Origin: Pseudofrankia sp. DC12
Lineage (GTDB): Bacteria > Actinomycetota > Actinomycetes > Frankiales > Frankiaceae
NCBI RefSeq assembly: GCF_000966285.1
Contig: NZ_KQ031391.1
Location: 3,135,208 to 3,199,207, forward strand
Direction: 5' to 3'
DNA: 64,000 bases
The notes beneath the pieces were generated by a model that saw nothing but the letters and a program-made list of their open reading frames with translations, was not told the DNA's origin and ran no database searches. A program made the position numbers and the translations under genes. Shown here one piece after another: positions 1-64,000 of this stretch (position 1 is the first letter of the stretch; each line of letters opens with the position of its first letter).

Positions 1-96
1 AGCGCAGGTAGTTACAGTCACACTGACTCCACGGTCGTTGCGTTGGGGTTACAGTCATCCGGACGTCCGGTACCGCCCCGAGGACTGGAACGGCCC

Positions 97-999
97 ATGC
101 CTTACGCCCCAACCGCCGATCCGGTGTCCGGCGCGCGCCTGCGCCCTGTCGTCGCCCGCACCAGGCCCGAGCTCGCGCGGCTGCTGGCCGAGCCGACCGG
201 CACCCGGGCCGTCGTGATGACCATGGGCGCGTTGCACGACGGCCACGCGGCCCTGATCCGCGAGGCCCGGCGCCGGGCCGACCAGGTAGTCGTCACGATC
301 TACGTCAACCCGCTGCAGTTCGGGCCGGCGGAAGACCTCGACCGCTACCCGCGCTCCTTCGACGCCGACCTCGAGGTGTGCGCCCGCGAGGGTGCGGACG
401 TCGTCTTCGCGCCGGTCGTCATCCACGACCCGCGGCCGCTGGTGACGCTGCACGCCGGGCCACTCGGCGAGATCCTCGAGGGCGCCAGCCGGCCGGGGCA
501 TTTCGACGGCATGCTGACGGTCGTCGCGACGCTGCTGCACCTGACCAGGCCGGACCTGGCCTTCTTCGGCCGCAAGGACGCCCAGCAGCTGGTCTGCATC
601 CGCCGGATGGTCGCCGACCTGGCCGTCCCGGTCACGGTGGTCGGGGTGCCGACGGTGCGCGAGCCGGACGGCCTGGCCTTGTCCAGCCGCAACGTCTACC
701 TGACCACGCCGCAGCGGGCGTCGGCGCTGGCACTGTCCCGGGCGCTGGCCGCCGGGGTCGCGGCGGCCGACGACGGCGCGGACGCGACGCTGACGGCGGC
801 CCGCGCCGTGCTGGCCGCGGAGCCCGGCGTGGAGGTCGACTACCTCACCCTCGCGAGCCCCGACAGCCTCGGCCCGGTCGGCCCGGCCGGCGGCCCGGCG
901 CTGCTGCTGGTGGCCGCGCGGGTCGGCTCCACTCGGCTGATAGACAACATCGAGCTCACCGTGGCGCCCGCCCCCGGGCCCGGAGCGGGGGAACAGTGA
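97..999 (+). CDS. panC: Pantothenate synthetase
   Basis: Condenses pantoate with beta-alanine using ATP, the last step of vitamin B5 synthesis in the cytosol. The 300-residue product has the family signatures in order: MGALHDGH (residues 43-50, ATP-binding HxGH), FGRKDAQQ (157-164) and LSSRN (195-199). I chose the ATG at 97 because the conserved N-terminus follows it; an in-frame TTG at 43 would add 18 unrelated residues. The stop overlaps the nadB GTG by four bases (GTGA), so translation is probably coupled. Placing panC before the NAD genes and coaX groups pantothenate, NAD and CoA synthesis in one operon. Length is normal for the family. Confidence 0.95.
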
Positions 1000-2750
1000 C
1001 ATCGACACACCCGGACCCGGCCGCGTCGCCGGTCGGCCTGCCCCCGCTGCCCGTGCTCCCCGCCCGGCTCGGCGCGCCGCGCGCCGGCTGGACCAGGCAC
1101 GCCGACGTCGTCGTGATCGGCTCCGGCGTCGCCGGGCTCACCGCCGCGCAGCGGGTCCGCGCCCAGCTGCCGGCGAGCCGGGTGCTGCTGGTGACGAAGG
1201 CGCTGCTCGACATGGGCTCGACCCGCTGGGCGCAGGGCGGGATCGCCGCGGCGCTGGCCGCCGAGGACTCCCCCGACGACCACCTGCGCGACACCCTCGT
1301 CGCCGGCGTCGGGCTGTGCGACCCGGGGGCCGTGCGGGTGCTGGTGACGGAGGGCCCGGCGCGGGTCCGTGAGCTGGCCGCGCTCGGCGCCCGGTTCGAC
1401 CTCACCGCGGCCGGCGAGCTGTCGCTGACCCGGGAGGGCGGCCACCTGCGCGACCGGATCGTGCACGCGGGCGGCGACGCCACCGGCCTGGAGGTGGAGC
1501 GGGCGCTGATCGCCGCGCTGCTCGCCGACGACGGCATCGACGTGATCGAGCATGCCCTCGTGCTCGACCTGCTCGTCGACGCGGACGGGCAGACGGCCGG
1601 GTTGACCCTGCACGTGCTCGGCGAGGGCACCCGCGACGGCGTCGGCGCGGTCCTGGCGCGGGCCGTGATCCTCGCGACCGGCGGGATGGGCCAGATCTAC
1701 GCCTCGACGACGAACCCGTCGGTGTCGACCGGCGACGGCGTCGCGCTCGCGCTGCGCGCCGGAGCGGTCATCGCCGACCTGGAGTTCGTCCAGTTCCACC
1801 CGACCGCGCTGCGGATCCCGGGCGCGGCGTCGGCCGGCCAGCAGCCCCTGATCAGCGAGGCGATGCGCGGCGAGGGCGCCCTCCTGGTGGATGCGGCCGG
1901 CGAGCGGGTCATGTCGGGCGTTCATCCCCTGGAGGACCTGGCGCCCCGCGATGTGGTGGCCAAGCAGATGTCGCGGGTGATGGCGGCCCAGGGCGTCGAC
2001 CATCTCTATCTCGACGCCCGCCACCTCGGCGAGGAGACGATCCTGCGCCGCTTCCCGACGATCACCGCCCGGTGCCGGTCCCATGGGATCGACCCGGTCA
2101 CCCAGCCCATTCCGGTGGCGCCCGCCGCGCACTACGCCAGCGGCGGAGTTCGCACCGACACCCAGGGCCGGACCAGCGTCCCGGGCCTGTACGCCTGTGG
2201 CGAGGCCGCCTGCACCGGGGTGCACGGCGCGAACCGGCTGGCGTCGAACAGCCTGCTCGAAGGCCTGGTGTTCGCGGCCCGGATCGCCGAAGACCTGGCC
2301 GGCGGCCTGCCGTCGCCCGGAGCACCGGTCGAGGCCGTCGTCGACCGCGGCTCGGCGGGCCTGGCCGACCCGGCCGAGCGCGTCGAGCTGGCGCGGGTGA
2401 TGAGCGAGGGCGCCGGTGTCCTGCGCAGCGCCCCGAGCCTGCTCGCGACGGCGAAGGCGCTCGCCGACGTCGGCGACGTCCGGCTGACCGGGGCGACGGT
2501 CGCCGCCGGCCCGGAGGCCTGGGAGATGACGAACCTGCGGACGGTCGCGACCGCGCTGGTCGCCGCCGCCGCCGCGCGGACGGAGACCCGCGGCTCGCAC
2601 TGGCGCGAGGACTTCGCCGACGCCGACGACGCCTGGCGCGGCCACCTGCTGCTGCGGATGGATCCGGACGGCCTGCTCGACGTCACGTACGCCCCCGCCC
2701 CACCGGACGGGGTCACCGCCGGCGGCGCGGGCGAAGGGAAGGCACCGTGA
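996..2750 (+). CDS. nadB: L-aspartate oxidase
   Basis: FAD enzyme that oxidises L-aspartate to iminoaspartate, the first step of de novo NAD synthesis. The 584-residue protein has the dinucleotide-binding GSGVAGL near residues 42-48, then [20 protein letters not shown], the active-site region [19 protein letters not shown], and the C-terminal [16 protein letters not shown]. The GTG at 996 overlaps the panC stop, and the nadC GTG in turn overlaps the nadB stop, so the three genes are translationally coupled. About 35 extra residues precede the FAD domain. The quinolinate synthase gene nadA is not in the window. Confidence 0.95.
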
Positions 2751-3751
2751 GCCCCAGAATCAAGGCGACCCACGGGTTCGGGTTTTCGCCGGCGACCGAC
2801 CGCGCGACGCTCGCGCGGCGCCCCGGCTGGTCGGCCGCGACCGAGCGGGCTCTGCTGGCGGCCGGCCTCGACCCGTCGGCCGTCGCCGACGTGGTGGCCC
2901 GGGCGATCGCCGAGGACCTGCCCGCCGCGAGCGGGCTCGGGGTGGACGTCACGTCGGCCGCCACCGTGCCCGCCGGCCTGGTGGCCGTCGGGCGGATCGT
3001 CTCCCGGGCCCGCGGCGTGGTCGCCGGGCTCCCGGTGGCGGCCGCCGTGTTCGACGCCGTGGCCGGACCGGACGCCGAGGTGACCCTGACGGCCGCCGAC
3101 GGTGACCGGATCGGGCCCGGCACCGAGGTGCTGCGGGTCCGCGGCCCGGTGCGCGGCCTGCTGACCGCCGAGCGCACCGCGCTCAACCTGCTCTGCCACC
3201 TGTCCGGCGTCGCGACCGCCACCCGCGCCTGGGCCGACGCGATCGCCGGGACGGGCGCCGCCGTCCGGGACACCCGCAAGACCATGCCCGGGCTGCGCGC
3301 GCTGGAGAAGTACGCGGTGCGGGCCGGCGGTGGGGTCAACCACCGGATGTCGCTGGTGGACGCGGCGCTGGTGAAGGACAACCACGTGGTCGCCGCCGGC
3401 GGCGTGGCGGAGGCGTTCGCCGCCGTCCGCGCGGCGTTCCCCGGCCTGCCGGTCGAAGTCGAGTGCGACACCGTCGACCAGGTCCGCGAGGCCGTCGCTG
3501 CCGGCGCCGACCTGATCCTGCTGGACAACATGACCCCGGACGAGCTGCGCGCCGCGGTGGCGCTGGCCCGGGCCGCGTCCCCACGGGCCAAGAACGGGCC
3601 GGCCGGGGTGCTGCTGGAAGCCAGTGGTGGCCTCACGCTCGACGTCGCCGCCGAGGTCGCGGCCACCGGGGTCGACTACCTCGCTGTCGGCGGCATCACG
3701 CACTCGGTGACCGCGCTGGATCTCGGCCTCGACCTCACCCTGGACAAGTAG
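2747..3751 (+). CDS. nadC: Nicotinate-nucleotide pyrophosphorylase (carboxylating)
   Basis: Converts quinolinate and PRPP to nicotinate mononucleotide in NAD synthesis. The 334-residue product carries LNLLCHLSGVAT, the phosphoribosyl-site stretch RDTRKTMPGLRALEKYAV, GGGVNHRMSLVDAALVKDNH, VEVECDT and the C-terminal VGGITHS. The GTG start overlaps the nadB stop (GTGA) and follows a GAAGGGAAGG ribosome site. About 35 residues precede the usual N-terminus, making it somewhat longer than typical 280-300 residue members. It is the third gene of the panC-nadB-nadC-coaX block. Confidence 0.95.
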   Translation: MSPRIKATHGFGFSPATDRATLARRPGWSAATERALLAAGLDPSAVADVVARAIAEDLPAASGLGVDVTSAATVPAGLVAVGRIVSRARGVVAGLPVAAAVFDAVAGPDAEVTLTAADGDRIGPGTEVLRVRGPVRGLLTAERTALNLLCHLSGVATATRAWADAIAGTGAAVRDTRKTMPGLRALEKYAVRAGGGVNHRMSLVDAALVKDNHVVAAGGVAEAFAAVRAAFPGLPVEVECDTVDQVREAVAAGADLILLDNMTPDELRAAVALARAASPRAKNGPAGVLLEASGGLTLDVAAEVAATGVDYLAVGGITHSVTALDLGLDLTLDK

Positions 3752-3844
3752 AACAACCGTGAGCCTTCCCGTCTCGGCGCGGCGCCGAGGCCTGCCACCG
3801 TGGTCAGAGACACCCTGGTCCGAAAAGACGATGGAAACGACCTC

Positions 3845-4597
3845 ATGCTGCTGACGATCGACATCGGCAACACCAACACGGTCCTCGGCGTGTTCGAGGG
3901 CGAGACGCTCGCCGACTCCTGGCGGGTCCGCACCCAGGCCAACGCCACCTCCGACGAGCTGGCGTTCCTCTACCGCGGCCTGATCGGCGAGTACAAGATC
4001 GACGGAGTGGCGGTGTGCTCGACGGTCCCGGCGGCACTGCGCGAGATCCGCAGGATGGCCGGCCGGCTGTTCCGCCACGTCCCGGTGGTGGTCGTCGAGC
4101 CCGGCACCCGCACCGGCGTCCCGATCCTGATCGACAACCCGAAGGAAGCCGGCGCCGACCGGATCATGAACACGCTGGCGGCCCACCACCTGCACGGCGG
4201 CCCGACGATCGTCGTCGACTTCGGCACGTCGACGAACATCGACGTCGTCTCGGCGCGCGGGGAGTTCCTCGGGGGGGCGCTCGCGCCAGGGATCGAGATC
4301 GCACTGGACGCGCTCGCCTCCCGGGCGGCCCAGCTGCGCAAGGTCGAGCTGGTACCGCCGCGGTCGGTGATCGGCAAGGGGACGGTCGAGGCGCTGCAGT
4401 CCGGGATGATCTACGGCGTGGCCGGGCAGGTGGACGGGCTGGTGCGCCGCATCCGGGCCGAGCTCGGCACCGAGGCCACCACGGTCGCGACCGGCGGCCT
4501 CGCCCCGCTCGTCCTCAAGGAGAGCGAGACCCTCCAGGTGCACGAGCCGCACCTGACGCTGATCGGGCTACGGCTCGTCTTCGCCAAGAATGTGTGA
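3845..4597 (+). CDS. coaX: Type III pantothenate kinase
   Basis: Phosphorylates pantothenate, the first committed step of CoA synthesis. Family motifs are seen in order: DIGNTNT phosphate loop near the N-terminus, GADRIMN, DFGTSTNIDVVS and GGALAPGIEIALDAL. The 250 residues match the usual 250-260. I chose the ATG at 3845, which places DIGNTNT at the normal position; an in-frame GTG at 3800 would add 15 non-conserved residues. It sits 93 bases after nadC and is the last gene of the conserved left block. Everything from here to lysS appears to be accessory DNA. Confidence 0.94.
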   Translation: MLLTIDIGNTNTVLGVFEGETLADSWRVRTQANATSDELAFLYRGLIGEYKIDGVAVCSTVPAALREIRRMAGRLFRHVPVVVVEPGTRTGVPILIDNPKEAGADRIMNTLAAHHLHGGPTIVVDFGTSTNIDVVSARGEFLGGALAPGIEIALDALASRAAQLRKVELVPPRSVIGKGTVEALQSGMIYGVAGQVDGLVRRIRAELGTEATTVATGGLAPLVLKESETLQVHEPHLTLIGLRLVFAKNV

Positions 4598-4780
4598 CCG
4601 CGCGAGCCTCGCGCCGCTGGTGGCGGGGATCACAGACCAGGTAGCGGCATAGCCGTCCCGTGGGCAGTCCGGGCCAATCCGCAGCCCTCCAAATCCTCAC
4701 GACACGCAACGAATCGGCCGCGCACTCGCCATTGGAACGCGAGTTAACCGCATGAGTCCGCCCACGCAATGACGCGACGT

Positions 4781-4786
4781 TAGACT
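4781..4786 (+). promoter_or_regulatory. Candidate -10 element upstream of first sugar transferase
   Basis: TAGACT fits the actinobacterial TANNNT -10 pattern and lies about 90 bases before the ATG at 4877, in the 279-base gap after coaX. No convincing -35 was seen. Inference from pattern only. Confidence 0.3.
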
Positions 4787-4876
4787 CCGGGTCATCACCG
4801 TAATTGGCTGCATCACCCGGTGGACTCACCCCCCGGGCGCGACCAAGATCGGTTCGGCGATCCGGGGGGCTCACCG

Positions 4877-6892
4877 ATGGCAAATGCGATCGAGAACGCG
4901 GCAACCACGAGCACGAGCACGAGGAGCACAGAAGCAGGCGAGTCGAGTCAAGGCGGCCTCGGCTCGGGGCACGGCGCCCTGGCCGGCGCCGGGTCCACCG
5001 ATGGCGCGGGCTTGGGCACGATCACGAGATCTACGGTGCCGAGCAGCGGCGCGGCCGATGCCGCCGTCGACAGTTCCGCGGAGCCCAGCGCCATGGACGA
5101 GGAGAAGCTAGAGCTCGGCACGACCGGCACTGCCCACGCCAAGGTCGAGCCGCTCGTCGAGGTGCCACCACAGCGGCTGCCGCCAGGCGCCCCGCAACAG
5201 AGGGCTCAGCCGGCAACGGCGATCAGTGCGCGGGACAAGGCCCCGAAGGAGTCACCGCTGGTGACCCGCGCCGAAGACGCCGAGTCCGGGCCCATCGAGA
5301 TGGGCGCCGCTCCGGCTGACGCCACGATCCCAGCTCCGCGGCCGGAGCCGCACCCGAACCCCATGCCCGCGGCCTTCGGCCGTCGCCGCAAGGGCCGGCG
5401 GCCGGAGCAGCTGCTCGGTAGGCCGGTCCGCCAGCGCTACCGAGCGCAGCTCGCCTGGGAGGTCATCTACACCCGGCTGGTGGTCTCAGCCGACTTCTTC
5501 GCCGGCGCCCTGGCCGCGGCGCTGGCCTACCTGCTCCGGTTCAACCGGGTGCTCGTCGATCTCGGACTGGGCGCGGCGTCGGCGACCAGGTTCTACCTCC
5601 TCGTCAGCCTGATCTTCCCGTTCGCCTGGGTCGGGTCGATCGCGCTGAACCGGGCCTATGAGGACCGTTTCCTCGGCAACGGGTCGGAGGAGTTCCGCCG
5701 GGTCGTCAACTCGGCCGCGCGCCTCATCGCGCTGGTGGCGATCGCCTCGTACGCGACGAAGGCCGAGGTGGCCCGCGCCTACCTGCTGATCGTCTTCCCG
5801 GCCGCCACGATCCTCACGGTCACCGGCCGGGCGATGGCCCGGGTGCTGCTGCTGCGGATGCGTCGCGCGGGCCGCTGCCGGCACCGGGTGCTGGTCGTCG
5901 GCTCCGGCGAGGCGGCGGCCGCGTTGGTGCGCCTCGCCCACCGCGATCCCGGGGTCGGCTGGAACGTGGTCGGGATCTGCCTGGACCGGGCCCCCGGCCG
6001 GCACAGCCACAACCGGCTGGAACGGGCCGACTTCGAGCTGTTCGACCTGCCGATCGTCGGCACGTCGGAGCGGCTGGAGGAGGCGATCCGGATCACCGAC
6101 GCCACCACCGTCGCGATCAGCCCGCAGATGGACGGGGAGCGGCTGCGCCGCGCGCTCTGGACGCTGGAAGGCTCCAACGTCGACGTGCTGGTGTCGTCCA
6201 CGGTCACCGACGTGACCGGGCCGCGGATCCACCTGCGCCCGGTCGCCGGCCTGCCACTGCTGCACATTGAGGAGCCGGAGCTCCGGGGTGCCCGCCGGCT
6301 GATGAAGGCGGCGCTGGACCGGGGTGTCGCGACCTTCGCGCTCACGCTGCTGGCCCCGGCGCTCCTGACGCTCGCCCTGGCGGTCCGGCTGACCAGCCGC
6401 GGGCCTGCGATCTTCAAGCAGACCCGGGTCGGCCGGGACGGCCGGCCGTTCACCATGTTCAAGTTCCGCTCGATGTACACCGACGCCGAGGCGCGGCTGG
6501 CCTCGCTGGCCGACCGCAACGAACGCGCCGAGGGCCTGCTGTTCAAGATGAGAGACGACCCTCGGGTCACCGCCGTCGGGAAGTTCCTGCGCAAGTGGTC
6601 GCTCGACGAGCTGCCTCAGCTGATCAACGTTCTGATCGGCACGATGTCGCTGGTCGGCCCGCGGCCGCCACTGCCCCGTGAGGTCGCCCAGTACGAGGGG
6701 CACGTCCACCGCCGGCTGATGGTCAAGCCCGGGCTGACGGGGTTGTGGCAGGTCAGCGGCCGGTCCGACCTCGAGTGGGAAGAGGCCGTGCGCCTCGACC
6801 TGCGCTACGTCGAGAACTGGTCGCTCGCGATGGATCTCTCGATCCTGTGGCGCACCGTGTTCGCCGTCCTCAAGCGCGAAGGCGCGTACTAG
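4877..6892 (+). CDS. Polyprenyl-phosphate glycosylphosphotransferase (WbaP/CpsE type)
   Basis: Membrane enzyme that loads the first sugar-phosphate of a repeat unit onto undecaprenyl phosphate. The 671-residue product has a long low-complexity N-terminus (about 1-190), several hydrophobic helices (about 195-330), a nucleotide-binding-like middle domain beginning at LVVGSGEAA, and a C-terminal bacterial sugar transferase domain with KFRSMYTDAEARL (about 529), SLDELPQLINVL (about 575), SLVGPRPPLPRE and KPGLTGLWQVSGRSDL. I chose the ATG at 4877, which follows a GGGGGG tract; a GTG at 4820 is an alternative. It is a close paralog of the gene at 7145 and begins the exopolysaccharide locus. Sugar specificity cannot be read from sequence. 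Confidence 0.9.
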   Translation: MANAIENAATTSTSTRSTEAGESSQGGLGSGHGALAGAGSTDGAGLGTITRSTVPSSGAADAAVDSSAEPSAMDEEKLELGTTGTAHAKVEPLVEVPPQRLPPGAPQQRAQPATAISARDKAPKESPLVTRAEDAESGPIEMGAAPADATIPAPRPEPHPNPMPAAFGRRRKGRRPEQLLGRPVRQRYRAQLAWEVIYTRLVVSADFFAGALAAALAYLLRFNRVLVDLGLGAASATRFYLLVSLIFPFAWVGSIALNRAYEDRFLGNGSEEFRRVVNSAARLIALVAIASYATKAEVARAYLLIVFPAATILTVTGRAMARVLLLRMRRAGRCRHRVLVVGSGEAAAALVRLAHRDPGVGWNVVGICLDRAPGRHSHNRLERADFELFDLPIVGTSERLEEAIRITDATTVAISPQMDGERLRRALWTLEGSNVDVLVSSTVTDVTGPRIHLRPVAGLPLLHIEEPELRGARRLMKAALDRGVATFALTLLAPALLTLALAVRLTSRGPAIFKQTRVGRDGRPFTMFKFRSMYTDAEARLASLADRNERAEGLLFKMRDDPRVTAVGKFLRKWSLDELPQLINVLIGTMSLVGPRPPLPREVAQYEGHVHRRLMVKPGLTGLWQVSGRSDLEWEEAVRLDLRYVENWSLAMDLSILWRTVFAVLKREGAY

Positions 6893-7058
6893 CTGCCTGG
6901 TTACCGAGCGCGACGAACCTGGAAATTGCATCAGGGGTGGCCGCGGCGGTCCTGGCCGAATTGGTAGCTTTAGTCGCACGTCGTTCGGCGCACTACGGAC
7001 AGCCCGTGGCGGGCCGGTCGACCGCTGCCGGGGGGCTGCGTTGAGTGGAGGAGTGCGC

Positions 7059-7148
7059 ATGGCTATGCGGCCGCTATGGCTGGCCGCGGCCAGCCAGCCG
7101 AGTCGTCCAGAAGGGCGCGGCCGGAGGAGCCAGGGGCACAGCCAGTGA
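7059..7148 (+). CDS. Candidate 29-residue leader peptide
   Basis: A short ORF has a near-perfect ribosome site GGAGGAG (7047-7053) five bases before its ATG at 7059. It ends in a TGA that overlaps the downstream GTG at 7145 (GTGA). The peptide starts MAMRPLWLAAASQP and is basic toward its end. No other start of the sugar transferase has such a strong ribosome site, so this ORF may deliver ribosomes to it by coupling. It could also be chance. No homology is known to me. Confidence 0.45.
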   Translation: MAMRPLWLAAASQPSRPEGRGRRSQGHSQ

Positions 7149-8869
7149 GCAAGACCACCGCGGACGGAACCGTCGATGCCCCGGCCGACCTCATAGCAGC
7201 CGCCACTGAGACGGCCGAGGCGGTCGCGCCCGTCAAGGACACGGGCGGCCGGGACGACTCCGAGACCACCCTGCGGATGTCGATCAGGGCGTTCCGGGCA
7301 CGACTTGCCGGCCGCCCACCAGCACCGGCTCCGGCGCCGCCCGCGAACCCGCATGCGACCACCCGCAGCCGCGCCGAACGCGCGCTCCTGTCGACCACCC
7401 CGCACGAAGGCCCGCGTGAGCCGTACCGCGCCGAGGTCCGCTGGGAAGGCGACTACACCCGGACCGTCGTGTTCGCCGATCTCGCTGCCTGCCTCGCGGG
7501 AGCCGGCCTGGCATACCTGATCCGATTCGGTGGCCTCGTCCAGTTCGACCAGGCCCCCATCTCGATCAAGCCGTACCTCATCACCTCGCTGGTTCTGCCG
7601 GTCGGTTGGATCGCGGCGATGGCGCTGAACCGCGCGTACGAGGCGCGCTTCCTCGGTCTTGGCTCGGAGGAGTTCCGCCGGGTCGTCAATACGGCGGTGC
7701 GTCTCGTCGCGTTGGTCGCGGTCATCTCGTATGCGACCAAGGCTGAGGTCGCCCGCGGCTATCTGCTGGTCCTCTTTCCCACCGCGACGGCGCTGACCCT
7801 GGTCGGCCGTGGTGTCGCCCGGGCTCGGCTGCATCGCATGCGCCGCGCCGGCAAATGCCAGCACCGGGTGCTCGTCGTCGGCTCGGGTGAATCGGCGGCG
7901 TCCCTGGTCCGGATCGCGCAACGCGACCCCGGTGCCGGCTGGAACGTCATCGGCGTCTGCCTCGACCGGACGCCCGGCATGCACAGCTCCGACCGGCCCG
8001 ACCGCTCCGGCTTCGACCTCGCCGGCGTCCCGATCGTCGGGGCGTCCGACTCCCTCGATCACGTAATTCGCCGGACCAAGGCTACTGCCGTGGCGATCAG
8101 CCCGCAGATCGACGGGGACCAACTCCGCCGCGCGCTCTGGGCGCTCGAAGGCTCAAACGTCGAGGTACTGGTCTCATCCGCCATCACCGACGTGACAGGG
8201 CCACGGATACACCTGCGGCCGGTGGCTGGGCTACCGCTCCTGCACATCGAGGAGCCGGAGCTCACCGGCGCCCGCCGGCTCATGAAGGCCGGGCTCGACC
8301 GCGGGCTGGCACTCGCCGTCGTCCTGCTCGCCTCACCGGTCTTCCTCGCACTCGCCCTGGCAGTCCGGCTGACCAGCCGCGGGCCGGCCGTCTTCAAGCA
8401 GAAGCGGGTCGGGCAGGGCCGCCACGAATTCACCATGTACAAGTTCCGCTCGATGTACACCGACGCCGAGGCCCGGCTGGCCGAGCTCCAGGGCAGCAAC
8501 GAAGGCGCCGGGCTGCTGTTCAAGATGAAGGACGACCCCCGCGTCACGCCGGCCGGGCGCTTCCTGCGCAAGTGGTCGCTCGACGAGTTGCCCCAGCTCT
8601 TCAACGTGCTTAACGGAACGATGTCTCTCGTCGGGCCTCGGCCGCCGCTACCCCGCGAGGTCGCCGCCTACGAGAAGGACGTCCACCGCCGCCTCCTGGT
8701 CAAGCCAGGCCTCACCGGCCTCTGGCAGATCAGCGGCCGCTCGGACCTCGACTGGGACGAGGCGGTCCGGCTGGACCTCCGCTACGTGGAGAACTGGTCA
8801 CTGGCCATGGATCTGATCATTCTGTGGCGAACCCTGTTTGCAGTTCTCAGGCGCGAGGGTGCCTACTAG
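7145..8869 (+). CDS. Polyprenyl-phosphate glycosylphosphotransferase, second copy
   Basis: Paralog of the gene at 4877 with the same architecture: a shorter low-complexity N-terminus, a helical membrane region, LVVGSGESAASLV, and the C-terminal sugar transferase domain with KFRSMYTDAEARL, SLDELPQLFNVL (about 478), SLVGPRPPLPRE and the shared final residues LRREGAY. The start is uncertain. GTG 7145 (574 residues) overlaps the stop of a 29-codon ORF and has AGGGG eight bases upstream; ATG 7076 would add 23 residues. The two copies are nearly colinear over the last 450 residues, so this is a tandem duplication that may allow two different first sugars. The gene is the last on the plus strand before the convergent minus operon. 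Confidence 0.88.
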   Translation: MSKTTADGTVDAPADLIAAATETAEAVAPVKDTGGRDDSETTLRMSIRAFRARLAGRPPAPAPAPPANPHATTRSRAERALLSTTPHEGPREPYRAEVRWEGDYTRTVVFADLAACLAGAGLAYLIRFGGLVQFDQAPISIKPYLITSLVLPVGWIAAMALNRAYEARFLGLGSEEFRRVVNTAVRLVALVAVISYATKAEVARGYLLVLFPTATALTLVGRGVARARLHRMRRAGKCQHRVLVVGSGESAASLVRIAQRDPGAGWNVIGVCLDRTPGMHSSDRPDRSGFDLAGVPIVGASDSLDHVIRRTKATAVAISPQIDGDQLRRALWALEGSNVEVLVSSAITDVTGPRIHLRPVAGLPLLHIEEPELTGARRLMKAGLDRGLALAVVLLASPVFLALALAVRLTSRGPAVFKQKRVGQGRHEFTMYKFRSMYTDAEARLAELQGSNEGAGLLFKMKDDPRVTPAGRFLRKWSLDELPQLFNVLNGTMSLVGPRPPLPREVAAYEKDVHRRLLVKPGLTGLWQISGRSDLDWDEAVRLDLRYVENWSLAMDLIILWRTLFAVLRREGAY

Positions 8870-8875
8870 ATATTT

Positions 8876-8891
8876 TCCTTGGCTTCAAGGA
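8876..8891. terminator. Small hairpin between convergent genes
   Basis: TCCTTG and CAAGGA form a six-pair stem around a GCTT loop directly after the second sugar transferase. It is preceded by a T-run on the plus strand, which would be an A-run before the stem and not a classic terminator tail. The rest of the 251-base gap to the minus-strand stop at 9121 shows nothing else. Confidence 0.3.
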
Positions 8892-9120
8892 CATCTCGCC
8901 GTCCAGCTCAACGAAGACGCGAGAGCAGCTTCGGCCAAGCTCCCCAGAGTGTATCCATACTCGCCCCATCACTACTATACAAGATCGCCATTCAACGCCA
9001 GACTCCAATCGCGCTTTCCGCTCAGGCTGGCATCTTCGCAACGGTGAACCGGCACACTAATGTCATTCCGCATCCACGATACACCGTTCGTCAGAACTCG
9101 AAAGTACTCGGACATCGCCT

Positions 9121-10182
9121 TCAGGCAGTCGACCACGAGTGTCCCGAAACCTCCGACATAAACTCCCGAATCCTCGACAGATACTCATCCCACGAGCGCG
9201 ATCTAGCGACGGCTCGACGATCCGACGCGATCGACTCAGCGCGTTTCGGCTCTCCAAGCAACGACCCAACAGCTTCCCCCAGCGCCAGATAATCAGCTGC
9301 CGGCACGAGTACACCAATCGCATCCTTGTAATCCGCCAGCCCACGCACATCGGACGCGACTACTGGCGTCTCCGCCATGATCGCCGTCATAAGCCGCACG
9401 TGGCCCGCGCTCACGAATCGCTCCTGCAACGCCAAGATGTAAACGCTAGCCCGTCTCACTTCGGCCCAATGCTCATCTTCGCTGATATCGACGAGAATCC
9501 GCGCCGTCGAAGGCGCGGCGGCCAGCACCCTCTGATATTCGGCTTGCCCACAGATCAGCGTTACCTTCCATGAGTAGGCGCTAGCAGCCCGGCATACCGT
9601 TTCCCAGTCACACGAGTTCCGACCGGACGCCACCACACCGCTCCTCTCGCCGTATGGAATCGGCGTTACATCCCGATCCAGACGACCCTCCAGTGGCCAC
9701 GGAATGAATTTAAAACGCTCGATTGCAATCCCAAACGCCTGTGAATAGTAATCGGCTTCCCACGAGGACAGCACGTGACATGCCGCCACCGATCGCGGCA
9801 GAACTATCCGATACATCTGACGTACAGCCATCCCCTTACGTCCCGGCCGAACGCCCGGAAGAAACTCGAGGAGCACGATACGCCGCCGGCCAGTGATCGC
9901 CTCAAGGAGGCAAAGCAACACCAGGCCAGCCGCAGTCTGGAAACCCTCGCTGGTTACCACACAATCGTAGAAAAAGCTCTCGCGAAAGATCTGAAGAGTC
10001 CGCACAATCGCCGATCTCTTCTTATCGCCTTGCGCGACATATCTCCTCGCACCAAGAGCATCGGCATACCAGGTTGTCACATAAATCTTCTTCGACTTTC
10101 GACCGCGAGACCATCGCATCATCGCAGGGCTTCTCCCATCTCTTTTCTGAACCAGACATCCGGCCTCGAGTACCTTAGACAT
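9121..10182 (-). CDS. Glycosyltransferase, GT4/GT1-like
   Basis: A 353-residue predicted glycosyltransferase, the last gene of the minus exopolysaccharide operon. The C-terminal half has the GT-B layout: a strand-like ILVDISEDE region, a stretch around FVSAGHVRLMTAIMAETPVV, then DVRGLADY. That is a weak match to the donor-binding E-x7-E region. The ATG at 10182 is supported by GAGGT six bases upstream. The gene lies 97 bases downstream of the flippase. Base composition is less GC-rich than flanking housekeeping genes. The acceptor and donor are unknown; the role is inferred mostly from operon context. Confidence 0.68.
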   Translation of the reverse strand: MSKVLEAGCLVQKRDGRSPAMMRWSRGRKSKKIYVTTWYADALGARRYVAQGDKKRSAIVRTLQIFRESFFYDCVVTSEGFQTAAGLVLLCLLEAITGRRRIVLLEFLPGVRPGRKGMAVRQMYRIVLPRSVAACHVLSSWEADYYSQAFGIAIERFKFIPWPLEGRLDRDVTPIPYGERSGVVASGRNSCDWETVCRAASAYSWKVTLICGQAEYQRVLAAAPSTARILVDISEDEHWAEVRRASVYILALQERFVSAGHVRLMTAIMAETPVVASDVRGLADYKDAIGVLVPAADYLALGEAVGSLLGEPKRAESIASDRRAVARSRSWDEYLSRIREFMSEVSGHSWSTA

Positions 10183-10279
10183 AGCCCCACCTCACGCTAT
10201 CAAGTCCTATTCGCACTCTCCCGAAGTCATCGATACTATTCACTACACACTCAGTCGCGCCGAAGCGACTCCATTCCCA

Positions 10280-11818
10280 TCAACCAGCATCCACCGAAAC
10301 TTGCGCACTGCCCCCTCCAGCGGCATAACGACGAGATCCTGCGCGATAACCAAGAACGCTTCCGCACAACAAGACTGTCGAGACTGCGACGCTAACTAGA
10401 GGACCATACCTGCGCCCGACCATTACTGCATAAACGAGCAGGCAGCCGAAAAGAATCTGCACTACCAACGTGCGATTCGCAAGCCGCACCCTAAGTCGCC
10501 GGAGAAGAACCAGACCAGCAACTATGGTGCTACCAGCTTCACTCAAGAGCAGTGAAAGTCCCGCACCACCCGCGCCGTGACTCCGGTCCAGACCCACGTT
10601 GCCCACCACGTTCAATATCAAGAAGCCGACACTAGATACAAATAGGATCCGCTCACGTCCACCCAGTATCAGCGAAACCGAGAGGCCAGTATTGACGAAC
10701 GAGAAACTTGTCGCCGCGACCATAAGAAGGAGAGCCGAGGCACCTGACGCATAATCGGCACCGCCGAAGGTTCTCAAAATATACTGCGAAAAGGGCCCGA
10801 CACTCGCCCACAACGCGAATGCGCCAAAGCAAAGTAGATTCATCAGCTTCGACACACGCCTCACGAACATACCGTCGCTGCTCTTCGCCGCTTCGGAGAG
10901 CGATGCAAACGAACTCGAAACGGCAAGATTCGGAACAGCCCCCAAAGCGCCGATGACTCGGTAGCAAAGTGCGTAAAGACCGGTCTCTTCGCCGGTCGAT
11001 ACGACTGACAGAATTATCGCATCTGCCCTGAAATACAAGGTCCCAACCAAAGCGCTCGCGCCTATCGGGACTGCCGCCTTCAATATTTTGGCCCAGGCGT
11101 GAACATCCCAGTTCGGCGGAGTGTGCTCCAGCCGTCTAGCGCTCGCATACACCACGATCAATTTCGCACAGGCGGCGACTCCAACTGTTACAACGAACGT
11201 CCAAGAAGGCCAGCCACACCGGACGGCCAGCACCGCCGCACCGAGCGTGATCAAACTCGAAAGAACATCCCCGACGAGGGAGCCACGGAAGTCATGATGA
11301 AATTGGAAGATCGGAATGTAGCACGCGCTAACGGTATACGCAACAATATAAGGCGCCGTAACCGCGACCAGTCGACCGGTCGACCCAGGATTCCACCCAT
11401 AGACGAGACCCCCGACGGCGCTGGCCAAGAGTGCGAGTGGTACCGCGTATGCGATTGAAAGCCCGACGCTGCCGGACACGATCTTCCTTAGCAACTCCGC
11501 GTCGCTGCCGCCTTCGCGCAAAGCCACCGCATTTACGCCGAAATCTGAAAGTCCGGTACAAAGAGAGGCCACAGCAAGCGCTGCCGTAACCGAGCCGTAA
11601 GCCGAAGGACCTAGATACCGAGACGATATTCCAACGTAAACCAGCGCCAGGAGGGTCGTCACCAACCTCGCGAGCGCTTGGTGACCGAAGGCCCGCATGA
11701 TCCGTCGAGACGTGGCACGTCGTCTAGGCTGCCGATGCCGTCCCCGACTCATCGGAGTCGAGTTCCGACCCTCATCGGCAGCCGAACTGACCACCGTACG
11801 CACCAACCTCACGCCCAT
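10280..11818 (-). CDS. Polysaccharide flippase (Wzx/MATE-like)
   Basis: Predicted multi-pass membrane protein of up to 512 residues with about 12-14 hydrophobic segments and the N-terminal signature of oligosaccharide flippases (ALARLVTTLLALVYVGISSRYLGPSAYG). It would move the lipid-linked repeat unit across the membrane. The start is uncertain: ATG 11818 gives a basic 40-residue extension, while ATG 11752 and ATG 11698 are alternatives nearer the first helix. It sits in the same operon as a polymerase and a chain-length kinase, which supports a Wzx/Wzy pathway. Confidence 0.87.
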   Translation of the reverse strand: MGVRLVRTVVSSAADEGRNSTPMSRGRHRQPRRRATSRRIMRAFGHQALARLVTTLLALVYVGISSRYLGPSAYGSVTAALAVASLCTGLSDFGVNAVALREGGSDAELLRKIVSGSVGLSIAYAVPLALLASAVGGLVYGWNPGSTGRLVAVTAPYIVAYTVSACYIPIFQFHHDFRGSLVGDVLSSLITLGAAVLAVRCGWPSWTFVVTVGVAACAKLIVVYASARRLEHTPPNWDVHAWAKILKAAVPIGASALVGTLYFRADAIILSVVSTGEETGLYALCYRVIGALGAVPNLAVSSSFASLSEAAKSSDGMFVRRVSKLMNLLCFGAFALWASVGPFSQYILRTFGGADYASGASALLLMVAATSFSFVNTGLSVSLILGGRERILFVSSVGFLILNVVGNVGLDRSHGAGGAGLSLLLSEAGSTIVAGLVLLRRLRVRLANRTLVVQILFGCLLVYAVMVGRRYGPLVSVAVSTVLLCGSVLGYRAGSRRYAAGGGSAQVSVDAG

Positions 11819-11912
11819 TTCCGTTCATGGCCCGAGACGGACAACGGCCTTGGTCATCAGCCATGCCGGACTGCCGACTCGATGTCGATTCGGAACCTCT
11901 ACACCCAGTGAG

Positions 11913-12923
11913 CTAATTCTCAAGGAGCGCCATGTAGGAACTTACCATTGTCTCAGCCGAGTATCTTCTGTTTACATGTGACGCCAGCTCATCTTGAAAC
12001 CCAGTCCTCTTTCCGTCGTGACGTCGAATTAGATCGATCCAAGCGGAACGTCCCGGCTCCACCGCGGCACACATCGGCAAACCATCAAGCATCTCACCGA
12101 CCGCGCCGACGCGCGAAGCCAACACAGGAGTACCTACCGCAAGACTTTCCAGAATCACCATTGGAAACGCCTCCCAGAGAGACGGAACGACCAGCCAATC
12201 ACTCCGCGCGATGGCGCCCAAAGGGTCATTAGTCGCGCCTTCCCAGCTCACATTGCGCGCCGCGGCGAAACCATCTTGGAGGCTACCTGTGAGCGGGCCA
12301 TCGCCATAAATTTTCAGCACACTCGAACCGGCCTGGGACTCTTCCCACGCCGCCAAAAATGGCCCGAGCCCCTTTTGCTCCGTGATCCGACCGACAAAAG
12401 CGAACTCGGTTAGACCGCTTTCCACTACTCGAGGATTAGAGATCGCCACCGATGGAAGACCGTTCGCCACCACCGCCACGTTCTTCGCTGCAGTCGAACG
12501 CATAAGATGCCGACCGTGTCCCTCGCTGAGCGCCACCACCACGTCCGCGAATCCCAAACATCTAGCAAGATCTCGAGGATACCGATGATGGCGCTGACCA
12601 GGACGATCCGGGAAAGCATGGTGACTGGCTGCGACCCATTTCCGCGCGCGCCCACTCCTACGCATCGTCATACCAACAAGCATCTCGGTGCGAGTAACTC
12701 CCGTTATCACGACATCGGCCCGCTCCTCAATTAGCACTGTTACGGTTGGGCGCTGGCGCCGCAGGACTACTCCTGCATCAAGACCGCTTGACATCGGGCC
12801 GATGCCCTGCAGGCAAAGCAGATCGACAGCGAAGCCCTGACGAAATAGGCCATTAGCGAGAAGTACCCGTTGGCGCTCAGCTCCGCCGATTCCAAGCGTG
12901 TTGGTTGTGACGAGGACCTTCAT
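11913..12923 (-). CDS. Glycosyltransferase family 4
   Basis: A 336-residue GT-B enzyme. The N-terminus MKVLVTTNTLGIGGAERQ carries the GGAE motif typical of GT4. The C-terminal half has FVGRITEQKG, the phosphate-binding strand KIYGDGP and the catalytic-type region PSLWEAFPMVILES. The ATG at 12923 is well supported: it overlaps the upstream gene stop by four bases (ATGA) and AAGGAGGT lies ten bases before it. It probably adds one sugar to the repeat unit on the cytoplasmic face. Confidence 0.88.
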   Translation of the reverse strand: MKVLVTTNTLGIGGAERQRVLLANGLFRQGFAVDLLCLQGIGPMSSGLDAGVVLRRQRPTVTVLIEERADVVITGVTRTEMLVGMTMRRSGRARKWVAASHHAFPDRPGQRHHRYPRDLARCLGFADVVVALSEGHGRHLMRSTAAKNVAVVANGLPSVAISNPRVVESGLTEFAFVGRITEQKGLGPFLAAWEESQAGSSVLKIYGDGPLTGSLQDGFAAARNVSWEGATNDPLGAIARSDWLVVPSLWEAFPMVILESLAVGTPVLASRVGAVGEMLDGLPMCAAVEPGRSAWIDLIRRHDGKRTGFQDELASHVNRRYSAETMVSSYMALLEN

Positions 12924-13957
12924 CCGAGATCCGACCTCCTTCCTGATAGCTCGTCTAGGAGACGTCGCGCGACCTCCGATGCGGACCACTCGTTCTGGTA
13001 CCGCAGCCGTGCCTCGGCACCAAGTCGGACAGCAACGTCGACGTCACTCAGCCTGTTAAACGCGTCAACAAGGCCGCCTGAATTCGCGAGGTTCACAATA
13101 GGCGCGCCGGGAGCCTGATATTCGGGAAGGCCGCCGACATTGCTAACAATGCTGCACACCGAGTGCTGCGCTGCGAGAACTTGCACCCCGCTCTGGCTCG
13201 CACTCGTGTAGAGGCTCACGTTGGCTTTAGCCCTCCGGAGCACCGGGAGCAAAGAACTATATGGTTGATCAGCTGAAATCCAGACGACATTAGCCCACTG
13301 AGCACCGCTTACCCCATGATCAGTCGGAGTTCCCGTCACGATGAGCCGATCGCCCTTATAGCCCTCGGACCCAACATGCACCGACCAAGCTTCGAGAACG
13401 GTGCGAACATTTTTATAGGGTCTCGCTCGTCCGAAGCAGACGAAGTCGCGGCGATCAGTTGCCGGATCGGGGACAGCACCAAGATAGTCGCTTGTGAGCG
13501 GCAGACGCATTAGCGGCTTTCCAGTGCCTCGAAGCTGGAGAGCAACCGACTCGCTAAAGCAAGCAAGCAAGGAAGCCCGCTTCCGGAGAGACCGTCGCGA
13601 GAGTTCCTTCCAGCCAGTATACCGATGCGTCTCGTCATGGGGTACGGCGTCATGCACGGCCACTACCGCCGTGTCTGCCAAATCAATCAACGCATGACTA
13701 TACCGCGGATCCCAAGTCTCATCGACAACGACTGTGTCAAAGATGGTACTGCGCAACGTAGCCAGCTTACGCGCGAACCCGGCATTTCTGAGGTCTTTGA
13801 TTCGCGCCGGACCTACATAGATCGGGACGGACGAGATCGTTATCGAAGGCGCACGGCCGACGATTACCTGTACCGAATGTCCATGTTTAACGAGGGCTTC
13901 TGCGTGTGCGACCGCCAGGTCGGCAAACCAGGCAGACGCCAGCAAGAATCTAGCCAT
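12920..13957 (-). CDS. Glycosyltransferase family 4
   Basis: A 345-residue GT-B glycosyltransferase. It has VCFGRARPYKNV at the start of the donor domain, RLIVTG, and GVQVLAAQHSVCSIVSNVGGLPEY in place of the usual E-x7-E, so the acidic pair is degenerate. The start at 13957 overlaps the upstream GT2 gene by eight bases, and its stop overlaps the next start (ATGA). This shows a tightly packed operon. Role is inferred from fold and context; specificity is unknown. Confidence 0.82.
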   Translation of the reverse strand: MARFLLASAWFADLAVAHAEALVKHGHSVQVIVGRAPSITISSVPIYVGPARIKDLRNAGFARKLATLRSTIFDTVVVDETWDPRYSHALIDLADTAVVAVHDAVPHDETHRYTGWKELSRRSLRKRASLLACFSESVALQLRGTGKPLMRLPLTSDYLGAVPDPATDRRDFVCFGRARPYKNVRTVLEAWSVHVGSEGYKGDRLIVTGTPTDHGVSGAQWANVVWISADQPYSSLLPVLRRAKANVSLYTSASQSGVQVLAAQHSVCSIVSNVGGLPEYQAPGAPIVNLANSGGLVDAFNRLSDVDVAVRLGAEARLRYQNEWSASEVARRLLDELSGRRSDLG

Positions 13958-14831
13958 GGAGACTGGTTCCCCTCGCCGTATGCAAGCCTATCCCCGATGC
14001 CAAACCTCGGACGATATTCCACGCCTCGACCATCTCAGATCGACGTCGACGCACGGCTCCTCGAATCGCGCGTCCGCAGGCGTCCAACGCGATTTCTCCG
14101 ACCGTTCGTCTCCTGACGCTCCTCGAAAACCACTTTCGAGCAAGAAGATATCTGTTCCTCGCGGCGTAGAAGACCGGCATTCCGTCAGTTGTCTGACTTG
14201 CTTTCGCGCTCTCCACCAAGAGGATCTTCCGACCCATCTTGCGCACGGTTAGACACAGGTCGACGTCTTCGTAATACAAAAAGTATTGAGTGTCGATCGA
14301 AGTCCGCTCCAGGATCTCCCTACGAACGAGGATTGCTGCGCCATCAATCCAATCAACGCGTGAAGTTCCACATGCGCGCGCGTTACGGTAATGGCCGATT
14401 CTGCACCTCCCAGCATCGATCCACCCTCCCGCGCTGAAAACATCGCCGCTCGTGCGGCTCTTGAGAAGTGGCCCGGCAACCGCGCTTTCCGAATCCGATT
14501 CTAATGCCGAAATAAGATTTGAGAGCGCGCCGGGTTCCAGCTGGCAGTCGTGAGTCAAGAGAAGAAAATAGTCTGGCCGCAAACTCAGATTTCGTAGAAC
14601 CCCCAGATTCATACCAGCCGCATAACCACCGTTCCGATCTGAGGCCACGATCTCCACCGAGGGCCAGGATTCGAGCTGCTTTTCCAGAAGATCAAGTTCA
14701 TCGACTCCAGAATAGTTATCTACAACGGTCACCCAAGTAGGTATGACCGTCCCATCGAATAGGCACCTCACGACATTTGCCGTACCTGCTGCGCGCCGAT
14801 AATTGAGGATAATCGCGGATACGTGCGCCAT
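13950..14831 (-). CDS. Glycosyltransferase family 2 (rhamnosyltransferase-like)
   Basis: A 293-residue GT-A enzyme. It begins MAHVSAIILNYRR, followed by TWVTVVDNYSG, SDRNGGYAAGMNLG and LLLTHDCQLEPG, where THD replaces the usual D-x-D. YYEDVDLCLTVRKMG matches the ED motif before the acceptor region. This layout is typical of dTDP-rhamnosyl and related GT2 enzymes, which fits the nearby rml genes, but the donor is inferred. I chose the ATG at 14831, just upstream of the first beta strand and 17 bases after the preceding stop. Confidence 0.85.
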   Translation of the reverse strand: MAHVSAIILNYRRAAGTANVVRCLFDGTVIPTWVTVVDNYSGVDELDLLEKQLESWPSVEIVASDRNGGYAAGMNLGVLRNLSLRPDYFLLLTHDCQLEPGALSNLISALESDSESAVAGPLLKSRTSGDVFSAGGWIDAGRCRIGHYRNARACGTSRVDWIDGAAILVRREILERTSIDTQYFLYYEDVDLCLTVRKMGRKILLVESAKASQTTDGMPVFYAARNRYLLARKWFSRSVRRRTVGEIALDACGRAIRGAVRRRRSEMVEAWNIVRGLASGIGLHTARGTSLHG

Positions 14832-14848
14832 GCGGAGCGGCCCCAGTT

Positions 14849-15949
14849 CTACGACTTGTCTTCGATATCGGCCAGCTTGATATATGCCCCGTAGAGTCCC
14901 TGGTATATATTCCTCCCTTGCTCGAAGCTGAATTCGGTACACACCTTTGCGTACGCCGCCTGGCCGAATCTAACGGCGACGTCGTCATCGAGGAACTCGA
15001 TAATCGCATTCACCAAGCCTTTCTGATCACCGACGGCAACGAGGATGCCAGTATCCGCTAAGAGGGCAGGAGTTTCTCCGACTGGAGTCGCGATGCTTCC
15101 TCGGCCGTACGATCCGGCTTCCAACAGCGCCATCGGCAATCCCTCCGCTCGGCTCGGGAGAATGATTGCCCTAGACTGTCGAAAGATCTCAATGACGGTG
15201 TCGTGAGTACACTCCCCAAGCACAGTGCAGCCTTCCAGACCAATGAACACACCTGCCATACCTGCGTCCCGGCCGACGACAAGCAGCCTAGATGCCGGAG
15301 AATGCGCGACCACCTTTTCCCATGCTTGTGCAAGGACATCAGCGCCTTTTCGAGCGCCGACAGCGCCAGCGAATACAAACTGGTGACCTGATATTCCCAA
15401 CGGGGGCGACGGAGGAATTGGAACAAAATTCGGCAACACGTCGACAGCCCGATCCAACACTTTGGCGATCTGCTCGGCCTGTAGCGGCCCCAGGCAATAG
15501 ATATCGTCAGCTGCCGCCAGAACCCCTCGCCCAAAAATAGAATTCGAGGCCAGAAAGTCGATGGAGCTACTACCATGTATTGTTACGATACATGCCGCAC
15601 CCTTAAGCTTTGCCAGCCACAGCAAGACGCCTTCCCTCACAAATGATCCACGCTGCGACAGATGTACATGCGTTAGCCATCGTTCCGGAGGCTGGCCTGT
15701 CAGCAAGACGTAGGCAGCCTGGCAAAACAGAACCGCCTTTTGTTGCGGCGACGCATCCGGCCGATAGCTTGCGACGTGAGATGCTTTATGATCGGTCATC
15801 TCGTGGATGTTTCGAATGACCGAACCAATACCACCGGGACCCGTTGGATCATCTCCAATGATGAGCACCGGAGCCAACTGAGTCCGGATCTTGGTGGGCC
15901 TCCATCGATTTACCTGCGGCCAGCTTCTGGTAAGCGATCTGATTCGCAC
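14849..15949 (-). CDS. Glycosyltransferase family 4
   Basis: A 366-residue GT-B enzyme with LIIGDDPTGPGGIGSVIRN near the N-terminus, IVTIHGSSSIDF in the acceptor domain, FAGAVGARKGADVL and LLVVGRDAG in the donor domain, and PSRAEGLPMALLEAG as the E-x7-E catalytic region. The GTG start at 15949 follows GGGAG with a six-base spacer. It lies 26 bases after the BY-kinase gene, in the same operon. Confidence 0.87.
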   Translation of the reverse strand: MRIRSLTRSWPQVNRWRPTKIRTQLAPVLIIGDDPTGPGGIGSVIRNIHEMTDHKASHVASYRPDASPQQKAVLFCQAAYVLLTGQPPERWLTHVHLSQRGSFVREGVLLWLAKLKGAACIVTIHGSSSIDFLASNSIFGRGVLAAADDIYCLGPLQAEQIAKVLDRAVDVLPNFVPIPPSPPLGISGHQFVFAGAVGARKGADVLAQAWEKVVAHSPASRLLVVGRDAGMAGVFIGLEGCTVLGECTHDTVIEIFRQSRAIILPSRAEGLPMALLEAGSYGRGSIATPVGETPALLADTGILVAVGDQKGLVNAIIEFLDDDVAVRFGQAAYAKVCTEFSFEQGRNIYQGLYGAYIKLADIEDKS

Positions 15950-15975
15950 CTCATGCTCCCGGACGATAGATTTAG

Positions 15976-17361
15976 CTAATGCCGTCCGTGGCGCGAGTAT
16001 GCGCCAACAGGCTCTTGCGAAGGCGCGGCACCGTAGTAGCCGCCGGCAGACGACTTACGCACGTGGTTACCGATCAGACCGAGGATATTGCCGCCGGCAG
16101 TTCTGACGATCTCGGTCGAGTTTCGGAGCTCATCTGACCGAGTTTTCCCAATATGAGTCACCAATAGGGCGCCACCCGTGACCCTTGCCAACAGCGCTGC
16201 ATCGGTGACGGGCAGGAGCGGTGAGGCATCAAAAATGACGAGGTAGCCGGCATTGATCAACTCATCGATCAAGGCCTGCAAGCGTTCGGAACTTAGAAGC
16301 TCGCTCGGATTCGGTGGCACGGGACCTGCAGCCAGAATGTAAAGGGACGCATTCTCCCGCCATTGCTGCAAGGCGTGATTGACTGAAACGTCACCGACGA
16401 GGACGTTCGTAAGTCCGACGCCGGCGGGCAACCCGAAGACGTCGGCGACTCGTGGCTTTCGTAGGTCGCCGTCGATGAGTACGACGTTTTCGCCAAGCTG
16501 TGCGATGGCGACCGCCAGGTTCGCCGTGACGAGAGTTTTGCCCTCCCCTGCGACCGAAGATGTGACCACAAAGCTCGACAGTTTTTTACCAACCGAAAGA
16601 AACCTTATGTTAGTGCGAAGGTGCCGGATCTCTTCCGCTCGAATGCTGCCTCGGATGCCTGCTACGAGTTCCCGCGAAGCAAATGAAGAGTCTTCGGAAA
16701 TTCCGCCAAGAACGGGCACATTTGTTATCTGGGCGGCTTGTTCGATGTCTCGGATCTTTCGGTCGAGACGGTACCTCAGAGTCGCGAAACTGATCCCCAA
16801 GATCAAGCCTATTATAAGTCCTAGCGCCACGTTTACCTTTGTCCGTGGCGAGACCGGCCTTTCAGGCAGGGTTGCCTTTCTTGTCACCGAAACTTGAACA
16901 GGAGATGATCCACCACTGTCTGGTTTCTCTATGTCCTGGATCACCGTCGGGAAGTTGTCGGCGATCGAATTGGCAATTGCCTGGGCGAGCTCAGGAGAGT
17001 GATCTTGGACTGCGACGTCCAGAAGCACGGTGTCAGTAGGCGATGAAGCAGAGATCAAGGAACCGATCGACTCTGTAGAAGTGGTAAGTTTGAGTTGAGA
17101 CTTCACCAGATCGGTCACTGCTGGACTGTTGACAATCTGAACGTAGGAGTGCATTCGCTCCGTGGTGAAGTTTCCACCTTGGTAAAGCGCGCTAATGTCG
17201 CCGGCTCCGTTAGCGACGGAGACGAACATTTGGATGTTCGCCCGGTAGATCTTGGGCTGATTTATCGAATAGAACCCGGCTGCGGCAGAACAAATTATCA
17301 CCAGGCTTAGCGCGGTTAGCCAGTGTGCTCGAACGGCGCGCAGGTATCCAAAAAGATTCAT
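15976..17361 (-). CDS. Fused Wzz/BY-kinase chain-length regulator
   Basis: Controls exopolysaccharide chain length and export by tyrosine autophosphorylation. The 461-residue protein has an N-terminal transmembrane Wzz domain (helix about 15-35), a second helix near KVNVALGLIIGLILG, and a cytosolic kinase domain with Walker A SSVAGEGKT (about 268), Walker A' VVLIDGDLRKP (about 294) and Walker B LVIFDASPL (about 371). The tyrosine tail is short, with YY and one more Tyr in the last 20 residues. ATG 17361 follows a strong GGGGGGA site. The domain order matches actinobacterial fused CpsC/CpsD proteins. The tyrosine phosphatase at 25706 is a plausible partner. Confidence 0.92.
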   Translation of the reverse strand: MNLFGYLRAVRAHWLTALSLVIICSAAAGFYSINQPKIYRANIQMFVSVANGAGDISALYQGGNFTTERMHSYVQIVNSPAVTDLVKSQLKLTTSTESIGSLISASSPTDTVLLDVAVQDHSPELAQAIANSIADNFPTVIQDIEKPDSGGSSPVQVSVTRKATLPERPVSPRTKVNVALGLIIGLILGISFATLRYRLDRKIRDIEQAAQITNVPVLGGISEDSSFASRELVAGIRGSIRAEEIRHLRTNIRFLSVGKKLSSFVVTSSVAGEGKTLVTANLAVAIAQLGENVVLIDGDLRKPRVADVFGLPAGVGLTNVLVGDVSVNHALQQWRENASLYILAAGPVPPNPSELLSSERLQALIDELINAGYLVIFDASPLLPVTDAALLARVTGGALLVTHIGKTRSDELRNSTEIVRTAGGNILGLIGNHVRKSSAGGYYGAAPSQEPVGAYSRHGRH

Positions 17362-17448
17362 TTTCCCCCCAGCCTTGGAGTCTGTGCGCCCGCGTTGCTT
17401 TTGCCGGTCACGGTACTCCATCAATATTTCGGAACTTTAACGCGGAGT

Positions 17449-19122
17449 TCAGATTAATTCGTTGGTCCAGCCGGGTTCTACGTCATGCGATTCCTGGTCC
17501 CGCGTTGGCGGGCCCGGCGGTATTCGCAGTACCTGCGTCTGATCGGGCCCGCGCATCGAGGTTAAGCCGCGGCCCGGGTGAATTTTGCGTCGACGTCGCA
17601 CTATCACTGGAGTAGGCCGCTCACTGCCAATAGATTCGCGATTTGTTCCGTCAATCAACTCAGAATCGAGTGCCTGGTCGGACGCGAGGCGGGTTTGCGC
17701 GGCCGCCAGTCCAAGCATTACCCCGAAGATGAGGTTATTTGAAGGATCCAGCGGCAAGGGTGCGACGAGGCAAACTACTAGGAACGCAGACGCAGCAGCT
17801 CCTACAGCCACTCCAGCCGGACGGTGGCTGCGAAGCGCCCACATAACAGACTTTCCAGCAAACCACAGGACGGCTGTCGCGCCAACGAGGCCCGCCTTCA
17901 CGGCGATCCATAGATAGAAATTATGCGCGTAAAACTGGCCGAGGGTCGCTTCGAAACTACTCGGATCGGTTCCCATTGGAGGCTTGTAGGCGTACCCCAG
18001 GCCATGGCCTATGACTGGGTTTTCATTGATGGCCCTCACGAGGTAAGTGTTCTCGAGAAGGCGGTACTGTGCTGAAGGGTCTGTCTGAATAGCCGATCCG
18101 CTCAGGCCTCCAAATACTCGTAGCTGGTAGGCCTGGATTTGGCTCGCCAAGTATTTTACAAGGGGATTTTCGGGAAGCGCGGCACGCAACAGTAGGTAGC
18201 TGGGGACGACGACTGCCAAGACGACTCCGGCTGCCGCTGTGATTCGTCGCAGCGTTTCGGATGACCGCATGGTTAGTAGCGTGAAGACAGCAGTTGCTGC
18301 CAAGGCGATTATTGAATTTCGCGAGAACGCCAAGAGTAGCAACACGAGCGATGGTGCGAGCCAGAACGAGAGGCGATTGACGGAAGGAGTAAAACCTGCT
18401 AGATAAAGCGCGAGCAATATGCATACAACGGCGAGCGCCAAGAACTGCGCGTTTCCCAGTACGCGCGTCGCGTCAGCCGCCACGTTATCGCCGAGGTGGG
18501 TGGTTTCCTCGCGGCCTGCGAGGCGGACTCCAAGAAGCGGGCCGAGCACAGCCATCGTCGCTGCCTCGACCAACGTCCAGCCCGCAACTTTCATCGCCGT
18601 TGCTTGGTGCTCGCTATTGATCACGCTCGCAGCTACATAATATCCCAGTGCCAAGTCGAGGAGGTGACTCTCGCGGAAAATTTGATTCGGCGAATTGGCT
18701 CGGTAGAATCCGAGTGCGATTGCAAGGCCGACGACCAGCACGAAGATTGATATCCATCGCGCGGCCTCGGCGCGTGGGCGCAGCGACCTCGCACAATAGA
18801 TCGCGGCAATCGTGAGGGTAATCTCATAGAAGTATATTATTTGGGGTTTCGGGTGGTGAATCGAGAGCCGAAGACTGTCTGGAAACGCTCCGAATGCTAA
18901 GACGATAGTAGCATAGATAGCGAGGTTCGGTTTCAAAACTAGTAGCGCTAGGGCGAACGCTGCGAAGATTAGATAAAGAAGGGTCATGTGGCGGGCAATA
19001 GAATAGCCGACCGCCAGTGCGGTCACGACTCCAGCAGGTGTCGAGACGTAATATGACTCTATTCTTCTTATTTGTCGGTTGGCGAGAGGCTGGAGTCCCG
19101 CGCTTGAACGGCTACCCGCCAT
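17449..19122 (-). CDS. O-antigen ligase/polymerase family (Wzy-like)
   Basis: A 557-residue membrane protein with about 11-12 hydrophobic helices. It has a large extracytoplasmic loop and the ligase/polymerase signature ENPVIGHGLGYAY followed by YAHNFYLWIAVKAGLVG. The last 90 residues are hydrophilic and basic. It probably polymerises the flipped repeat units. The start overlaps the end of the upstream gene by 11 bases. The paired flippase and BY-kinase in the same operon favour Wzy over WaaL. Confidence 0.88.
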   Translation of the reverse strand: MAGSRSSAGLQPLANRQIRRIESYYVSTPAGVVTALAVGYSIARHMTLLYLIFAAFALALLVLKPNLAIYATIVLAFGAFPDSLRLSIHHPKPQIIYFYEITLTIAAIYCARSLRPRAEAARWISIFVLVVGLAIALGFYRANSPNQIFRESHLLDLALGYYVAASVINSEHQATAMKVAGWTLVEAATMAVLGPLLGVRLAGREETTHLGDNVAADATRVLGNAQFLALAVVCILLALYLAGFTPSVNRLSFWLAPSLVLLLLAFSRNSIIALAATAVFTLLTMRSSETLRRITAAAGVVLAVVVPSYLLLRAALPENPLVKYLASQIQAYQLRVFGGLSGSAIQTDPSAQYRLLENTYLVRAINENPVIGHGLGYAYKPPMGTDPSSFEATLGQFYAHNFYLWIAVKAGLVGATAVLWFAGKSVMWALRSHRPAGVAVGAAASAFLVVCLVAPLPLDPSNNLIFGVMLGLAAAQTRLASDQALDSELIDGTNRESIGSERPTPVIVRRRRKIHPGRGLTSMRGPDQTQVLRIPPGPPTRDQESHDVEPGWTNELI

Positions 19123-20158
19123 GCGTGTTACGCGACCTTTTCTCGGCTTGCGGAGGCGTAGGTTCAGCCGCGGGGGACAGCGGTTTCATCAGAGGAACAT
19201 TGTCCGGAACTTCGCCGTTCAGCTTGAAAGTCGGCGGCTCAGCCTCAACTATGGCCCGTTGATGCGCTGCGTAGATCAAATCTTCCCAGTCGAGCTCGTC
19301 GGCCTCGCGCGCCAGCGCCAGATTTTTCCGCCCTAGCGCTCCAACGATTTGCATTTGATGATCATCGATGTGTTCACCTTGATCGCGCCTCCTCGGAACC
19401 AGGACTGGATACTTCCCGCAGTCGAGCGCAAGCAGAGCAGAGCCTGTCCCAGCATGAGTTACTACGACGTCGGCGTCCGTGATGGCCTGACGTAGATCGT
19501 CTGCAGGCATCATCTTGACCGCTCTGATAGGTAGGCCACGAGTGTCCGTCGCCCCAGTCTGCCATACGACCTCGACGTCACTACCAAGAACCTTGTAGAG
19601 GCGCTCGATCAACCGCCTAAATCCGTATCGCTCGATCTGGCCAAGAGATACGACGACCTTCTTCACTGAAACCGGTCGAGCAGCGCTGATGATCCGGTAG
19701 CCGTCAAAGACCGAGCCCCGGTATGACCAGCGCGCGCTTGCCAGGCCTGGATACTGGGTGTAAAGATTGACCCGTGGAATAACACGTAGAAGTTTTCCCG
19801 TGACCGACGGCCCTTGGGCGCGCGTTGCACTTTCGATGTAATGCGTTGACAGGCCCTGGCTCGCCGCGACGGGCAAAAAGGATGCGGCGATCGCAGCGCC
19901 TGTACTAACGGCGTGGGTGTATTTCCCGGTCCGGATGATCGGGATCGCACGGGTGAAGTTCACGGCTGCCGACCTGATGTCGCGTGGATGGGTGTACTTG
20001 ACGTACACAACGTTTTCATCGCTCAGAAGAGACCGACTCTGCTTGGTATCAAAGGTGACCCAGACTACGTCTTGTGGATCAAATGCTCGAAATCTCGGCC
20101 TCAGTCGGTGAAGCTGCGTGAGATGACCACCGGTGGAGGCGATCAGCAGCGCAGTCAT
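19112..20158 (-). CDS. Fused Alg14-Alg13-like glycosyltransferase (PssD-PssE type)
   Basis: The first gene of the minus operon. Its N-terminal half starts with ALLIASTGGHLTQL, the Alg14/PssD membrane-anchor signature, and contains STGAAIAASFLP. The C-terminal half has the GT28/Alg13 pattern: VVSLGQIERYGFRRL, VVTHAGTGSALLALDCGKYPV and RRRDQGEHIDDHQ. In most bacteria these are two proteins (PssD with PssE, EpsE with EpsF); here they form one 348-residue chain. It would add the second sugar to the lipid-linked primer. The ATG follows GGGGGGAACT. Confidence 0.87.
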   Translation of the reverse strand: MTALLIASTGGHLTQLHRLRPRFRAFDPQDVVWVTFDTKQSRSLLSDENVVYVKYTHPRDIRSAAVNFTRAIPIIRTGKYTHAVSTGAAIAASFLPVAASQGLSTHYIESATRAQGPSVTGKLLRVIPRVNLYTQYPGLASARWSYRGSVFDGYRIISAARPVSVKKVVVSLGQIERYGFRRLIERLYKVLGSDVEVVWQTGATDTRGLPIRAVKMMPADDLRQAITDADVVVTHAGTGSALLALDCGKYPVLVPRRRDQGEHIDDHQMQIVGALGRKNLALAREADELDWEDLIYAAHQRAIVEAEPPTFKLNGEVPDNVPLMKPLSPAAEPTPPQAEKRSRNTHGG

Positions 20159-21262
20159 AGTTCCCCCCGTATTCTGTCCGGCCTATCGCGCGTCCGCGCC
20201 GAGGGGCCGGTTTTCCTGTCCTTAATGTCGCTTGGCGACGAGAAATAGCTAATAGGATGACAATACGATTGAGTCACTAGGCTGGGTCTGGAGCGCGGAC
20301 CTCGGCATTAACGCCTGATGGTCGCCACTGGCGTATGGTCGGTGACCCTCTGTAGCGGGCCAGTGTCGGCCCTCACCTGTCGGTAGATCGGCCCTCCCCC
20401 GGGAGCTGATGCCGCAAGTCAAGCCAGCCGGGCTTGAGTGCGCTGGTCCGTGGCGCCCGACTGGCTCAAGTATGCACCTCAGGTGTCGATGCGGGACCTC
20501 CGCTGCGCCATTGTCTCAGCCTTCTCTAGTTTCTGTCAGCTGGCGCCCTATCGACGAGGTGACGAGACGCCATCTGAGGCGGCCTCGTTCCGCCTTTTTC
20601 CAGAGAACGGATTTGACCTCTGGAAAATTTGAGCCTCGGGACTCGGTTTCCGGGACCGTACCGAGTCCGGCATTGTTCGGTTGTTGAGGGCCCGGCGTCG
20701 GATTGCGGATCTCTGCCCGCTTGCCGCCGGACCGCTGACGGCGGAGGAGATTGCTGAGTGCGTCCGACGTTGAGGAACTCGCGGCGCGGGTCCGTCCGAA
20801 TCCAGCGGGCACAGATCAGCGCAGGAAATACGGTTTCGACGATGTTGCGCAATTGATCAAGAAAGGGACCGAGGCTTCATCCGGTGGCGGAACGACTCGC
20901 GATTGATCATCTGGCGTGACCAAAGTTCCTGCGGAACCGGCCCTAGGATTTCAGCGAGGTCCGCGCCTGTCGGGCGGGCTGGGCGCATGAGATGCTCGCG
21001 GCCGAGAGACTGATCATCAACGACGCGGGCTACCCGACGAGTGGGCGGCTTCGCCTAGGCAAGGTGCGGGGGCTGACATCACCGCGGTAGGGGCCTTGCC
21101 CGCGGACTGGCATCGTTGACATCACGCCGCATCGCGCGAGGCCGGCCTGGCCCTGGCTACGGTCGACGAGGGCGCCGGCCTGGGCGTGCGGCCCCGGCGG
21201 TGATTCCTTTCGGCCCTCGCCTACCAACATCCCGACAGAGAGACATCAGACGTCGACCGCTG
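20159..21262. other. 1.1-kb gap between exopolysaccharide operon and rmlB
   Basis: No intact gene is supported. It holds the leader of the minus operon, a perfect 10-bp inverted repeat (20596-20627), and two overlapping partial frames. One runs 20633-20773 and ends LTAEEIAECVRR. The other runs 20751-20906 (TTG start, 51 codons) and contains YGFDDVAQLIKKGTEASSG. These look like a small protein gene broken by a frameshift. The rest, to 21262, shows only short non-coding-like frames. Confidence 0.5.
20596..20627. repeat. Perfect 10-bp inverted repeat
   Basis: TTTTCCAGAG (20596-20605) and CTCTGGAAAA (20618-20627) are exact reverse complements around a 12-base loop. An A/T-flanked arm of this kind is rare in such GC-rich DNA. 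It could be a terminator, an operator or a transposon end. Confidence 0.6.
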
Positions 21263-22321
21263 TCACCTTGCCAGGGGCAGGTCAGCCGGCGACTGTCTCG
21301 ATTGGCCATTCCAGGCGGTCTCGGAGACGGGGCTGCGGCCGATGAGGGGGCGCCACCAGGCCTCGTTGTCGCGGAACCAGGCGATAGTGGAGCGCATGCC
21401 GTCGGTGAACTCGATCTCCGGCGCCCAGCCGAGCTCGGTACGCAGCTTGCTGGAGTCGAGCAGGTACCGGCGGTCATGCGACGGACGGTCCGGGACGATC
21501 GTCTTCAGCGAGTCGGGCAGGCCCAGCTCGGTCAGGATCGTGTCGGCGATCGTCTCGATGTCGGCCTCGACGCCGGACCCGACATGGTAGGTCTCCCCGA
21601 CCCGGCCCCCCTGGAGCACCGCCTCGACCGCCCGGCAGTGATCGAGCACGTGCAGCCACTCGCGCCGGTTCTTCGTCGACGCGTACAGCGGCAGCTCCTG
21701 GCCCTGCAACGCCCGGGTCACGAACAGCGGGATGACCTTCTCCGGGAACTGGTACGGCCCGTAGTTGTTCGAACAGTTCGTGATCGTCACCGGCACGTCA
21801 TACGTGTACCCATAGGCCCGCACAGCATGATCGCCGCCCGCCTTCGCCGCGTTGTACGGAGTCCGCGGCAGATACGGCGAGTCCTCCGTGAACGCCCCCG
21901 GGTCGTCCAGGTCCAGATCGCCGTAGACCTCGCAGGTGGAGATCTGGTGGAACCGGCCCACCCCGACCGTCCGCGCCGCCTCCAGCAGGCTCTGGACACC
22001 CATCACGTTCGTCGAGAAGAAGTCACCCGGCCGCAGGATCGCCAGACTGTTGTGCGACTCCGCCGCGAAGTTCACCACCGTGTCGACCCTGTGCTCGCGC
22101 AGCAGCGACTCGACCAGCTCCCGGTCCCGGATGTCCCCGTGGACCAAGCTCACCAGACCACCCGACCCGTCCAGCACGTCGGCGAGGTTCTCCCGCAGAC
22201 CCGCGTACGTCAACGAGTCCAGCCCCACCACCCGGTCACCCGGATGCGAGCTGTGCCAGTAGCGCACGAAGTTCGAACCGATGAACCCGGCGGCCCCGGT
22301 CACCAGCAGTGTCGTCGACAT
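21263..22321 (-). CDS. rmlB: dTDP-glucose 4,6-dehydratase-like enzyme
   Basis: Short-chain dehydrogenase expected to make dTDP-4-keto-6-deoxyglucose. The 352-residue product has VTGAAGFIGSNFV at the NAD site, NFAAESHNS, YNAAK (Tyr156, Lys160) and NNYGPYQFPEKVIPL. The active-site segment reads ISTCEVYG, with Cys130 where RmlB normally has the catalytic Asp (TDE). The substrate-binding segment reads NRREWLHVLDHC and not the usual NVRDW form. It may be a variant subfamily with altered chemistry. ATG 22321 gives the expected N-terminus. It is the last gene of rmlA-rmlD-rmlB. Confidence 0.85.
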   Translation of the reverse strand: MSTTLLVTGAAGFIGSNFVRYWHSSHPGDRVVGLDSLTYAGLRENLADVLDGSGGLVSLVHGDIRDRELVESLLREHRVDTVVNFAAESHNSLAILRPGDFFSTNVMGVQSLLEAARTVGVGRFHQISTCEVYGDLDLDDPGAFTEDSPYLPRTPYNAAKAGGDHAVRAYGYTYDVPVTITNCSNNYGPYQFPEKVIPLFVTRALQGQELPLYASTKNRREWLHVLDHCRAVEAVLQGGRVGETYHVGSGVEADIETIADTILTELGLPDSLKTIVPDRPSHDRRYLLDSSKLRTELGWAPEIEFTDGMRSTIAWFRDNEAWWRPLIGRSPVSETAWNGQSRQSPADLPLAR

Positions 22322-22385
22322 GACGTGAGTCGGCCTTTCGCGCTCGATGGTTGATGCCCTGTGATCTGGCTCACTTCTGGCCTCC

Positions 22386-23297
22386 TCACGGCCGAGGCGC
22401 CGTGGCAAGACCACGGAGCTCATCCGGGTGGGCCGTGAAGGCTGCGGCCAGCGCCTCACGCCAAGGGCGGGGCGGTGGCAGCCCGGCATCGACCCAGCGA
22501 CGGGTCGACAAGACGGAATACGCCGGTCGGGGTGCTGGCCGCGGAAAAGCATCGGTCGTAGTCGGCCGCACCTTCCCCGGGTCCTCGCCCAGCTCCTGCA
22601 TAATCGCGCGCGCGAAACCGCACCAGCTCACCTCACCTCCGTTGGCGTAGTGATAAATGCCCGATGGCGCATTCGACAGCGCAAGGTCTGCCAGGCCGCC
22701 CGCCAGGTCCCTCGACCAGGTCGGAGAGCCCCGCTGATCGTCTACAACTGTCAACATGTCGCGCTCCGCAGCCAGCCGCGTTATCGCTTTCACGAAGTTC
22801 TTCCCGGACGCGCCGTAGACCCAGGCCGCGCGGACGACATACGCGGATGGACACAGCGCGAGCAAAGCCTGCTCACCCGCCAGCTTGGTACGCCCGTAGG
22901 CGGACACTGGCGCCGTCCGGTCGTCGACCTCGTATGGCTGTTTCGCCGCACCGTCGAACACATAGTCGGTCGAGATGTGCACCAGTCCCGCGCCGACCTC
23001 GGAACAGGCCGCGGCCAAATGCGCTGGCCCGGCGGCATTGGCCGCGTAGGCGCCTGCCTCGTCCGCCTCCGCGCCGTCAACATCTGTCCAGGCCGCCGTG
23101 TTGATGACCGTCAGCCCACCCTCTGCCCTGGCAGCCGCCGACTGGTCACGAACCACCTCTCGGACCCGCTCCATGTCGGCGACGTCACACTCGGCCCGCG
23201 TCAGTCCTACCAAGACCGCCAGCCGCCGATCAGCAGCCAGCAATCGGCACAGGTCAGAGCCAACCTGGCCGCCCGAGCCGATCACGAGAATGCGCAC
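22386..23297 (-). CDS. rmlD: dTDP-4-dehydrorhamnose reductase
   Basis: NAD(P)H-dependent reductase, the last step of dTDP-L-rhamnose synthesis. The 303-residue product begins with RILVIGSGGQVGSDL, then has INTAAWTDVDGAE, HISTDYVFDG, SAYGRTKLAGEQ (Tyr-x3-Lys) and VRAAWVYGASGKNF. The GTG start follows GGGGGAAA. It lies 22 bases after rmlA and 64 bases before rmlB. No rmlC is present in the window. Confidence 0.93.
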   Translation of the reverse strand: MRILVIGSGGQVGSDLCRLLAADRRLAVLVGLTRAECDVADMERVREVVRDQSAAARAEGGLTVINTAAWTDVDGAEADEAGAYAANAAGPAHLAAACSEVGAGLVHISTDYVFDGAAKQPYEVDDRTAPVSAYGRTKLAGEQALLALCPSAYVVRAAWVYGASGKNFVKAITRLAAERDMLTVVDDQRGSPTWSRDLAGGLADLALSNAPSGIYHYANGGEVSWCGFARAIMQELGEDPGKVRPTTTDAFPRPAPRPAYSVLSTRRWVDAGLPPPRPWREALAAAFTAHPDELRGLATAPRP

Positions 23298-23319
23298 GAT
23301 ACGATTTCCCCCGCCTCAT

Positions 23320-24195
23320 TCAACGACTCGGCGTTGTCTCTAGAAGGCGCCCCAGATAGTCGCCATAGCCGCTCTTCGACACCCGGGGGATCAGCGCTGC
23401 AAGTTCGTTGTCGCTGATGAAGCCCTCCCGCCAGGCGACTTCCTCGACGCAGCCGATCTTAAGGCCCTGGCGTTCCTCAATCACCTGCACGAACTGGGCG
23501 GCCTGCATGAGTGAGTTGAACGTGCCTGTGTCGAGCCACGCTGTGCCCCTGTCCAGGACGTGGACACCGAGCTGGCCTCGGTCGAGATACTCCTGGTTGA
23601 CCGCCGTGATCTCAACCTCGCCGCGGGCACTGGGCTTGGTATCCTTGGCGATCTGCAGGACGTCGTTGTCATAGAAGTAGAGGCCGGTCACGGCGTAGCT
23701 GGACTTCGGCTTCTCGGGCTTCTCCTCGATGGAGACAGCACGGCGGTGGTCGTCAAACTCGACCACGCCATAGCGATGCGGGTCGGAGACGTGATAGGCG
23801 AAGACGACGCCCCCGTCCGGATCGGTGTACTGCCTGAGCTGCTCACCCAGACCGACGCCGTAGAAGATGTTGTCACCGAGAATCAGACAGACCTTGTCCG
23901 CGCCCACGAAGTCCGCGCCGACGATGAAGGCATCCGCGAGGCCACGCGGCGTGCTCTGGGTCGCATACTCGAAGTGGCAGCCGAACCGGCTACCGTCACC
24001 GAGCAGCCGCTGGAACTGCGCCTCGTCCGCGGGTGTGGTGATGAGAAGAATCTCACGGATACCGGCCGCCATGAGGGTTGACAGCGGATAGTAGATCATC
24101 GGCTTGTCGTAGACGGGCATCAGCTGTTTCGAGACACCCTGGGTGATCGGATAGAGACGAGTCCCAGTGCCGCCCGCGAGGATGATGCCCTTCAT
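23320..24195 (-). CDS. rmlA: Glucose-1-phosphate thymidylyltransferase
   Basis: Makes dTDP-glucose from dTTP and glucose-1-phosphate. The 291-residue protein carries the nucleotidyltransferase signature [65 protein letters not shown] and [12 protein letters not shown]. Length matches the short RmlA class. It is the first gene of the operon, preceded by a GGGGG ribosome site. Confidence 0.95.
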
Positions 24196-24652
24196 GCGAT
24201 GCCCCCGGTATGATCTTCATCGTCAGCGCGACCGCCAAGGGCCAGCTCCGCGAAACCCCCGCCACCGCGCTATGTAACTTACAGGCTGAGAAGTCTGGAC
24301 AGACTGCGGGGTCGCAAAACCTTGCTCTAGATCTTGGCTGGCTACCTAGGAGCAGCCAGCGTTCGCCACAAGGGGCCTTACGGGCACCGAAGTTCGTAAC
24401 TTGCTCGACACAGTCCTGGCCGACCGAACCAGTCGCGCGGCGCCGATCGGGGCCCAGATGCCTCTCGACACCGCGAGGCATCAGGCGATCCGCGGCGATG
24501 CTGGAGATCCTGCCGAGACAGCAGACCTACCGCTGCCATGTCCGCTATATCCGGGACATGCGGAACGAGGACCCGGACGCGACACAGAACGTGGCCCCTC
24601 GTGGCCGCTACGCGACGGCTGACCAGGGCTGATGCGGCTACGCTCCGAGACC
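24196..24652. other. 457-base gap with hairpin and repeat element
   Basis: Divergent region between rmlA (-) and the first SGNH lipoprotein (+). It contains the perfect inverted repeat GATGCCTC (24457-24464) / GAGGCATC (24475-24482), a copy of the dispersed element (24493-24550), and about 110 bases that resemble the DNA upstream of the second SGNH gene. No coding region is supported. Confidence 0.5.
24493..24550 (+). repeat. Dispersed element, copy 1
   Basis: Starts GCGGCGATGCTGGAGATC and ends near TCCGCTAT. It resembles segments at 27019-27085 and 30108-30180. Each copy lies about 160-175 bases before a gene start on the plus strand. Confidence 0.55.
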
Positions 24653-25576
24653 ATGCAGCTGCGCTCGCCCGCACCGACGCGGGCTCGTCGCCTCGTCGTG
24701 CTGGGCGTCGTCAGCCTGTTCGCGACCATCGCGACCTTGCTCACCGCCTGCCAGCCCCCGAATACGGCGAGCGCCGCCACCGGGACGTCGACCCGCCGGC
24801 CGCTGACCACCGACCAGCCGCTGACGATCATCGCCCTCGGCGACTCGTACTCCTCGGGCGAGGGCAACGCACCGTTCGACACCGACGCGGCGACCTGTCA
24901 CCGCGGCGCCACCGCCTGGCCCAGGCTGCTCGGCCAGCAGCTGGCCGGCTCGACGGTGAAGCTCCTCGCCTGTTCCGGCGCCAGGACGTACGCGCTGACG
25001 AGCGCCTTCCACGGCCAGCCCGCCCAGATCACCGCGCTGAAGTCGCTGCTGGCCGCCGGAGTCCATCCAGACGTCGTGACGATCACGATCGGCGGCAACG
25101 ACGCCGGCTTCGGGCCGGCCATCGCCAGCTGCGTCGTGTGGCGCTGCTTCTGGACCGGCCACGACAACAACAGCGTGCAGTTCGTCGAGAACCAGCTACC
25201 CGGACTGCTACAGACCGCCTACCAGGGGATAAAGGCCGCGGCCCCGAACGCCAGGATCCTCGTCGTCGGCTACCCGGACATCTTCCCGAGCCGCAGCGAC
25301 AACACCTGCAGGTGGATGGACAGCACCGAACGGGTCCAGCTCGTCGGGCTCAACGACGACCTCGACCGCGTCGCCAAGCGGGCCGCGGGCAAGGCAGGCG
25401 TCGAGTACGTCTCGACGGCCAGCACGCTCAAAGGCCATCGGCTGTGCACCACCAACTCCTGGCTCTACCCGGTAGAGCTACTCGGCACCGGCGCAACGGC
25501 CAGCGCTCACCCGAACGCCCAGGGCGAGCAGGCGATCGCGGACGCCGTCTACGGCTACCTCTTCAAGGGCAAGTAG
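24653..25576 (+). CDS. SGNH/GDSL-family secreted lipoprotein, copy 1
   Basis: Predicted extracellular esterase/lipase anchored as a lipoprotein. The 307 residues begin with a basic N-region and a hydrophobic stretch ending in the lipobox LTAC (Cys33). Block I is GDSYSSGEGN (Ser65), block III is TIGGNDAGFG and the final block is SAHPNAQGEQAI, supplying the catalytic His. Several Cys residues suggest disulfides. It resembles the Streptomyces SGNH esterase type; the substrate is unknown. It is a close duplicate of the gene at 30284, including upstream DNA. ATG 24653 is chosen because MQLR is shared by both copies. Confidence 0.88.
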   Translation: MQLRSPAPTRARRLVVLGVVSLFATIATLLTACQPPNTASAATGTSTRRPLTTDQPLTIIALGDSYSSGEGNAPFDTDAATCHRGATAWPRLLGQQLAGSTVKLLACSGARTYALTSAFHGQPAQITALKSLLAAGVHPDVVTITIGGNDAGFGPAIASCVVWRCFWTGHDNNSVQFVENQLPGLLQTAYQGIKAAAPNARILVVGYPDIFPSRSDNTCRWMDSTERVQLVGLNDDLDRVAKRAAGKAGVEYVSTASTLKGHRLCTTNSWLYPVELLGTGATASAHPNAQGEQAIADAVYGYLFKGK

Positions 25577-25629
25577 CCAGGCCCACGACGACCGGCCTTT
25601 CTCGTCCGGGCGTACCGCGTCAGTCGATC

Positions 25630-25705
25630 CCACCACCACCGACGGACCGGTTCGGCGGCGCTTCCCAAGCCGAGCGACGCTGGCAGCGCTGGCAGCGCTG
25701 CGTCC
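25630..25705 (+). pseudogene. Fragment matching the 5' part of the ydcF-like gene
   Basis: Bases 25630-25676 match 33760-33806, inside the ydcF-like gene, at 39 of 47 positions without gaps. In that frame it reads DGPVRRRFPSRA against DGPDRRGFPSRA. The rest of the gene is absent. It lies 54 bases after the first SGNH gene, so an SGNH-ydcF unit was probably duplicated and this copy lost ydcF. Confidence 0.6.
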
Positions 25706-26482
25706 TCACGTGACCGGGCCACGCTTGCCGGCCGCCGCCGCCACGAGCGAGACCGGCCCGGCCAGCGCCTCGCGGATCAGCGACGCGCAGACCCGGAAGG
25801 CCTCCAGCGGCGCGCCGTAGGGGTCGCCGAGGTCGTCGTCGGTCTGCGGCCCGGCCGCCGTCCAGCCCCGCCGGGCGGCCGCTTGCTCCACCAGGGACCG
25901 CATCGCCGCCTGGGCGTCGCGCCCGTCGAGCTGCGCCGGGTCGAGCCCAGCCGTGGCCCGGTGGAACTCGCGCAGGGTGAAGGTGCGTCGCAGCGCGCGG
26001 GGGTTCTCGGTCAGGACCTCGGAGCGGTGCTCCCGGGTCGCGCACAACACCAGATCGGCCCGGTCCACCGCGCCCGCGTCGAGCTGCCGCCCGAACGAGC
26101 CGGCCGCCTTCACGCCAAGCTCGGCCAGGGCGCGGACCGCGTGCGGGTGCATGGGCTCGTCGACGAGCGCGTGGGTACCGGCGCTCGCCAGCGCGAAACC
26201 AGACGCCGCCGGGCCGAGCTGCCCGCGCAGCTCCGTCAGGCACAGCCACTCGGCCATCGGCGACCGACAGATGTTCCCCGTGCAGACAAAGAGGACGCGG
26301 AAAGGCCGGCCGAGCTCCCCAGGCCCGCGCCCTTCGCCCGCGGCACCCGTGGCCGGGCGGGGTGGCCAGGCGCCCGGAGCAGCCCCCGCCCCGGGCGAGC
26401 CGTCGTCCCGCCGCTGCACGCTGGCCCAACCCCACTCCGCACCAGTCCGCGGCACCAGAGCCCCGGCGCCAGCCGACAGCAT
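25706..26482 (-). CDS. Low-molecular-weight protein tyrosine phosphatase
   Basis: Removes phosphate from phosphotyrosine. The catalytic loop is FVCTGNICRSP (Cys67, Arg73) and the general-acid segment is DPYG (Asp220). It is 258 residues from ATG 26482, with about 60 low-complexity residues ahead of the catalytic domain; the true start may be later or earlier. Enzymes of this family (Wzb, CpsB-like partners) counteract BY-kinases, and a BY-kinase gene lies at 15976-17361. That pairing is inference, because the genes are not in one operon. Its 5' end abuts a truncated toxin gene on the opposite strand. Confidence 0.85.
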   Translation of the reverse strand: MLSAGAGALVPRTGAEWGWASVQRRDDGSPGAGAAPGAWPPRPATGAAGEGRGPGELGRPFRVLFVCTGNICRSPMAEWLCLTELRGQLGPAASGFALASAGTHALVDEPMHPHAVRALAELGVKAAGSFGRQLDAGAVDRADLVLCATREHRSEVLTENPRALRRTFTLREFHRATAGLDPAQLDGRDAQAAMRSLVEQAAARRGWTAAGPQTDDDLGDPYGAPLEAFRVCASLIREALAGPVSLVAAAAGKRGPVT

Positions 26483-26550
26483 TATCGCCGGCCGTGCGCA
26501 AGCCTGGCCAGGGCGAGGACCGTGAGGCCGGCCGCCACGCGGCCCAGCAC

Positions 26551-26661
26551 GCCGGCGACAAGTCGAGCGACTGGCGGGGCTGGTACGACATCGCCATCCC
26601 GCTGGGGGATGATCGCTACGACGCGCATCTCGCCGAGCTGCCGACGAGGAGCTATTCATGA
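26551..26661 (+). pseudogene. higB: C-terminal remnant of a HigB/Gp49-type toxin
   Basis: The last 36 codons read AGDKSSDWRGWYDIAIPL then GDDRYDAHLAEL. This matches the conserved C-terminus of HigB-like phage Gp49 toxins (LVAGDKSGNW-x-WY-x-IP...D-x-HL). Nothing toxin-like precedes it: the upstream sequence is the antisense of the phosphatase N-terminal region. Its TGA overlaps the ATG of the next frame (ATGA), the normal toxin-antitoxin order. The catalytic N-terminus is lost, so the toxin cannot be active. Confidence 0.72.
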
Positions 26662-26992
26662 GCACTGTCAGCTGGGACGACGCGAAGCGGCGCGCGGAAC
26701 AGACCCGCCAGGCCGCCGGTCACCACGTGCGCACGGAAGCTGAGCGCGCGGCCGGACAGCGCCGGCTCGACGACGAGATCCGCGCCTATCGACTCGCGGA
26801 GGGCGCGACCGCTCGCTGACCCAGCGGGAGGTCGCCGAGGCCTTGGGCGTCTCCGGCCCTCGGGTCTCCGACGTCGAGCGCGGAAACCTCGACGTCGTCT
26901 CTGTCGCCGTCCTGCGCGCCTACGTCGAAGCACTCGGCGGCCAGCTCAAGGTGACCGCGGAATTCGGCGACTCGGCCTACCTCGTCGCCTGA
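26658..26992 (+). pseudogene. higA: HigA-type XRE antitoxin with a one-base frameshift
   Basis: Frame 1 from ATG 26658 codes 53 residues (MSTVSWDDAKRRAEQ ... EIRAYRLAEG) and stops at 26819. The same protein continues in another frame as RDRSLTQREVAEALGVSG, then a helix-turn-helix region ending GGQLKVTAEFGDSAYLVA at 26992. The junction near 26798 fits loss of one base in GAGG-GCGCGAC (expected GAGGTGCGCGAC). Either a decayed antitoxin or, less likely, a sequencing error or ribosomal frameshift. It follows the truncated toxin with ATGA overlap. Confidence 0.75.
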
Positions 26993-27018
26993 CCAGCCCT
27001 TCGCGGGCCCCGCCCGCG

Positions 27019-27085
27019 GTCGCCATCCCCGACGATGCTGGACATCTCAGCCGAGCCGCAGCGCATTCCGCCGCCGTGTCCGCTA
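27019..27085 (+). repeat. Dispersed element, copy 2
   Basis: Reads CGGTCGCCATCCCCGACGAT at its start, then a GCTGGACATCTCAGCCG core. It matches copy 3 (30108-30180) best, including the flank CCGCCC-CGG-GCCATC. It lies 104 bases before the antitoxin ATG at 27190. Confidence 0.55.
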
Positions 27086-27189
27086 AGTCTGATTCGTACC
27101 ACGGTCAGGTCGGAGCGGCTCACCCGCTCCAATCCCGCCGCTTTCGATTCGTTCGAATCTGAGTATGCTGGGGCAGGAGGTTGAAGACC

Positions 27190-27666
27190 ATGGCCACTGG
27201 AGTATCCGAACGCACCATCCTTCCCCCGGACGAGTCCCTCGACGACCTGGTCGCACTCGTCAGGCAGATCAGCCGTACGGAGAACCACGCCGAACTGGTC
27301 GGATCCGGCGGATCACGCACCCCGCTTCCCGCAGCCGTCTACGACGTTCTCCAACACGTCGTCCTCGCGATGGCCCGCGGCCAGGCCGTCACCATCGCCC
27401 CTCATCACCAGCAGCTGACCACCCAGGAGGCGGCCGACATCCTCGGAGTCTCGCGCCCGACCCTGGTCAGGATGCTCGACGAGGGACGGATCCCCTACAC
27501 CCAGCCCGGTCGACACCGCCGGCTCCTGCTGCACGATGTGCTGGCCTACCAGGAACTACGCCGAGCCGAGCGCGAGGCCGCCATGGACGAGCTGATCGCC
27601 ATCTCCGAGGAGTTCGACGGCTACCACACGACCGAGAAGCCCTACCACCGCCCAGAAGCGCCATGA
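27190..27666 (+). CDS. Excisionase-type (HTH_17) antitoxin
   Basis: A 158-residue DNA-binding protein. The helix-turn-helix QLTTQEAADILGVSRPTLVRMLDEG is followed by the wing IPYTQPGRHRRLLLHDVLAY, typical of excisionase/MerR-like antitoxins. The N-terminal 80 residues are probably for dimerisation and the acidic C-terminus for toxin binding. AGGAGG (27175-27180) lies nine bases before ATG 27190. Its TGA overlaps the ATG of the PIN toxin (ATGA). TATGCT near 27164 is a candidate -10. It is homologous to the lone protein at 39997. Confidence 0.85.
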   Translation: MATGVSERTILPPDESLDDLVALVRQISRTENHAELVGSGGSRTPLPAAVYDVLQHVVLAMARGQAVTIAPHHQQLTTQEAADILGVSRPTLVRMLDEGRIPYTQPGRHRRLLLHDVLAYQELRRAEREAAMDELIAISEEFDGYHTTEKPYHRPEAP

Positions 27667-28217
27667 CGTTCGCCGCGCTGCTAGACACGTGCGTCCTGTA
27701 CCCCATGCACCTACGCGACAGCCTGCTCCGCCTCGCGATCGCCGATCTCTACCGCCCGCTGTGGTCACCGCACATCCTGCAGGAACTCCAAGGCGCGCTC
27801 GTCCGCCGAGGATCGGCGTCACCTGACCAGGCCAGCCGGATCATCGGGCTCCTGCGCGAGCACTTCCCCGAGGCGGAAGTACTCGGCTACGAGACGTTGA
27901 TCCCCGCGATGGCCTGCCACGAGAAAGACCGCCACGTCCTCGCGGCCGCCGTCAAGGCGGGCGCAGGACTTCTGGTCACCGACAACATCTCCGACTTCCC
28001 GGCGGCATCGGCCCTACCCCACGGGGTCGAGGTGCTGACGGCCGACCAATTCCTCCTCGAACTTCTCGACACTTCACCACGCACGGTGATCACCGTGCTA
28101 CGCAGGCAGGCCGACGGCTACAAGCGGGATCCCAAGACCCTCGACGGCCTCCTCGCCACCCTGAGCAGATCCGGCCTCGGGAGCTTCGCGAGCGAGGCCC
28201 ACCGACTGATCTTCTAG
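27663..28217 (+). CDS. PIN-domain ribonuclease toxin
   Basis: A 184-residue PIN-domain protein, the toxin of the preceding antitoxin. Acidic residues are placed as expected: LLDTCVLYP (Asp8), LQELQGAL (Glu), CHEKDRHVLAAA (Asp) and LLVTDNISDFP (Asp). It is longer than classic VapC (about 130 residues), with a C-terminal helical tail, matching the PIN_3 group. The start overlaps the antitoxin stop. Target RNA unknown. Confidence 0.86.
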   Translation: MTFAALLDTCVLYPMHLRDSLLRLAIADLYRPLWSPHILQELQGALVRRGSASPDQASRIIGLLREHFPEAEVLGYETLIPAMACHEKDRHVLAAAVKAGAGLLVTDNISDFPAASALPHGVEVLTADQFLLELLDTSPRTVITVLRRQADGYKRDPKTLDGLLATLSRSGLGSFASEAHRLIF

Positions 28218-28345
28218 GAGACAGCTGGCCGAACCGGAGCCGAGCTCAGGTGAAGATCCTTGCCGACCGCGAGCCGGCCGACAGTCCGTAGTCCGCGCAT
28301 CAGGGTGTGGGCCGGCGTGCGTGGAACCCTCGACGCTCCTACCTG

Positions 28346-29977
28346 CTATGACCGCGCCTGGGTCTGATCGCGGCCCGGCGGTAGGGCCAGACGGGCGATG
28401 GCGATCGAGTGGCCGGACGGGCTGGCCTGGGTGGTCAGGGGTTCGTCGGTGTCTGGCATGGTCTGCGGCCTCTGATCAAAGATCACTATGTAGCCTGACG
28501 ACAGGCCCAGGTGGTTCAGGTAGTCGTCGAGCTGGACGATCGCATCTTTGAGCGGGTTGGCCTGCCCGGCGCGGTGGGTCTTCACCTCGAACACCTCGCG
28601 CTGCTCGGCGCGGGTTCCGTCCCCGGCTGTGTAGCGCCAGCGGAGATAGAGGTCAGCGCGGCCGCCGCCGTTGGCGTACTCCCGGAACACGTCGCCGTCG
28701 CCATTGACGGCCCGGTCGAGCCAGGCGAACAGGAACGCGTGCGGGAGGGCCTCCGCATAGGGCCGCCCGTCGCCGAGCATCTTGCCGTGGGTACGCCAGA
28801 ACGCGGCGAGACTGGTCAGCGCGCCCGGAACGTCGAACCGGCCGTCCGGGAGGACGAAGTCGCGCGCCGTGGGAAGCGCCGCCGGGCTGGGGACCACCTG
28901 CTCTGCGAGGGCTCGGGAGATCACCTCCGCGTAGATCGGGTTGGCGATCCGCGGGCCCTCCCCACCGTCTTCGGTGATCAGACCGAGGTCGCGGACGAAG
29001 GACCGGTCGTCGGAGTACTCCAGGTCGACCGGCTCCTGCGAGCCGGCGAGGACCGGCAGGAGGACCCGCTGCACCTCAGGCTCACGCAGCCGGCGCACCA
29101 GCGAGTCCAGATGACTCGGCCGGGCCTGGATGACCCGCTCCCGGGCGGTGTCGACCTGCTCGACCGTGACCGGCTCCGCCGCCGGGATCTTCATCCGGTC
29201 GACGATCTCCGCGGCCAGCGCGTTGACCAGCCAGGGCTGACCGCCAGTCAGCGCAAAGACGTGCGCGACGGCCTCGTCGGTGAAGACACGGCCGGTCTCC
29301 GCGGTGTGCTGGCCATAGAGCTCCCGCACCTCGTCAAGGGTGAAATCCCCGAGCCGCAGCGACTCGACAATGATGTTGAAAGGGCTTGGGCCGCCCGAGC
29401 GTTCCGGATTTCCACCAGAGGCGGTCCTATAGTCACGGACGTCCCGTAGGCCGCAGAGCGCGATCGAAGCCGGGAACGCCCCCGGACGATCTTCGAAGCC
29501 CTCCCGGATCTGGCTCAGCACGGCGACGAGCGTCGCACCCGTAAGCGAGTCGATCTCGTCTAGGAACAGCACGAGTGGCCGCGGGCAGAACTCGGCCCAG
29601 GCCGCGAGCGCACCGCCGAAGAGATCCCCGTCCGGGCCCTCGGGCCACACCGGCGGCCGCAGGTCCGCGGGAAGAGTGAGCCGGGCCTCTCGTCTGGCCT
29701 TCGCCAGGATGGCGCGGGTGGCGCCGCCGATGTCGTCGCCAAAAGCAGCGCCGCTCTGCAAAGAGAGCTTCACGGCCGCGTACTCCCCGCTGGCTGTCAG
29801 TCCGGCCGCGAGCGCGCGCAGGGTCGTCGTCTTCCCGGTCTGCCGCGGGGCGTGCACGAGGAAGTAGTGCTCGCGCGCCACGAGAGCCGGGACCTCGGGC
29901 AACCGCGCCGAAGCCGCGATCATGAAATGTTTCCCCGGAACGCAGGGCCCAGTGATGTTGAACCAGCGCGTCATCAC
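28346..29977 (-). CDS. AAA-like ATPase with nuclease-like C-terminus
   Basis: A 543-residue protein. Its N-terminal STAND/AAA-like ATPase has Walker A APRQTGKTT (about 43-51), Walker B LVLFLDEID (135-142) and a sensor-like LCGLRDVRDY. A winged-helix-like middle follows. The C-terminus has GRADLYLRW and EVFEVKTHR, a possible PD-(D/E)xK nuclease core (D...E-x-K). Proteins of this type are common near conflict genes, but the function is not established. It stands alone on the minus strand; a 40-bp dyad (30010-30049) lies 33 bases before its start. Confidence 0.75.
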   Translation of the reverse strand: MMTRWFNITGPCVPGKHFMIAASARLPEVPALVAREHYFLVHAPRQTGKTTTLRALAAGLTASGEYAAVKLSLQSGAAFGDDIGGATRAILAKARREARLTLPADLRPPVWPEGPDGDLFGGALAAWAEFCPRPLVLFLDEIDSLTGATLVAVLSQIREGFEDRPGAFPASIALCGLRDVRDYRTASGGNPERSGGPSPFNIIVESLRLGDFTLDEVRELYGQHTAETGRVFTDEAVAHVFALTGGQPWLVNALAAEIVDRMKIPAAEPVTVEQVDTARERVIQARPSHLDSLVRRLREPEVQRVLLPVLAGSQEPVDLEYSDDRSFVRDLGLITEDGGEGPRIANPIYAEVISRALAEQVVPSPAALPTARDFVLPDGRFDVPGALTSLAAFWRTHGKMLGDGRPYAEALPHAFLFAWLDRAVNGDGDVFREYANGGGRADLYLRWRYTAGDGTRAEQREVFEVKTHRAGQANPLKDAIVQLDDYLNHLGLSSGYIVIFDQRPQTMPDTDEPLTTQASPSGHSIAIARLALPPGRDQTQARS

Positions 29978-30009
29978 TCACCCGCTTTCTCGCGCAAACG
30001 ACCATGACC

Positions 30010-30049
30010 CGATCACCGCAACTGTACGGCGGTACACACCGGGTGATCG
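30010..30049. promoter_or_regulatory. Nested 40-bp dyad, candidate operator
   Basis: CGATCACC (30010-30017) pairs with GGTGATCG (30042-30049). Inside it TGTAC (30023-30027) pairs with GTACA (30032-30036). Both pairs share the same centre (30029.5), as expected for a site bound by a dimer or tetramer. It lies just upstream of the ATPase start. Confidence 0.6.
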
Positions 30050-30107
30050 ACGGGTCCCGCGCTACGACCCGGCCAGGCCAGGCCCGATACCCTGGGCGCG
30101 CATCCGC

Positions 30108-30180
30108 CCACGGCGGCCATCTCTGGCGATGCTGAAGATCTCAGCCGGGCAGCAGAGTCTTCCGTCACTGCGTCTGCTAT
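30108..30180 (+). repeat. Dispersed element, copy 3
   Basis: Contains CGGCGGCCATCTCTGGCGAT followed by GCTGAAGATCTCAGCCG and CGTCTGCTATGTCCG. It is related to copies at 24493 and 27019 and lies about 105-175 bases before the SGNH gene at 30284. Confidence 0.55.
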
Positions 30181-30283
30181 GTCCGAAACGTACCGCGCGG
30201 ATCTCCAACACGGCGCAGAACGTGGACCCTCGTGGCCGCTACGCGGCGGCCAACCACCGCCAAGACGGTTACGCTCCGAGGTC

Positions 30284-31207
30284 ATGCAGCTGCGTGCGCC
30301 CGTTTCGGCGCGGGCCCGTCGCCTCGTCGTGGTGGGCGTCGTCAGCCTCTTCGCGACCATCGCGACCTTGCTCGCCGCCTGTCAGCCCCCAACGGTGGCG
30401 AACGCCGCCACCGGGTCATCGACCCGTCGGCCGCTGACCAACAACCAGCCGCTGACGATCGTCGCCCTCGGCGACTCGTACTCCTCCGGCGAGGGCAACG
30501 CACCCTTCGACACCGACGCCGCCACCTGTCACCGCGGCGCCAGCGCCTGGCCCAGGCTGCTCGGCCAACAGGCGGCCGGCTCGACGGTGAAGCTGCTCGC
30601 CTGCTCCGGCGCCAAGACCTACGCACTGACGAGCGCCTTCCACGGCCAGCCCGCCCAGATCACAGCCCTGAAGTCGTTGCTGGCCGCTGGGGTCCATCCA
30701 GACGTCGTGACGATCACGATCGGCGGCAACGACGCAAGCTTCGGCCCGACCATCGCCAGCTGCGTGATCTGGCGCTGCTTCTGGACGGGCCACGACAACA
30801 CCAGCGTGGACTTCGTCGAGAACCAACTCCCCGGGCTTTTGCAGACCGCCTACCAGGGCATCAAGACCGCAGCCCCGAACGCCAGGATCCTCGTCGTCGG
30901 ATACCCGGACATCTTCCCGAGCCGCAGCGACAACACCTGCAAATGGATGGCCAGCACCGAACGGACCCAGCTCGTCGGCCTCAACGACGACCTCGACCGA
31001 GTAGCCAAACGGGCCGCCGGGAAGGCCGGCGTCGAGTACGTCTCGACAGCCAACACCCTCAACGGCCATCGCCTGTGCACCACCGACTCCTGGCTCTACC
31101 CGGTCGAACTACTCGGCACGGGCACAACAGCCAGCGCCCACCCCAACGCCCAAGGCGAGCAGGCCATCGCCGACGCCGTCTACGGCTACCTCTTCAAGGG
31201 CAAGTAG
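30284..31207 (+). CDS. SGNH/GDSL-family secreted lipoprotein, copy 2
   Basis: A 307-residue near-duplicate of the gene at 24653, colinear over its whole length. Lipobox LAAC (Cys33), block I GDSYSSGEGN (Ser65), TIGGNDASFG and SAHPNAQGEQAI are all intact, so both copies look functional. Differences are scattered substitutions. Upstream DNA is also duplicated, but the ydcF-like gene that may have followed is now 2.5 kb away, separated by toxin-antitoxin genes. Confidence 0.87.
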   Translation: MQLRAPVSARARRLVVVGVVSLFATIATLLAACQPPTVANAATGSSTRRPLTNNQPLTIVALGDSYSSGEGNAPFDTDAATCHRGASAWPRLLGQQAAGSTVKLLACSGAKTYALTSAFHGQPAQITALKSLLAAGVHPDVVTITIGGNDASFGPTIASCVIWRCFWTGHDNTSVDFVENQLPGLLQTAYQGIKTAAPNARILVVGYPDIFPSRSDNTCKWMASTERTQLVGLNDDLDRVAKRAAGKAGVEYVSTANTLNGHRLCTTDSWLYPVELLGTGTTASAHPNAQGEQAIADAVYGYLFKGK

Positions 31208-31260
31208 CCAGCGGCGACCGACCGTTCGATCTCGCCATCCTCGGCCCGGCCGCGTACCGC

Positions 31261-31668
31261 TCAGCCGACGAGGATCACCTTTACTCCGACCGCGTCATAG
31301 GTTCCGCGCGCGCGTGCATCCCTTGTCGCGAGAGCCAGGCCGTGCTCCCTGGCGGCAAGCGCCACAAGCCCGTCGTACACGGCGCCCCCGGCGACGCCGA
31401 GCTGGCTCAAAGTCGTGTGGACCTTCTGGGCCTGCGGGCCGCTCAGCGTCAGCGGCGCGGCGAACCTGGCGTCGAGCAGGCGCGCCGCGTCCGGCCCGGA
31501 CAACCGCGCGTCGCCCGGCAGTCTGGTGAGTACCGAGTAGGTCTCCGCCAAGGCATGCCCACTGAGTGTGAGCTGCTGACGGCCCCACCAGCGCACCACG
31601 TCGCCGTGATGCTGATGGGAGCGGACGAGGAGAGGGACGGCGACGCTTGTATCGACGGCGATGGTCAC
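31261..31668 (-). CDS. vapC: VapC-type PIN toxin
   Basis: A 135-residue PIN ribonuclease. It begins [13 protein letters not shown] (Asp near position 6), then has [10 protein letters not shown] (Glu), YDGLVALAA (Asp) and LATRDARA (Asp), the usual four acidic residues. The GTG start overlaps the vapB stop (GTGA), giving the normal antitoxin-first order. The first 15 bases of this gene recur beside the duplicated vapB at 33358, where the rest is missing. Confidence 0.9.
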
Positions 31669-31901
31669 TTACGTCCCGCGTCGATGAGGCCGAACAGCAC
31701 GTCGTCGTCGACAGGCGTGTCGCCGGCCGACACGAGCACGCCGTTCTCCTCGACGAGACGGGCGGTCCTGCCGGCCGGCAGGACCTGCACACCGGCCCCG
31801 TAAGGCGAGATGTCGACCTTCGTGCCGGGCAGCAGGCCGAGCGCGTCGCGGATGGACTTGGGCAGCACGATCCGGCCCGCCTGATCCACCACAGCTTCCA
31901 T
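31665..31901 (-). CDS. vapB: VapB antitoxin, AbrB/MazE type
   Basis: A 78-residue swapped-hairpin (SpoVT-AbrB) DNA-binding antitoxin. It has [20 protein letters not shown] followed by [12 protein letters not shown] and an acidic C-terminus that should bind VapC. No ribosome site precedes the ATG. TACCGT (31913-31908, minus) lies six bases before the start codon, so the mRNA is probably leaderless. It is coupled to vapC by GTGA overlap. Confidence 0.9.
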
Positions 31902-31907
31902 GGGAAG

Positions 31908-31913
31908 ACGGTA
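31908..31913 (-). promoter_or_regulatory. Candidate -10 for leaderless vapB
   Basis: TACCGT fits TANNNT and sits six bases from the ATG. The same element at the same distance is kept in the second vapB copy although sequence upstream of it differs. Confidence 0.5.
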
Positions 31914-31984
31914 CCATTCCGATCCCAGTCGCGCGGACCGCTAACGGACCAGGCACGCGAGGCCCTCTGTGTGTACGGGTGTCC

Positions 31985-32020
31985 GCCGAGTTCGGCGACT
32001 CGGCCTACCTTGTCGCCTGA
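31985..32020 (+). pseudogene. 3' scrap of a higA-like antitoxin gene
   Basis: Codes AEFGDSAYLVA and a stop, identical in protein to the last residues of the antitoxin ending at 26992. The next bases also resemble the DNA after that gene (TCGC-ATCCCCGA). It is a leftover of a second higBA copy, now directly upstream of the phd/PIN pair. Confidence 0.7.
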
Positions 32021-32077
32021 CGGCCCCGCGCGGACTACCGAGCATCCTCGCGATCCCCGATGTAGGACATGATGTTC

Positions 32078-32083
32078 TACACT
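32078..32083 (+). promoter_or_regulatory. Candidate -10 for leaderless phd
   Basis: TACACT fits TANNNT and ends six bases before GTG 32090. No ribosome site precedes any of the possible starts. Confidence 0.4.
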
Positions 32084-32089
32084 TGCCAC

Positions 32090-32362
32090 GTGGAGAGAGT
32101 CGGCGTGCGGGAACTCAACCAGAACACCAGCCAGGTCGTCGACCGCGTCCGGCGCGGCGAGACGATCGAGATCACCGACCGGGGCCGCCCCGTCGCGCGG
32201 CTGGTGCCCGTCAGCCGTGGCACAGCCGCGCTCGACCGCCTGGTCGCCGAGGGCCGCGCGATCCCGCCCACGGCCGCTGGGCCGATACCCATGCCGCCGA
32301 TCCTGGGCGATGGCTCGGCCAGCGCAGCTCTGATCGCCATGCGCGACGAGGAACGCTGGTGA
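32090..32362 (+). CDS. Phd/YefM-type antitoxin
   Basis: A small antitoxin of 90 residues from GTG 32090; in-frame ATGs at 32069 and 32072 are alternatives. VGVRELNQNTSQVVDRV and GETIEITDRGRPVARLVP are typical of the Phd DNA-binding fold. The C-terminus is Pro- and Ala-rich. Its stop overlaps the GTG of the PIN toxin (GTGA). The start choice rests on the TACACT element six bases upstream and on the conserved domain beginning at VGVREL. Confidence 0.85.
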   Translation: MERVGVRELNQNTSQVVDRVRRGETIEITDRGRPVARLVPVSRGTAALDRLVAEGRAIPPTAAGPIPMPPILGDGSASAALIAMRDEERW

Positions 32363-32784
32363 TCTACCTGGATTCGGCGGCCGTGGTGAAGCTTGTCGTC
32401 GCCGAACCGGAAAGCCCGGCACTCGTCGACTGGCTCAATGCCCGCGAGGACCTGCCGCGGTTTACCTCCGCACTGGCGGAGGTGGAGGTCACGCGCGCGA
32501 TCAGACGAGCGGCCCCGCAGGCGGTGGGACGCGTTCCACGGGTACTGGAGCGGATGTACCGCCTGGAAATCGACGCCAACGTACGCACCGTCGCGGCCGC
32601 TTTCGACGACCCGCTCCTGCGATCTCTCGACGCGATTCACCTGGCCACCGCGCTGCGGCTGGCCGACGAGAACGACACCCCGCTGGACGCGTTCGTCACC
32701 TACGACAAGCGCCTGCTCGAAGCCGCGCGCCGAGCCGACCTCCCGACCGCGTCACCAGACCTTCACTCCGCCACAGGAAGCTGA
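32359..32784 (+). CDS. vapC: VapC-type PIN toxin
   Basis: A 141-residue PIN ribonuclease: IYLDSAAVVKLV (Asp), ALAEVEVTRAIRR (Glu), LDAIHLATAL (Asp) and FVTYDKRLLEAA (Asp). This matches Phd-linked VapC proteins. The GTG start overlaps the antitoxin stop. A hairpin at 32794-32820 probably ends the transcript. Confidence 0.9.
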   Translation: MIYLDSAAVVKLVVAEPESPALVDWLNAREDLPRFTSALAEVEVTRAIRRAAPQAVGRVPRVLERMYRLEIDANVRTVAAAFDDPLLRSLDAIHLATALRLADENDTPLDAFVTYDKRLLEAARRADLPTASPDLHSATGS

Positions 32785-32793
32785 CCCCCTGCC

Positions 32794-32820
32794 AGCCCGA
32801 CGGAGGCCCACCGACGGGCT
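32794..32820. terminator. Terminator-like hairpin after vapC
   Basis: AGCCCG-A-CGG pairs with CCG-A-CGGGCT around a seven-base loop, nine pairs with one A-A mismatch. No T-run follows, which is common in high-GC actinobacteria. Confidence 0.45.
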
Positions 32821-32925
32821 CCAAGCCGAGATGCTCCTACGAGTGGAGATGAGGCGGTAGCGCGCGGCAAGGACGAACCTCCGTGGCTATCTGAGGGCTC
32901 GAACCTCCTGGAAGGGGGACTTGGG

Positions 32926-33234
32926 GTGAAGTACCACACGCTGATCGAGCTGAAGGTGGACGCACCGGTAGCCGTCCTCGACGCGCTCAGCGATCAGCTC
33001 GCGGAAGCTCTCTACGACCTGCATGACGTGATCGACCCTGACCTTGGCGCGACGTTGACCACTGGTCGTCTCGACGTGTCGATGGTCGTCGAGGCCGACA
33101 CTCTTGAGGCTGCCCTGACGAAGGCCGCGACCGCCACACGCGCGGCTGTTCACGCCGTCGGCGCCGCCACCCCTGGCTGGGAAGACCTGATCCGCGAGAT
33201 CGGGGCCGAAGCGAAGGCTCTCACCGACGCCTGA
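32926..33234 (+). CDS. Small conserved-looking hypothetical protein
   Basis: A 102-residue acidic protein of unknown function. The GTG at 32926 follows a GGAAGGGGGA ribosome site. The sequence MKYHTLIELKVDAPVAV starts a strand, then helices rich in Ala and Leu follow, consistent with a small alpha/beta fold such as a ferredoxin-like domain. It lies between toxin-antitoxin genes but has no sign of being one. I do not recognise a family. Confidence 0.6.
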   Translation: MKYHTLIELKVDAPVAVLDALSDQLAEALYDLHDVIDPDLGATLTTGRLDVSMVVEADTLEAALTKAATATRAAVHAVGAATPGWEDLIREIGAEAKALTDA

Positions 33235-33346
33235 TCGGGAGCACGGTGCGCACCAGGCGCGAAACCCTCTGGACCAGCCTGCTCCAGCCCGGAACGGAAC
33301 CCGGCGACGACAAGGAGACCGACGGCCGTGCCGGCTCTGGATCACA

Positions 33347-33607
33347 GACGGCGATGGTCACCTGCGCCCGGCGTCGTCGACGCCGAACAGCACGTCGTCG
33401 TCGACAGGCGGGTCGCCGGCCGACACGAGCACGCCGTCCTCCTCGACGAGACGCGCGGTCCTGCCGGCCGGCAGGACACGCACGCCGGCCCCGTAAGGCG
33501 AGATGTCGACCTTCGTGCCGGGTAGCAGGCCGAGCGCGTCGCGGATGGACTTGGGCAGCACGATCCGGCCCGCCTGATCCACAACAGCTTCCATGGGAAG
33601 ACGGTAC
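33347..33607. repeat. 261-bp duplicated vapB segment, copy B
   Basis: Counterpart of 31654-31914. It retains only the first five codons of vapC before unrelated sequence begins. Confidence 0.85.
33358..33594 (-). CDS. vapB: VapB antitoxin, orphan duplicate
   Basis: A 78-residue AbrB-type antitoxin differing from the protein at 31665 at a handful of positions, mainly in the C-terminal part (for example [11 protein letters not shown] against [11 protein letters not shown]). The vapC gene that should follow is cut after five codons (VTIAV). The ACGGTA/TACCGT -10 and six-base spacing to the ATG are kept, so the gene may still be expressed. It could cross-neutralise the first VapC. Confidence 0.82.
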   Translation of the reverse strand: MEAVVDQAGRIVLPKSIRDALGLLPGTKVDISPYGAGVRVLPAGRTARLVEEDGVLVSAGDPPVDDDVLFGVDDAGRR

Positions 33608-33695
33608 GAGGTTCCTCGCTGTGACCTGGGTCCCGTTGCCTGTCCGGCCTCGTTGCGATGCCGGTTCGCGTAGACCGTGCGTGACATCGTGAGGC

Positions 33696-34307
33696 GTGTC
33701 CCGAACTCTGGTCCGGCTCCCGCGGCAGTTCCGTTCGGTCCCACCCGCGCCGGCCGGCCCCACCATCGTCGACGGACCGGATCGACGCGGCTTCCCGAGC
33801 CGAGCGCTCCGACGCACGGCAGCGGCCCTGGCAGTCCTCTTTCTACTGTTCATCGGCGCGACGCTGGCGATCATCGTCTTCCCACCGACCGACCGGCCAG
33901 CGCCCGCGAATGCGATCTTGATGCTGGGCGGGGACGGCCACCGACGCGACCGCGCACTGGAGCTGGCCCGCGCGGGCTACGCGCCCGTGCTGGTGCTTTC
34001 CACGCCGAACACGCGGGACTGCCCAACCGTCCCGAACGTCAAGGTGATCTGTTTCCGACCGGACCCGTTCACGACCCAGGGCGAGGCCCGAGAGGCCGGC
34101 CGGCTCGCGGCACGGTACGGCTGGACCCGCATGATCTTCGTAACGGACCGCTCGCAGAACGTCCGAGCCAGGCTGCGCATCGACCGCTGCTACCCCGGCA
34201 AGAAGATCATGGTCAGCGTCGACCCGCCCCTCCACGACTGGCCCCGCCTCATCGCCTACCAGTGGAGCGCGATGGTCAAGGCCTTGGTCTGGCAACGAGG
34301 CTGCTGA
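33696..34307 (+). CDS. YdcF/DUF218-like membrane protein
   Basis: A 203-residue protein with a basic N-terminus, one transmembrane helix (AAALAVLFLLFIGATLAIIV, about 42-61) and an extracytoplasmic DUF218-type domain: ILMLGGDGHRRDRALELARAG, VLVLSTPN, QGEAREAGRLAARYG and FVTDRSQNVRARLRI. Family members (YdcF, ElyC, SanA) act in envelope biology, with no firm reaction known. The GTG start is the first with a plausible frame. A fragment of a related gene follows the first SGNH lipoprotein, so the two families probably travelled together. Confidence 0.72.
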   Translation: MSRTLVRLPRQFRSVPPAPAGPTIVDGPDRRGFPSRALRRTAAALAVLFLLFIGATLAIIVFPPTDRPAPANAILMLGGDGHRRDRALELARAGYAPVLVLSTPNTRDCPTVPNVKVICFRPDPFTTQGEAREAGRLAARYGWTRMIFVTDRSQNVRARLRIDRCYPGKKIMVSVDPPLHDWPRLIAYQWSAMVKALVWQRGC

Positions 34308-34312
34308 CCCGG

Positions 34313-34483
34313 ATGCAGCTGAGCCGCCAGCGTCGCGACGCTGCTCTCGTCCCGACCAACCTGTACAAACTCCTCGATCGCGGGAAGATCGCCTGCCACC
34401 GCGTCGGCCGCGACACCGCATCCGTCTACGCGACCTCGCTAACGTCGATCGGCAGCAGATCGTCGGATCACCTACCTGACTGA
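34313..34483 (+). pseudogene. Remnant of an excisionase-type HTH gene
   Basis: A 56-codon frame contains LVPTNLYKLLDRGKIACHRV followed by GRD, which matches the recognition helix and wing of HTH_17 proteins. The first helix is degenerate and the tail diverges. Either a decayed antitoxin/excisionase or a very small protein. Confidence 0.5.
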
Positions 34484-34678
34484 CGCGTTCAGGGGCGCGG
34501 CGGTCACCGGCAGGACGTCCTACCTGCGCCGGGCGCTGGCACCCGCGGCCGGAAGGCTCGATGGCGGTCGAGCAAGCTCCCACGTCGTTATCCACAGGCC
34601 GCAAGATCGCCCGCCGATGTCAGCCACCGCTCGGCTACGCTGCGCAGAAAGATCGGCTTGTCACCGATGGGGGGCGCC

Positions 34679-35005
34679 ATGCGCGAGGACGAGGGCCGCT
34701 ACAGACCCGTGTCCCGGCCGTACGTTCGGCGCTTCGAGTACCGCTACACCGAACACGTCTTCGACAAGATGCAGCTCGTCGACATCTCCCTGAGCGAGTT
34801 CGAACGCCTGCTCGGCGGTGGGGAGGTCATCGAGGAGGCAGCCGGCGGCCCGTTCGTCGTCAAGGAGCTGGTCTTGCTGATCGAATGGCTCCGCCCGCTC
34901 CACGTAGTCGTCGCTCTTGACGAGCGGCGGCGGCGGGAGACACTGGTGACCGTGTACGAACCCTATCCGACCGAGTGGTCGGAGGACTTCCGGAGGAGGC
35001 GGTAG
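34679..35005 (+). CDS. DUF4258-like putative toxin
   Basis: A 108-residue protein with YTEHVFDKMQLVDISLSEFE, then KELVLLIEWLRPLHVVVAL and VTVYEPYPTEWSEDF. This is the layout of DUF4258 proteins, a RelE/MqsR-like fold usually paired with YgiT-type zinc-finger antitoxins, and such a gene follows at once. ATG 34679 has a G-run just upstream; ATG 34667 is an alternative. TACGCT near 34636 is a candidate -10. Toxin activity is inferred from family and pairing. Confidence 0.72.
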   Translation: MREDEGRYRPVSRPYVRRFEYRYTEHVFDKMQLVDISLSEFERLLGGGEVIEEAAGGPFVVKELVLLIEWLRPLHVVVALDERRRRETLVTVYEPYPTEWSEDFRRRR

Positions 35006-35241
35006 TGCGTTGTGATTCGTGCGGAAACGGCGAGATCCGTCTCGGGCGGAAGCCGAAGGTGGTGCAACGGAGCGGCCGAGTGGCTGTGGTGACGGACATC
35101 CCGGTCGAGGAGTGCGCGTCGTGCGGGATGTCGTGGCTGGATGGTCCGGTGGCCCGGCGGGTTGACGACCTGTTCCGCGACATGCTGGCGACCGACGCCG
35201 TGGCGATCCGTCCCTACAGCGACGCCAAGGCGGTCGCCTGA
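35005..35241 (+). CDS. YgiT-type zinc-finger antitoxin
   Basis: A 78-residue protein with two zinc knuckles, CDSCGNG and CASCGMSW, typical of the N-terminal domain of MqsA/YgiT antitoxins. The DNA-binding XRE domain found in full MqsA is absent. GGAGGAGG lies six bases before GTG 35005, which overlaps the upstream TAG by one base. It should neutralise the preceding DUF4258 protein. Confidence 0.8.
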   Translation: MRCDSCGNGEIRLGRKPKVVQRSGRVAVVTDIPVEECASCGMSWLDGPVARRVDDLFRDMLATDAVAIRPYSDAKAVA

Positions 35242-35286
35242 CCGGTCGCCACGGAGCTGCCAGTGACACACAGGTTGGAAGGCGCG

Positions 35287-35535
35287 ATGGCGACGACGAA
35301 GGTGGGGATCCGTGAGTTCCGGGCCGGCCTTGCGGACTACATCGCCCGCGTTCAACCGGTCGCCGTCACCCGGCACGGCCAGACGGTAGGGTTCTTCATC
35401 CCAACGAGGACCGACCTGGCCGCGGAGATCGCCGCGCTGAGGTCGGCAGCGGCTCAACTCGACGAGGTGCTGGCCCTGGACGACGCTGAGATCGACGAAC
35501 TCGTCGAGGACTACAAGGAAGCCCGACGCGGGTAG
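35287..35535 (+). CDS. Phd/YefM-type antitoxin, no adjacent toxin
   Basis: An 82-residue antitoxin: KVGIREFRAGLADYIARVQP and VAVTRHGQTVGFFIP form the Phd-like DNA-binding domain, followed by an acidic C-terminus. ATG 35287 follows GGAAGG. No toxin is encoded downstream; the next gene is on the opposite strand. It could be a solitary antitoxin or act with a toxin elsewhere. Confidence 0.8.
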   Translation: MATTKVGIREFRAGLADYIARVQPVAVTRHGQTVGFFIPTRTDLAAEIAALRSAAAQLDEVLALDDAEIDELVEDYKEARRG

Positions 35536-35602
35536 CTACCAATGGCCGTCGTACCGGCCTCCGTCGGGTGGAACCCCGCCAGGTGGTTGCCGAAAACGAC
35601 GG

Positions 35603-36157
35603 CTACAGCTGAGTGATGTCGATCTCGACCGGGAAGGGAGCGGGAGCCTTGACTACGCCCGTGAAGACGCCGGCGTCCCGATAGGTCCTGGTCGCCGGGT
35701 CGAGAACGTAGGTGTACACGAGCGGAACCCCTCCGGCAGGCTGCTCGACGCGCCAGTAGTATGTGATGCCCGCTCGGGCGTACTCCCCGGCCTTGACGAA
35801 CCTGTCCGTCGACTCAGAACCCGGCGAGACGATCTCGGCAACAAGCAGCACATGCTCGGGCCGGGCCGGCATCACGTCGAGCGTGTCGGCGCGGTAGACG
35901 ACGACGTCAGGCCGGCGGTTGGTCAACGGCACGTCCTGGAGCCGGAGATCGAAGTCGCTGTCGGCGTTCCAGTCCAACCCTCCGGCCGCGTCCAGCGCGT
36001 TCGTGATGATCCTGACCAGCCGGTTATGCCGCCTGGTGGCGCTCGGGCTCACGACGACCATCCCGTCCACGATCTCGACGCCCGCGCACTGCTCCTCGGA
36101 CCAGGAGCCGTACTGCTCCGCCGTGACCTGCTGGTGCATCCAGGCGGGAGCGATCAT
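35603..36157 (-). CDS. Uma2-family putative endonuclease (DUF820)
   Basis: A 184-residue PD-(D/E)xK-fold protein. The core reads RRPDVVVY, then LLVAEIVSPGSES, DRFVKAGEYARAGITYYW, matching Uma2 with the D, E and K in place. An N-terminal VEIVDGMVVV segment is also typical. These proteins are numerous in cyanobacteria and actinobacteria and their biological role is unproven. Convergent with the lone antitoxin. Confidence 0.87.
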   Translation of the reverse strand: MIAPAWMHQQVTAEQYGSWSEEQCAGVEIVDGMVVVSPSATRRHNRLVRIITNALDAAGGLDWNADSDFDLRLQDVPLTNRRPDVVVYRADTLDVMPARPEHVLLVAEIVSPGSESTDRFVKAGEYARAGITYYWRVEQPAGGVPLVYTYVLDPATRTYRDAGVFTGVVKAPAPFPVEIDITQL

Positions 36158-36388
36158 CTCCGCGGTGATGGCGCACCTCCTCAGCCGACACGACCAGCCA
36201 GTACTACAGGTCAGCGTAGCGCCGTCGTCCGGCTCGTCCCGGCTCGCTGGCAGGACGAGCGAGATACGCCCGCGCCCGAGACGGCGGCGGCCCCACTGAC
36301 CGCGGCGCGCGTACAGAGAGGCATGCGACCTCGGCCGCCATCCGAGACGTCGATGGCCGACTACCCGCCCTGACCGGCCGGTGGTAGG

Positions 36389-38749
36389 TCATTCGCCGTT
36401 TCGGGCGGTCTTCCACGTCGTCTCGAGCCAGTCCAGGTCCGCCTGGTCGCGGGAGCGGGCCTTGGCGGCGGCGGTGAACAGCTCGGCGGTCTTGTCCAGG
36501 ACGAGGGTGTAGGGGCGGCCCTGCCGCCTCGTGAGGTGGCTGACCGGCAGCTCGGCGGCGTCGATCCGGCCGTGGACGTGCTGGCGGCGGTCCTTGGCGA
36601 GCGGCCACTCGAGCGTGCGCCGGTCGCGGGCGGCCAGGAACTGGCGCAGCGTGGTGCACAGCTCGCAGGCACAGCCCCCGGCCGCCAGCTCGATCGACCA
36701 GTCGTCGGACGCCCGCTGGGGCCGCGCGAGCCGGGACCGCAGCCAGGCCGCGCAGTCGGCGGCCAGCGCGCCGAAGACCGCCGCCGCGCTCCCGGCCCGC
36801 CCCGCACTGGCGCGCAGCGCGGGCACCGCGAGCGCGGTGGCCCCGTCGCCCCCTCGGCGCAGACAGTCACGCATTGCCTCCCGGGTGCTCGCCACCCCGA
36901 CGGCGGCGCTCGCCGCCAGGACGGCGGCGACGGGCCCGGCCAGCTCTTCGAGTGCCTGCTCACGGGCGGACGGCGACGACGACCGGAACGCTGTGCCGAC
37001 CGTCCCGGTGACCCACTGCTCGGCAAGGCCGAGAAGTGACCTCGCGGCCGCCTGGCAGCTGGGGCCGGGCGCCGCGTGCAGCCCCGAGCACAGGCCCACG
37101 AGCTGCTCGGTCAGCCACGTGCGCCGTTCACCTCTGCCGGAGTACGACCAGGCCGGCTTCTGCTGACCGGACCAAAGCCGCAGCAGTGCCGTGGCCCACG
37201 GTTCGCCAAAGCGGGTGACGAGCCGTCCGAGCCCCTCGACGTGGTCGGCGGTCAGGTATTCGAGCTGGAACGGCCGCAGCAGCATTGTCGCCGCCGCCTC
37301 GTCCGCCAGGGCGTCCGCCGTCCGCAGCGCCGGGCCGAGGAGGCCGCGGACCAGTCGGCCGGCCCCGGGAGAGGCCACCGCCAGCGCGCCGTCCCAGAAC
37401 GGCTCGAGCGTTGCCGCCGCGTTCCGCGCACCGGCATGGTCACCGGCGGAGGCCATCGCGGCGAGCTGTTCGAGCGCCCACGCGGGCGAGGATCTCGCCC
37501 GGTTCGCGAACGCCTGCTCCCGGGGCCAGACGACGACCGCGGCCCGGTGGTACCAGCGGTCCAGGGTGTTGCCCCAGTTGCCCATGTAGCCCTCGTACTC
37601 CGAGGCATGCGGCTCGAAGTCCTCGGCGCTGGCGGAGTCGCACACCTCGGCGTCGTCGACGTCGAGCAAGATCTGCTCGCCGCGCCCACCGTCGGGGCCG
37701 GTCCAGTAGGTGAGCGTGACCGTCTCGTCGATCAGCTCCTGGATGTCGTAGTCGCCGTCCTCCGCGTCGTCGCCGTCCTCCGCGTCCTCGCCGTCGTCCC
37801 AGTACCGGTCCTGGTACTCGAGGTCGTCGGCCTCGTAGGCGCTGTGGGTCGTCTTCACGTCGGCGAGCGCGAGCACGGCCTCGCAGCCGGCCCGCTCCAC
37901 CGCGGCCCGCAGCATCGCCACCCGGCGGACGTCGGCACCCTTGAGCGCGGACCAGCCCAGCGACCGGGGCGTGTACTCGTGGTCGAGCAGGTAGACCAGC
38001 CGGCCCGGCGGATCCGCGACCCGGCCTCCGTAGGTGGGCGTCGGCGTCGTGAAGTGCTCGCGCAGCAGCGTCCCGAGGCCTCGGACGGTCGCCTCGTCTC
38101 CCTGCGGGGCGCTCTCGTCGCGCCGGGCCAGCAGGTTGTAGGTCAGGGCGACCCGGTAGCCCGTGCGCACCTCGGTCACCTCGTGCCGGCAGTCGGCGTA
38201 GAAGGCGACGATCGACAGGTCGGTCTCCGAGCCGGGGAAGCGCTGTTCCTCACCGCCGTGGCGCACCACCAGCTCGCCGCCGCTGTGGACCGACGGCAGC
38301 GTCACCACGACCGTGCCGACCATCAGGTCGTTCTTCTCGCTGTCCTGGTGCGGCAGGAAGAACTGGTCCGCCTCGTAGACCAGCAGAGAGTGCGGCTCGG
38401 CGGACAGCTCGGCATCGTCCGGGATGCCCATCTCGACCTGGGCGCGCTTGAGGAGGAGGGCCATCACCTCGTCGTCCCAGACGGCCCGCGCGAGGTGCTT
38501 CGGGACCTCCCACGTGTGCCGCACCGCCGGGTCGGTCAGCGTCTCCTCGCCACGGCCGAACCGGGCGGGCTGAGCGATCCCGATGAGCTGGCGGGCCACG
38601 GCGGCGCTGATGGGCAGCGGGATCGGCCCGACGCCCTCGACCTCCAGGGCCAGATCGCCTGTCCGGGTCGTCGACGCCGACCAGAAATCGGCCCGCGCCT
38701 CAGCGCGCAACGCCTCGGCCAGCGCGGCGCGCGCCGACGTCGTCCCCAT
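36389..38749 (-). CDS. Large 2OG-Fe(II) oxygenase (prolyl-4-hydroxylase-like)
   Basis: A 786-residue protein. The N-terminal 210 residues contain a 2-oxoglutarate/iron oxygenase: HQDSEK (His134, Asp136), ADCRHEV (His189) and GYRVALTYNL (Arg199), with GGELVVRHGGEE between. An acidic insertion with repeated DAEDGDD units lies near 320-345. The C-terminal 400 residues are Ala- and Leu-rich helices with cysteines in GGCACELCTTL near the end. I chose ATG 38749, which has GGAGG seven bases upstream; an ATG at 38827 is possible. Its substrate is unknown and nothing nearby suggests one. Confidence 0.75.
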   Translation of the reverse strand: MGTTSARAALAEALRAEARADFWSASTTRTGDLALEVEGVGPIPLPISAAVARQLIGIAQPARFGRGEETLTDPAVRHTWEVPKHLARAVWDDEVMALLLKRAQVEMGIPDDAELSAEPHSLLVYEADQFFLPHQDSEKNDLMVGTVVVTLPSVHSGGELVVRHGGEEQRFPGSETDLSIVAFYADCRHEVTEVRTGYRVALTYNLLARRDESAPQGDEATVRGLGTLLREHFTTPTPTYGGRVADPPGRLVYLLDHEYTPRSLGWSALKGADVRRVAMLRAAVERAGCEAVLALADVKTTHSAYEADDLEYQDRYWDDGEDAEDGDDAEDGDYDIQELIDETVTLTYWTGPDGGRGEQILLDVDDAEVCDSASAEDFEPHASEYEGYMGNWGNTLDRWYHRAAVVVWPREQAFANRARSSPAWALEQLAAMASAGDHAGARNAAATLEPFWDGALAVASPGAGRLVRGLLGPALRTADALADEAAATMLLRPFQLEYLTADHVEGLGRLVTRFGEPWATALLRLWSGQQKPAWSYSGRGERRTWLTEQLVGLCSGLHAAPGPSCQAAARSLLGLAEQWVTGTVGTAFRSSSPSAREQALEELAGPVAAVLAASAAVGVASTREAMRDCLRRGGDGATALAVPALRASAGRAGSAAAVFGALAADCAAWLRSRLARPQRASDDWSIELAAGGCACELCTTLRQFLAARDRRTLEWPLAKDRRQHVHGRIDAAELPVSHLTRRQGRPYTLVLDKTAELFTAAAKARSRDQADLDWLETTWKTARNGE

Positions 38750-38879
38750 CCACGGCCTCCACACGTGTCCCCACACAGACAGAAGATCCAGGCGGAACCA
38801 TAGAGGAGCCGGGAGGAGCCGCCGCAAGGGACCGCCCCTCCTGTGGCGTCACATACCTCGCTACCCCCTCCCTTCTGTG

Positions 38880-39116
38880 GTGGCATTGACTCCCAGACCC
38901 CCCGTCTCTGTGGTGCCTTGGCTGAGATCAGCCCAGGCGAGACGACGAGCTCGCCGCATCCTCGCTGACGCGAACCCGTGGTGGGCGAGCGCGGCGGCCG
39001 GCACGGATCCGACGGCGTGGACCCGTGCCAACCGCACCCTGCGCGATCGGGCCAGCCAGGGGCCCGAGAAGACCACGGCCCCACTGGTCACGGCGCAGGT
39101 ATCGAAGCTGGTTTGA
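38880..39116 (+). pseudogene. Possible N-terminal fragment of an AAA ATPase gene
   Basis: One frame reads RRILADANPWWASAAAGTDP then TAWTRANRTLRDRASQGPE and stops at 39116. This resembles the N-terminus of actinobacterial AAA (AAA_14/DUF4143-like) ATPases, from memory of the family. The Walker motifs that should follow are absent. The rest of the gap to 39153 holds no gene. Confidence 0.4.
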
Positions 39117-39152
39117 GGCCTGCCTTGGCCGGCGTGTCAGGCGCCGAGTGGC

Positions 39153-39413
39153 TCACTGATAGTGGTAGCGGCAGGCGATGACGGTGATCTGGCCGGGCTC
39201 AACCGCGTAAACCAGTCGATGTTCGTCATCGATCCGGCGTGAGCGCAGCCCGGCCAGGTTGTTGCGCAACAGCTCAGGCTTGCCGATCCCCGGCCCCTCG
39301 GGATCCCGTTTGATGTCCGCGATCAACACGTTGATCCGCTTAAGTGTCTTCCGGTCCTGGCCCTGCCAGTAGAGGTAGTCATCCCAGGCGTGGTCGGTCC
39401 AGATCAGCTTCAC
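39153..39413 (-). CDS. yoeB: YoeB/Txe-type ribonuclease toxin
   Basis: An 86-residue RelE-fold toxin that cleaves mRNA at the ribosome. It reads KLIWTDHAWDDYLYWQGQD, KTLKRINVLIADI, GKPELLRNNLAGLRSRRI, DEHRLVYAV and the C-terminal ACRYHY, all standard for YoeB (catalytic Glu, Arg and terminal His-Tyr). The GTG start overlaps the yefM stop (GTGA). Confidence 0.93.
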   Translation of the reverse strand: MKLIWTDHAWDDYLYWQGQDRKTLKRINVLIADIKRDPEGPGIGKPELLRNNLAGLRSRRIDDEHRLVYAVEPGQITVIACRYHYQ

Positions 39414-39667
39414 TCGTCGGGATCCAGCAACCGTTCGACCGCATCGCCCGAGCGCCACTGCTCCACGCTCTCCATCAGCCGCCTGGCATTGGCCGGGGTG
39501 CGCAGCAGGTAGTTGGTCTCGACGATCGAGTCCCAGTCCTCCTTGCTCACGAGCACCGCGTTCCCACGCTTCGAGACGATCTCGACAGGCGTGTGATCGG
39601 CATTGACCTGCTCGATCAGCGGGAACAGAGTCTTCCGCGCCTCGCTGGCGCTGATCGCCGCCGCCAT
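39410..39667 (-). CDS. yefM: YefM antitoxin
   Basis: An 85-residue Phd/YefM antitoxin: ISASEARKTLFPLIEQVN, VEIVSKRGNAVLVSKEDWDS and the toxin-binding tail ETNYLLRTPANARRLMESV. ATG 39667 follows GGAGG with a normal spacer. An inverted repeat at 39698-39717 just upstream is the likely autoregulatory operator. Confidence 0.93.
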   Translation of the reverse strand: MAAAISASEARKTLFPLIEQVNADHTPVEIVSKRGNAVLVSKEDWDSIVETNYLLRTPANARRLMESVEQWRSGDAVERLLDPDE

Positions 39668-39697
39668 GGCGTCCTCCGATCCAGAGCTTGCCGAATG

Positions 39698-39717
39698 TTG
39701 TACCAGATACGGTACAA
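39698..39717. promoter_or_regulatory. Candidate YefM operator
   Basis: TTGTACC (39698-39704) and GGTACAA (39711-39717) form a perfect 7-bp inverted repeat around six bases, 31 bases before the yefM ATG. YefM of E. coli binds palindromes with a TGTACA core, which this resembles. Confidence 0.65.
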
Positions 39718-39894
39718 GAACTCGGCGGCTACGTCGATGACGGCGACCCTGCCGGCCCAGCTCCTGGGGCGCCAAGCGACGCTCCAGCCGGAGGGCCGGC
39801 GGCCTGATCGGACGTGCATACTACAGCACTGGTTACTTCGACACTGGTGGGTCATGCAGTACCATGTACCGACTTCGAGTTCCGCCTCGTCGCG

Positions 39895-39978
39895 GCACGA
39901 GGGGTGCGACGGCACGAGGGGTGCGACGGCACGAGGGGTGCGACGGCACGAAGGGTGCGACGGCACGAAGGGTGCGCC
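39895..39978 (+). repeat. Five tandem 17-bp repeats upstream of an antitoxin gene
   Basis: The unit GCACGAGGGGTGCGACG starts at 39895, 39912, 39929, 39946 and 39963. The first three copies are identical, the fourth has one change (GAAGGG) and the fifth shares it and diverges at its end. The array abuts the candidate start at 39979. Confidence 0.9.
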
Positions 39979-39996
39979 ATGATGAAGGGAGCTGAC

Positions 39997-40521
39997 GTGG
40001 GCGAGTTGGCAACCGGAGTCGTGGAGGAGGCATCCGTGGCTACCCATGGGAAGCCTGTCATGCCTTCAGCCGAGGAAGCCGCCGCGCTCGTCCTGCTGGC
40101 CGACGTCTTGGCGAATGGCGACGGCTCGGAGAGCCGAGGGCCGCTGCCGTACCGCCTGGTCGGCGGACAGCACGAGGCGGAATTGCCCGAGTCGGTTGTC
40201 GAGGTTCTGCGACAGGTGGCGGCGGCAATGGCGGCGGGACGAGCGGTGTCCGTCGTCATCCTGGACAGCGAGCTCACGGTCCGCGAGGCCGCCGAGTTGC
40301 TGGGCGTCCCACGCGCCGAAATGGTCAGGCTTCTGGACATCGGTGAGATTCCGTTCACCCGGCCGCGGTCGAGCCGCCGGGTTCGACTGGACGGCCTGCT
40401 GGCCTACAAGGAACGGCTCGGGCGCCGCCGACGGGAACTGCTCGACGAGATGACCGCCGATGCCATGACCGAAGGCACCTACGGCATGTCATCTGAGAAC
40501 TGGGCGAACGGCGCGGCATGA
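39997..40521 (+). CDS. Excisionase-type (HTH_17) DNA-binding protein, lone antitoxin
   Basis: About 174 residues, homologous to the antitoxin at 27190. The HTH reads SELTVREAAELLGVPRAEMV and the wing IPFTRPRSSRRVRLDGLLAY, followed by an acidic tail. GTG 39997 has AAGGGA six bases upstream; ATGs at 39979 and 39982 just after the repeat array are alternatives. The PIN toxin expected downstream is missing, and only a bidirectional hairpin follows. It may be an orphan antitoxin or repressor. Confidence 0.75.
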   Translation: MGELATGVVEEASVATHGKPVMPSAEEAAALVLLADVLANGDGSESRGPLPYRLVGGQHEAELPESVVEVLRQVAAAMAAGRAVSVVILDSELTVREAAELLGVPRAEMVRLLDIGEIPFTRPRSSRRVRLDGLLAYKERLGRRRRELLDEMTADAMTEGTYGMSSENWANGAA

Positions 40522-40619
40522 GAGCCGGCGGAACAGCGCTCGAACGGCCGCGAACCGCGCATTCCTGGCTGTGACCGTCGCCGTCCTGGGCGCGGGTACC
40601 GAAGCCAGCTTGAGACTTG

Positions 40620-40643
40620 CCTTGTGGCGGCGCCACCACAAGG
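40620..40643. terminator. Bidirectional terminator-like hairpin
   Basis: CCTTGTGG (40620-40627) and CCACAAGG (40636-40643) are exact reverse complements around eight bases, between convergent genes ending at 40521 and 40684. Confidence 0.55.
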
Positions 40644-40683
40644 TTCCGCCGCCAGGCGGTATGAAGGGCCGCGACCGCCACGA

Positions 40684-41121
40684 TCAGGCACCCGGTCCGT
40701 GGGCCGCGCGGCGGAATGTCGGGTTGTCGGGGTAGTCGCGCGCGGCGGCCCGAAAGATCTTCCGCCTGCCGGCAGTCGCACGGCCGTTGCGGAGCTCCGC
40801 GCCGACCTCGCTCCACCAGTCCCGCGCGTTCACGCCAGCGCCGAAGACGGGCAGCAGGTCGGCCCGGATGCCAGCCCGCCTCAGCAGTGCCCCGACCGCC
40901 GACGCGGACTGGTACGCGCCGGCGAGCGCCGCTATCTCGTCGTCGGACAGTCCCACCGGCTCGCCGTTCGGGCCTGGCGGATCCTCCGACGCAGGCCGGC
41001 CGGCGTCCGGCGCGGCACCTCCGTCTGCCGGCAAGTGATCACCCGCCCGCGCGTAGTCGCCGACGGCGACATTCTTCACCCCGCGGATGTTGCCAAACGA
41101 GTATTTCGACACGTCAGACAC
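40684..41121 (-). CDS. Effector-associated domain (EAD1) protein
   Basis: A 145-residue protein. Residues 5-26 form the glycine-rich motif SKYSFGNIRGVKNVAVGD followed by YARAG. After a Pro-rich linker, residues 58-137 match effector-associated domain 1: LSDDEIAALAGAYQ, VGALLRRAGI, WWSEVGAELRNG, GRRKIFRAAARDYPDNPTF. EAD domains are adaptors in NTP-dependent conflict systems and link sensors to effectors by homotypic contact. The GTG start lies three bases after the stop of the upstream membrane-protein frame, so the two are co-transcribed. No second EAD protein is seen in the window. Confidence 0.78.
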   Translation of the reverse strand: MSDVSKYSFGNIRGVKNVAVGDYARAGDHLPADGGAAPDAGRPASEDPPGPNGEPVGLSDDEIAALAGAYQSASAVGALLRRAGIRADLLPVFGAGVNARDWWSEVGAELRNGRATAGRRKIFRAAARDYPDNPTFRRAAHGPGA

Positions 41122-41522
41122 CGTTCAGCTCCCTGCTGTCCCGTCCTTCGGCTTGTCCGGGCCCGCGGGCCCGCTGGGCCGCCGCCCGCCCGGCGGGCTG
41201 GTGCCACCGCCGGCGCCCGGCGGCCGCTCCCGCCCGTCCCCGGCCCGGCTGTTCGTGCCGATCGCGACGTTGTCGCCGACGACGTCGCCGAACAGGTAGC
41301 TGGTGATGTTGTTGACGATGGTCCGCCGGCGGTCGGTCAGGTCGGAGGTGTCGACGCCCCGGGCGTCGAAGAACTCCTCCAAGGCGGCGAGCAGCCGGTC
41401 CTGGAGGCGGGCGACCTGGCCTTGCTCGTCGATGTGTGAGTTGTAGTACCGGTGCTCGTCGCGGGCGACAGCCTCCCGCAGCGAGTACGCGAGCCCGTAG
41501 TCGAAGCGGCGCAGCCGGCGAA

Positions 41523-41556
41523 GCGCGCGGGCGTCGCGCGCGGGCGTCGCGCGCGG
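41523..41556. repeat. 13-bp tandem repeat at second frameshift
   Basis: GCGCGCGGGCGTC occurs at 41523-41535 and 41536-41548, followed by eight more matching bases. Deleting one unit makes the minus strand read GCG CGC GAC GCC CGC GCG CTT, joining frames 2 and 3. Confidence 0.9.
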
Positions 41557-42530
41557 ACCGCCGCCGGTGGCCGAGCTCCTCGGCGAGCCCGGCCCCGCAT
41601 TTGCGGGGGCTGGCGAACAGGGCGCCCAGGGTCTGCCGAGCGGCCGAGCGCAGAATGTCCCAGGCCCTCTCGCGGGGGCCGACCAGGCCGGAGACGTCAC
41701 CGAGCCAGGACTCGTCGACCGGTAGCAGGCCGTGCGCGGAGACCTCGACCATCAACAAGTTCGCGCTGAGCTCCGCCCGGACGAACATGGTGACCACCAG
41801 CTCGCCGTCCCAGCCGGTCAGCTGGAGGCAGAGGTACGCGCGCCTTTTGGGGTGCGGGCTGTGCAGCTCCTCGAGCAGCCGGTCGTGGGGCAGCTCGGTG
41901 ACCGGCGGCCGCGCCCGGTCGGGGACCAGATCGCGGAATCCGCCGACGGCCATGCCATCGACGTAGAGCCGGTGGCCGCACCAGAGACCCGAGATCTTTA
42001 CGCTGGCGGCCGACGTCCGCAGGAAACGGTGCAGCGCGGCGACGTCGATAGGCTCGGGAGTCGCCCGGTCGCCGTCGCCGCTGTCCTTGCCGCGGGTGAC
42101 GTCGACGACGATGGGAAAGCCGCCGAGCCGGTCTCCCGAGCCGACGAACGGGTCCTTCTTGCGCATTTTTCCATAAATGACGACATTCGCGGACTCAGTG
42201 CGGCGGGCGCGGTCCAGAATCCACCTCGGCAGCGGCCGGGCCAGATCGAACGGGCTGTTCGCCCGGTTGAGCAGGGCCGCCGCCTTCGCCACGCCGATCG
42301 CCAGGTCGGCGACGACGGTGAGCCAGGCGACGACGAGGCCGCCGGCGAGCACCAGCAGGTCCGCCCAGGGCAGCGACGCGCCGCCCCGGACGAGCAGGAC
42401 CGAGCCGGCCGCCACGACGGCGACCAGTACGGCCAGCGCCAGCGCGCCCTGCTCCGAGCTGACCTGCCGCCACAGCAGCCCGAGCACCCGCCGGACGGTG
42501 ACCGGTTCGTCGCCCCGCCACTGCCGCAGC

Positions 42531-42562
42531 GCCGACCGCCCGCCGACCGCCCGCCGACCGCC
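42531..42562. repeat. 11-bp tandem repeat at first frameshift
   Basis: GCCGACCGCCC occurs at 42531-42541 and 42542-42552, with ten bases of a third copy. Deleting one unit joins frames 1 and 2 (reading GGRSALRQWRGDEP). Confidence 0.9.
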
Positions 42563-43273
42563 GCGCCGACGACGAGGACGGCGATAAGGAGTGCGACGTG
42601 GTCGCCGAACCGCAATCCCATATCAACCAGCACGGCGGCGGGAGTTCCGACGAGCAGGAGCAGCAGGACGCCGTCCCGGGTACGGCGCCGTCGGCGGGAG
42701 TCCAACGCGTGCTGCAGTACCGCGGGAAGGTTCACCGAGTAGCACGGCGCCCAGGCCCGGTGCCGTTCCCGAATGGTCCTCGAGAGCACCAGGTCGGTCA
42801 GCGGGTTCGAGAGGTGGACCGCGGCGCACAGGGAACGGGTCGGCGGGCTGTCGATCGCGTCGCCGTAGTCGTCGGCCGGAAACACGCCGGTGGCAGTCGG
42901 CGGATCGGCCTCCGGTTCGAGGAATGGCGGGTCGACGGTGGCCGGGCCGGCGGCACGGCGAGATGGGCTCCAGAGCGCCATGGTTACCCCCGCATCCAGG
43001 TCGCGCAGGCCCAGAGGCCGGCCTGACGATGGAAGACCCGGCGGTGGCGCTTCTACGAGTGCCGACAGCGGTGCCGGGTGGGGGCCGGTTCACGAACCTG
43101 GCCAAAGTGTAGGGCTCCATGTGCGACTGGATCCCATTCTTTTCCTATATTCAGTTGGACAGGTATTGATACTCCCGAGCGCTACCGTAGCCCGTTCCGG
43201 GCGACGGCGACGGACCGAGGGCCTGGCAGGCTGGTCGACGACCTAGGCATCCGTGTGGAGGACATCCCGCCAG

Positions 43274-44293
43274 TCAGCCGGACGCCGCCTGGCCGCTGGG
43301 TGCAGGCCCGGCCCCGCACCCTGCGGGCATCGCGTCGTTGATGTAGTTGCTGGAGACCTGGAAGTCGGCGAAGTCGGCGTACTGGTCGGTGGGGCTTGCC
43401 CAGGTGGTGTCGGCGCCGCCGAAGAAGGTCGAGAAGAACAGGCCGTCGATCTGGAGGGACGCGCTGTCGCGGAACAGCAGGTTGTCGACCCGCAGGGCCT
43501 GCCGGCCGTCCATCCAGACCGTGATCGACCCGTCGGCCTTGCCCGGAGTGTTCAGACGGACCCGCTGCTGCATCGTCACCCACTGGCCCGGTGGAAAGCT
43601 CCAGCTTCCGGTGCCGATGTTGGTGCCGTGCACCTGCGAGGACGGTAGATAGGCGTATACCTCGCCGGCGCCCCCGGCCCGCCACATGTACCGGGTGGAC
43701 AGGCCGTTGGAGCCGTCGGGGATGTTGCCGCCCGCCACGTGGTCGCCGCCGAACAGGCCGGGCAGTTTCCCGCCCTTGTTGAACTGGAAGCCCAGCGGGA
43801 ATCGAATCCGGTAGCTGAGATGCAGGACGTCGGTCGGGCCGGATTTCAGCAGCAGGTAGACCTGCGCCCCACCGGTCGGCGCGTCCTCGTTGCGGACCGA
43901 GAGCTGGCTGGCCGAGCCCGCCGGGTAGCGGACCCGCAGGTACGTCGGCACGCACCGGTCGCCGCTGGCGACCAGGCGCACCTTGTCGAGGTTGAACGAG
44001 CCGCGGGACCGCATGACCAGGTCGTCCCCGAAGAACCGGGCCAGCGGCTCGGCCGGCGAGCCCGGCGAGCCCGGTGAGCCTGGCGAGGCTGGCTCGTCGG
44101 CGACGGCCGGCCCGGACCGCGACGCCGTCGGCGCGGATGTGGGCGCCGTGCTGGATGGACCGCCCTGGGGCCGGCCACCGGAACAGGCGGCCAGCCCGGC
44201 GAGGGCGGGCAGCACGACGAGAGTCACCCCGCGGAGCAGCCGCGACCGCCGGGCACTGGACCCGGGTCCCGCCAGCCGGGTCGGCTCGGTCAT
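43274..44293 (-). CDS. PL14-like polysaccharide lyase lipoprotein
   Basis: A 339-residue predicted secreted lipoprotein with lipobox LAAC after a hydrophobic stretch, then a Ser/Pro/Gly linker with PGSPGSPGS repeats. The domain matches the polysaccharide lyase 14 type: LSYRIRFPLGFQFNKGGKLP followed by GLFGGD, WVTMQQRVRLN, GSITVWMDGRQAL and FFSTFFGG. PL14 enzymes cut uronic-acid polymers such as alginate or glucuronan. ATG 44293 overlaps the acyltransferase stop (ATGA). As the last gene of the glycan operon it may trim or release the product, like AlgL. Confidence 0.78.
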   Translation of the reverse strand: MTEPTRLAGPGSSARRSRLLRGVTLVVLPALAGLAACSGGRPQGGPSSTAPTSAPTASRSGPAVADEPASPGSPGSPGSPAEPLARFFGDDLVMRSRGSFNLDKVRLVASGDRCVPTYLRVRYPAGSASQLSVRNEDAPTGGAQVYLLLKSGPTDVLHLSYRIRFPLGFQFNKGGKLPGLFGGDHVAGGNIPDGSNGLSTRYMWRAGGAGEVYAYLPSSQVHGTNIGTGSWSFPPGQWVTMQQRVRLNTPGKADGSITVWMDGRQALRVDNLLFRDSASLQIDGLFFSTFFGGADTTWASPTDQYADFADFQVSSNYINDAMPAGCGAGPAPSGQAASG

Positions 44294-46680
44294 CGCAGGA
44301 CGGCCCGCAGGGCTGGGCCGAGAAACGGCGCCAGCAGCGTCGCATACGTACCGGTGACATGGCTGTTGTCGGCGTAGACGACGGCATTGCCGATGACCGG
44401 TGGACACAGGTCGCGGACGCACAGCCAGGGCAGCGGGTCGATCAGCGTCGCGCCGCCGGCCAGCGCGCCGCGGTTCTCGACCTCACGCTGCGGCTCGGCG
44501 ATCTTCGACTTCTGGATGGTCACCATGCAGGACGCGACGTTCGTCGGGTGGCTGGCCAGGCAGTCCGGTACCTCGAAGCCGGGGAACGGGGTGTCGGCCA
44601 GGAACGCGACCTTCGCGCCGGTCGCCCGCAGCGTGCGCACCAGGTCGGTCGTCGCGCCCGGCCCGGCGGGAATCGCCTGGACTCTCGCCTCCGAGCCGAT
44701 CACGACCAGGCTCGGGTGCAGCGCCGCGATCCGGGCGAACACGGCGTCCCGCCAGGCATAGCACTCGGTGTATACCCGCTTGAGCTCGTCCAGGTAGAAG
44801 TTCGGGTAGTAGGGCGCTGGGCACCCACCTTTGGTGTACGGGACGAGTCGCCAGTGGGATTCCTTCGCGATCGCGTCCAGGGTGTTGAACCACTGGTTGG
44901 CGTGCGAGTCGCCGAACAGCACGACCGTCGACGACCCGGTCGGGTCACCGGCCACGCAGTCGACCGGCGTGCTGGACCTGATCGGCGTCCGGCACCTGTT
45001 CCCGCCGAGGTCGCCGGCCGCCTTCGCGAGCGACGGCGTCAGGCTCGCCGGCAGGTCCCGCAGCTGGGCCGACTGGGTGATCAGCGGCGTCAACGAGCTC
45101 GTGCCGACGCCCACGAACCGGGGCTGCGTCGTGATCCCGGCGGCCGTGGGCGCCGTGGGCGGAGCGCCGGCCGCGTCCAGCGCGCGCAGCGGTCCGCTGG
45201 CACCGCCGCCGGGCACCGTGTCGACGGCGGTCACCAGCAGCGCGAGCCCGGCGGCCGCGACAGCCAGCGCACCTCCGAGGCCGAGGCCCAGCGCCGGCCG
45301 GCGGACCAGCAGCGGCCTGGTCCTGACCGGGTTCTCCACCAGAAGGTAGGTGAGCCAGGCGAGCACCAGGGACACCCCGAGCGCCGCCAGCTTCTGGACG
45401 GTGGTGAACGGGTGGCCGGCGGCTTCCGGCCAGATCCGCAGCACCGGCCAGTGCCACAGGTACCACGAGTAGCTGAGCCGGCCGATCATCCGCAGCGGCG
45501 CACGGCCCAGCAGCAGTTCGGCCCCCTTCCGAGGCGCCGCGCAGCCACCCGCCACCACCAGCGCGGCCGCCCCGACGGGAAGCACCGCGGCCAGGCCTGG
45601 GTAGGCCGTGTCGTCGCCGTAGGTGAAGGCGGCGACGGCGACGCCGGCCAGGCCCAGCCAGGTGAGCTGGCTGGACAACGCCCGGCCCATCCGCTCGAAG
45701 GCCGGCGCCCAGACCGCGACCAGCGCGCCGAGGCCCAGCTCCCAGGCGCGGGTGTGACCGCCGAAGTAGGCCCACGGAGCGGACCGGGCCGTCACCACCA
45801 CGCTGAGCAGCAGCGATCCGGCGACGATCGCGAGCAGCACGAGCGCCACCGGGCCGCCACTGGGAGCGGGGCGGTCCGCCGGGCCGGCGCCGGCCTGGTG
45901 CGCTCCCGCCCGGTTCCGGCGGGCACCGAGCGCCGTGGCACCCGGAGTGACCAGCGTGAGCAGCAACGGCCAGACGAGGTAGAACTGCTCCTCCACCGCG
46001 AGCGACCAGTAGTGCTGCAGCGGTGACAGCGGGTCAGCGGACTGGAAGTAGTCGGTGCCGCTGTTGGCGAGCCGGAGGTTCACCGCCGAGAACGCGGCGT
46101 AGACGGCGTCCCAGGCGACGTCCCGGACGCGCAGCGGCGAGAGCCAGGCCCAGGACGCGAGGACCGTCGCCACGATCACCACCGCGGCCGCGGGCAGGAT
46201 TCGCCGGGCCCGGCGCGCGTAGAAGCGGCGGAACGAGATCCGGCCCCGGGCCGCCCGCTCGCGCAGCAGCTGCTGGGTGATAAGGAATCCGGAGATCACG
46301 AAGAAGACGTCGACGCCGACGAAGCCACCGGGGACGCCGAGATCCGAGTGCCCCAGGACCACGAGCAGCACGGCGACGGCGCGCAGGCCCTCGATGTCCG
46401 GCCGGAACTCGCGGGACCGCCGGTTGGCGCCAGCCGCGGCACCGGTACCCGCCTGCGACGTGCCGCGTTCGCCGGCCGGCCCGACGGCGGCCGGCCCGAC
46501 GGCGGGCGGCCCGACGGCGGGCGGACGCTCTGGGACCGGACTGGCGGCGGACCCGCCGCCAGCGGCGTCCGAGGCCGGTGGGCTGTCGGGGCTCCGGCCA
46601 GCCTGCCGCTCCGTCGCGTCCGGGCAGCGCGCGGACGGGACGGACGGAGCGAACAGGCGGATCTCCGGAGGCCTAGACAC
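44290..46680 (-). CDS. Acyltransferase-3 with C-terminal SGNH domain (OafA/YrhL type)
   Basis: Membrane O-acyltransferase, 796 residues. A low-complexity N-terminus with PPAVGP repeats is followed by about ten helices carrying the family motifs REFRPDIEGLRAVAV, GVDVFFVISGFLIT and WSLAVEEQFYLVWP. The extracytoplasmic SGNH domain has LFGDSHANQWF and ADNSHVTG (catalytic Ser, Asp and His). Such proteins acetylate exported polysaccharides. The GTG start overlaps the upstream beta-helix gene by eight bases, and the stop overlaps the lyase-like gene by four. Confidence 0.9.
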   Translation of the reverse strand: MSRPPEIRLFAPSVPSARCPDATERQAGRSPDSPPASDAAGGGSAASPVPERPPAVGPPAVGPAAVGPAGERGTSQAGTGAAAGANRRSREFRPDIEGLRAVAVLLVVLGHSDLGVPGGFVGVDVFFVISGFLITQQLLRERAARGRISFRRFYARRARRILPAAAVVIVATVLASWAWLSPLRVRDVAWDAVYAAFSAVNLRLANSGTDYFQSADPLSPLQHYWSLAVEEQFYLVWPLLLTLVTPGATALGARRNRAGAHQAGAGPADRPAPSGGPVALVLLAIVAGSLLLSVVVTARSAPWAYFGGHTRAWELGLGALVAVWAPAFERMGRALSSQLTWLGLAGVAVAAFTYGDDTAYPGLAAVLPVGAAALVVAGGCAAPRKGAELLLGRAPLRMIGRLSYSWYLWHWPVLRIWPEAAGHPFTTVQKLAALGVSLVLAWLTYLLVENPVRTRPLLVRRPALGLGLGGALAVAAAGLALLVTAVDTVPGGGASGPLRALDAAGAPPTAPTAAGITTQPRFVGVGTSSLTPLITQSAQLRDLPASLTPSLAKAAGDLGGNRCRTPIRSSTPVDCVAGDPTGSSTVVLFGDSHANQWFNTLDAIAKESHWRLVPYTKGGCPAPYYPNFYLDELKRVYTECYAWRDAVFARIAALHPSLVVIGSEARVQAIPAGPGATTDLVRTLRATGAKVAFLADTPFPGFEVPDCLASHPTNVASCMVTIQKSKIAEPQREVENRGALAGGATLIDPLPWLCVRDLCPPVIGNAVVYADNSHVTGTYATLLAPFLGPALRAVLR

Positions 46681-48190
46681 CGATGGTCGCCGCCGAGGAG
46701 TGTCGCCCGCGGCCGGCGGCGCGTCCCCGCCGCCGGCGCAGCCTGCGGGTGAGGCCGATCAGCACGGCGATCGTCACCGGCACCGGCGACCAGATCACGG
46801 CGAGCCGCCGGGGCAGCCAGGTGTCTCCGTTGCCGCTGACCTTGTTGCCCGCCAGCGAGATCCCCTGCGACGCGAGCTGGTTGCCAGAGATCTCGTTCCC
46901 GCGAAGGGTCACGCCCTCGTCGCCGCCGTCGCCGCGGACCATGACGCCGATCCGGTTGTGGGTGACGGTGTTGTCCGCCAGCAGGTTGTTCGGCGACGAG
47001 GCGAGTACCAGCCCGTCACCCCGGTTCCCGGTGACGGAGTTGCCGACGATGCGGTTACCGGTGCTCTCGGCGTCCATCATGATGCCGTTCAGGTAGTTGT
47101 CCCGCGCGACGTTGTCCTCGACCACGCTGTCGGTGACGTTGTCCGAGAAGATGATCCCGTGGCGGCCGTTGTGCTCGCTCAGGTTCTGCCGGACCACGAT
47201 CCGGGTCGAGCTCGAGTGCGGGTCCACGCCGTAGAGCGCGTTGTCGTGCAGCCAGTTGTTGGCGATCGTCACGTCGTGCGCGGCATCGGTGTAGGTCGCG
47301 ATGAACGTGTGGTCGACCTCGCTGTTGGTGATGCTTCCGCTGGCACCGTCGGTCCAGGAGACGCCATAGGAGCTGTTCCAGTCCCGACCGAGGGTGCTGA
47401 GGTGACTGTGGGAGATGATCAGCTGAGACCGGCTGGCCGCGACGATGAAGGGCTGCCGCTGGTCGACCGCCCGCTGCTCGGGGTCCGGGTTCGGTGCGCT
47501 GGGCCGGATGCTGACCCCGTCGATGGCGAGCGTTCCGCTCTCCGCACCCAGCAGGACGCCGCGCCGGGACTCCAGCACCAGGCTCGTGACGGGCGCGTCG
47601 ATCGTGAACGACGTCTGGCCGACGACGACCAGCGCGGCGTGCAGCACCGCGTGGCCCTTCCCGTCGTACTCCAGCCAGTCCGGGTCGTTGACGACCGACG
47701 CCAGCTGGGGCAGGGCGGTGACCGAGTCCCGCAGCGGGAAGCTGTGCCGGACCTGGCCGCCGACCAGCAGGTCGACGCCGGCCGGGCTGATCGAGATCGC
47801 CCGGATCGACGGGTCCGGCCTGCTGCTCCGGGTGTCGATGGTGTTCGGCTGCAGGCCGCCCTCGACGTTGCTGATCGGGTCGTAGGACGGCGTGTAGGCG
47901 TGCCGGTGGAAGAACTCGGACGTCGACGCGAGGCCCTGGTAGTGACGCCCGACCGTCACGGTCAGCACGCCCGCGGCGACCAAAGTCATGACCGTCACCA
48001 GCAGGTAGACGCCGCGGCCACGGGTGCCGGCGGCCGTGGCCCTGGCGGCGCGCGCGGCGGCCCGGCGGGCTCCGCCGGACCTCGCCGCCCCACCACCGAC
48101 CTCGTCGGCGGTGCCCGACCGCTGGACCGGGACGCGGACCGTCTCGGTCTGGTCCGTGCCCTCGTGGGCTCGCCTGGACGGGCCGGTCAT
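46673..48190 (-). CDS. Membrane-anchored parallel beta-helix protein (C5-epimerase/NosD-like)
   Basis: A 505-residue protein with an N-terminal helix (YLLVTVMTLVAAGVLTVTV, about 62-80), an extracytoplasmic right-handed parallel beta-helix and a C-terminal helix (VTIAVLIGLTRRLRRRRG). The helix shows repeated turns such as NWLHDNALYGVDPH, NLSEHNGRHGIIF, NVARDNYLNGIMM, NSVTGNRGDGLVL and NTVTHNRIGVMV. This is the PbH1/NosD pattern shared by mannuronan C5-epimerases (AlgG); DPHS is reminiscent of their active-site DPHD. Placement between a GT2 and an acyltransferase supports a polymer-modifying role. ATG 48190 overlaps the upstream stop by one base. Confidence 0.8.
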   Translation of the reverse strand: MTGPSRRAHEGTDQTETVRVPVQRSGTADEVGGGAARSGGARRAAARAARATAAGTRGRGVYLLVTVMTLVAAGVLTVTVGRHYQGLASTSEFFHRHAYTPSYDPISNVEGGLQPNTIDTRSSRPDPSIRAISISPAGVDLLVGGQVRHSFPLRDSVTALPQLASVVNDPDWLEYDGKGHAVLHAALVVVGQTSFTIDAPVTSLVLESRRGVLLGAESGTLAIDGVSIRPSAPNPDPEQRAVDQRQPFIVAASRSQLIISHSHLSTLGRDWNSSYGVSWTDGASGSITNSEVDHTFIATYTDAAHDVTIANNWLHDNALYGVDPHSSSTRIVVRQNLSEHNGRHGIIFSDNVTDSVVEDNVARDNYLNGIMMDAESTGNRIVGNSVTGNRGDGLVLASSPNNLLADNTVTHNRIGVMVRGDGGDEGVTLRGNEISGNQLASQGISLAGNKVSGNGDTWLPRRLAVIWSPVPVTIAVLIGLTRRLRRRRGRAAGRGRHSSAATIGV

Positions 48191-49452
48191 CAGGCGGCCC
48201 CGCGGACGAGCGGACGGCTGGACTCGCGCTGCCCGCTGGTCGCCGCGGTCTTGGCGATCACCTCGAAGCTGCGCGGGTTGCCCAGGTAGAGCGTGACGAT
48301 CAGCGCGACGATCGTGAACGTCGCCGTGACCGGGGAGAGCACCACCGCGGCGGCCGTCTGCGCCACCCGGTTCCACCAGAACTGCGCGGTGGTCTGCTCC
48401 GCCGTCCGCAGGCCGGCGTTCACCCAGCCGGACAGCGCGAAGTTCACCAGCCAGATCACGAGCGAGCACCAGAACAGCGAGTGCGCCCAGCCGGGCAGGT
48501 CGATCGTGTGGGTGAGGATCAGCGCCACGGACGTACCGGAGGCGAAGAAGGTGAACAGGCTGAGGAAATAGCGGATCGCGATCCGGGTCGCGGCGCCGCG
48601 CGGGAGCACGTCCCGGTTGACGATCGCGTGGATGTTGCCCCACATCCACCGGCGGCGCTGCTTGAAGTAGGCCTGCCAGGTCCACGGGGAGGTGAGCTGG
48701 ATGTACTCGTGGAAGAAGCCCCAGCGCAGCCCCTTCGCCGCCGCGTTGCAGCCGAAGGTCAGGTCCTCCGAGGCGAAGATCCGCCAGTTCCAGGTGACGG
48801 TCTCCTCGGTGTAGCCGGTGATCGTCAGGCCTTCGCCGTGCACGAACAGCGGCTTGCCGAAGATGCCCTGGAACGACGAGCAGTACGTCATGCAGTTGTG
48901 GAACCGCAGGTCGTCGACGTGGCTGAGCAGGAAGTGGCGCAGCGGGCGGACGCCATAGCCGATCCGCGGGGCGGTCACGCCCTGGCAGATGTCGTAGTCG
49001 CCAGCGTAGGCGGTCTCCAGGTACTCCCAGGTCGGCGACGTGTCGTCGTCCAGAAATGTGATCTTCGTGTCGCCCTGGTTGAAGCCGAGCTGCTGGCGGA
49101 CCAGCCGGCTGTACTCGAGCGCCCGGGCCTTGTACTGGGCAACGCACTCGAACTCCACGGGCACCGTGACGACGCGGTCGGCGTCCGGGTACACGTCGTC
49201 GTTGCCCGGCTCGTTCACCACCCAGAGCTGGTAGTTCATCGTCATCGGGTAGTCGCGGATCTCCCGGATGATCTCGTTCACCCGGTCCTGCTCGCGGCCC
49301 ACGGTCGTGATCTGGATGATGTAGCGGCTGAACAGGCCGGGGTTCTCCTTGTAGGCGGAGTGGAACCACCACTCCCCGACCGCGAGGATGAACACCTCGA
49401 TCAGCGGGCGCAGGAAGGCGACCAGGCCGAGCCACGGAAGCCAGTGCTTCAC
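48190..49452 (-). CDS. Processive-type membrane glycosyltransferase, family 2
   Basis: A 420-residue integral membrane GT2. It has an N-terminal helix, YIIQITTVGREQDRV at the start of the GT domain, FLDDDTSPTWEYL (metal-binding DDD), ASEDLTFG (catalytic-type ED) and YFKQRRRWMWGN (QRRRW polymer-binding motif). Three to four C-terminal helices follow. These are the motifs of polymer synthases such as Alg8, cellulose and hyaluronan synthase, and also of egghead-like mannosyltransferases. It is the likely polymerase of the operon. The GTG start overlaps the stop of the 63-codon repeat ORF (GTGA); GGGAGGT lies just upstream. Confidence 0.85.
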   Translation of the reverse strand: MKHWLPWLGLVAFLRPLIEVFILAVGEWWFHSAYKENPGLFSRYIIQITTVGREQDRVNEIIREIRDYPMTMNYQLWVVNEPGNDDVYPDADRVVTVPVEFECVAQYKARALEYSRLVRQQLGFNQGDTKITFLDDDTSPTWEYLETAYAGDYDICQGVTAPRIGYGVRPLRHFLLSHVDDLRFHNCMTYCSSFQGIFGKPLFVHGEGLTITGYTEETVTWNWRIFASEDLTFGCNAAAKGLRWGFFHEYIQLTSPWTWQAYFKQRRRWMWGNIHAIVNRDVLPRGAATRIAIRYFLSLFTFFASGTSVALILTHTIDLPGWAHSLFWCSLVIWLVNFALSGWVNAGLRTAEQTTAQFWWNRVAQTAAAVVLSPVTATFTIVALIVTLYLGNPRSFEVIAKTAATSGQRESSRPLVRGAA

Positions 49453-49640
49453 CGGCCACCTCCCGAACCAGCCGGGCCGGCTGTCGGGCCAGTTGCCGGG
49501 CGGCCTGTCGGGCCGCCCGTCGGCCGGGTTGTCGGGCCGCCCGTCGGGCGGGTTGTCGGGCCGCCCGTCGGGCGGGTTGTCGGGCCGGCTGTCTGGCGGG
49601 TTGTCGGGCCGGCTGTCTGGCGGTAGTCGGCGGGGGTCAT
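49449..49640 (-). CDS. 63-residue Pro/Thr repeat peptide, nested in operon
   Basis: A short ORF fills the gap between the dehydrogenase and the GT2 exactly. Its ATG overlaps the dehydrogenase stop (ATGA) and its TGA overlaps the GT2 GTG (GTGA). The peptide begins MTPADYRQTAGPTTRQT and continues in eight-residue repeats of the form GPTTRPTG, from six 24-bp DNA repeats (period 24 from about 49481 to 49624). The repeat period keeps the frame. I do not recognise a homolog. It may be a real small protein, or a coupling linker. Confidence 0.55.
   Translation of the reverse strand: MTPADYRQTAGPTTRQTAGPTTRPTGGPTTRPTGGPTTRPTGGPTGRPATGPTAGPAGSGGGR
49481..49624. repeat. 24-bp tandem repeats
   Basis: Units beginning TTGTCGGGCC or CTGTCGGGCC start at 49505, 49529, 49553, 49577 and 49601, with a degenerate first copy near 49481. 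Period is 24 throughout and there are no spacers. Confidence 0.9.
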
Positions 49641-50614
49641 CGCGCCGGGCTTTCCGCTGCCCTGGCGGAGAGCCGGCCGCCGGTCGACTGCTCGGGAATC
49701 TCGATCCGCGGCGGCCCGCCCGTCACCGCGCCAGCCGCGGCCGGCCCGGGGCCGGCCGACGGGCTCCCGACGAACCGGTCGTTCACCTCGATCACCGCGC
49801 GCAGCAGCGGCATCTCGATGTCGAGAGTGTCGGCGAAGCCGAGGAACGCCATGGTGTCCTTCGGCAGGCACGCCCCACCGTAGGGCGCGCCACCGCGGAT
49901 CCCGTAGGCGGGGTTGAACGACGCCTCCGCCGAGCGGGCCACCGTGTCGGCGATCTCGGCCAGGTCGAGGCCGGCCCGTTGCGCGACGGTGTGCATCTCG
50001 TTCCAGAACGAGATCTTGGTTGCGTTGAAGATGTTGTGCGCGCACTTGATGAACTCCGCGGTCATCGGCTCGGCGAAGACCCGCAGCTCGCCGCCGAACG
50101 GGGCGAACAGCTCGGCCAGCCGCTCGCGGACCCGCCTGTTGCGTGCACCGACGACGGTCATCCGGGGCCAGCGGAAATCCGCGGCGGCGGAGGCCGCGCG
50201 CAGGAACTCCGGGCTGCTCGCCAGCAGGAAGCCCTCGTCCTGGCGCAGCCCGGACTCCCGTTCCAGGACCGGGCCGACGAGACCCTCTGTGGTCCCCGGT
50301 GTCACCGTCGAACGGACAACGACCGTGTGCACCGCAGCGGCCTCGCGCAGCGCCCTGCCGACGGCGCGGGTGCCTTCCAGGAACGCGGTGAGGTCGTAGC
50401 GTGTGCCGTCGTTCGGCGTCGGCAGCGTCAGAAAGATGTAACCCGCTTCCTCGGCGGCGAGGCCGAGCCGGGCGCGAGCGTCCAGGCCCCAGGCGGTGAG
50501 GTCCTCGACGCGTTGGGGCGAGACGTCGACAAAGGTGACGCGGTGGCCGGCCTCGACGAAACCACGGCCGGTGGCCGTGCCGACGACACCGGACCCGATG
50601 ACAAATATTCTCAC
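49637..50614 (-). CDS. Nucleotide-sugar dehydrogenase (UDP-glucose/GDP-mannose type), short form
   Basis: Oxidises a nucleotide-linked sugar to its uronic acid with NAD. The 325 residues include the Rossmann start RIFVIGSGVVGTATG, the substrate segment FLTLPTPN, VVRSTVTPGTT, SSPEFLRAASAAADF, the lysine helix AEFIKCAHNIFNATKISF and the catalytic Cys in YGGACLPKDT (Cys249). The usual C-terminal UDP-binding domain (about 100 residues) is missing; after NDRFVGSP the sequence becomes low-complexity. GTG 50614 follows GAGGAG with an eight-base spacer. It is the first gene of the minus glycan operon and would supply its uronate donor. Confidence 0.85.
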   Translation of the reverse strand: MRIFVIGSGVVGTATGRGFVEAGHRVTFVDVSPQRVEDLTAWGLDARARLGLAAEEAGYIFLTLPTPNDGTRYDLTAFLEGTRAVGRALREAAAVHTVVVRSTVTPGTTEGLVGPVLERESGLRQDEGFLLASSPEFLRAASAAADFRWPRMTVVGARNRRVRERLAELFAPFGGELRVFAEPMTAEFIKCAHNIFNATKISFWNEMHTVAQRAGLDLAEIADTVARSAEASFNPAYGIRGGAPYGGACLPKDTMAFLGFADTLDIEMPLLRAVIEVNDRFVGSPSAGPGPAAAGAVTGGPPRIEIPEQSTGGRLSARAAESPAR

Positions 50615-51455
50615 TGGTTCACTCCTCGGACGCGCTGGTCCCGCGGCGCGCCGGTCGTCATGGGTGGCGCCAGGCCGGGCTGTTGCTGCTGCTCGGGCGA
50701 CGGCCAGCGGAGTTGGACTGGCAGCCGAAGAACCGCGACCCGTCGCGTGCCCGGTCGCCGGTATTTCCCGGTTTGGCGCGCGCGGGCCACTCACTCGGAT
50801 ACGCCGCGCAGTCACGAGATTACCTGGCTCGGCGCGGGATGGCCGGGATTCCGCTGGTAACAAGTCCGTGAATCAGGAGGCCAAAATCACTGCATTATCG
50901 TGATCGGCTGCCGAAAGGGCCATAAGGAGAAGATGGAACGCGGCGGAGAAATGGAGGCCAAGTCGTCCGCTATTCAGCTTCACGGGTGAAAACGTCCCGG
51001 CGCTGGCGCGTGGCGCGCTCGGGGTCGCGCTCGGGGTCGCGCTCGGGATGGCGACGCTCACCGCCTGCCTCCCGGCGTCGTTCCCGCCGCCGAGCCACCA
51101 GGGCACGGTCACCCGCCCGGTCACGCCCGCCGCCGGCCCGCTACCGGCCCGCTACCGGCAGCCTTGGCGCCGGGAACCGTCGGTGCCATGGCCGCCGTCT
51201 CGTCGGCCCGGCAGGTGCCGCAGGTCCTGGACCCTCTCGGAGTGGTGCCGGCGCAGGTCCTGGACCCTCTCGGAGTGGTGCCGGCGCAGGTCCTGGACCC
51301 TCTCGGAGTGGAAGCGGACCGGGGCCGCTCGCGTCACCGGCCCGCAGGCCCGCCCGGACGCCCCGGACGCCCCGGACGCCCCGGACGCCCCGGACGCCCC
51401 GGACGCCCCGGACGCCCCGGACGTCGAGGACACACGGCCGGAACCAGCCGTCCGG
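50615..51455. other. 841-base repeat-rich gap upstream of the glycan operon
   Basis: It holds the promoter region of the minus operon and several tandem repeats: three 12-bp units (51014-51048), three 33-bp units from 51221, and seven 9-bp GCCCCGGAC units (51360-51422). The plus frame from 51164 reads QVLDPLGVVPA repeated and then Gly-Arg-Pro triplets, which is periodic because 33 and 9 are multiples of three. I see no ribosome site or conserved domain, so no gene is called. Confidence 0.5.
51221..51422. repeat. 33-bp and 9-bp tandem repeats
   Basis: A 33-bp unit starting CAGGTCCTGGACCCTCTCGG occurs at 51221, 51254 and 51287 (last partial). It is followed by GCCCCGGAC repeated seven times from 51360. 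Confidence 0.9.
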
Positions 51456-52910
51456 TCAGGGGGCCGGCTCCGGCTCCGCCGGCTCGGCGCCCTTCGTCCC
51501 GCGCATGGAGGGGAAGAGGACGACGTCGCGCAGCGTCGGGGCGTCGGTGAGCAGCGCGACGAACCGGTCGATACCCAGGCCCAGGCCGGACATCGGCGGC
51601 ATACCGTACTCCATCGCCTCGATGAAGTCCTCTTCGAGCATCATCGTCTCGTCGTCGCCGGCGGCCCGCAGCTCGGCCTGCTCCTCCAGCCGCGCCCGCT
51701 GGTCAACCGGGTCGACCAGCTCGGAGTACGCCTTGACGATCTCCCAGCCGTTCACGACGACCTGGAAGATGTCCAGCCGGGTCGGGTCGTCGTCGCTGCG
51801 CCGGGCCAGCGGCACCAGCTCCACCGGGTGGCCGACGAGGAAGCACGGCTGGACCAGCTCGGGCCGCACCGTCTTCTTGTAGAGAAGGTCGACGAGCGCC
51901 GCGTAGGAGGCCGCCTTGCTGACATCCAGGCCAAAGCCGGCGCACTTCGTCTTCAACGTCTCGAAGTCGCGCACGACCCGCAAATCGATCCCGGTGCGGC
52001 TTTCGACGGCATCCCGGTAGTCGATGACCGGCCAGTCGGCACCGAAGTCGAGCTCGGTGCCCTCGTAGGTCGCCGTCCTGGAACCGATCACGTCATCGAG
52101 GACGGCTAGGATCAGCTCACGGACAAAGCGCATGTTGTCGTGGTAGTCCCAGTACGCCGCGTACCATTCGACCATCGTGAACTCCTGCAGGTGCGAGGGG
52201 TCGATGCCCTCGTTGCGGAAGTTTCGGCCGATCTCGTAGACCCGGTCGAACGAGCCGGCGACGACCCGCTTGAGGTAGGTCTCCACCGCGATGCGCAGGT
52301 AGAAGTCCTCGCCGAGCGCGTTGTGCCGGGTGATGAACGGACGCGCCGCGGCACCGGAGGCCGCGTCGGTGAGGATCGGCGTCTCGACCTCGAGGAAGTC
52401 GGCGTCGTCGAGGAAGCTCCGAATACGGCTGATGACCCGGGACCTGATGCGGAACCGTTCCCGGGACTCCGGGTTGGCCAGCAGGTCCAGGTAGCGGCGC
52501 CGGTAGCGGGTCTCGACGTCGGCGACGCCGTGCCACTTGTCCGGCAGCGCGCGCACCGTCCTGTTGAGCAGCATGAAGTCGGTGGCGCCTACGGTCCGCT
52601 CGCCCTTACGGGTGGTGTAGACGGTGCCGGTGACGCCGACGAAGTCGCCGACCTTCACCGAGCTGTGCCACTCCTTGTAGGTCTCCTCGCCCAGCTCGTT
52701 GCGGTTCAGCGAGATCTGCACCCGGCCGGCCCGGTCCTGGATGGTCCCGAAGACGAGGCCACCCATCCGGCGCCACAGCATGAGACGCCCTGCGACGCGG
52801 GCGGGCGTGCCGTCCGGCGCCGTCTGGACGTCCGCCGACGTCAGGTCCGTCTGGTACCCGGACCTGGGCAGCCGTGCCGCCCCGTCGACCGTCGGCTCGT
52901 CGGCTGTCAT
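51456..52910 (-). CDS. lysS: Lysyl-tRNA synthetase, class II
   Basis: Charges tRNA-Lys. The 484-residue protein has an N-terminal OB-fold anticodon domain (ARVAGRLMLWRRMGGLVFG), class II motif 2 FRNEGIDPSHLQEFTMVEWY and motif 3 GLGLGIDRFVALLTDAPTLR, followed by DVVLFPSMR. A short Ala/Glu/Pro tail ends it. ATG 52910 is chosen for the usual N-terminus. It marks the return to the conserved chromosomal block; clpC follows divergently. Confidence 0.95.
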   Translation of the reverse strand: MTADEPTVDGAARLPRSGYQTDLTSADVQTAPDGTPARVAGRLMLWRRMGGLVFGTIQDRAGRVQISLNRNELGEETYKEWHSSVKVGDFVGVTGTVYTTRKGERTVGATDFMLLNRTVRALPDKWHGVADVETRYRRRYLDLLANPESRERFRIRSRVISRIRSFLDDADFLEVETPILTDAASGAAARPFITRHNALGEDFYLRIAVETYLKRVVAGSFDRVYEIGRNFRNEGIDPSHLQEFTMVEWYAAYWDYHDNMRFVRELILAVLDDVIGSRTATYEGTELDFGADWPVIDYRDAVESRTGIDLRVVRDFETLKTKCAGFGLDVSKAASYAALVDLLYKKTVRPELVQPCFLVGHPVELVPLARRSDDDPTRLDIFQVVVNGWEIVKAYSELVDPVDQRARLEEQAELRAAGDDETMMLEEDFIEAMEYGMPPMSGLGLGIDRFVALLTDAPTLRDVVLFPSMRGTKGAEPAEPEPAP

Positions 52911-53512
52911 CGAACCCGCACCTTCTTCACACCGCGCGACCGTCACCCACCGCGCGACCGTCGGAGGCCGGCCGTCGCCGCGCTGGCACTGACGGGCAGC
53001 CCCTGGGTCGCCGCCTGGCGACTCCCGGGCGCACCGATGCGCCGCGAGGCGATACCCAGCGTACCGATCTGCGGTCCAGACCCCGTGCGCCGTCAGGCGG
53101 CGCCGCGGTGCCGCGGTATTGCGGTACCGCGGCATTGCGGTACCGAAAACGGCCGGTGCCGGGAACGGTGGCCGCGCGGCCGGGCCGCCGCCGCCGGTCA
53201 CCGGGCGGGGCCGGACCCAGGCGGCCGCGTGAGAGGCCGGCGGGCCGGGTACGGACTCCCAGGTGGACCTGCACCTTTCCGCTCTCGGCGGAACGCCGTG
53301 CCGGAATCATGACCGCTCGGCCACCGTTGGCGTAGGCGTCGAGGAAGACGTCTGGACCCATCGGGGCACGACGGCGCTGTCGGCCCCGTCCGCGACGAGG
53401 TGGCCGGGTTCTGACGGATAGGTTTCTGTTCGATGCGTGAGGACATGCCTCGGCGGAGCTAGCATGCGGATACCGGCTGTCGTGTGGTCGGTCGCAGCTC
53501 GAAGGAGCGCAC
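52911..53512. other. 602-base divergent gap lysS/clpC
   Basis: Holds the promoters of both genes. A 16-bp repeat (CCGCGGTATTGCGGTA) occurs at 53111 and 53127 with one difference, full of CGGTACCG palindromes. A minus-strand frame from 53361 starts MGPDVFLDAYANGGRAVMI and looks protein-like for about 40 residues but then runs into low-complexity sequence, so it may be a gene fragment. The lsr2 gene I would expect near here in related genomes was not found. Confidence 0.45.
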
Positions 53513-56023
53513 ATGTTCGAGAGATTCACCGACCGGGCACGTCGGGTCGTCGTCCTGGCTCAAGAAGAGGCCAGGATGCTCAACCACAACTACATCGGCA
53601 CCGAGCACATCCTCCTCGGCCTGATCCACGAGGGTGAGGGTGTCGCGGCGAAGGCGCTGGAGTCGCTGGGGATCTCGCTCGAGGGTGTGCGGTCGCAGGT
53701 TGAAGAGATCATCGGTCAGGGCCAGCAGGCCCCGAGCGGGCACATCCCCTTCACCCCGCGCGCGAAGAAGGTCCTCGAGCTGTCCCTGCGCGAGGCGCTG
53801 CAGCTCGGTCACAACTACATCGGCACCGAGCACATCCTCCTCGGCCTGATCCGCGAGGGTGAGGGTGTCGCCGCCCAGGTGCTGGTGAAGCTCGGCGCCG
53901 ACCTCAACCGGGTCCGCCAGCAGGTCATCCAGCTGCTGTCCGGCTACCAGGGCAAGGGCGACCCGGCGACCGCCGGCGCGCCGTCCGAGGGCACGCCGTC
54001 GACGTCGCTGGTGCTCGACCAGTTCGGCCGCAACCTGACCGCGGCCGCCCGCGAGTCCAAGCTCGACCCGGTCATCGGGCGCGAGAAGGAAATCGAGCGG
54101 GTCATGCAGGTGCTGTCGCGGCGGACCAAGAACAACCCGGTCTTGATCGGCGAGCCCGGCGTCGGCAAGACCGCGGTCGTCGAGGGCCTGGCGCAGGCGA
54201 TCGTCAAGGGCGAGGTGCCCGAGACACTCAAGGACAAGCAGCTGTACACCCTCGACCTCGGCGCGCTGGTCGCCGGTTCCCGCTACCGCGGTGACTTCGA
54301 GGAGCGGCTGAAGAAGGTCCTCAAGGAGATCCGCACCCGCGGCGACATCATCCTGTTCATCGACGAGCTGCACACGCTCGTCGGGGCGGGTGCCGCCGAG
54401 GGCGCGATCGATGCCGCGTCGATCCTCAAGCCGATGCTGGCTCGTGGCGAGCTGCAGACCATCGGCGCGACCACGCTCGACGAGTACCGCAAGCACCTGG
54501 AGAAGGACGCGGCGCTGGAGCGCCGGTTCCAGCCGATCCAGGTCGCGGAGCCGTCGGTGGCGCACACCATCGAGATCCTCAAGGGCCTGCGCGACCGGTA
54601 CGAGGCGCACCACCGCGTCTCGATCACCGACGCCGCCCTCGTCGCCGCCGCGTCGCTGGCCGACCGGTACATCTCGGACCGCTTCCTGCCGGACAAGGCG
54701 ATCGACCTGATCGACGAGGCCGGCTCCCGGATGCGCATCCGCCGGATGACCGCGCCGCCGGACCTGCGCGAGTTCGACGAGCGCATCGCGAACGTCCGCC
54801 GGGACAAGGAGTCCGCGATCGACGCGCAGGACTTCGAGAAGGCGGCGTCGCTGCGCGACAAGGAGAAGAACCTGATCGCGGACAAGGGCAAGCGCGAGAA
54901 GGAGTGGAAGGCCGGCGACATGGACGTCGTCGCCGAGGTCGGCGACGAGGAGATCGCCGAGGTGCTCGCCATCTGGACGGGCATCCCGGTCTTCAAGCTG
55001 ACCGAGGAGGAGACGGCCCGCCTCCTGCGCATGGAGGACGAGCTGCACCGGCGCGTCATCGGCCAGCAGCAGGCCATCAAGGCCGTCTCCCAGGCGATCC
55101 GGCGTACCCGGGCCGGCCTGAAGGACCCGAAGCGCCCCGGCGGCTCGTTCATCTTCGCCGGCCCGTCCGGTGTCGGTAAGACCGAGCTTTCCAAGACGCT
55201 GGCCGAGTTCCTGTTCGGCGACGAGGACGCGCTCATCCAGCTCGACATGTCCGAGTACATGGAGAAGCACACCGTCTCGCGGCTGGTGGGCTCCCCGCCC
55301 GGCTATGTCGGCTACGAGGAGGGCGGCCAGCTCACCGAGCGGGTGCGCCGCAAGCCGTTCTCGGTGGTCCTGTTCGACGAGGTCGAGAAGGCCCACCCGG
55401 ACGTCTTCAACACGCTCCTGCAGATCCTGGAGGACGGCCGCCTGACCGACTCCCAGGGCCGGCTGGTCGACTTCAAGAACACCGTCCTGATCATGACGTC
55501 GAACCTGGGCACCCGCGACATCTCCAAGGGCCCGGGCATCGGCTTCGCGACCGGCCAGGGCGCGGTCGACTACGAGCGGATGAAGGCCAAGGTCCAGGAC
55601 GAGCTCAAGCAGCACTTCCGGCCCGAGTTCCTCAACCGCATCGACGACATCATCGTCTTCCACCAGCTGTCCCAGGACGAGATCATCCAGATCGTCGACC
55701 TGATGCTGGCCCGGGTCGACTCGCAGCTGAAGAACAAGGACATGGCGCTGGAGCTCACGCCGGCCGCCAAGCAGCTGCTCGCCGTCCGCGGCTACGACCC
55801 CGTGCTGGGCGCCCGGCCGCTGCGCCGGACGATCCAGCGGGAGATCGAGGACGTCCTGTCCGAGAAGATCCTGTACGGCACACTGAAGCCGGGCGAGATC
55901 GTGATCGGTGACGTCGAGGGTGACCCCACCGCCGAGGACGCGAAGTTCGTCTTCCGCGGCGAGACGAAGCCGAGCTCGGTCCCGGACACCCCGCCCATCG
56001 ACCTGGCCAAGTCCGGCGAGTAA
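53513..56023 (+). CDS. clpC: ATP-dependent Clp protease ATPase subunit ClpC
   Basis: Hsp100 unfoldase that feeds substrates to ClpP. The 836 residues contain two Clp_N repeats (1-150, both with [14 protein letters not shown]), AAA-1 with Walker A GEPGVGKT (about 213), a UVR linker (about 421-460), and AAA-2 with Walker [10 protein letters not shown] (about 550), [13 protein letters not shown] and the ClpP-binding loop region [16 protein letters not shown] lies a few bases before ATG 53513. Length and order match actinobacterial ClpC. Confidence 0.97.
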
Positions 56024-56094
56024 GGCCGGGCGCGCAGCGCCCTGGCCGGGTAGGTGTGCAGGAGACAGCTCGGCATAAACTGAACAGCAAGGTT

Positions 56095-56128
56095 GGGAGG
56101 GCGGTCACGGCTTCGTGGCCGCCCTTCC
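56095..56128 (+). terminator. Intrinsic terminator-like hairpin after clpC
   Basis: GGGAGGGCGGTCACG (56095-56109) pairs with CGTGGCCGCCCTTCC (56114-56128) around a GCTT loop, 15 pairs with two G-T wobbles. It lies 72 bases after the clpC stop. No T-run follows. Confidence 0.7.
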
Positions 56129-56175
56129 GCATGTCAGCACCACGCGACACGGACACGAACGGGGGGCGAACGGCC

Positions 56176-57759
56176 ATGGCACGACATCCGTCGGCAGGTA
56201 GTGGAGTTCATCTGACGTTCGGCGCGGACCCCGCCACGTCGATGGTCGTCTCCTGGCTGGGCGACGATGAGCCATCCGCGGGGAGTTCCACGGCCGGCTC
56301 GGCCGGTCCGCTGGCCGCGCTGCGCCAGGGGCTGCGTCCGCAGCCAAGGCGGCCGGAGGTGCGGTTCGCGCCGGCCGAGCCGGACGGCGCCGCGGCAGGC
56401 CCGGTCCCCGGCGACGACGCGGCCGAGCGGGCGGCGGCGACGACCAGCACGTTCCGGGACGCGGCCCGGCGCCGCCACCACGTCCACCACGCCCGGCTGA
56501 CCGGGCTCCGGCCGGGGACCCGCTACCGGTACACGATCGAGCCGGCACCCATGGGCGAACCCGCCACCGGCGAGTTCCGCACCCCCGCGGCGCCCGGCGC
56601 GGACGAGGCCTTCACCTTCACCTGCTTCGGTGACCATGGCACCGACCAGCCGGACGACCCGTACGGCACCGCCGCGTCCAGGGCCGTCGTCGGCGCGCTC
56701 GACCGCCTGGAACCGCTGTTCAACCTGGCGCTCGGTGACCTCACCTACGCGAGCCTGCGCAAGGACCCGGCCCGGGCCTGGGCCGACTGGTTCCGGATGA
56801 TCTCGCCGTCGGCCCGGTGCCGGCCGTGGATGCCGGTCGCGGGCAACCACGAGAGCGAACGCGGGATGGGCCGGTTCGGCCTGACGCCGTACCAGGCGTA
56901 CTTCCTGTCACCGCCCAACGGCGCCGGCCCCGACTATGAGGGGCTCTGGTACGCCTTCACGGTCGGCCGGGCCCGGTTCGTCATGGTGTTCGGCGAGGAC
57001 GTCTGCTACCAGGACCACGGCGAGGTGTACCTGCGCGGCTTCAGCGAGGGCCGGCAGACGGCCTGGCTGGAGCGCACGCTTCGCGAGGCCCGCGCCGACG
57101 ACACGATCGACTGGGTCGTCGTCGGCATCCACCAGGTCGCCATGTCCACCGCCGCGCACCACAACGGCGGCGATCTCGGGCTGCGCGCGGAGTGGCTGCC
57201 GCTGTTCGACCGCTACGACGTCGACCTGGTGCTCTGTGGCCACGAGCATCACTACGAGCGAACCCATCCGGTCCGCGGGTTCGTGCCCGGTTCGGCCGAG
57301 CTGACGCCGCGGCCGGCGGTGACGGCGCAGCACGCCGTCGCCAGCGCCGCGCCGCTGGCGGCCACCGGGCCGCTCGTCGGCTCACTCGGCCCGGGACCGG
57401 CCGGCGCCGAGCTTGAGCACGTCGACGCGACCGCCGGGACGGTGCACCTCACGATCGGCACGGGCGGCTCGTCGACACCAAGCGCCGAGGCGCTGTTCGA
57501 CCCGCCCGCCGGCCGGGTGGTCGTCGAGGCGGAGAAGCGCGGCGGCGGCCGGCGGCGCACCATCTACCGGCTGGAGGAGGCGCCGTGGCTCGCGGCCCGC
57601 TCCACCAAGCACCCGTACGCGTTCGCCGCCCTGCGCGTCGACCCGGGAGAGCCCGGCGGCACCACGACCATCCGCGTCACGGTCCACGACTCCCTCGCGC
57701 CCGACGAGCCGCCGTTCGACGAGGTGATCCTCACCCGCCCCCGCCGCGACGCCACCTGA
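56176..57759 (+). CDS. Metallophosphoesterase, purple acid phosphatase-like
   Basis: A 527-residue phosphoesterase. An N-terminal fibronectin-like domain (LTGLRPGTRYRYTI) precedes a calcineurin-like domain with FTCFGDHGT, LALGDLTYA, PVAGNHESE, VVGIHQVAM and CGHEHHYERTHP, the five metal-binding blocks. No signal peptide is evident from ATG 56176, so it may be cytosolic or exported by an unseen route; an in-frame start at 56056 would run through the clpC terminator. Substrate unknown. Confidence 0.87.
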   Translation: MARHPSAGSGVHLTFGADPATSMVVSWLGDDEPSAGSSTAGSAGPLAALRQGLRPQPRRPEVRFAPAEPDGAAAGPVPGDDAAERAAATTSTFRDAARRRHHVHHARLTGLRPGTRYRYTIEPAPMGEPATGEFRTPAAPGADEAFTFTCFGDHGTDQPDDPYGTAASRAVVGALDRLEPLFNLALGDLTYASLRKDPARAWADWFRMISPSARCRPWMPVAGNHESERGMGRFGLTPYQAYFLSPPNGAGPDYEGLWYAFTVGRARFVMVFGEDVCYQDHGEVYLRGFSEGRQTAWLERTLREARADDTIDWVVVGIHQVAMSTAAHHNGGDLGLRAEWLPLFDRYDVDLVLCGHEHHYERTHPVRGFVPGSAELTPRPAVTAQHAVASAAPLAATGPLVGSLGPGPAGAELEHVDATAGTVHLTIGTGGSSTPSAEALFDPPAGRVVVEAEKRGGGRRRTIYRLEEAPWLAARSTKHPYAFAALRVDPGEPGGTTTIRVTVHDSLAPDEPPFDEVILTRPRRDAT

Positions 57760-57810
57760 CGTCAGGGGCAGGCGGCGTTGACCGGCGACCCGGACGGTCG
57801 GGCCTGACGG

Positions 57811-58734
57811 TCAGCGGTCGGCGTCCTCACCGGCCTCCGCGCCGGGACGACCGCGGGTGGCGATCTGGTGGGCCGCGCGGTAGAGCCGCCACGGGGTGCG
57901 GGTCCGGCGTCGCAGCTGCATCACCGGGCTGTCCTGGCCTGCGATGATCAGCCGGTGCAGGTCGGCCGGCCTGGTGTCGCCGGTGACGATGAGCCGGCGC
58001 ACCGCGAACGGGTCGCCCGCTCGGGGGTGCAGCCCGTAGCCGACCTCGCAGGCATTGGCGAAGCCCGCCTCCGCGACCGCCGACCGGACCGTCCGGGTGT
58101 GGTAGCCGAACGGGTAGCAGAAACTGCGGACCGGACGGGCCAGCCGGTCCGACAGAAGCCGGCGGCTGCGCACGATGTCCGAGCGCATGAGGTGCGCGGG
58201 CATCAGGTCCAGCTCGGCGTGCGCGTGCCCGTGCGACCCGATCTCGATGCCCGCCGCCGCGACCTCGGCGATCTGCGGCCAGTCCATGATCCGCAGCTCG
58301 GCCTCGCGGTAGCCGGCCATCCAGCCGGCCTTGCGCGCGACATGCGCGGTCGGCACGTACAGCGTGGCCCCGCAGCCGGCCGCCACCAGCTGCTCCGTCG
58401 CGCCGAGGAAGTCGACGAAACCGTCATCGAACGTGACGGCGACCGTCCGGTCGTCCGGCTCGTCCAACGCCGCCGACAGCCCGACCAGCCGGTAGCCGGC
58501 GTCCACCAGCGTGCCGAGCTGGTCGGCGAACAGCCCCGGGTCGACCTGCCAACGCCGAAACGCGCTGCTCGCCCCCCGCCCGACGCTGTGGTACATCAGC
58601 ACGGGGAGACGACCACGGTCAGACCACGCCGACGAGTCCTGGCCACCGGCCGAACCCGAAGCCGACCACCCGGCCGCCCGGCCGTTCACGCGCATCGCCT
58701 CCAGCTCACCACGCCACGGCGGCCGGGCCGCCAT
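57811..58734 (-). CDS. Polysaccharide deacetylase (NodB domain)
   Basis: A 307-residue NodB-fold protein: LMYHSVG, VTFDDGFVDF (catalytic and metal Asp), EIGSHGHAHAELD (metal His pair), FCYPFGYH and a final VRRLIVTGDT. It would remove N- or O-acetyl groups from a sugar polymer. No clear signal peptide is seen. It lies 12 bases downstream of a GT2 gene and is probably co-transcribed. Confidence 0.88.
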   Translation of the reverse strand: MAARPPWRGELEAMRVNGRAAGWSASGSAGGQDSSAWSDRGRLPVLMYHSVGRGASSAFRRWQVDPGLFADQLGTLVDAGYRLVGLSAALDEPDDRTVAVTFDDGFVDFLGATEQLVAAGCGATLYVPTAHVARKAGWMAGYREAELRIMDWPQIAEVAAAGIEIGSHGHAHAELDLMPAHLMRSDIVRSRRLLSDRLARPVRSFCYPFGYHTRTVRSAVAEAGFANACEVGYGLHPRAGDPFAVRRLIVTGDTRPADLHRLIIAGQDSPVMQLRRRTRTPWRLYRAAHQIATRGRPGAEAGEDADR

Positions 58735-58746
58735 GAGACGTATCGG

Positions 58747-59748
58747 TCACGGCCGGGCCGGTTGCGGAGACTCCGGCGCCGGCACCGCGGCCCCGTCGCG
58801 CCGGGCGGACAGGAGCGCCGCTCCCACGAAGCTGACCACGGTCGTCGCCGAGCCCAGGAGCAGCAGCAGCACGCGCCCGGCGGCGGCGGGCTGGCCCCGC
58901 ACCGCCGCGCGCAGGCCGCTGAACACACCAGCCGGCAGGATCCGCAGGAGAAAGTCCTGCTCAGGGCCCAGTGACGACCTCCGGCGCAGCGGACGCGCGC
59001 GCCCCGAGCCACGGGTGATCACCCTGAGCAGCGCCTTCGACCGTCCTTCCTCCCAGCAACGACGCAGCACATAACGCGGCGAGCTGCGCTGACGCGGCAC
59101 CCGATGGTGGATGACGGCCGCCGGCTCATACAGGAACTGACCACCTTCGTGCAGCCGCTGCGCGCGGATGCAGAACTCGGTCTCCTCGCATCCCGCGGCG
59201 CCCTTCGCCTTGCGGCCCAGCCGGTCGTCGAAACCGCCAACCTCGTCGAAGAGACGCCGCCGGAAGAGCGCACAGCCGCCGAACACGTTCCGGACCGGCT
59301 GGCAGGACGCGGGCAGGCCCTGATGACTGCACCCGACCGTCCACAGCAGCTCGTCCGGAAACCACCCCGGCTGCGCGGATTCCCACGCCGGCAGCGTCCG
59401 GCCACCGACCCCGAGCACGTCCGGTGAGCTCGCCGCCGCCGCCACCAGCGACTCAAGCCACGCCGGCTCCGCCGTCGCGTCATCGTCGAGGAACGCGACA
59501 TAGTCCGTCGTCACGGCCCGCAGCCCGGTGTTGCGAGCGTTGGACAGGCCGGTCCGGCCGCCCGTCGACAAAACCTGCTCGTCACCACCACGATCGTGCA
59601 GCTTCTTCAACAGCTCGTCGTCACCGTCGACGACCACGATCACCTGATCGGGCACGCGGGTCTGTGCGCGCAGCGACTCGAGCGCCGCCGCCAACAGCGC
59701 GTACCGCACCACCAGATGACTGCAGACGACGACACTCACCGTGCTCAC
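58747..59748 (-). CDS. Glycosyltransferase family 2
   Basis: A 333-residue GT-A enzyme. TVSVVVCSH is followed by VIVVVDGDDELL, GLSNARNTGL, VAFLDDDATAEP (DxD) and GCEETEFCIRAQ (ED). A C-terminal basic segment and a helix (AGRVLLLLLGSATTVVSFVG) suggest membrane association. GTG 59748 follows GGGGGAGG. Paired with the deacetylase, it probably makes a modified cell-surface glycan. Confidence 0.85.
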   Translation of the reverse strand: MSTVSVVVCSHLVVRYALLAAALESLRAQTRVPDQVIVVVDGDDELLKKLHDRGGDEQVLSTGGRTGLSNARNTGLRAVTTDYVAFLDDDATAEPAWLESLVAAAASSPDVLGVGGRTLPAWESAQPGWFPDELLWTVGCSHQGLPASCQPVRNVFGGCALFRRRLFDEVGGFDDRLGRKAKGAAGCEETEFCIRAQRLHEGGQFLYEPAAVIHHRVPRQRSSPRYVLRRCWEEGRSKALLRVITRGSGRARPLRRRSSLGPEQDFLLRILPAGVFSGLRAAVRGQPAAAGRVLLLLLGSATTVVSFVGAALLSARRDGAAVPAPESPQPARP

Positions 59749-59986
59749 GGGGCCTCCCCCGCGAGCCCGGCGCGGCGCGCCGCCACCGGCTCCAGCCAGG
59801 TCCGACCTGATTCCGCACATGCAGTCATGGCGCTGCCTACGCCCCCGTCGTGAATCCCCCGTACCAGACCCGTCCCACCGTGGCCCCGCGGACGCCCAGG
59901 ACGGGCATCTAGCGCCTACGGCTGCGTACCTGGCATTCCCGAGAACGACCCTAGCAGCCGATCGACCCCGGTCAGGACAGGCTTCG

Positions 59987-61390
59987 CTAACGCTGGGCCG
60001 GCTCCTGGACCAGGTCGGCGACGACGACAGTGGTGTCGTCGCGGGCGCCGGCGAGCAGTGCGGCCTCGACGAGCGCGTCGGCGGCCCGCTCCGGGGGATC
60101 GTTCGCGAGCTGGTGCAACAGGCCGTAGAGCTGCTCGGGCTTCATGACCTTGGTCATGCCGTCGCTGGAGAGCACCACCCGGTCGCCGGCCTGGACCGCG
60201 ACCTGGAAGAGGTCCATCTCGACCTCGTCGGCCAGGCCGATCGCGTTCAGCAACGGGCCACCGGTGATGGCGTGCGGGGTGGTGAGCTGGCGTGGCTCAC
60301 CCCGGCCCGGCTGCAGCCAGACGGTGCTGTCGCCCACATGGGCCACGGTGATGGCCCGGCCGGTCTGCTCCTCACGGCCGAGCACGACGACGTCGAGCGT
60401 GCACGCCATGCCCCGCCAGCTCGGCTCGGACCTCGGCCGCTCCCGGACCATCTTGTTCGCCCGCACGACCGCGGCACGCAGGCCCTCGCGCGGATCGGCG
60501 GCGTACTGCGGCCGGAAACCGGCGACCGTGGTCACGGCCAGGGTCGAGGCGATCTGCCCGGCGGCCTCACCACCAACCCCGTCGGCGACCGCGAGCAGGC
60601 CGTCCACGACGACGAAGGCGTCCTCGTTCGGGCCGCCGCGCTTGCCTCTGCGGGTCCGACCGGCAGCCGCCAGCCGCAGCGGCGGCGCGGAGAAGTGCTC
60701 GGGCTCCTCGGCCACGTAGGGGCCGGCCGTCGCCGCCACGGTCGCTGGTTCCGCCGGCGGGCTCGGCGCGGCGACGGGCGCCGCGGGAACGGGCTCGGCC
60801 GGCGGCGCGGCATCCAGCCAGCTGGCCGGGGCAGCGGCGGGCTGGCTGTCACGGGCCGCGGGCAGGTTCCAGGCGTCGTCCTCGGCCGCGGTCGTGGCGT
60901 CCGGGGCGCCGGCCGGCGCCGGGCCCGGGTCGGCCGAGCGGGGGTGCGGTGCGCCACTGGGTGGCGGGGCCCAACCGGTCGCATCCGGGTCGCGGTCGTC
61001 GGCCGGCCAGCCGCCGTCCGTCGGAACCTGCGTCGTCACGTCATCTCTCCAGGCTTGACCGAGGGCAGGGTCGACGCGGCGGGCGTCGACGTCGGGGGCA
61101 GGCGCGGCCGGTCGCTGGCCGAGTCCGGGCACGAGGTCGGCAGGGTCCGTGTACTCGACGTCCGGCGGGCCGAAGGGGCTTCCGCCGCCGCGCCGGGCCG
61201 GCCGGCCCGTGTCCGGCGGGCTCCCGTCGTCCTGCCCGCGGCGGCGGGAACGCGACCCGCCCTGGGTAGGAGGTGGCTGCGCGCCGGGGCCGTACGTCGT
61301 TCGGCTGGAGCGGCTGGACAGCACGACGAAGACCGTGGCGCCCACGACCAGGACGACGATCAGCATGATCGGTAGCAGTGAGCTTTTCAT
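59987..61390 (-). CDS. Membrane-linked PP2C-type Ser/Thr phosphatase
   Basis: A 467-residue protein with one N-terminal helix (LLPIMLIVVLVVGATVFVVL), a Pro/Ala-rich linker of about 190 residues and a C-terminal PP2C domain. Metal-binding motifs are present: GPNEDAFVVV, AVADGVGGEAAG, VAHVGDSTVWL, VLSSDGMTKV and ARDDTTVVVADL. The order is unusual, since PstP of actinobacteria has the catalytic domain first and the helix last. ATG 61390 follows GGAGG with a short spacer. Likely acts on kinase targets at the membrane. Confidence 0.88.
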   Translation of the reverse strand: MKSSLLPIMLIVVLVVGATVFVVLSSRSSRTTYGPGAQPPPTQGGSRSRRRGQDDGSPPDTGRPARRGGGSPFGPPDVEYTDPADLVPGLGQRPAAPAPDVDARRVDPALGQAWRDDVTTQVPTDGGWPADDRDPDATGWAPPPSGAPHPRSADPGPAPAGAPDATTAAEDDAWNLPAARDSQPAAAPASWLDAAPPAEPVPAAPVAAPSPPAEPATVAATAGPYVAEEPEHFSAPPLRLAAAGRTRRGKRGGPNEDAFVVVDGLLAVADGVGGEAAGQIASTLAVTTVAGFRPQYAADPREGLRAAVVRANKMVRERPRSEPSWRGMACTLDVVVLGREEQTGRAITVAHVGDSTVWLQPGRGEPRQLTTPHAITGGPLLNAIGLADEVEMDLFQVAVQAGDRVVLSSDGMTKVMKPEQLYGLLHQLANDPPERAADALVEAALLAGARDDTTVVVADLVQEPAQR

Positions 61391-61816
61391 GGCCTCCGTA
61401 CCCCACCGCCGCGACGCGATCAGACCGACTTGGGAACCTTGCGTAGGCGGCACTGATCGTGCCGGCCATGCTGCCAGATCACCGACCTGTCCGGTCGCCG
61501 GCACCTGCCCCCGCCAGTCCGAACAGCCCCGGCCATCCATATCTCGATGTCCGTCCAAACAACGACATCAGCCCCGGGGCGGATGGCGAATTGTCGGAAC
61601 GCCGACACAGCGGACCCCCGACACCCGCGCCCAGCCACAGGACGGACCTCCCGTCTGGCCAGATCATCCCGCGAGACTGTCGCGGGACGGGCCTGAAAGG
61701 CTATCTTCCACCCGAATCCCGCCGTCCTAGGCACAACCCGCGGGTTCGCGGCCGGTGGGCGATCGATCCCCACCGAGAGCCCGGTCGGCGTCGTCAGGAA
61801 GCCGGCCGCAGTGAGG
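61391..61816. other. 426-base gap without a gene
   Basis: Between the phosphatase (-) and a large membrane protein (-). Frames here are short and carry no recognisable motif. Confidence 0.4.
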
Positions 61817-63874
61817 TCAGTGGACGCGTTGATCGGTGGGACAGTCGAGCTCGCTGGCGTGTGTGAGGCCGTCGACCGACAGGTGAGTGCCGAGCCGGAC
61901 CGGGCCGGCCTCGCTCGCGAGGATCCCCGTCCAGTTACCGGCGGCCTTGAAGACGCAGGCGTTTCCCTCGGTGATCGACCAGAACGACGTGAAGTGCACC
62001 AGCACCGTGGCCAGGCCCGGCTTGGTGAAGTCGACCGCCAACGAGCTGACTCCCAGCTCGGTGAGCTTCGCCGGCCCCTGCACCAGGCCGGTCGCGTCGG
62101 TGACGATCCAGATCTTCCAGTTGGCGTTCTGCCAGCCGAGCTGCAGGTACGGCAGGCCGGACCGCAGCAGCGCGGCCTCCGCCTGCGCCGACGGGTCCAG
62201 CGGGACGTCCGGCAGCGCGATGTAGGTGACCCCACGGGCCAGCAGCCAGTCGTGGTAGGTCTTCGCGGTCAGCGTCCCGTCGTAGAACAGGGAGTTGTAC
62301 TTGCTGTCCAGCTGACGCAGCCAGCCGCGCGCCATGGGCACCTTCGGTGCGACGTAGCGGGCCTCCCAGTGCGCCTGGGTGAACGGCACCTCCACCCGGC
62401 CGACCGGCACCGGGCCGCCGCGGTCCAGGTAGTTCAACATCCCGCTGTAGTAACTGGACGAGGCGGACGGGTCGCCCTGGGTGGCAAGCGCGCCCTGGAC
62501 CGGGCCGATCGACCAGCCGATCAGCGGCACGGCCACGATCAGCAGGACCTTCGGCCGTCTGGCCAGCAGCACGGCGGCCATCGGCCCGGCCAGCAGCGTC
62601 GCCGGCCGGGTGATGTTCCCGCCGACCGTCGTCGGCAGCACGAAGAAGACCGTCGCGGACAGGGCCCAGAGCAGCAGGCCACGGCGCACCGCCCGCTCCC
62701 GGCGCGGCACCACGAGCAGGCCGCCGACGATCAGTGTCAGCAGCGACAGGTAGGTCAGCGCGGGAAAGGGCTGGGTGCCCTCCTCGGGGAAGACCAGTGA
62801 GACCACGATCCCGCAGATCGCGCCGGCCATCGGCAGGATCCGCCGCCACGACAGGCTGCCGATGAGGGCGACCCCGACCAGCAGCACGAAGGCGCCCGCC
62901 AGTGGCGACGCGAGCGACGAGCAGACCGCGCCCGCCAGGGCGGCCCACCAGCGGCGTTCCCGCACACCGACCAGCGCCAGCGCGCCGAACGCCAGCCCGA
63001 GCGCGAACGGCCCGCGACCGACGATGAGGTCGGCGACCGTGACGACGGCGAACCAGAGCACGGGAAGGTCATGGCCGCGGCGGGCCCGCGGCCCGCGCAG
63101 CAGCCGCGCCACCAGCACCGTCGAGGCGACGCAGGACAGCGCGGCCAGCAGCTGCGCGCCGAACAACGCCCCAAGCGGTGGGAACAGGACGCTGTAGCCC
63201 GGGATGGTGTGCCCGCCGTACCACTGGTCGTCCCACAGCCGGGCGCCGCCGTGCTCGAAGAGCCAGACGCGGTATTCCTGGGCCGGGGTGTCGGGACCGG
63301 TCAGGCCGAGGCTCAGCGAGAGCGCGCACAGCGCCGCGGTCAGCAGCCACGGCCGCGCCCGGATCAGCTGGCCCTCCCGGAGCGCCACCAGCCGGACGAC
63401 CCGCCGGGCGCCGCGCAGCCTGGCCAGCGGCCCCCGATCATCACCTGGTTCGACGGATTCGCCGGCCCGCGTAGGGTCCTGGAGGGCATGGCCGGCTCCG
63501 GCCGGCGGGCCGGGGATGTCCCGCCGGGTCGGAGGGCCGGCCACGAGGTCGTTTCCAGGCACGCTGGCCGGGCGCGGCGGTTCGATGGTCGAGGGACCAG
63601 GCGCGGCCGACGGCGCCGTGTCGACGAACGAGGAGGACGACGGGAGTGACCGACCCGGCTCATCGCCCAGAGCGGGACGGCTCGGCGCCGGGACCACCTC
63701 CGTGGCCGGATCCACCGGTTCCGCCGGAGCCCCGGGATCCGGCAGCCCAGGCGGCGGATCGCCCGGTCGCGGCTCAGCCGGAGTGGGAGCGGCCCCCGGG
63801 AGCGGGCCGGTCGGCGATCCGGGCACGGCCCGAGGTCCTGCCACCCGGTACGACCTCCCAGCCAGCTTCGACAC
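61817..63874 (-). CDS. Large integral membrane protein, GT-C-like
   Basis: A 685-residue protein. The first 155 residues are Pro/Ala/Gly-rich and hydrophilic. About ten hydrophobic helices follow, with a conserved-looking loop LWDDQWYGGHTIPGYSVLFP after the first helix. A C-terminal extracytoplasmic domain of about 230 residues completes it. The layout resembles GT-C polyprenyl-sugar transferases, but no catalytic motif could be confirmed, so function is open. The GTG at 63874 is the furthest start seen; later starts are possible. The last 126 bases of the window hold no supported gene. Confidence 0.65.
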   Translation of the reverse strand: MSKLAGRSYRVAGPRAVPGSPTGPLPGAAPTPAEPRPGDPPPGLPDPGAPAEPVDPATEVVPAPSRPALGDEPGRSLPSSSSFVDTAPSAAPGPSTIEPPRPASVPGNDLVAGPPTRRDIPGPPAGAGHALQDPTRAGESVEPGDDRGPLARLRGARRVVRLVALREGQLIRARPWLLTAALCALSLSLGLTGPDTPAQEYRVWLFEHGGARLWDDQWYGGHTIPGYSVLFPPLGALFGAQLLAALSCVASTVLVARLLRGPRARRGHDLPVLWFAVVTVADLIVGRGPFALGLAFGALALVGVRERRWWAALAGAVCSSLASPLAGAFVLLVGVALIGSLSWRRILPMAGAICGIVVSLVFPEEGTQPFPALTYLSLLTLIVGGLLVVPRRERAVRRGLLLWALSATVFFVLPTTVGGNITRPATLLAGPMAAVLLARRPKVLLIVAVPLIGWSIGPVQGALATQGDPSASSSYYSGMLNYLDRGGPVPVGRVEVPFTQAHWEARYVAPKVPMARGWLRQLDSKYNSLFYDGTLTAKTYHDWLLARGVTYIALPDVPLDPSAQAEAALLRSGLPYLQLGWQNANWKIWIVTDATGLVQGPAKLTELGVSSLAVDFTKPGLATVLVHFTSFWSITEGNACVFKAAGNWTGILASEAGPVRLGTHLSVDGLTHASELDCPTDQRVH

Positions 63875-64000
63875 GTCACCCAGCCCGGGGCGCCGGCCGT
63901 TCGGGCGCGGACGAACCTCGCGCGGCCAGCGCTCTGCCGGGTGTCTCGCGGTGGACCCATCGGGCCGGCTCAGCGACGGTGTGGCTGGTCGCGGCGGGCC

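Follow-up and report, generated by a model that had tools for sequence, protein, structure and literature searches.

Two short tandem duplications interrupt the membrane-protein gene of a candidate two-gene module in Pseudofrankia sp. DC12

In Pseudofrankia sp. DC12 a gene for a multi-helix membrane protein is broken by two short tandem duplications that are absent from an intact relative, and in relatives where the frame is open the C-terminal tail of the protein carries a motif that is matched near the N-terminus of a protein encoded next door. We consider it probable that a membrane-effector module has here been turned off through the recent and ordinary slippage loss of a dispensable accessory gene. 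The breakage is ordinary in kind, and the matched-motif module seen in the intact relatives is the more interesting result. The analysis started from a stretch of 64,000 nucleotides of the DC12 genome (the window), which is assembled as a single contig of 6,884,336 bases and is 99.01% complete; the features concerned are collected in Table 1.

Table 1 Features of the broken gene and its neighbour in the window.
Feature	Position	Strand	Basis
Broken multi-helix membrane-protein gene	41125..42981	(-)	blastn to the 610-aa AgB1.9 orthologue; tblastn matches split over two frames
11-bp tandem array, 3.6 copies, 96% match	42530..42570		TRF; 11-bp gap, one unit more than AgB1.9
13-bp tandem array, 2.6 copies, 100% match	41523..41556		TRF; 13-bp gap, one unit more than AgB1.9
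ORF from the gene's ATG, 327 aa	41998..42981	(-)	ORF list; translated native N-terminus
Tail motif of the membrane protein, YLFGDVVGDNVAIGTNSRAGD	41236..41298	(-)	Translation, alignment; beyond the reach of translation from the ATG
Partner gene, 145 aa, open	40684..41121	(-)	N-terminal matched motif and EAD1; Pfam E=4.2e-14
N-terminal matched motif of the partner, YSFGNIRGVKNVAVGDYARAGD	41038..41103	(-)	ORF translation, alignment

Comparison with Frankia sp. AgB1.9 locates both lesions. A blastn alignment of the minus-strand gene with gap costs of 5/2 runs over 1,890 columns at 88% identity, and its sole gaps, 11 bp and 13 bp long, are confined to the two arrays, which confirms the original observation that the frameshifts are exact tandem duplications. 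At the default BLAST gap costs the gaps at these two sites are broken into several smaller ones, totalling 11 and 13, and one compensating pair of 1-bp gaps is added within the gene (42583/42589); the two-gap picture therefore hinges on gap costs, and the net lengths of 11 and 13 bp do not. The AgB1.9 orthologue is a single open frame of 610 codons. The 1,857 bp in the window between the ATG at 42981 and the in-register stop at 41125-41127 equal 610 codons, a stop and the 24 bp of extra DNA (11 + 13), so that the proposed recovery of a 610-codon frame upon removal of both units holds. Translation from the ATG is native for about the first 147 residues and out of frame for the remainder, and a stop at 41998, in the shifted stretch between the duplications, cuts the ORF to 327 residues; the original register returns after the second duplication, past this stop. 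When the three segments of the gene are each read in their own frame, no further stop is found. Each duplication appears to be one unit added to an already partly repetitive sequence. The two lie about 1 kb apart and bear out the earlier claim of two independent events; neither is present in AgB1.9, the single close relative in which the gene was detected.

What would the intact gene encode? Neither the intact AgB1.9 protein nor any of the relatives scanned matched a Pfam or NCBIfam model over its cut-off, and the window's gene segments likewise matched no Pfam model; PADLOC gave these segments no match at E<=1, and a PDB sequence search of the membrane protein returned nothing better than E=0.69. 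The AlphaFold model of the intact AgB1.9 protein (mean pLDDT 79, pTM 0.78, 47-row alignment) has long N-terminal helices, a mixed domain at residues ~260-420, a long helix, two terminal helices and a tail, for which the pLDDT from residue 557 onward is mostly under 50. The long hydrophobic helices are predicted to cross the membrane. Foldseek with this model gave no match at E<=0.001, and VIA-align of residues 272-543 reached a Z of 7.2 at most, with many rows of START or PR-10 type, a size of Z that may reflect merely a common arrangement. No family is assigned to the membrane protein from these fold searches. A search with a ten-row alignment places the family in 67 of the 393 genomes of the class (E<=1e-8), a count that includes tail-less members. 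Among the 48 family loci examined outside the DC12 genome, which include the AgB1.9 locus (L016), come from five families and form a part of the class-wide matches, the match lies in one open frame in 47. The one stop reported for each of L065, L070, L135, L136, L137 and L139 is, by coordinates, simply the natural stop of that gene, where the match ends. L142 was considered as a second frameshifted member and rejected, its break falling at an N in a draft contig. L071 and L072 represent a subfamily without the matched tail motif, and in both loci the tail-less member lies near a gene read as threonyl-tRNA synthetase.

The gene that follows starts 3 nt past the stop of the membrane-protein gene, and its product contains an EAD1 domain (PF19955) that scores 53.2 bits against a curated cut-off of 24.2, well in line with the original description of the broken gene as conflict-linked. 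This partner is 72% identical to its AgB1.9 orthologue. Eight EAD1 loci are present in the DC12 genome, and we read two of them (L143 and L147) as EAD1 with an NTPase region behind it. An EAD1 match over the Pfam cut-off and the eight loci are points of likeness to the EAD1 conflict systems of Kaur et al.; the difference is that EAD1 is here coupled, through a matched tail motif, with a membrane protein, a pairing that the available portion of PMC8195603 does not describe. Further downstream of the EAD1 gene lies a pair of a YefM/Phd-type antitoxin and a YoeB-type toxin (39153-39775).

Both window proteins carry a common motif, read as FGDVVGDNVAIGTNSRAGD in the tail of the membrane protein and as FGNIRGVKNVAVGDYARAGD near the start of the partner. 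In the 48 family loci, partners were picked by downstream position and codon-position GC and not by motif, which left 45 pairs (L114 and L132 are without a partner, and L142 was dropped for its broken tail); L110 and L115 were kept among these even though in both the chosen ORF is more than 220 nt distant and does not match. Local alignment of tail against partner start gave a mean score of 69.2 for own pairs and 33.0 for swapped pairs, and none of 20,000 permutations reached the own mean, the highest being 42.0. The own partner ranked first in 23 of the 45 pairs and within the top three in 37; besides L110 and L115, the weakest pairs are L068, L135 and L139, with a score of 36 each and ranks of 7, 12 and 14. 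With one representative for each of the 15 tail clusters the own mean is 77.1 and the swapped mean 31.5, and 12 of the 15 rank first. In the set of 43 pairs that excludes L110 and L115, 657 of 1,303 aligned motif residues are identical. Fourfold third bases at identical residues differ in 223 of 409 cases, compared with a fraction of 0.56 when random codons for that residue are drawn from the gene concerned. Because the synonymous sites are as different as random ones, the match does not stem from fresh DNA duplication or gene conversion; selection on the protein keeps the motifs matched. The partners of L127, L128 and L131 seem to bear the matched motif more than once, and L140 has a longer partner (L140:3683-4618) whose motif is nearly identical to that of the tail; this partner is most likely the PNP_UDP_1 protein, the Pfam scan naming no member.

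Pfam matches at E<=0.01 among 44 partners, the window's included, comprise DUF5955 in 12, EAD1 in five, and PNP_UDP_1 and CATRA-C in one each. Nine Pfam families are found among these 44, none of them an NTPase, and no NLR partner was seen. DUF5955 was named in no paper found in the literature search, and for amyloid motifs combined with EAD, BASS3 or Streptomyces no title or opening of an abstract among the matches listed describes such a pairing.

How could a private pair of matched motifs act? Bacterial amyloid signalling (BASS) pairs are, in the available part of PMC7889193, encoded by adjacent or overlapping genes mainly in actinobacteria and cyanobacteria, an NLR bearing the motif N-terminally and a BELL-domain effector bearing it C-terminally. 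The present module resembles such a pair in arrangement, in that adjacent genes of filamentous actinobacteria encode a membrane-type protein with the motif at its C-terminus and a neighbour that has it N-terminally; on this likeness the module would work in the manner of such a pair. The differences are that partners with a Pfam match have EAD1, DUF5955 or other domains and no NLR, and that the membrane protein, mostly ~480-650 aa long (starts guessed), has a cytosolic domain of its own. A further difference lies in the motif. The core of the RHIM and PP motifs is given as G-h-Q-h-G in the accessible text of PMC7885112; a core of the type h-Q-h-G occurs in just one of our 43 pairs and in neither window motif, and RHIM membership was rejected on this count. 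The looser h-x-h-G is present in 35 of 43 tails and in the partner of 31 of the 43 pairs; being common in background stretches too (187 of 318), it carries little information.

An alternative hypothesis is that the motif is a short beta-solenoid or an ordinary docking peptide that holds a constitutive complex together, with no amyloid or templating involved, and we give it a chance only slightly short of even. The rarity of the RHIM-type core fits this alternative, and so do the six PDB matches of the motif profile, all non-significant, among which there is no RHIM amyloid; one of them (E=3.7) is an acyltransferase, which we take to be a left-handed beta-helix. Against it stands the layout, C-terminal on one protein and N-terminal on the other, in adjacent genes and private to the locus, which is that of the amyloid signalling pairs in the part of PMC7889193 that was available.

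For the intact module we propose the following. The gene would encode the membrane effector of a two-gene conflict-type module, built of N-terminal transmembrane helices, a cytosolic domain and the C-terminal tail motif, which the EAD1 neighbour repeats near its own N-terminus. In relatives, both motifs probably bind or template each other, such that an activated adaptor would turn the membrane protein on. Receptors that carry EAD1 and are encoded at other loci of the genome may in turn recruit the adaptor; in such a chain, EAD1-EAD1 contact would link EAD1-NTPase receptors to the adaptor, and the motif would link the adaptor to the membrane protein. Counting against this scheme, the tail motif and the membrane role are predicted features and the protein has no confident fold relative. 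More broadly, and tentatively, such modules may be two-gene switches of non-NLR type, spread over at least five actinobacterial families, where locus-private matched motifs under protein-level selection join a membrane effector to a small adaptor (EAD1, DUF5955 or others) in insulated lines of amyloid-like or solenoid type, the line in the window having been cut by two slippage events; we would place this slightly below an even bet. The module bears on a question in print, in the available part of PMC7889193, of whether signalling amyloids exist outside NLR-dependent pathways, and the 43 candidate pairs with private motifs form a ready test set for motif specificity.

When did the window's copy break? 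Named genome contigs were scanned with the protein's middle segment, which matched one locus, that of AgB1.9, at 83% identity, where the intact orthologue is syntenic with the window gene and the break is absent. The gene is present in two of eight genomes of the genus, its own included, and is thus accessory. Of 27 AgB1.9 gene models compared with the window, 21 match, 20 of these at >=70% identity (two covered under a quarter), and the membrane-protein gene is the single one of the 20 that is broken. The reverse survey of window models against AgB1.9 printed 23 rows and flagged six: four have a stop in the first 85 or last 5 residues, a fifth is split over the initial 42 residues, and the sixth, an antisense ORF of doubtful reality, has its stop at residue 102. 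None of the six counts as a broken gene, five being start or end overruns. The dN/dS of the broken gene against AgB1.9, computed for three segments each in its own frame, is 0.35, 0.37 and 0.31 (dS 0.18-0.26), which equals or slightly exceeds the upper end of the range for 12 other window genes (0.05-0.34) but is far from 1; that of the EAD1 partner is 0.51. These values, with the lack of any further stop in the segments, indicate that the break is recent and that the gene was constrained for most of the divergence. A recent break would leave dN/dS no time to climb towards 1, the value that relaxed constraint would give. A frame broken relative to an intact syntenic orthologue, in a relative that lacks the break, is what an ordinary recent pseudogene presents; the window gene differs from that class in showing no other decay yet and in a dN/dS still far below 1.

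Replication slippage is the simplest account of the breakage, and recent loss by this route is most likely. Slippage on short GC-rich direct repeats would have added one 11-bp and one 13-bp unit, and it is a likely cause because the sites already were short direct repeats. The product, stopping at 327 aa, would lack the cytosolic domain and the tail, leaving the module off. The second duplication would have been free to arise after the first knockout; because the first had already broken the gene, neutral accumulation can explain the second. Two observations count against plain loss. Two frame-breaking duplications have struck one recently intact gene of 1.8 kb, which is somewhat unexpected in a short time under pure neutrality or chance alone, and the adjoining EAD1 gene has kept its frame, so decay does not extend to the entire module.

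These same observations bear on whether silencing was selected, in that loss of a costly or self-toxic effector (e.g. through autoimmunity) may have been favoured, the duplications being fixed adaptive hits. The conflict-linked neighbour, the double hit, the low dN/dS until the break and the patchy distribution across the genus are all compatible with this, which we nonetheless regard as unlikely: one hit would suffice and the second is not needed, the adaptor gene remains open, and the evidence comes from a single genome. It is more doubtful still that the extra units are sequencing or assembly errors not present in the cell. GC-rich direct repeats could mislead an assembler, but the genome is a single contig at 99% completeness, the arrays of 34-41 bp are below usual read length, and the 19 other gene models that compare at >=70% identity all have unbroken frames. 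If real, the broken allele provides a natural effector-minus strain in which the adaptor is still present.

Recent loss by slippage also has to be set against reversible switching. Duplication-driven phase variation affects several pneumococcal capsule genes, cap3A being one; Waite et al. reportedly described spontaneous tandem duplications behind capsule phase variation in 2001, and are said to have extended this in 2003 to cap8E and tts. The likeness to these genes is a short tandem duplication inside an ORF that shifts the frame; the difference is that here two separate duplications occur in one gene and are known from one assembly. A contingency locus would be expected to carry a high-copy tract, to retain it in relatives or to differ in copy number among the cells of a population, and the first two features are lacking here. 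The suggestion, made from the outset, that array slippage toggles the membrane effector off and on in this manner is the least probable of the readings, since the arrays hold only 2.6 and 3.6 units, contraction would be needed at both separate sites, AgB1.9 is without a tract and 47 of the 48 other family loci are open, even though the duplications are clean and in principle exactly reversible, the gene has no other lesion relative to AgB1.9, and tandem duplication in pneumococcal capsule genes provides a precedent (PMC4022640, in the part available, with citation of the 2003 work by Waite et al.).

The repeat background was sampled in 464 kb of the DC12 genome, the window included, and in 400 kb of another genome of the genus (G001). 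Exact tandem repeats with units of 10-60 bp that are not a multiple of three number 13 rows in DC12 and 12 in G001, and by codon-position GC their effect on frame is ambiguous in 11 of the 13 and nine of the 12. Both clear DC12 rows lie in the membrane-protein gene and change frame on one strand, and the three clear G001 rows comprise two that keep the frame and one between opposite strands. Multiple-of-three repeats make up 33 of 46 rows in the DC12 sample and 15 of 27 in G001; an excess of such units is as expected if frame-breaking repeats are selectively removed. Exact tandem repeats with units of at least 10 bp occur at 9.9 per 100 kb in DC12, against 6.8 for G001 and 5.5 for the AgB1.9 contig. 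The idea that tandem duplication is raised across the whole genome, as a form of hypermutation, finds no support, the DC12-G001 difference not being significant (46 rows in 464 kb against 27 in 400 kb, p=0.13). The window contains 12 of the 46 DC12 rows (p=0.03), or 10 when two double rows are merged (p=0.12).

Several other arrays lie in the window. Five near-identical 17-bp units (39893-39976) end just upstream of an in-frame ATG of a helix-turn-helix gene, which makes a third tandem array within a 3-kb distance of the broken gene; AgB1.9 has two weak copies only, with 4 mismatches each. A 24-bp array of 5.6 copies (49473-49630) gives a PTTRPTGG-type repeat in one reading, and a 33-bp array (2.8 copies) and a 9-bp array (7.9 copies), each with a 100% match, occupy 51219-51423. 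The 836-aa protein encoded at 53513-56023 has a rounded identity of 100% to that of AgB1.9, and identity at the DNA level is 97% over 53241-56025 compared with 87-91% in the adjoining blocks, reflecting either a recent exchange or strong constraint.
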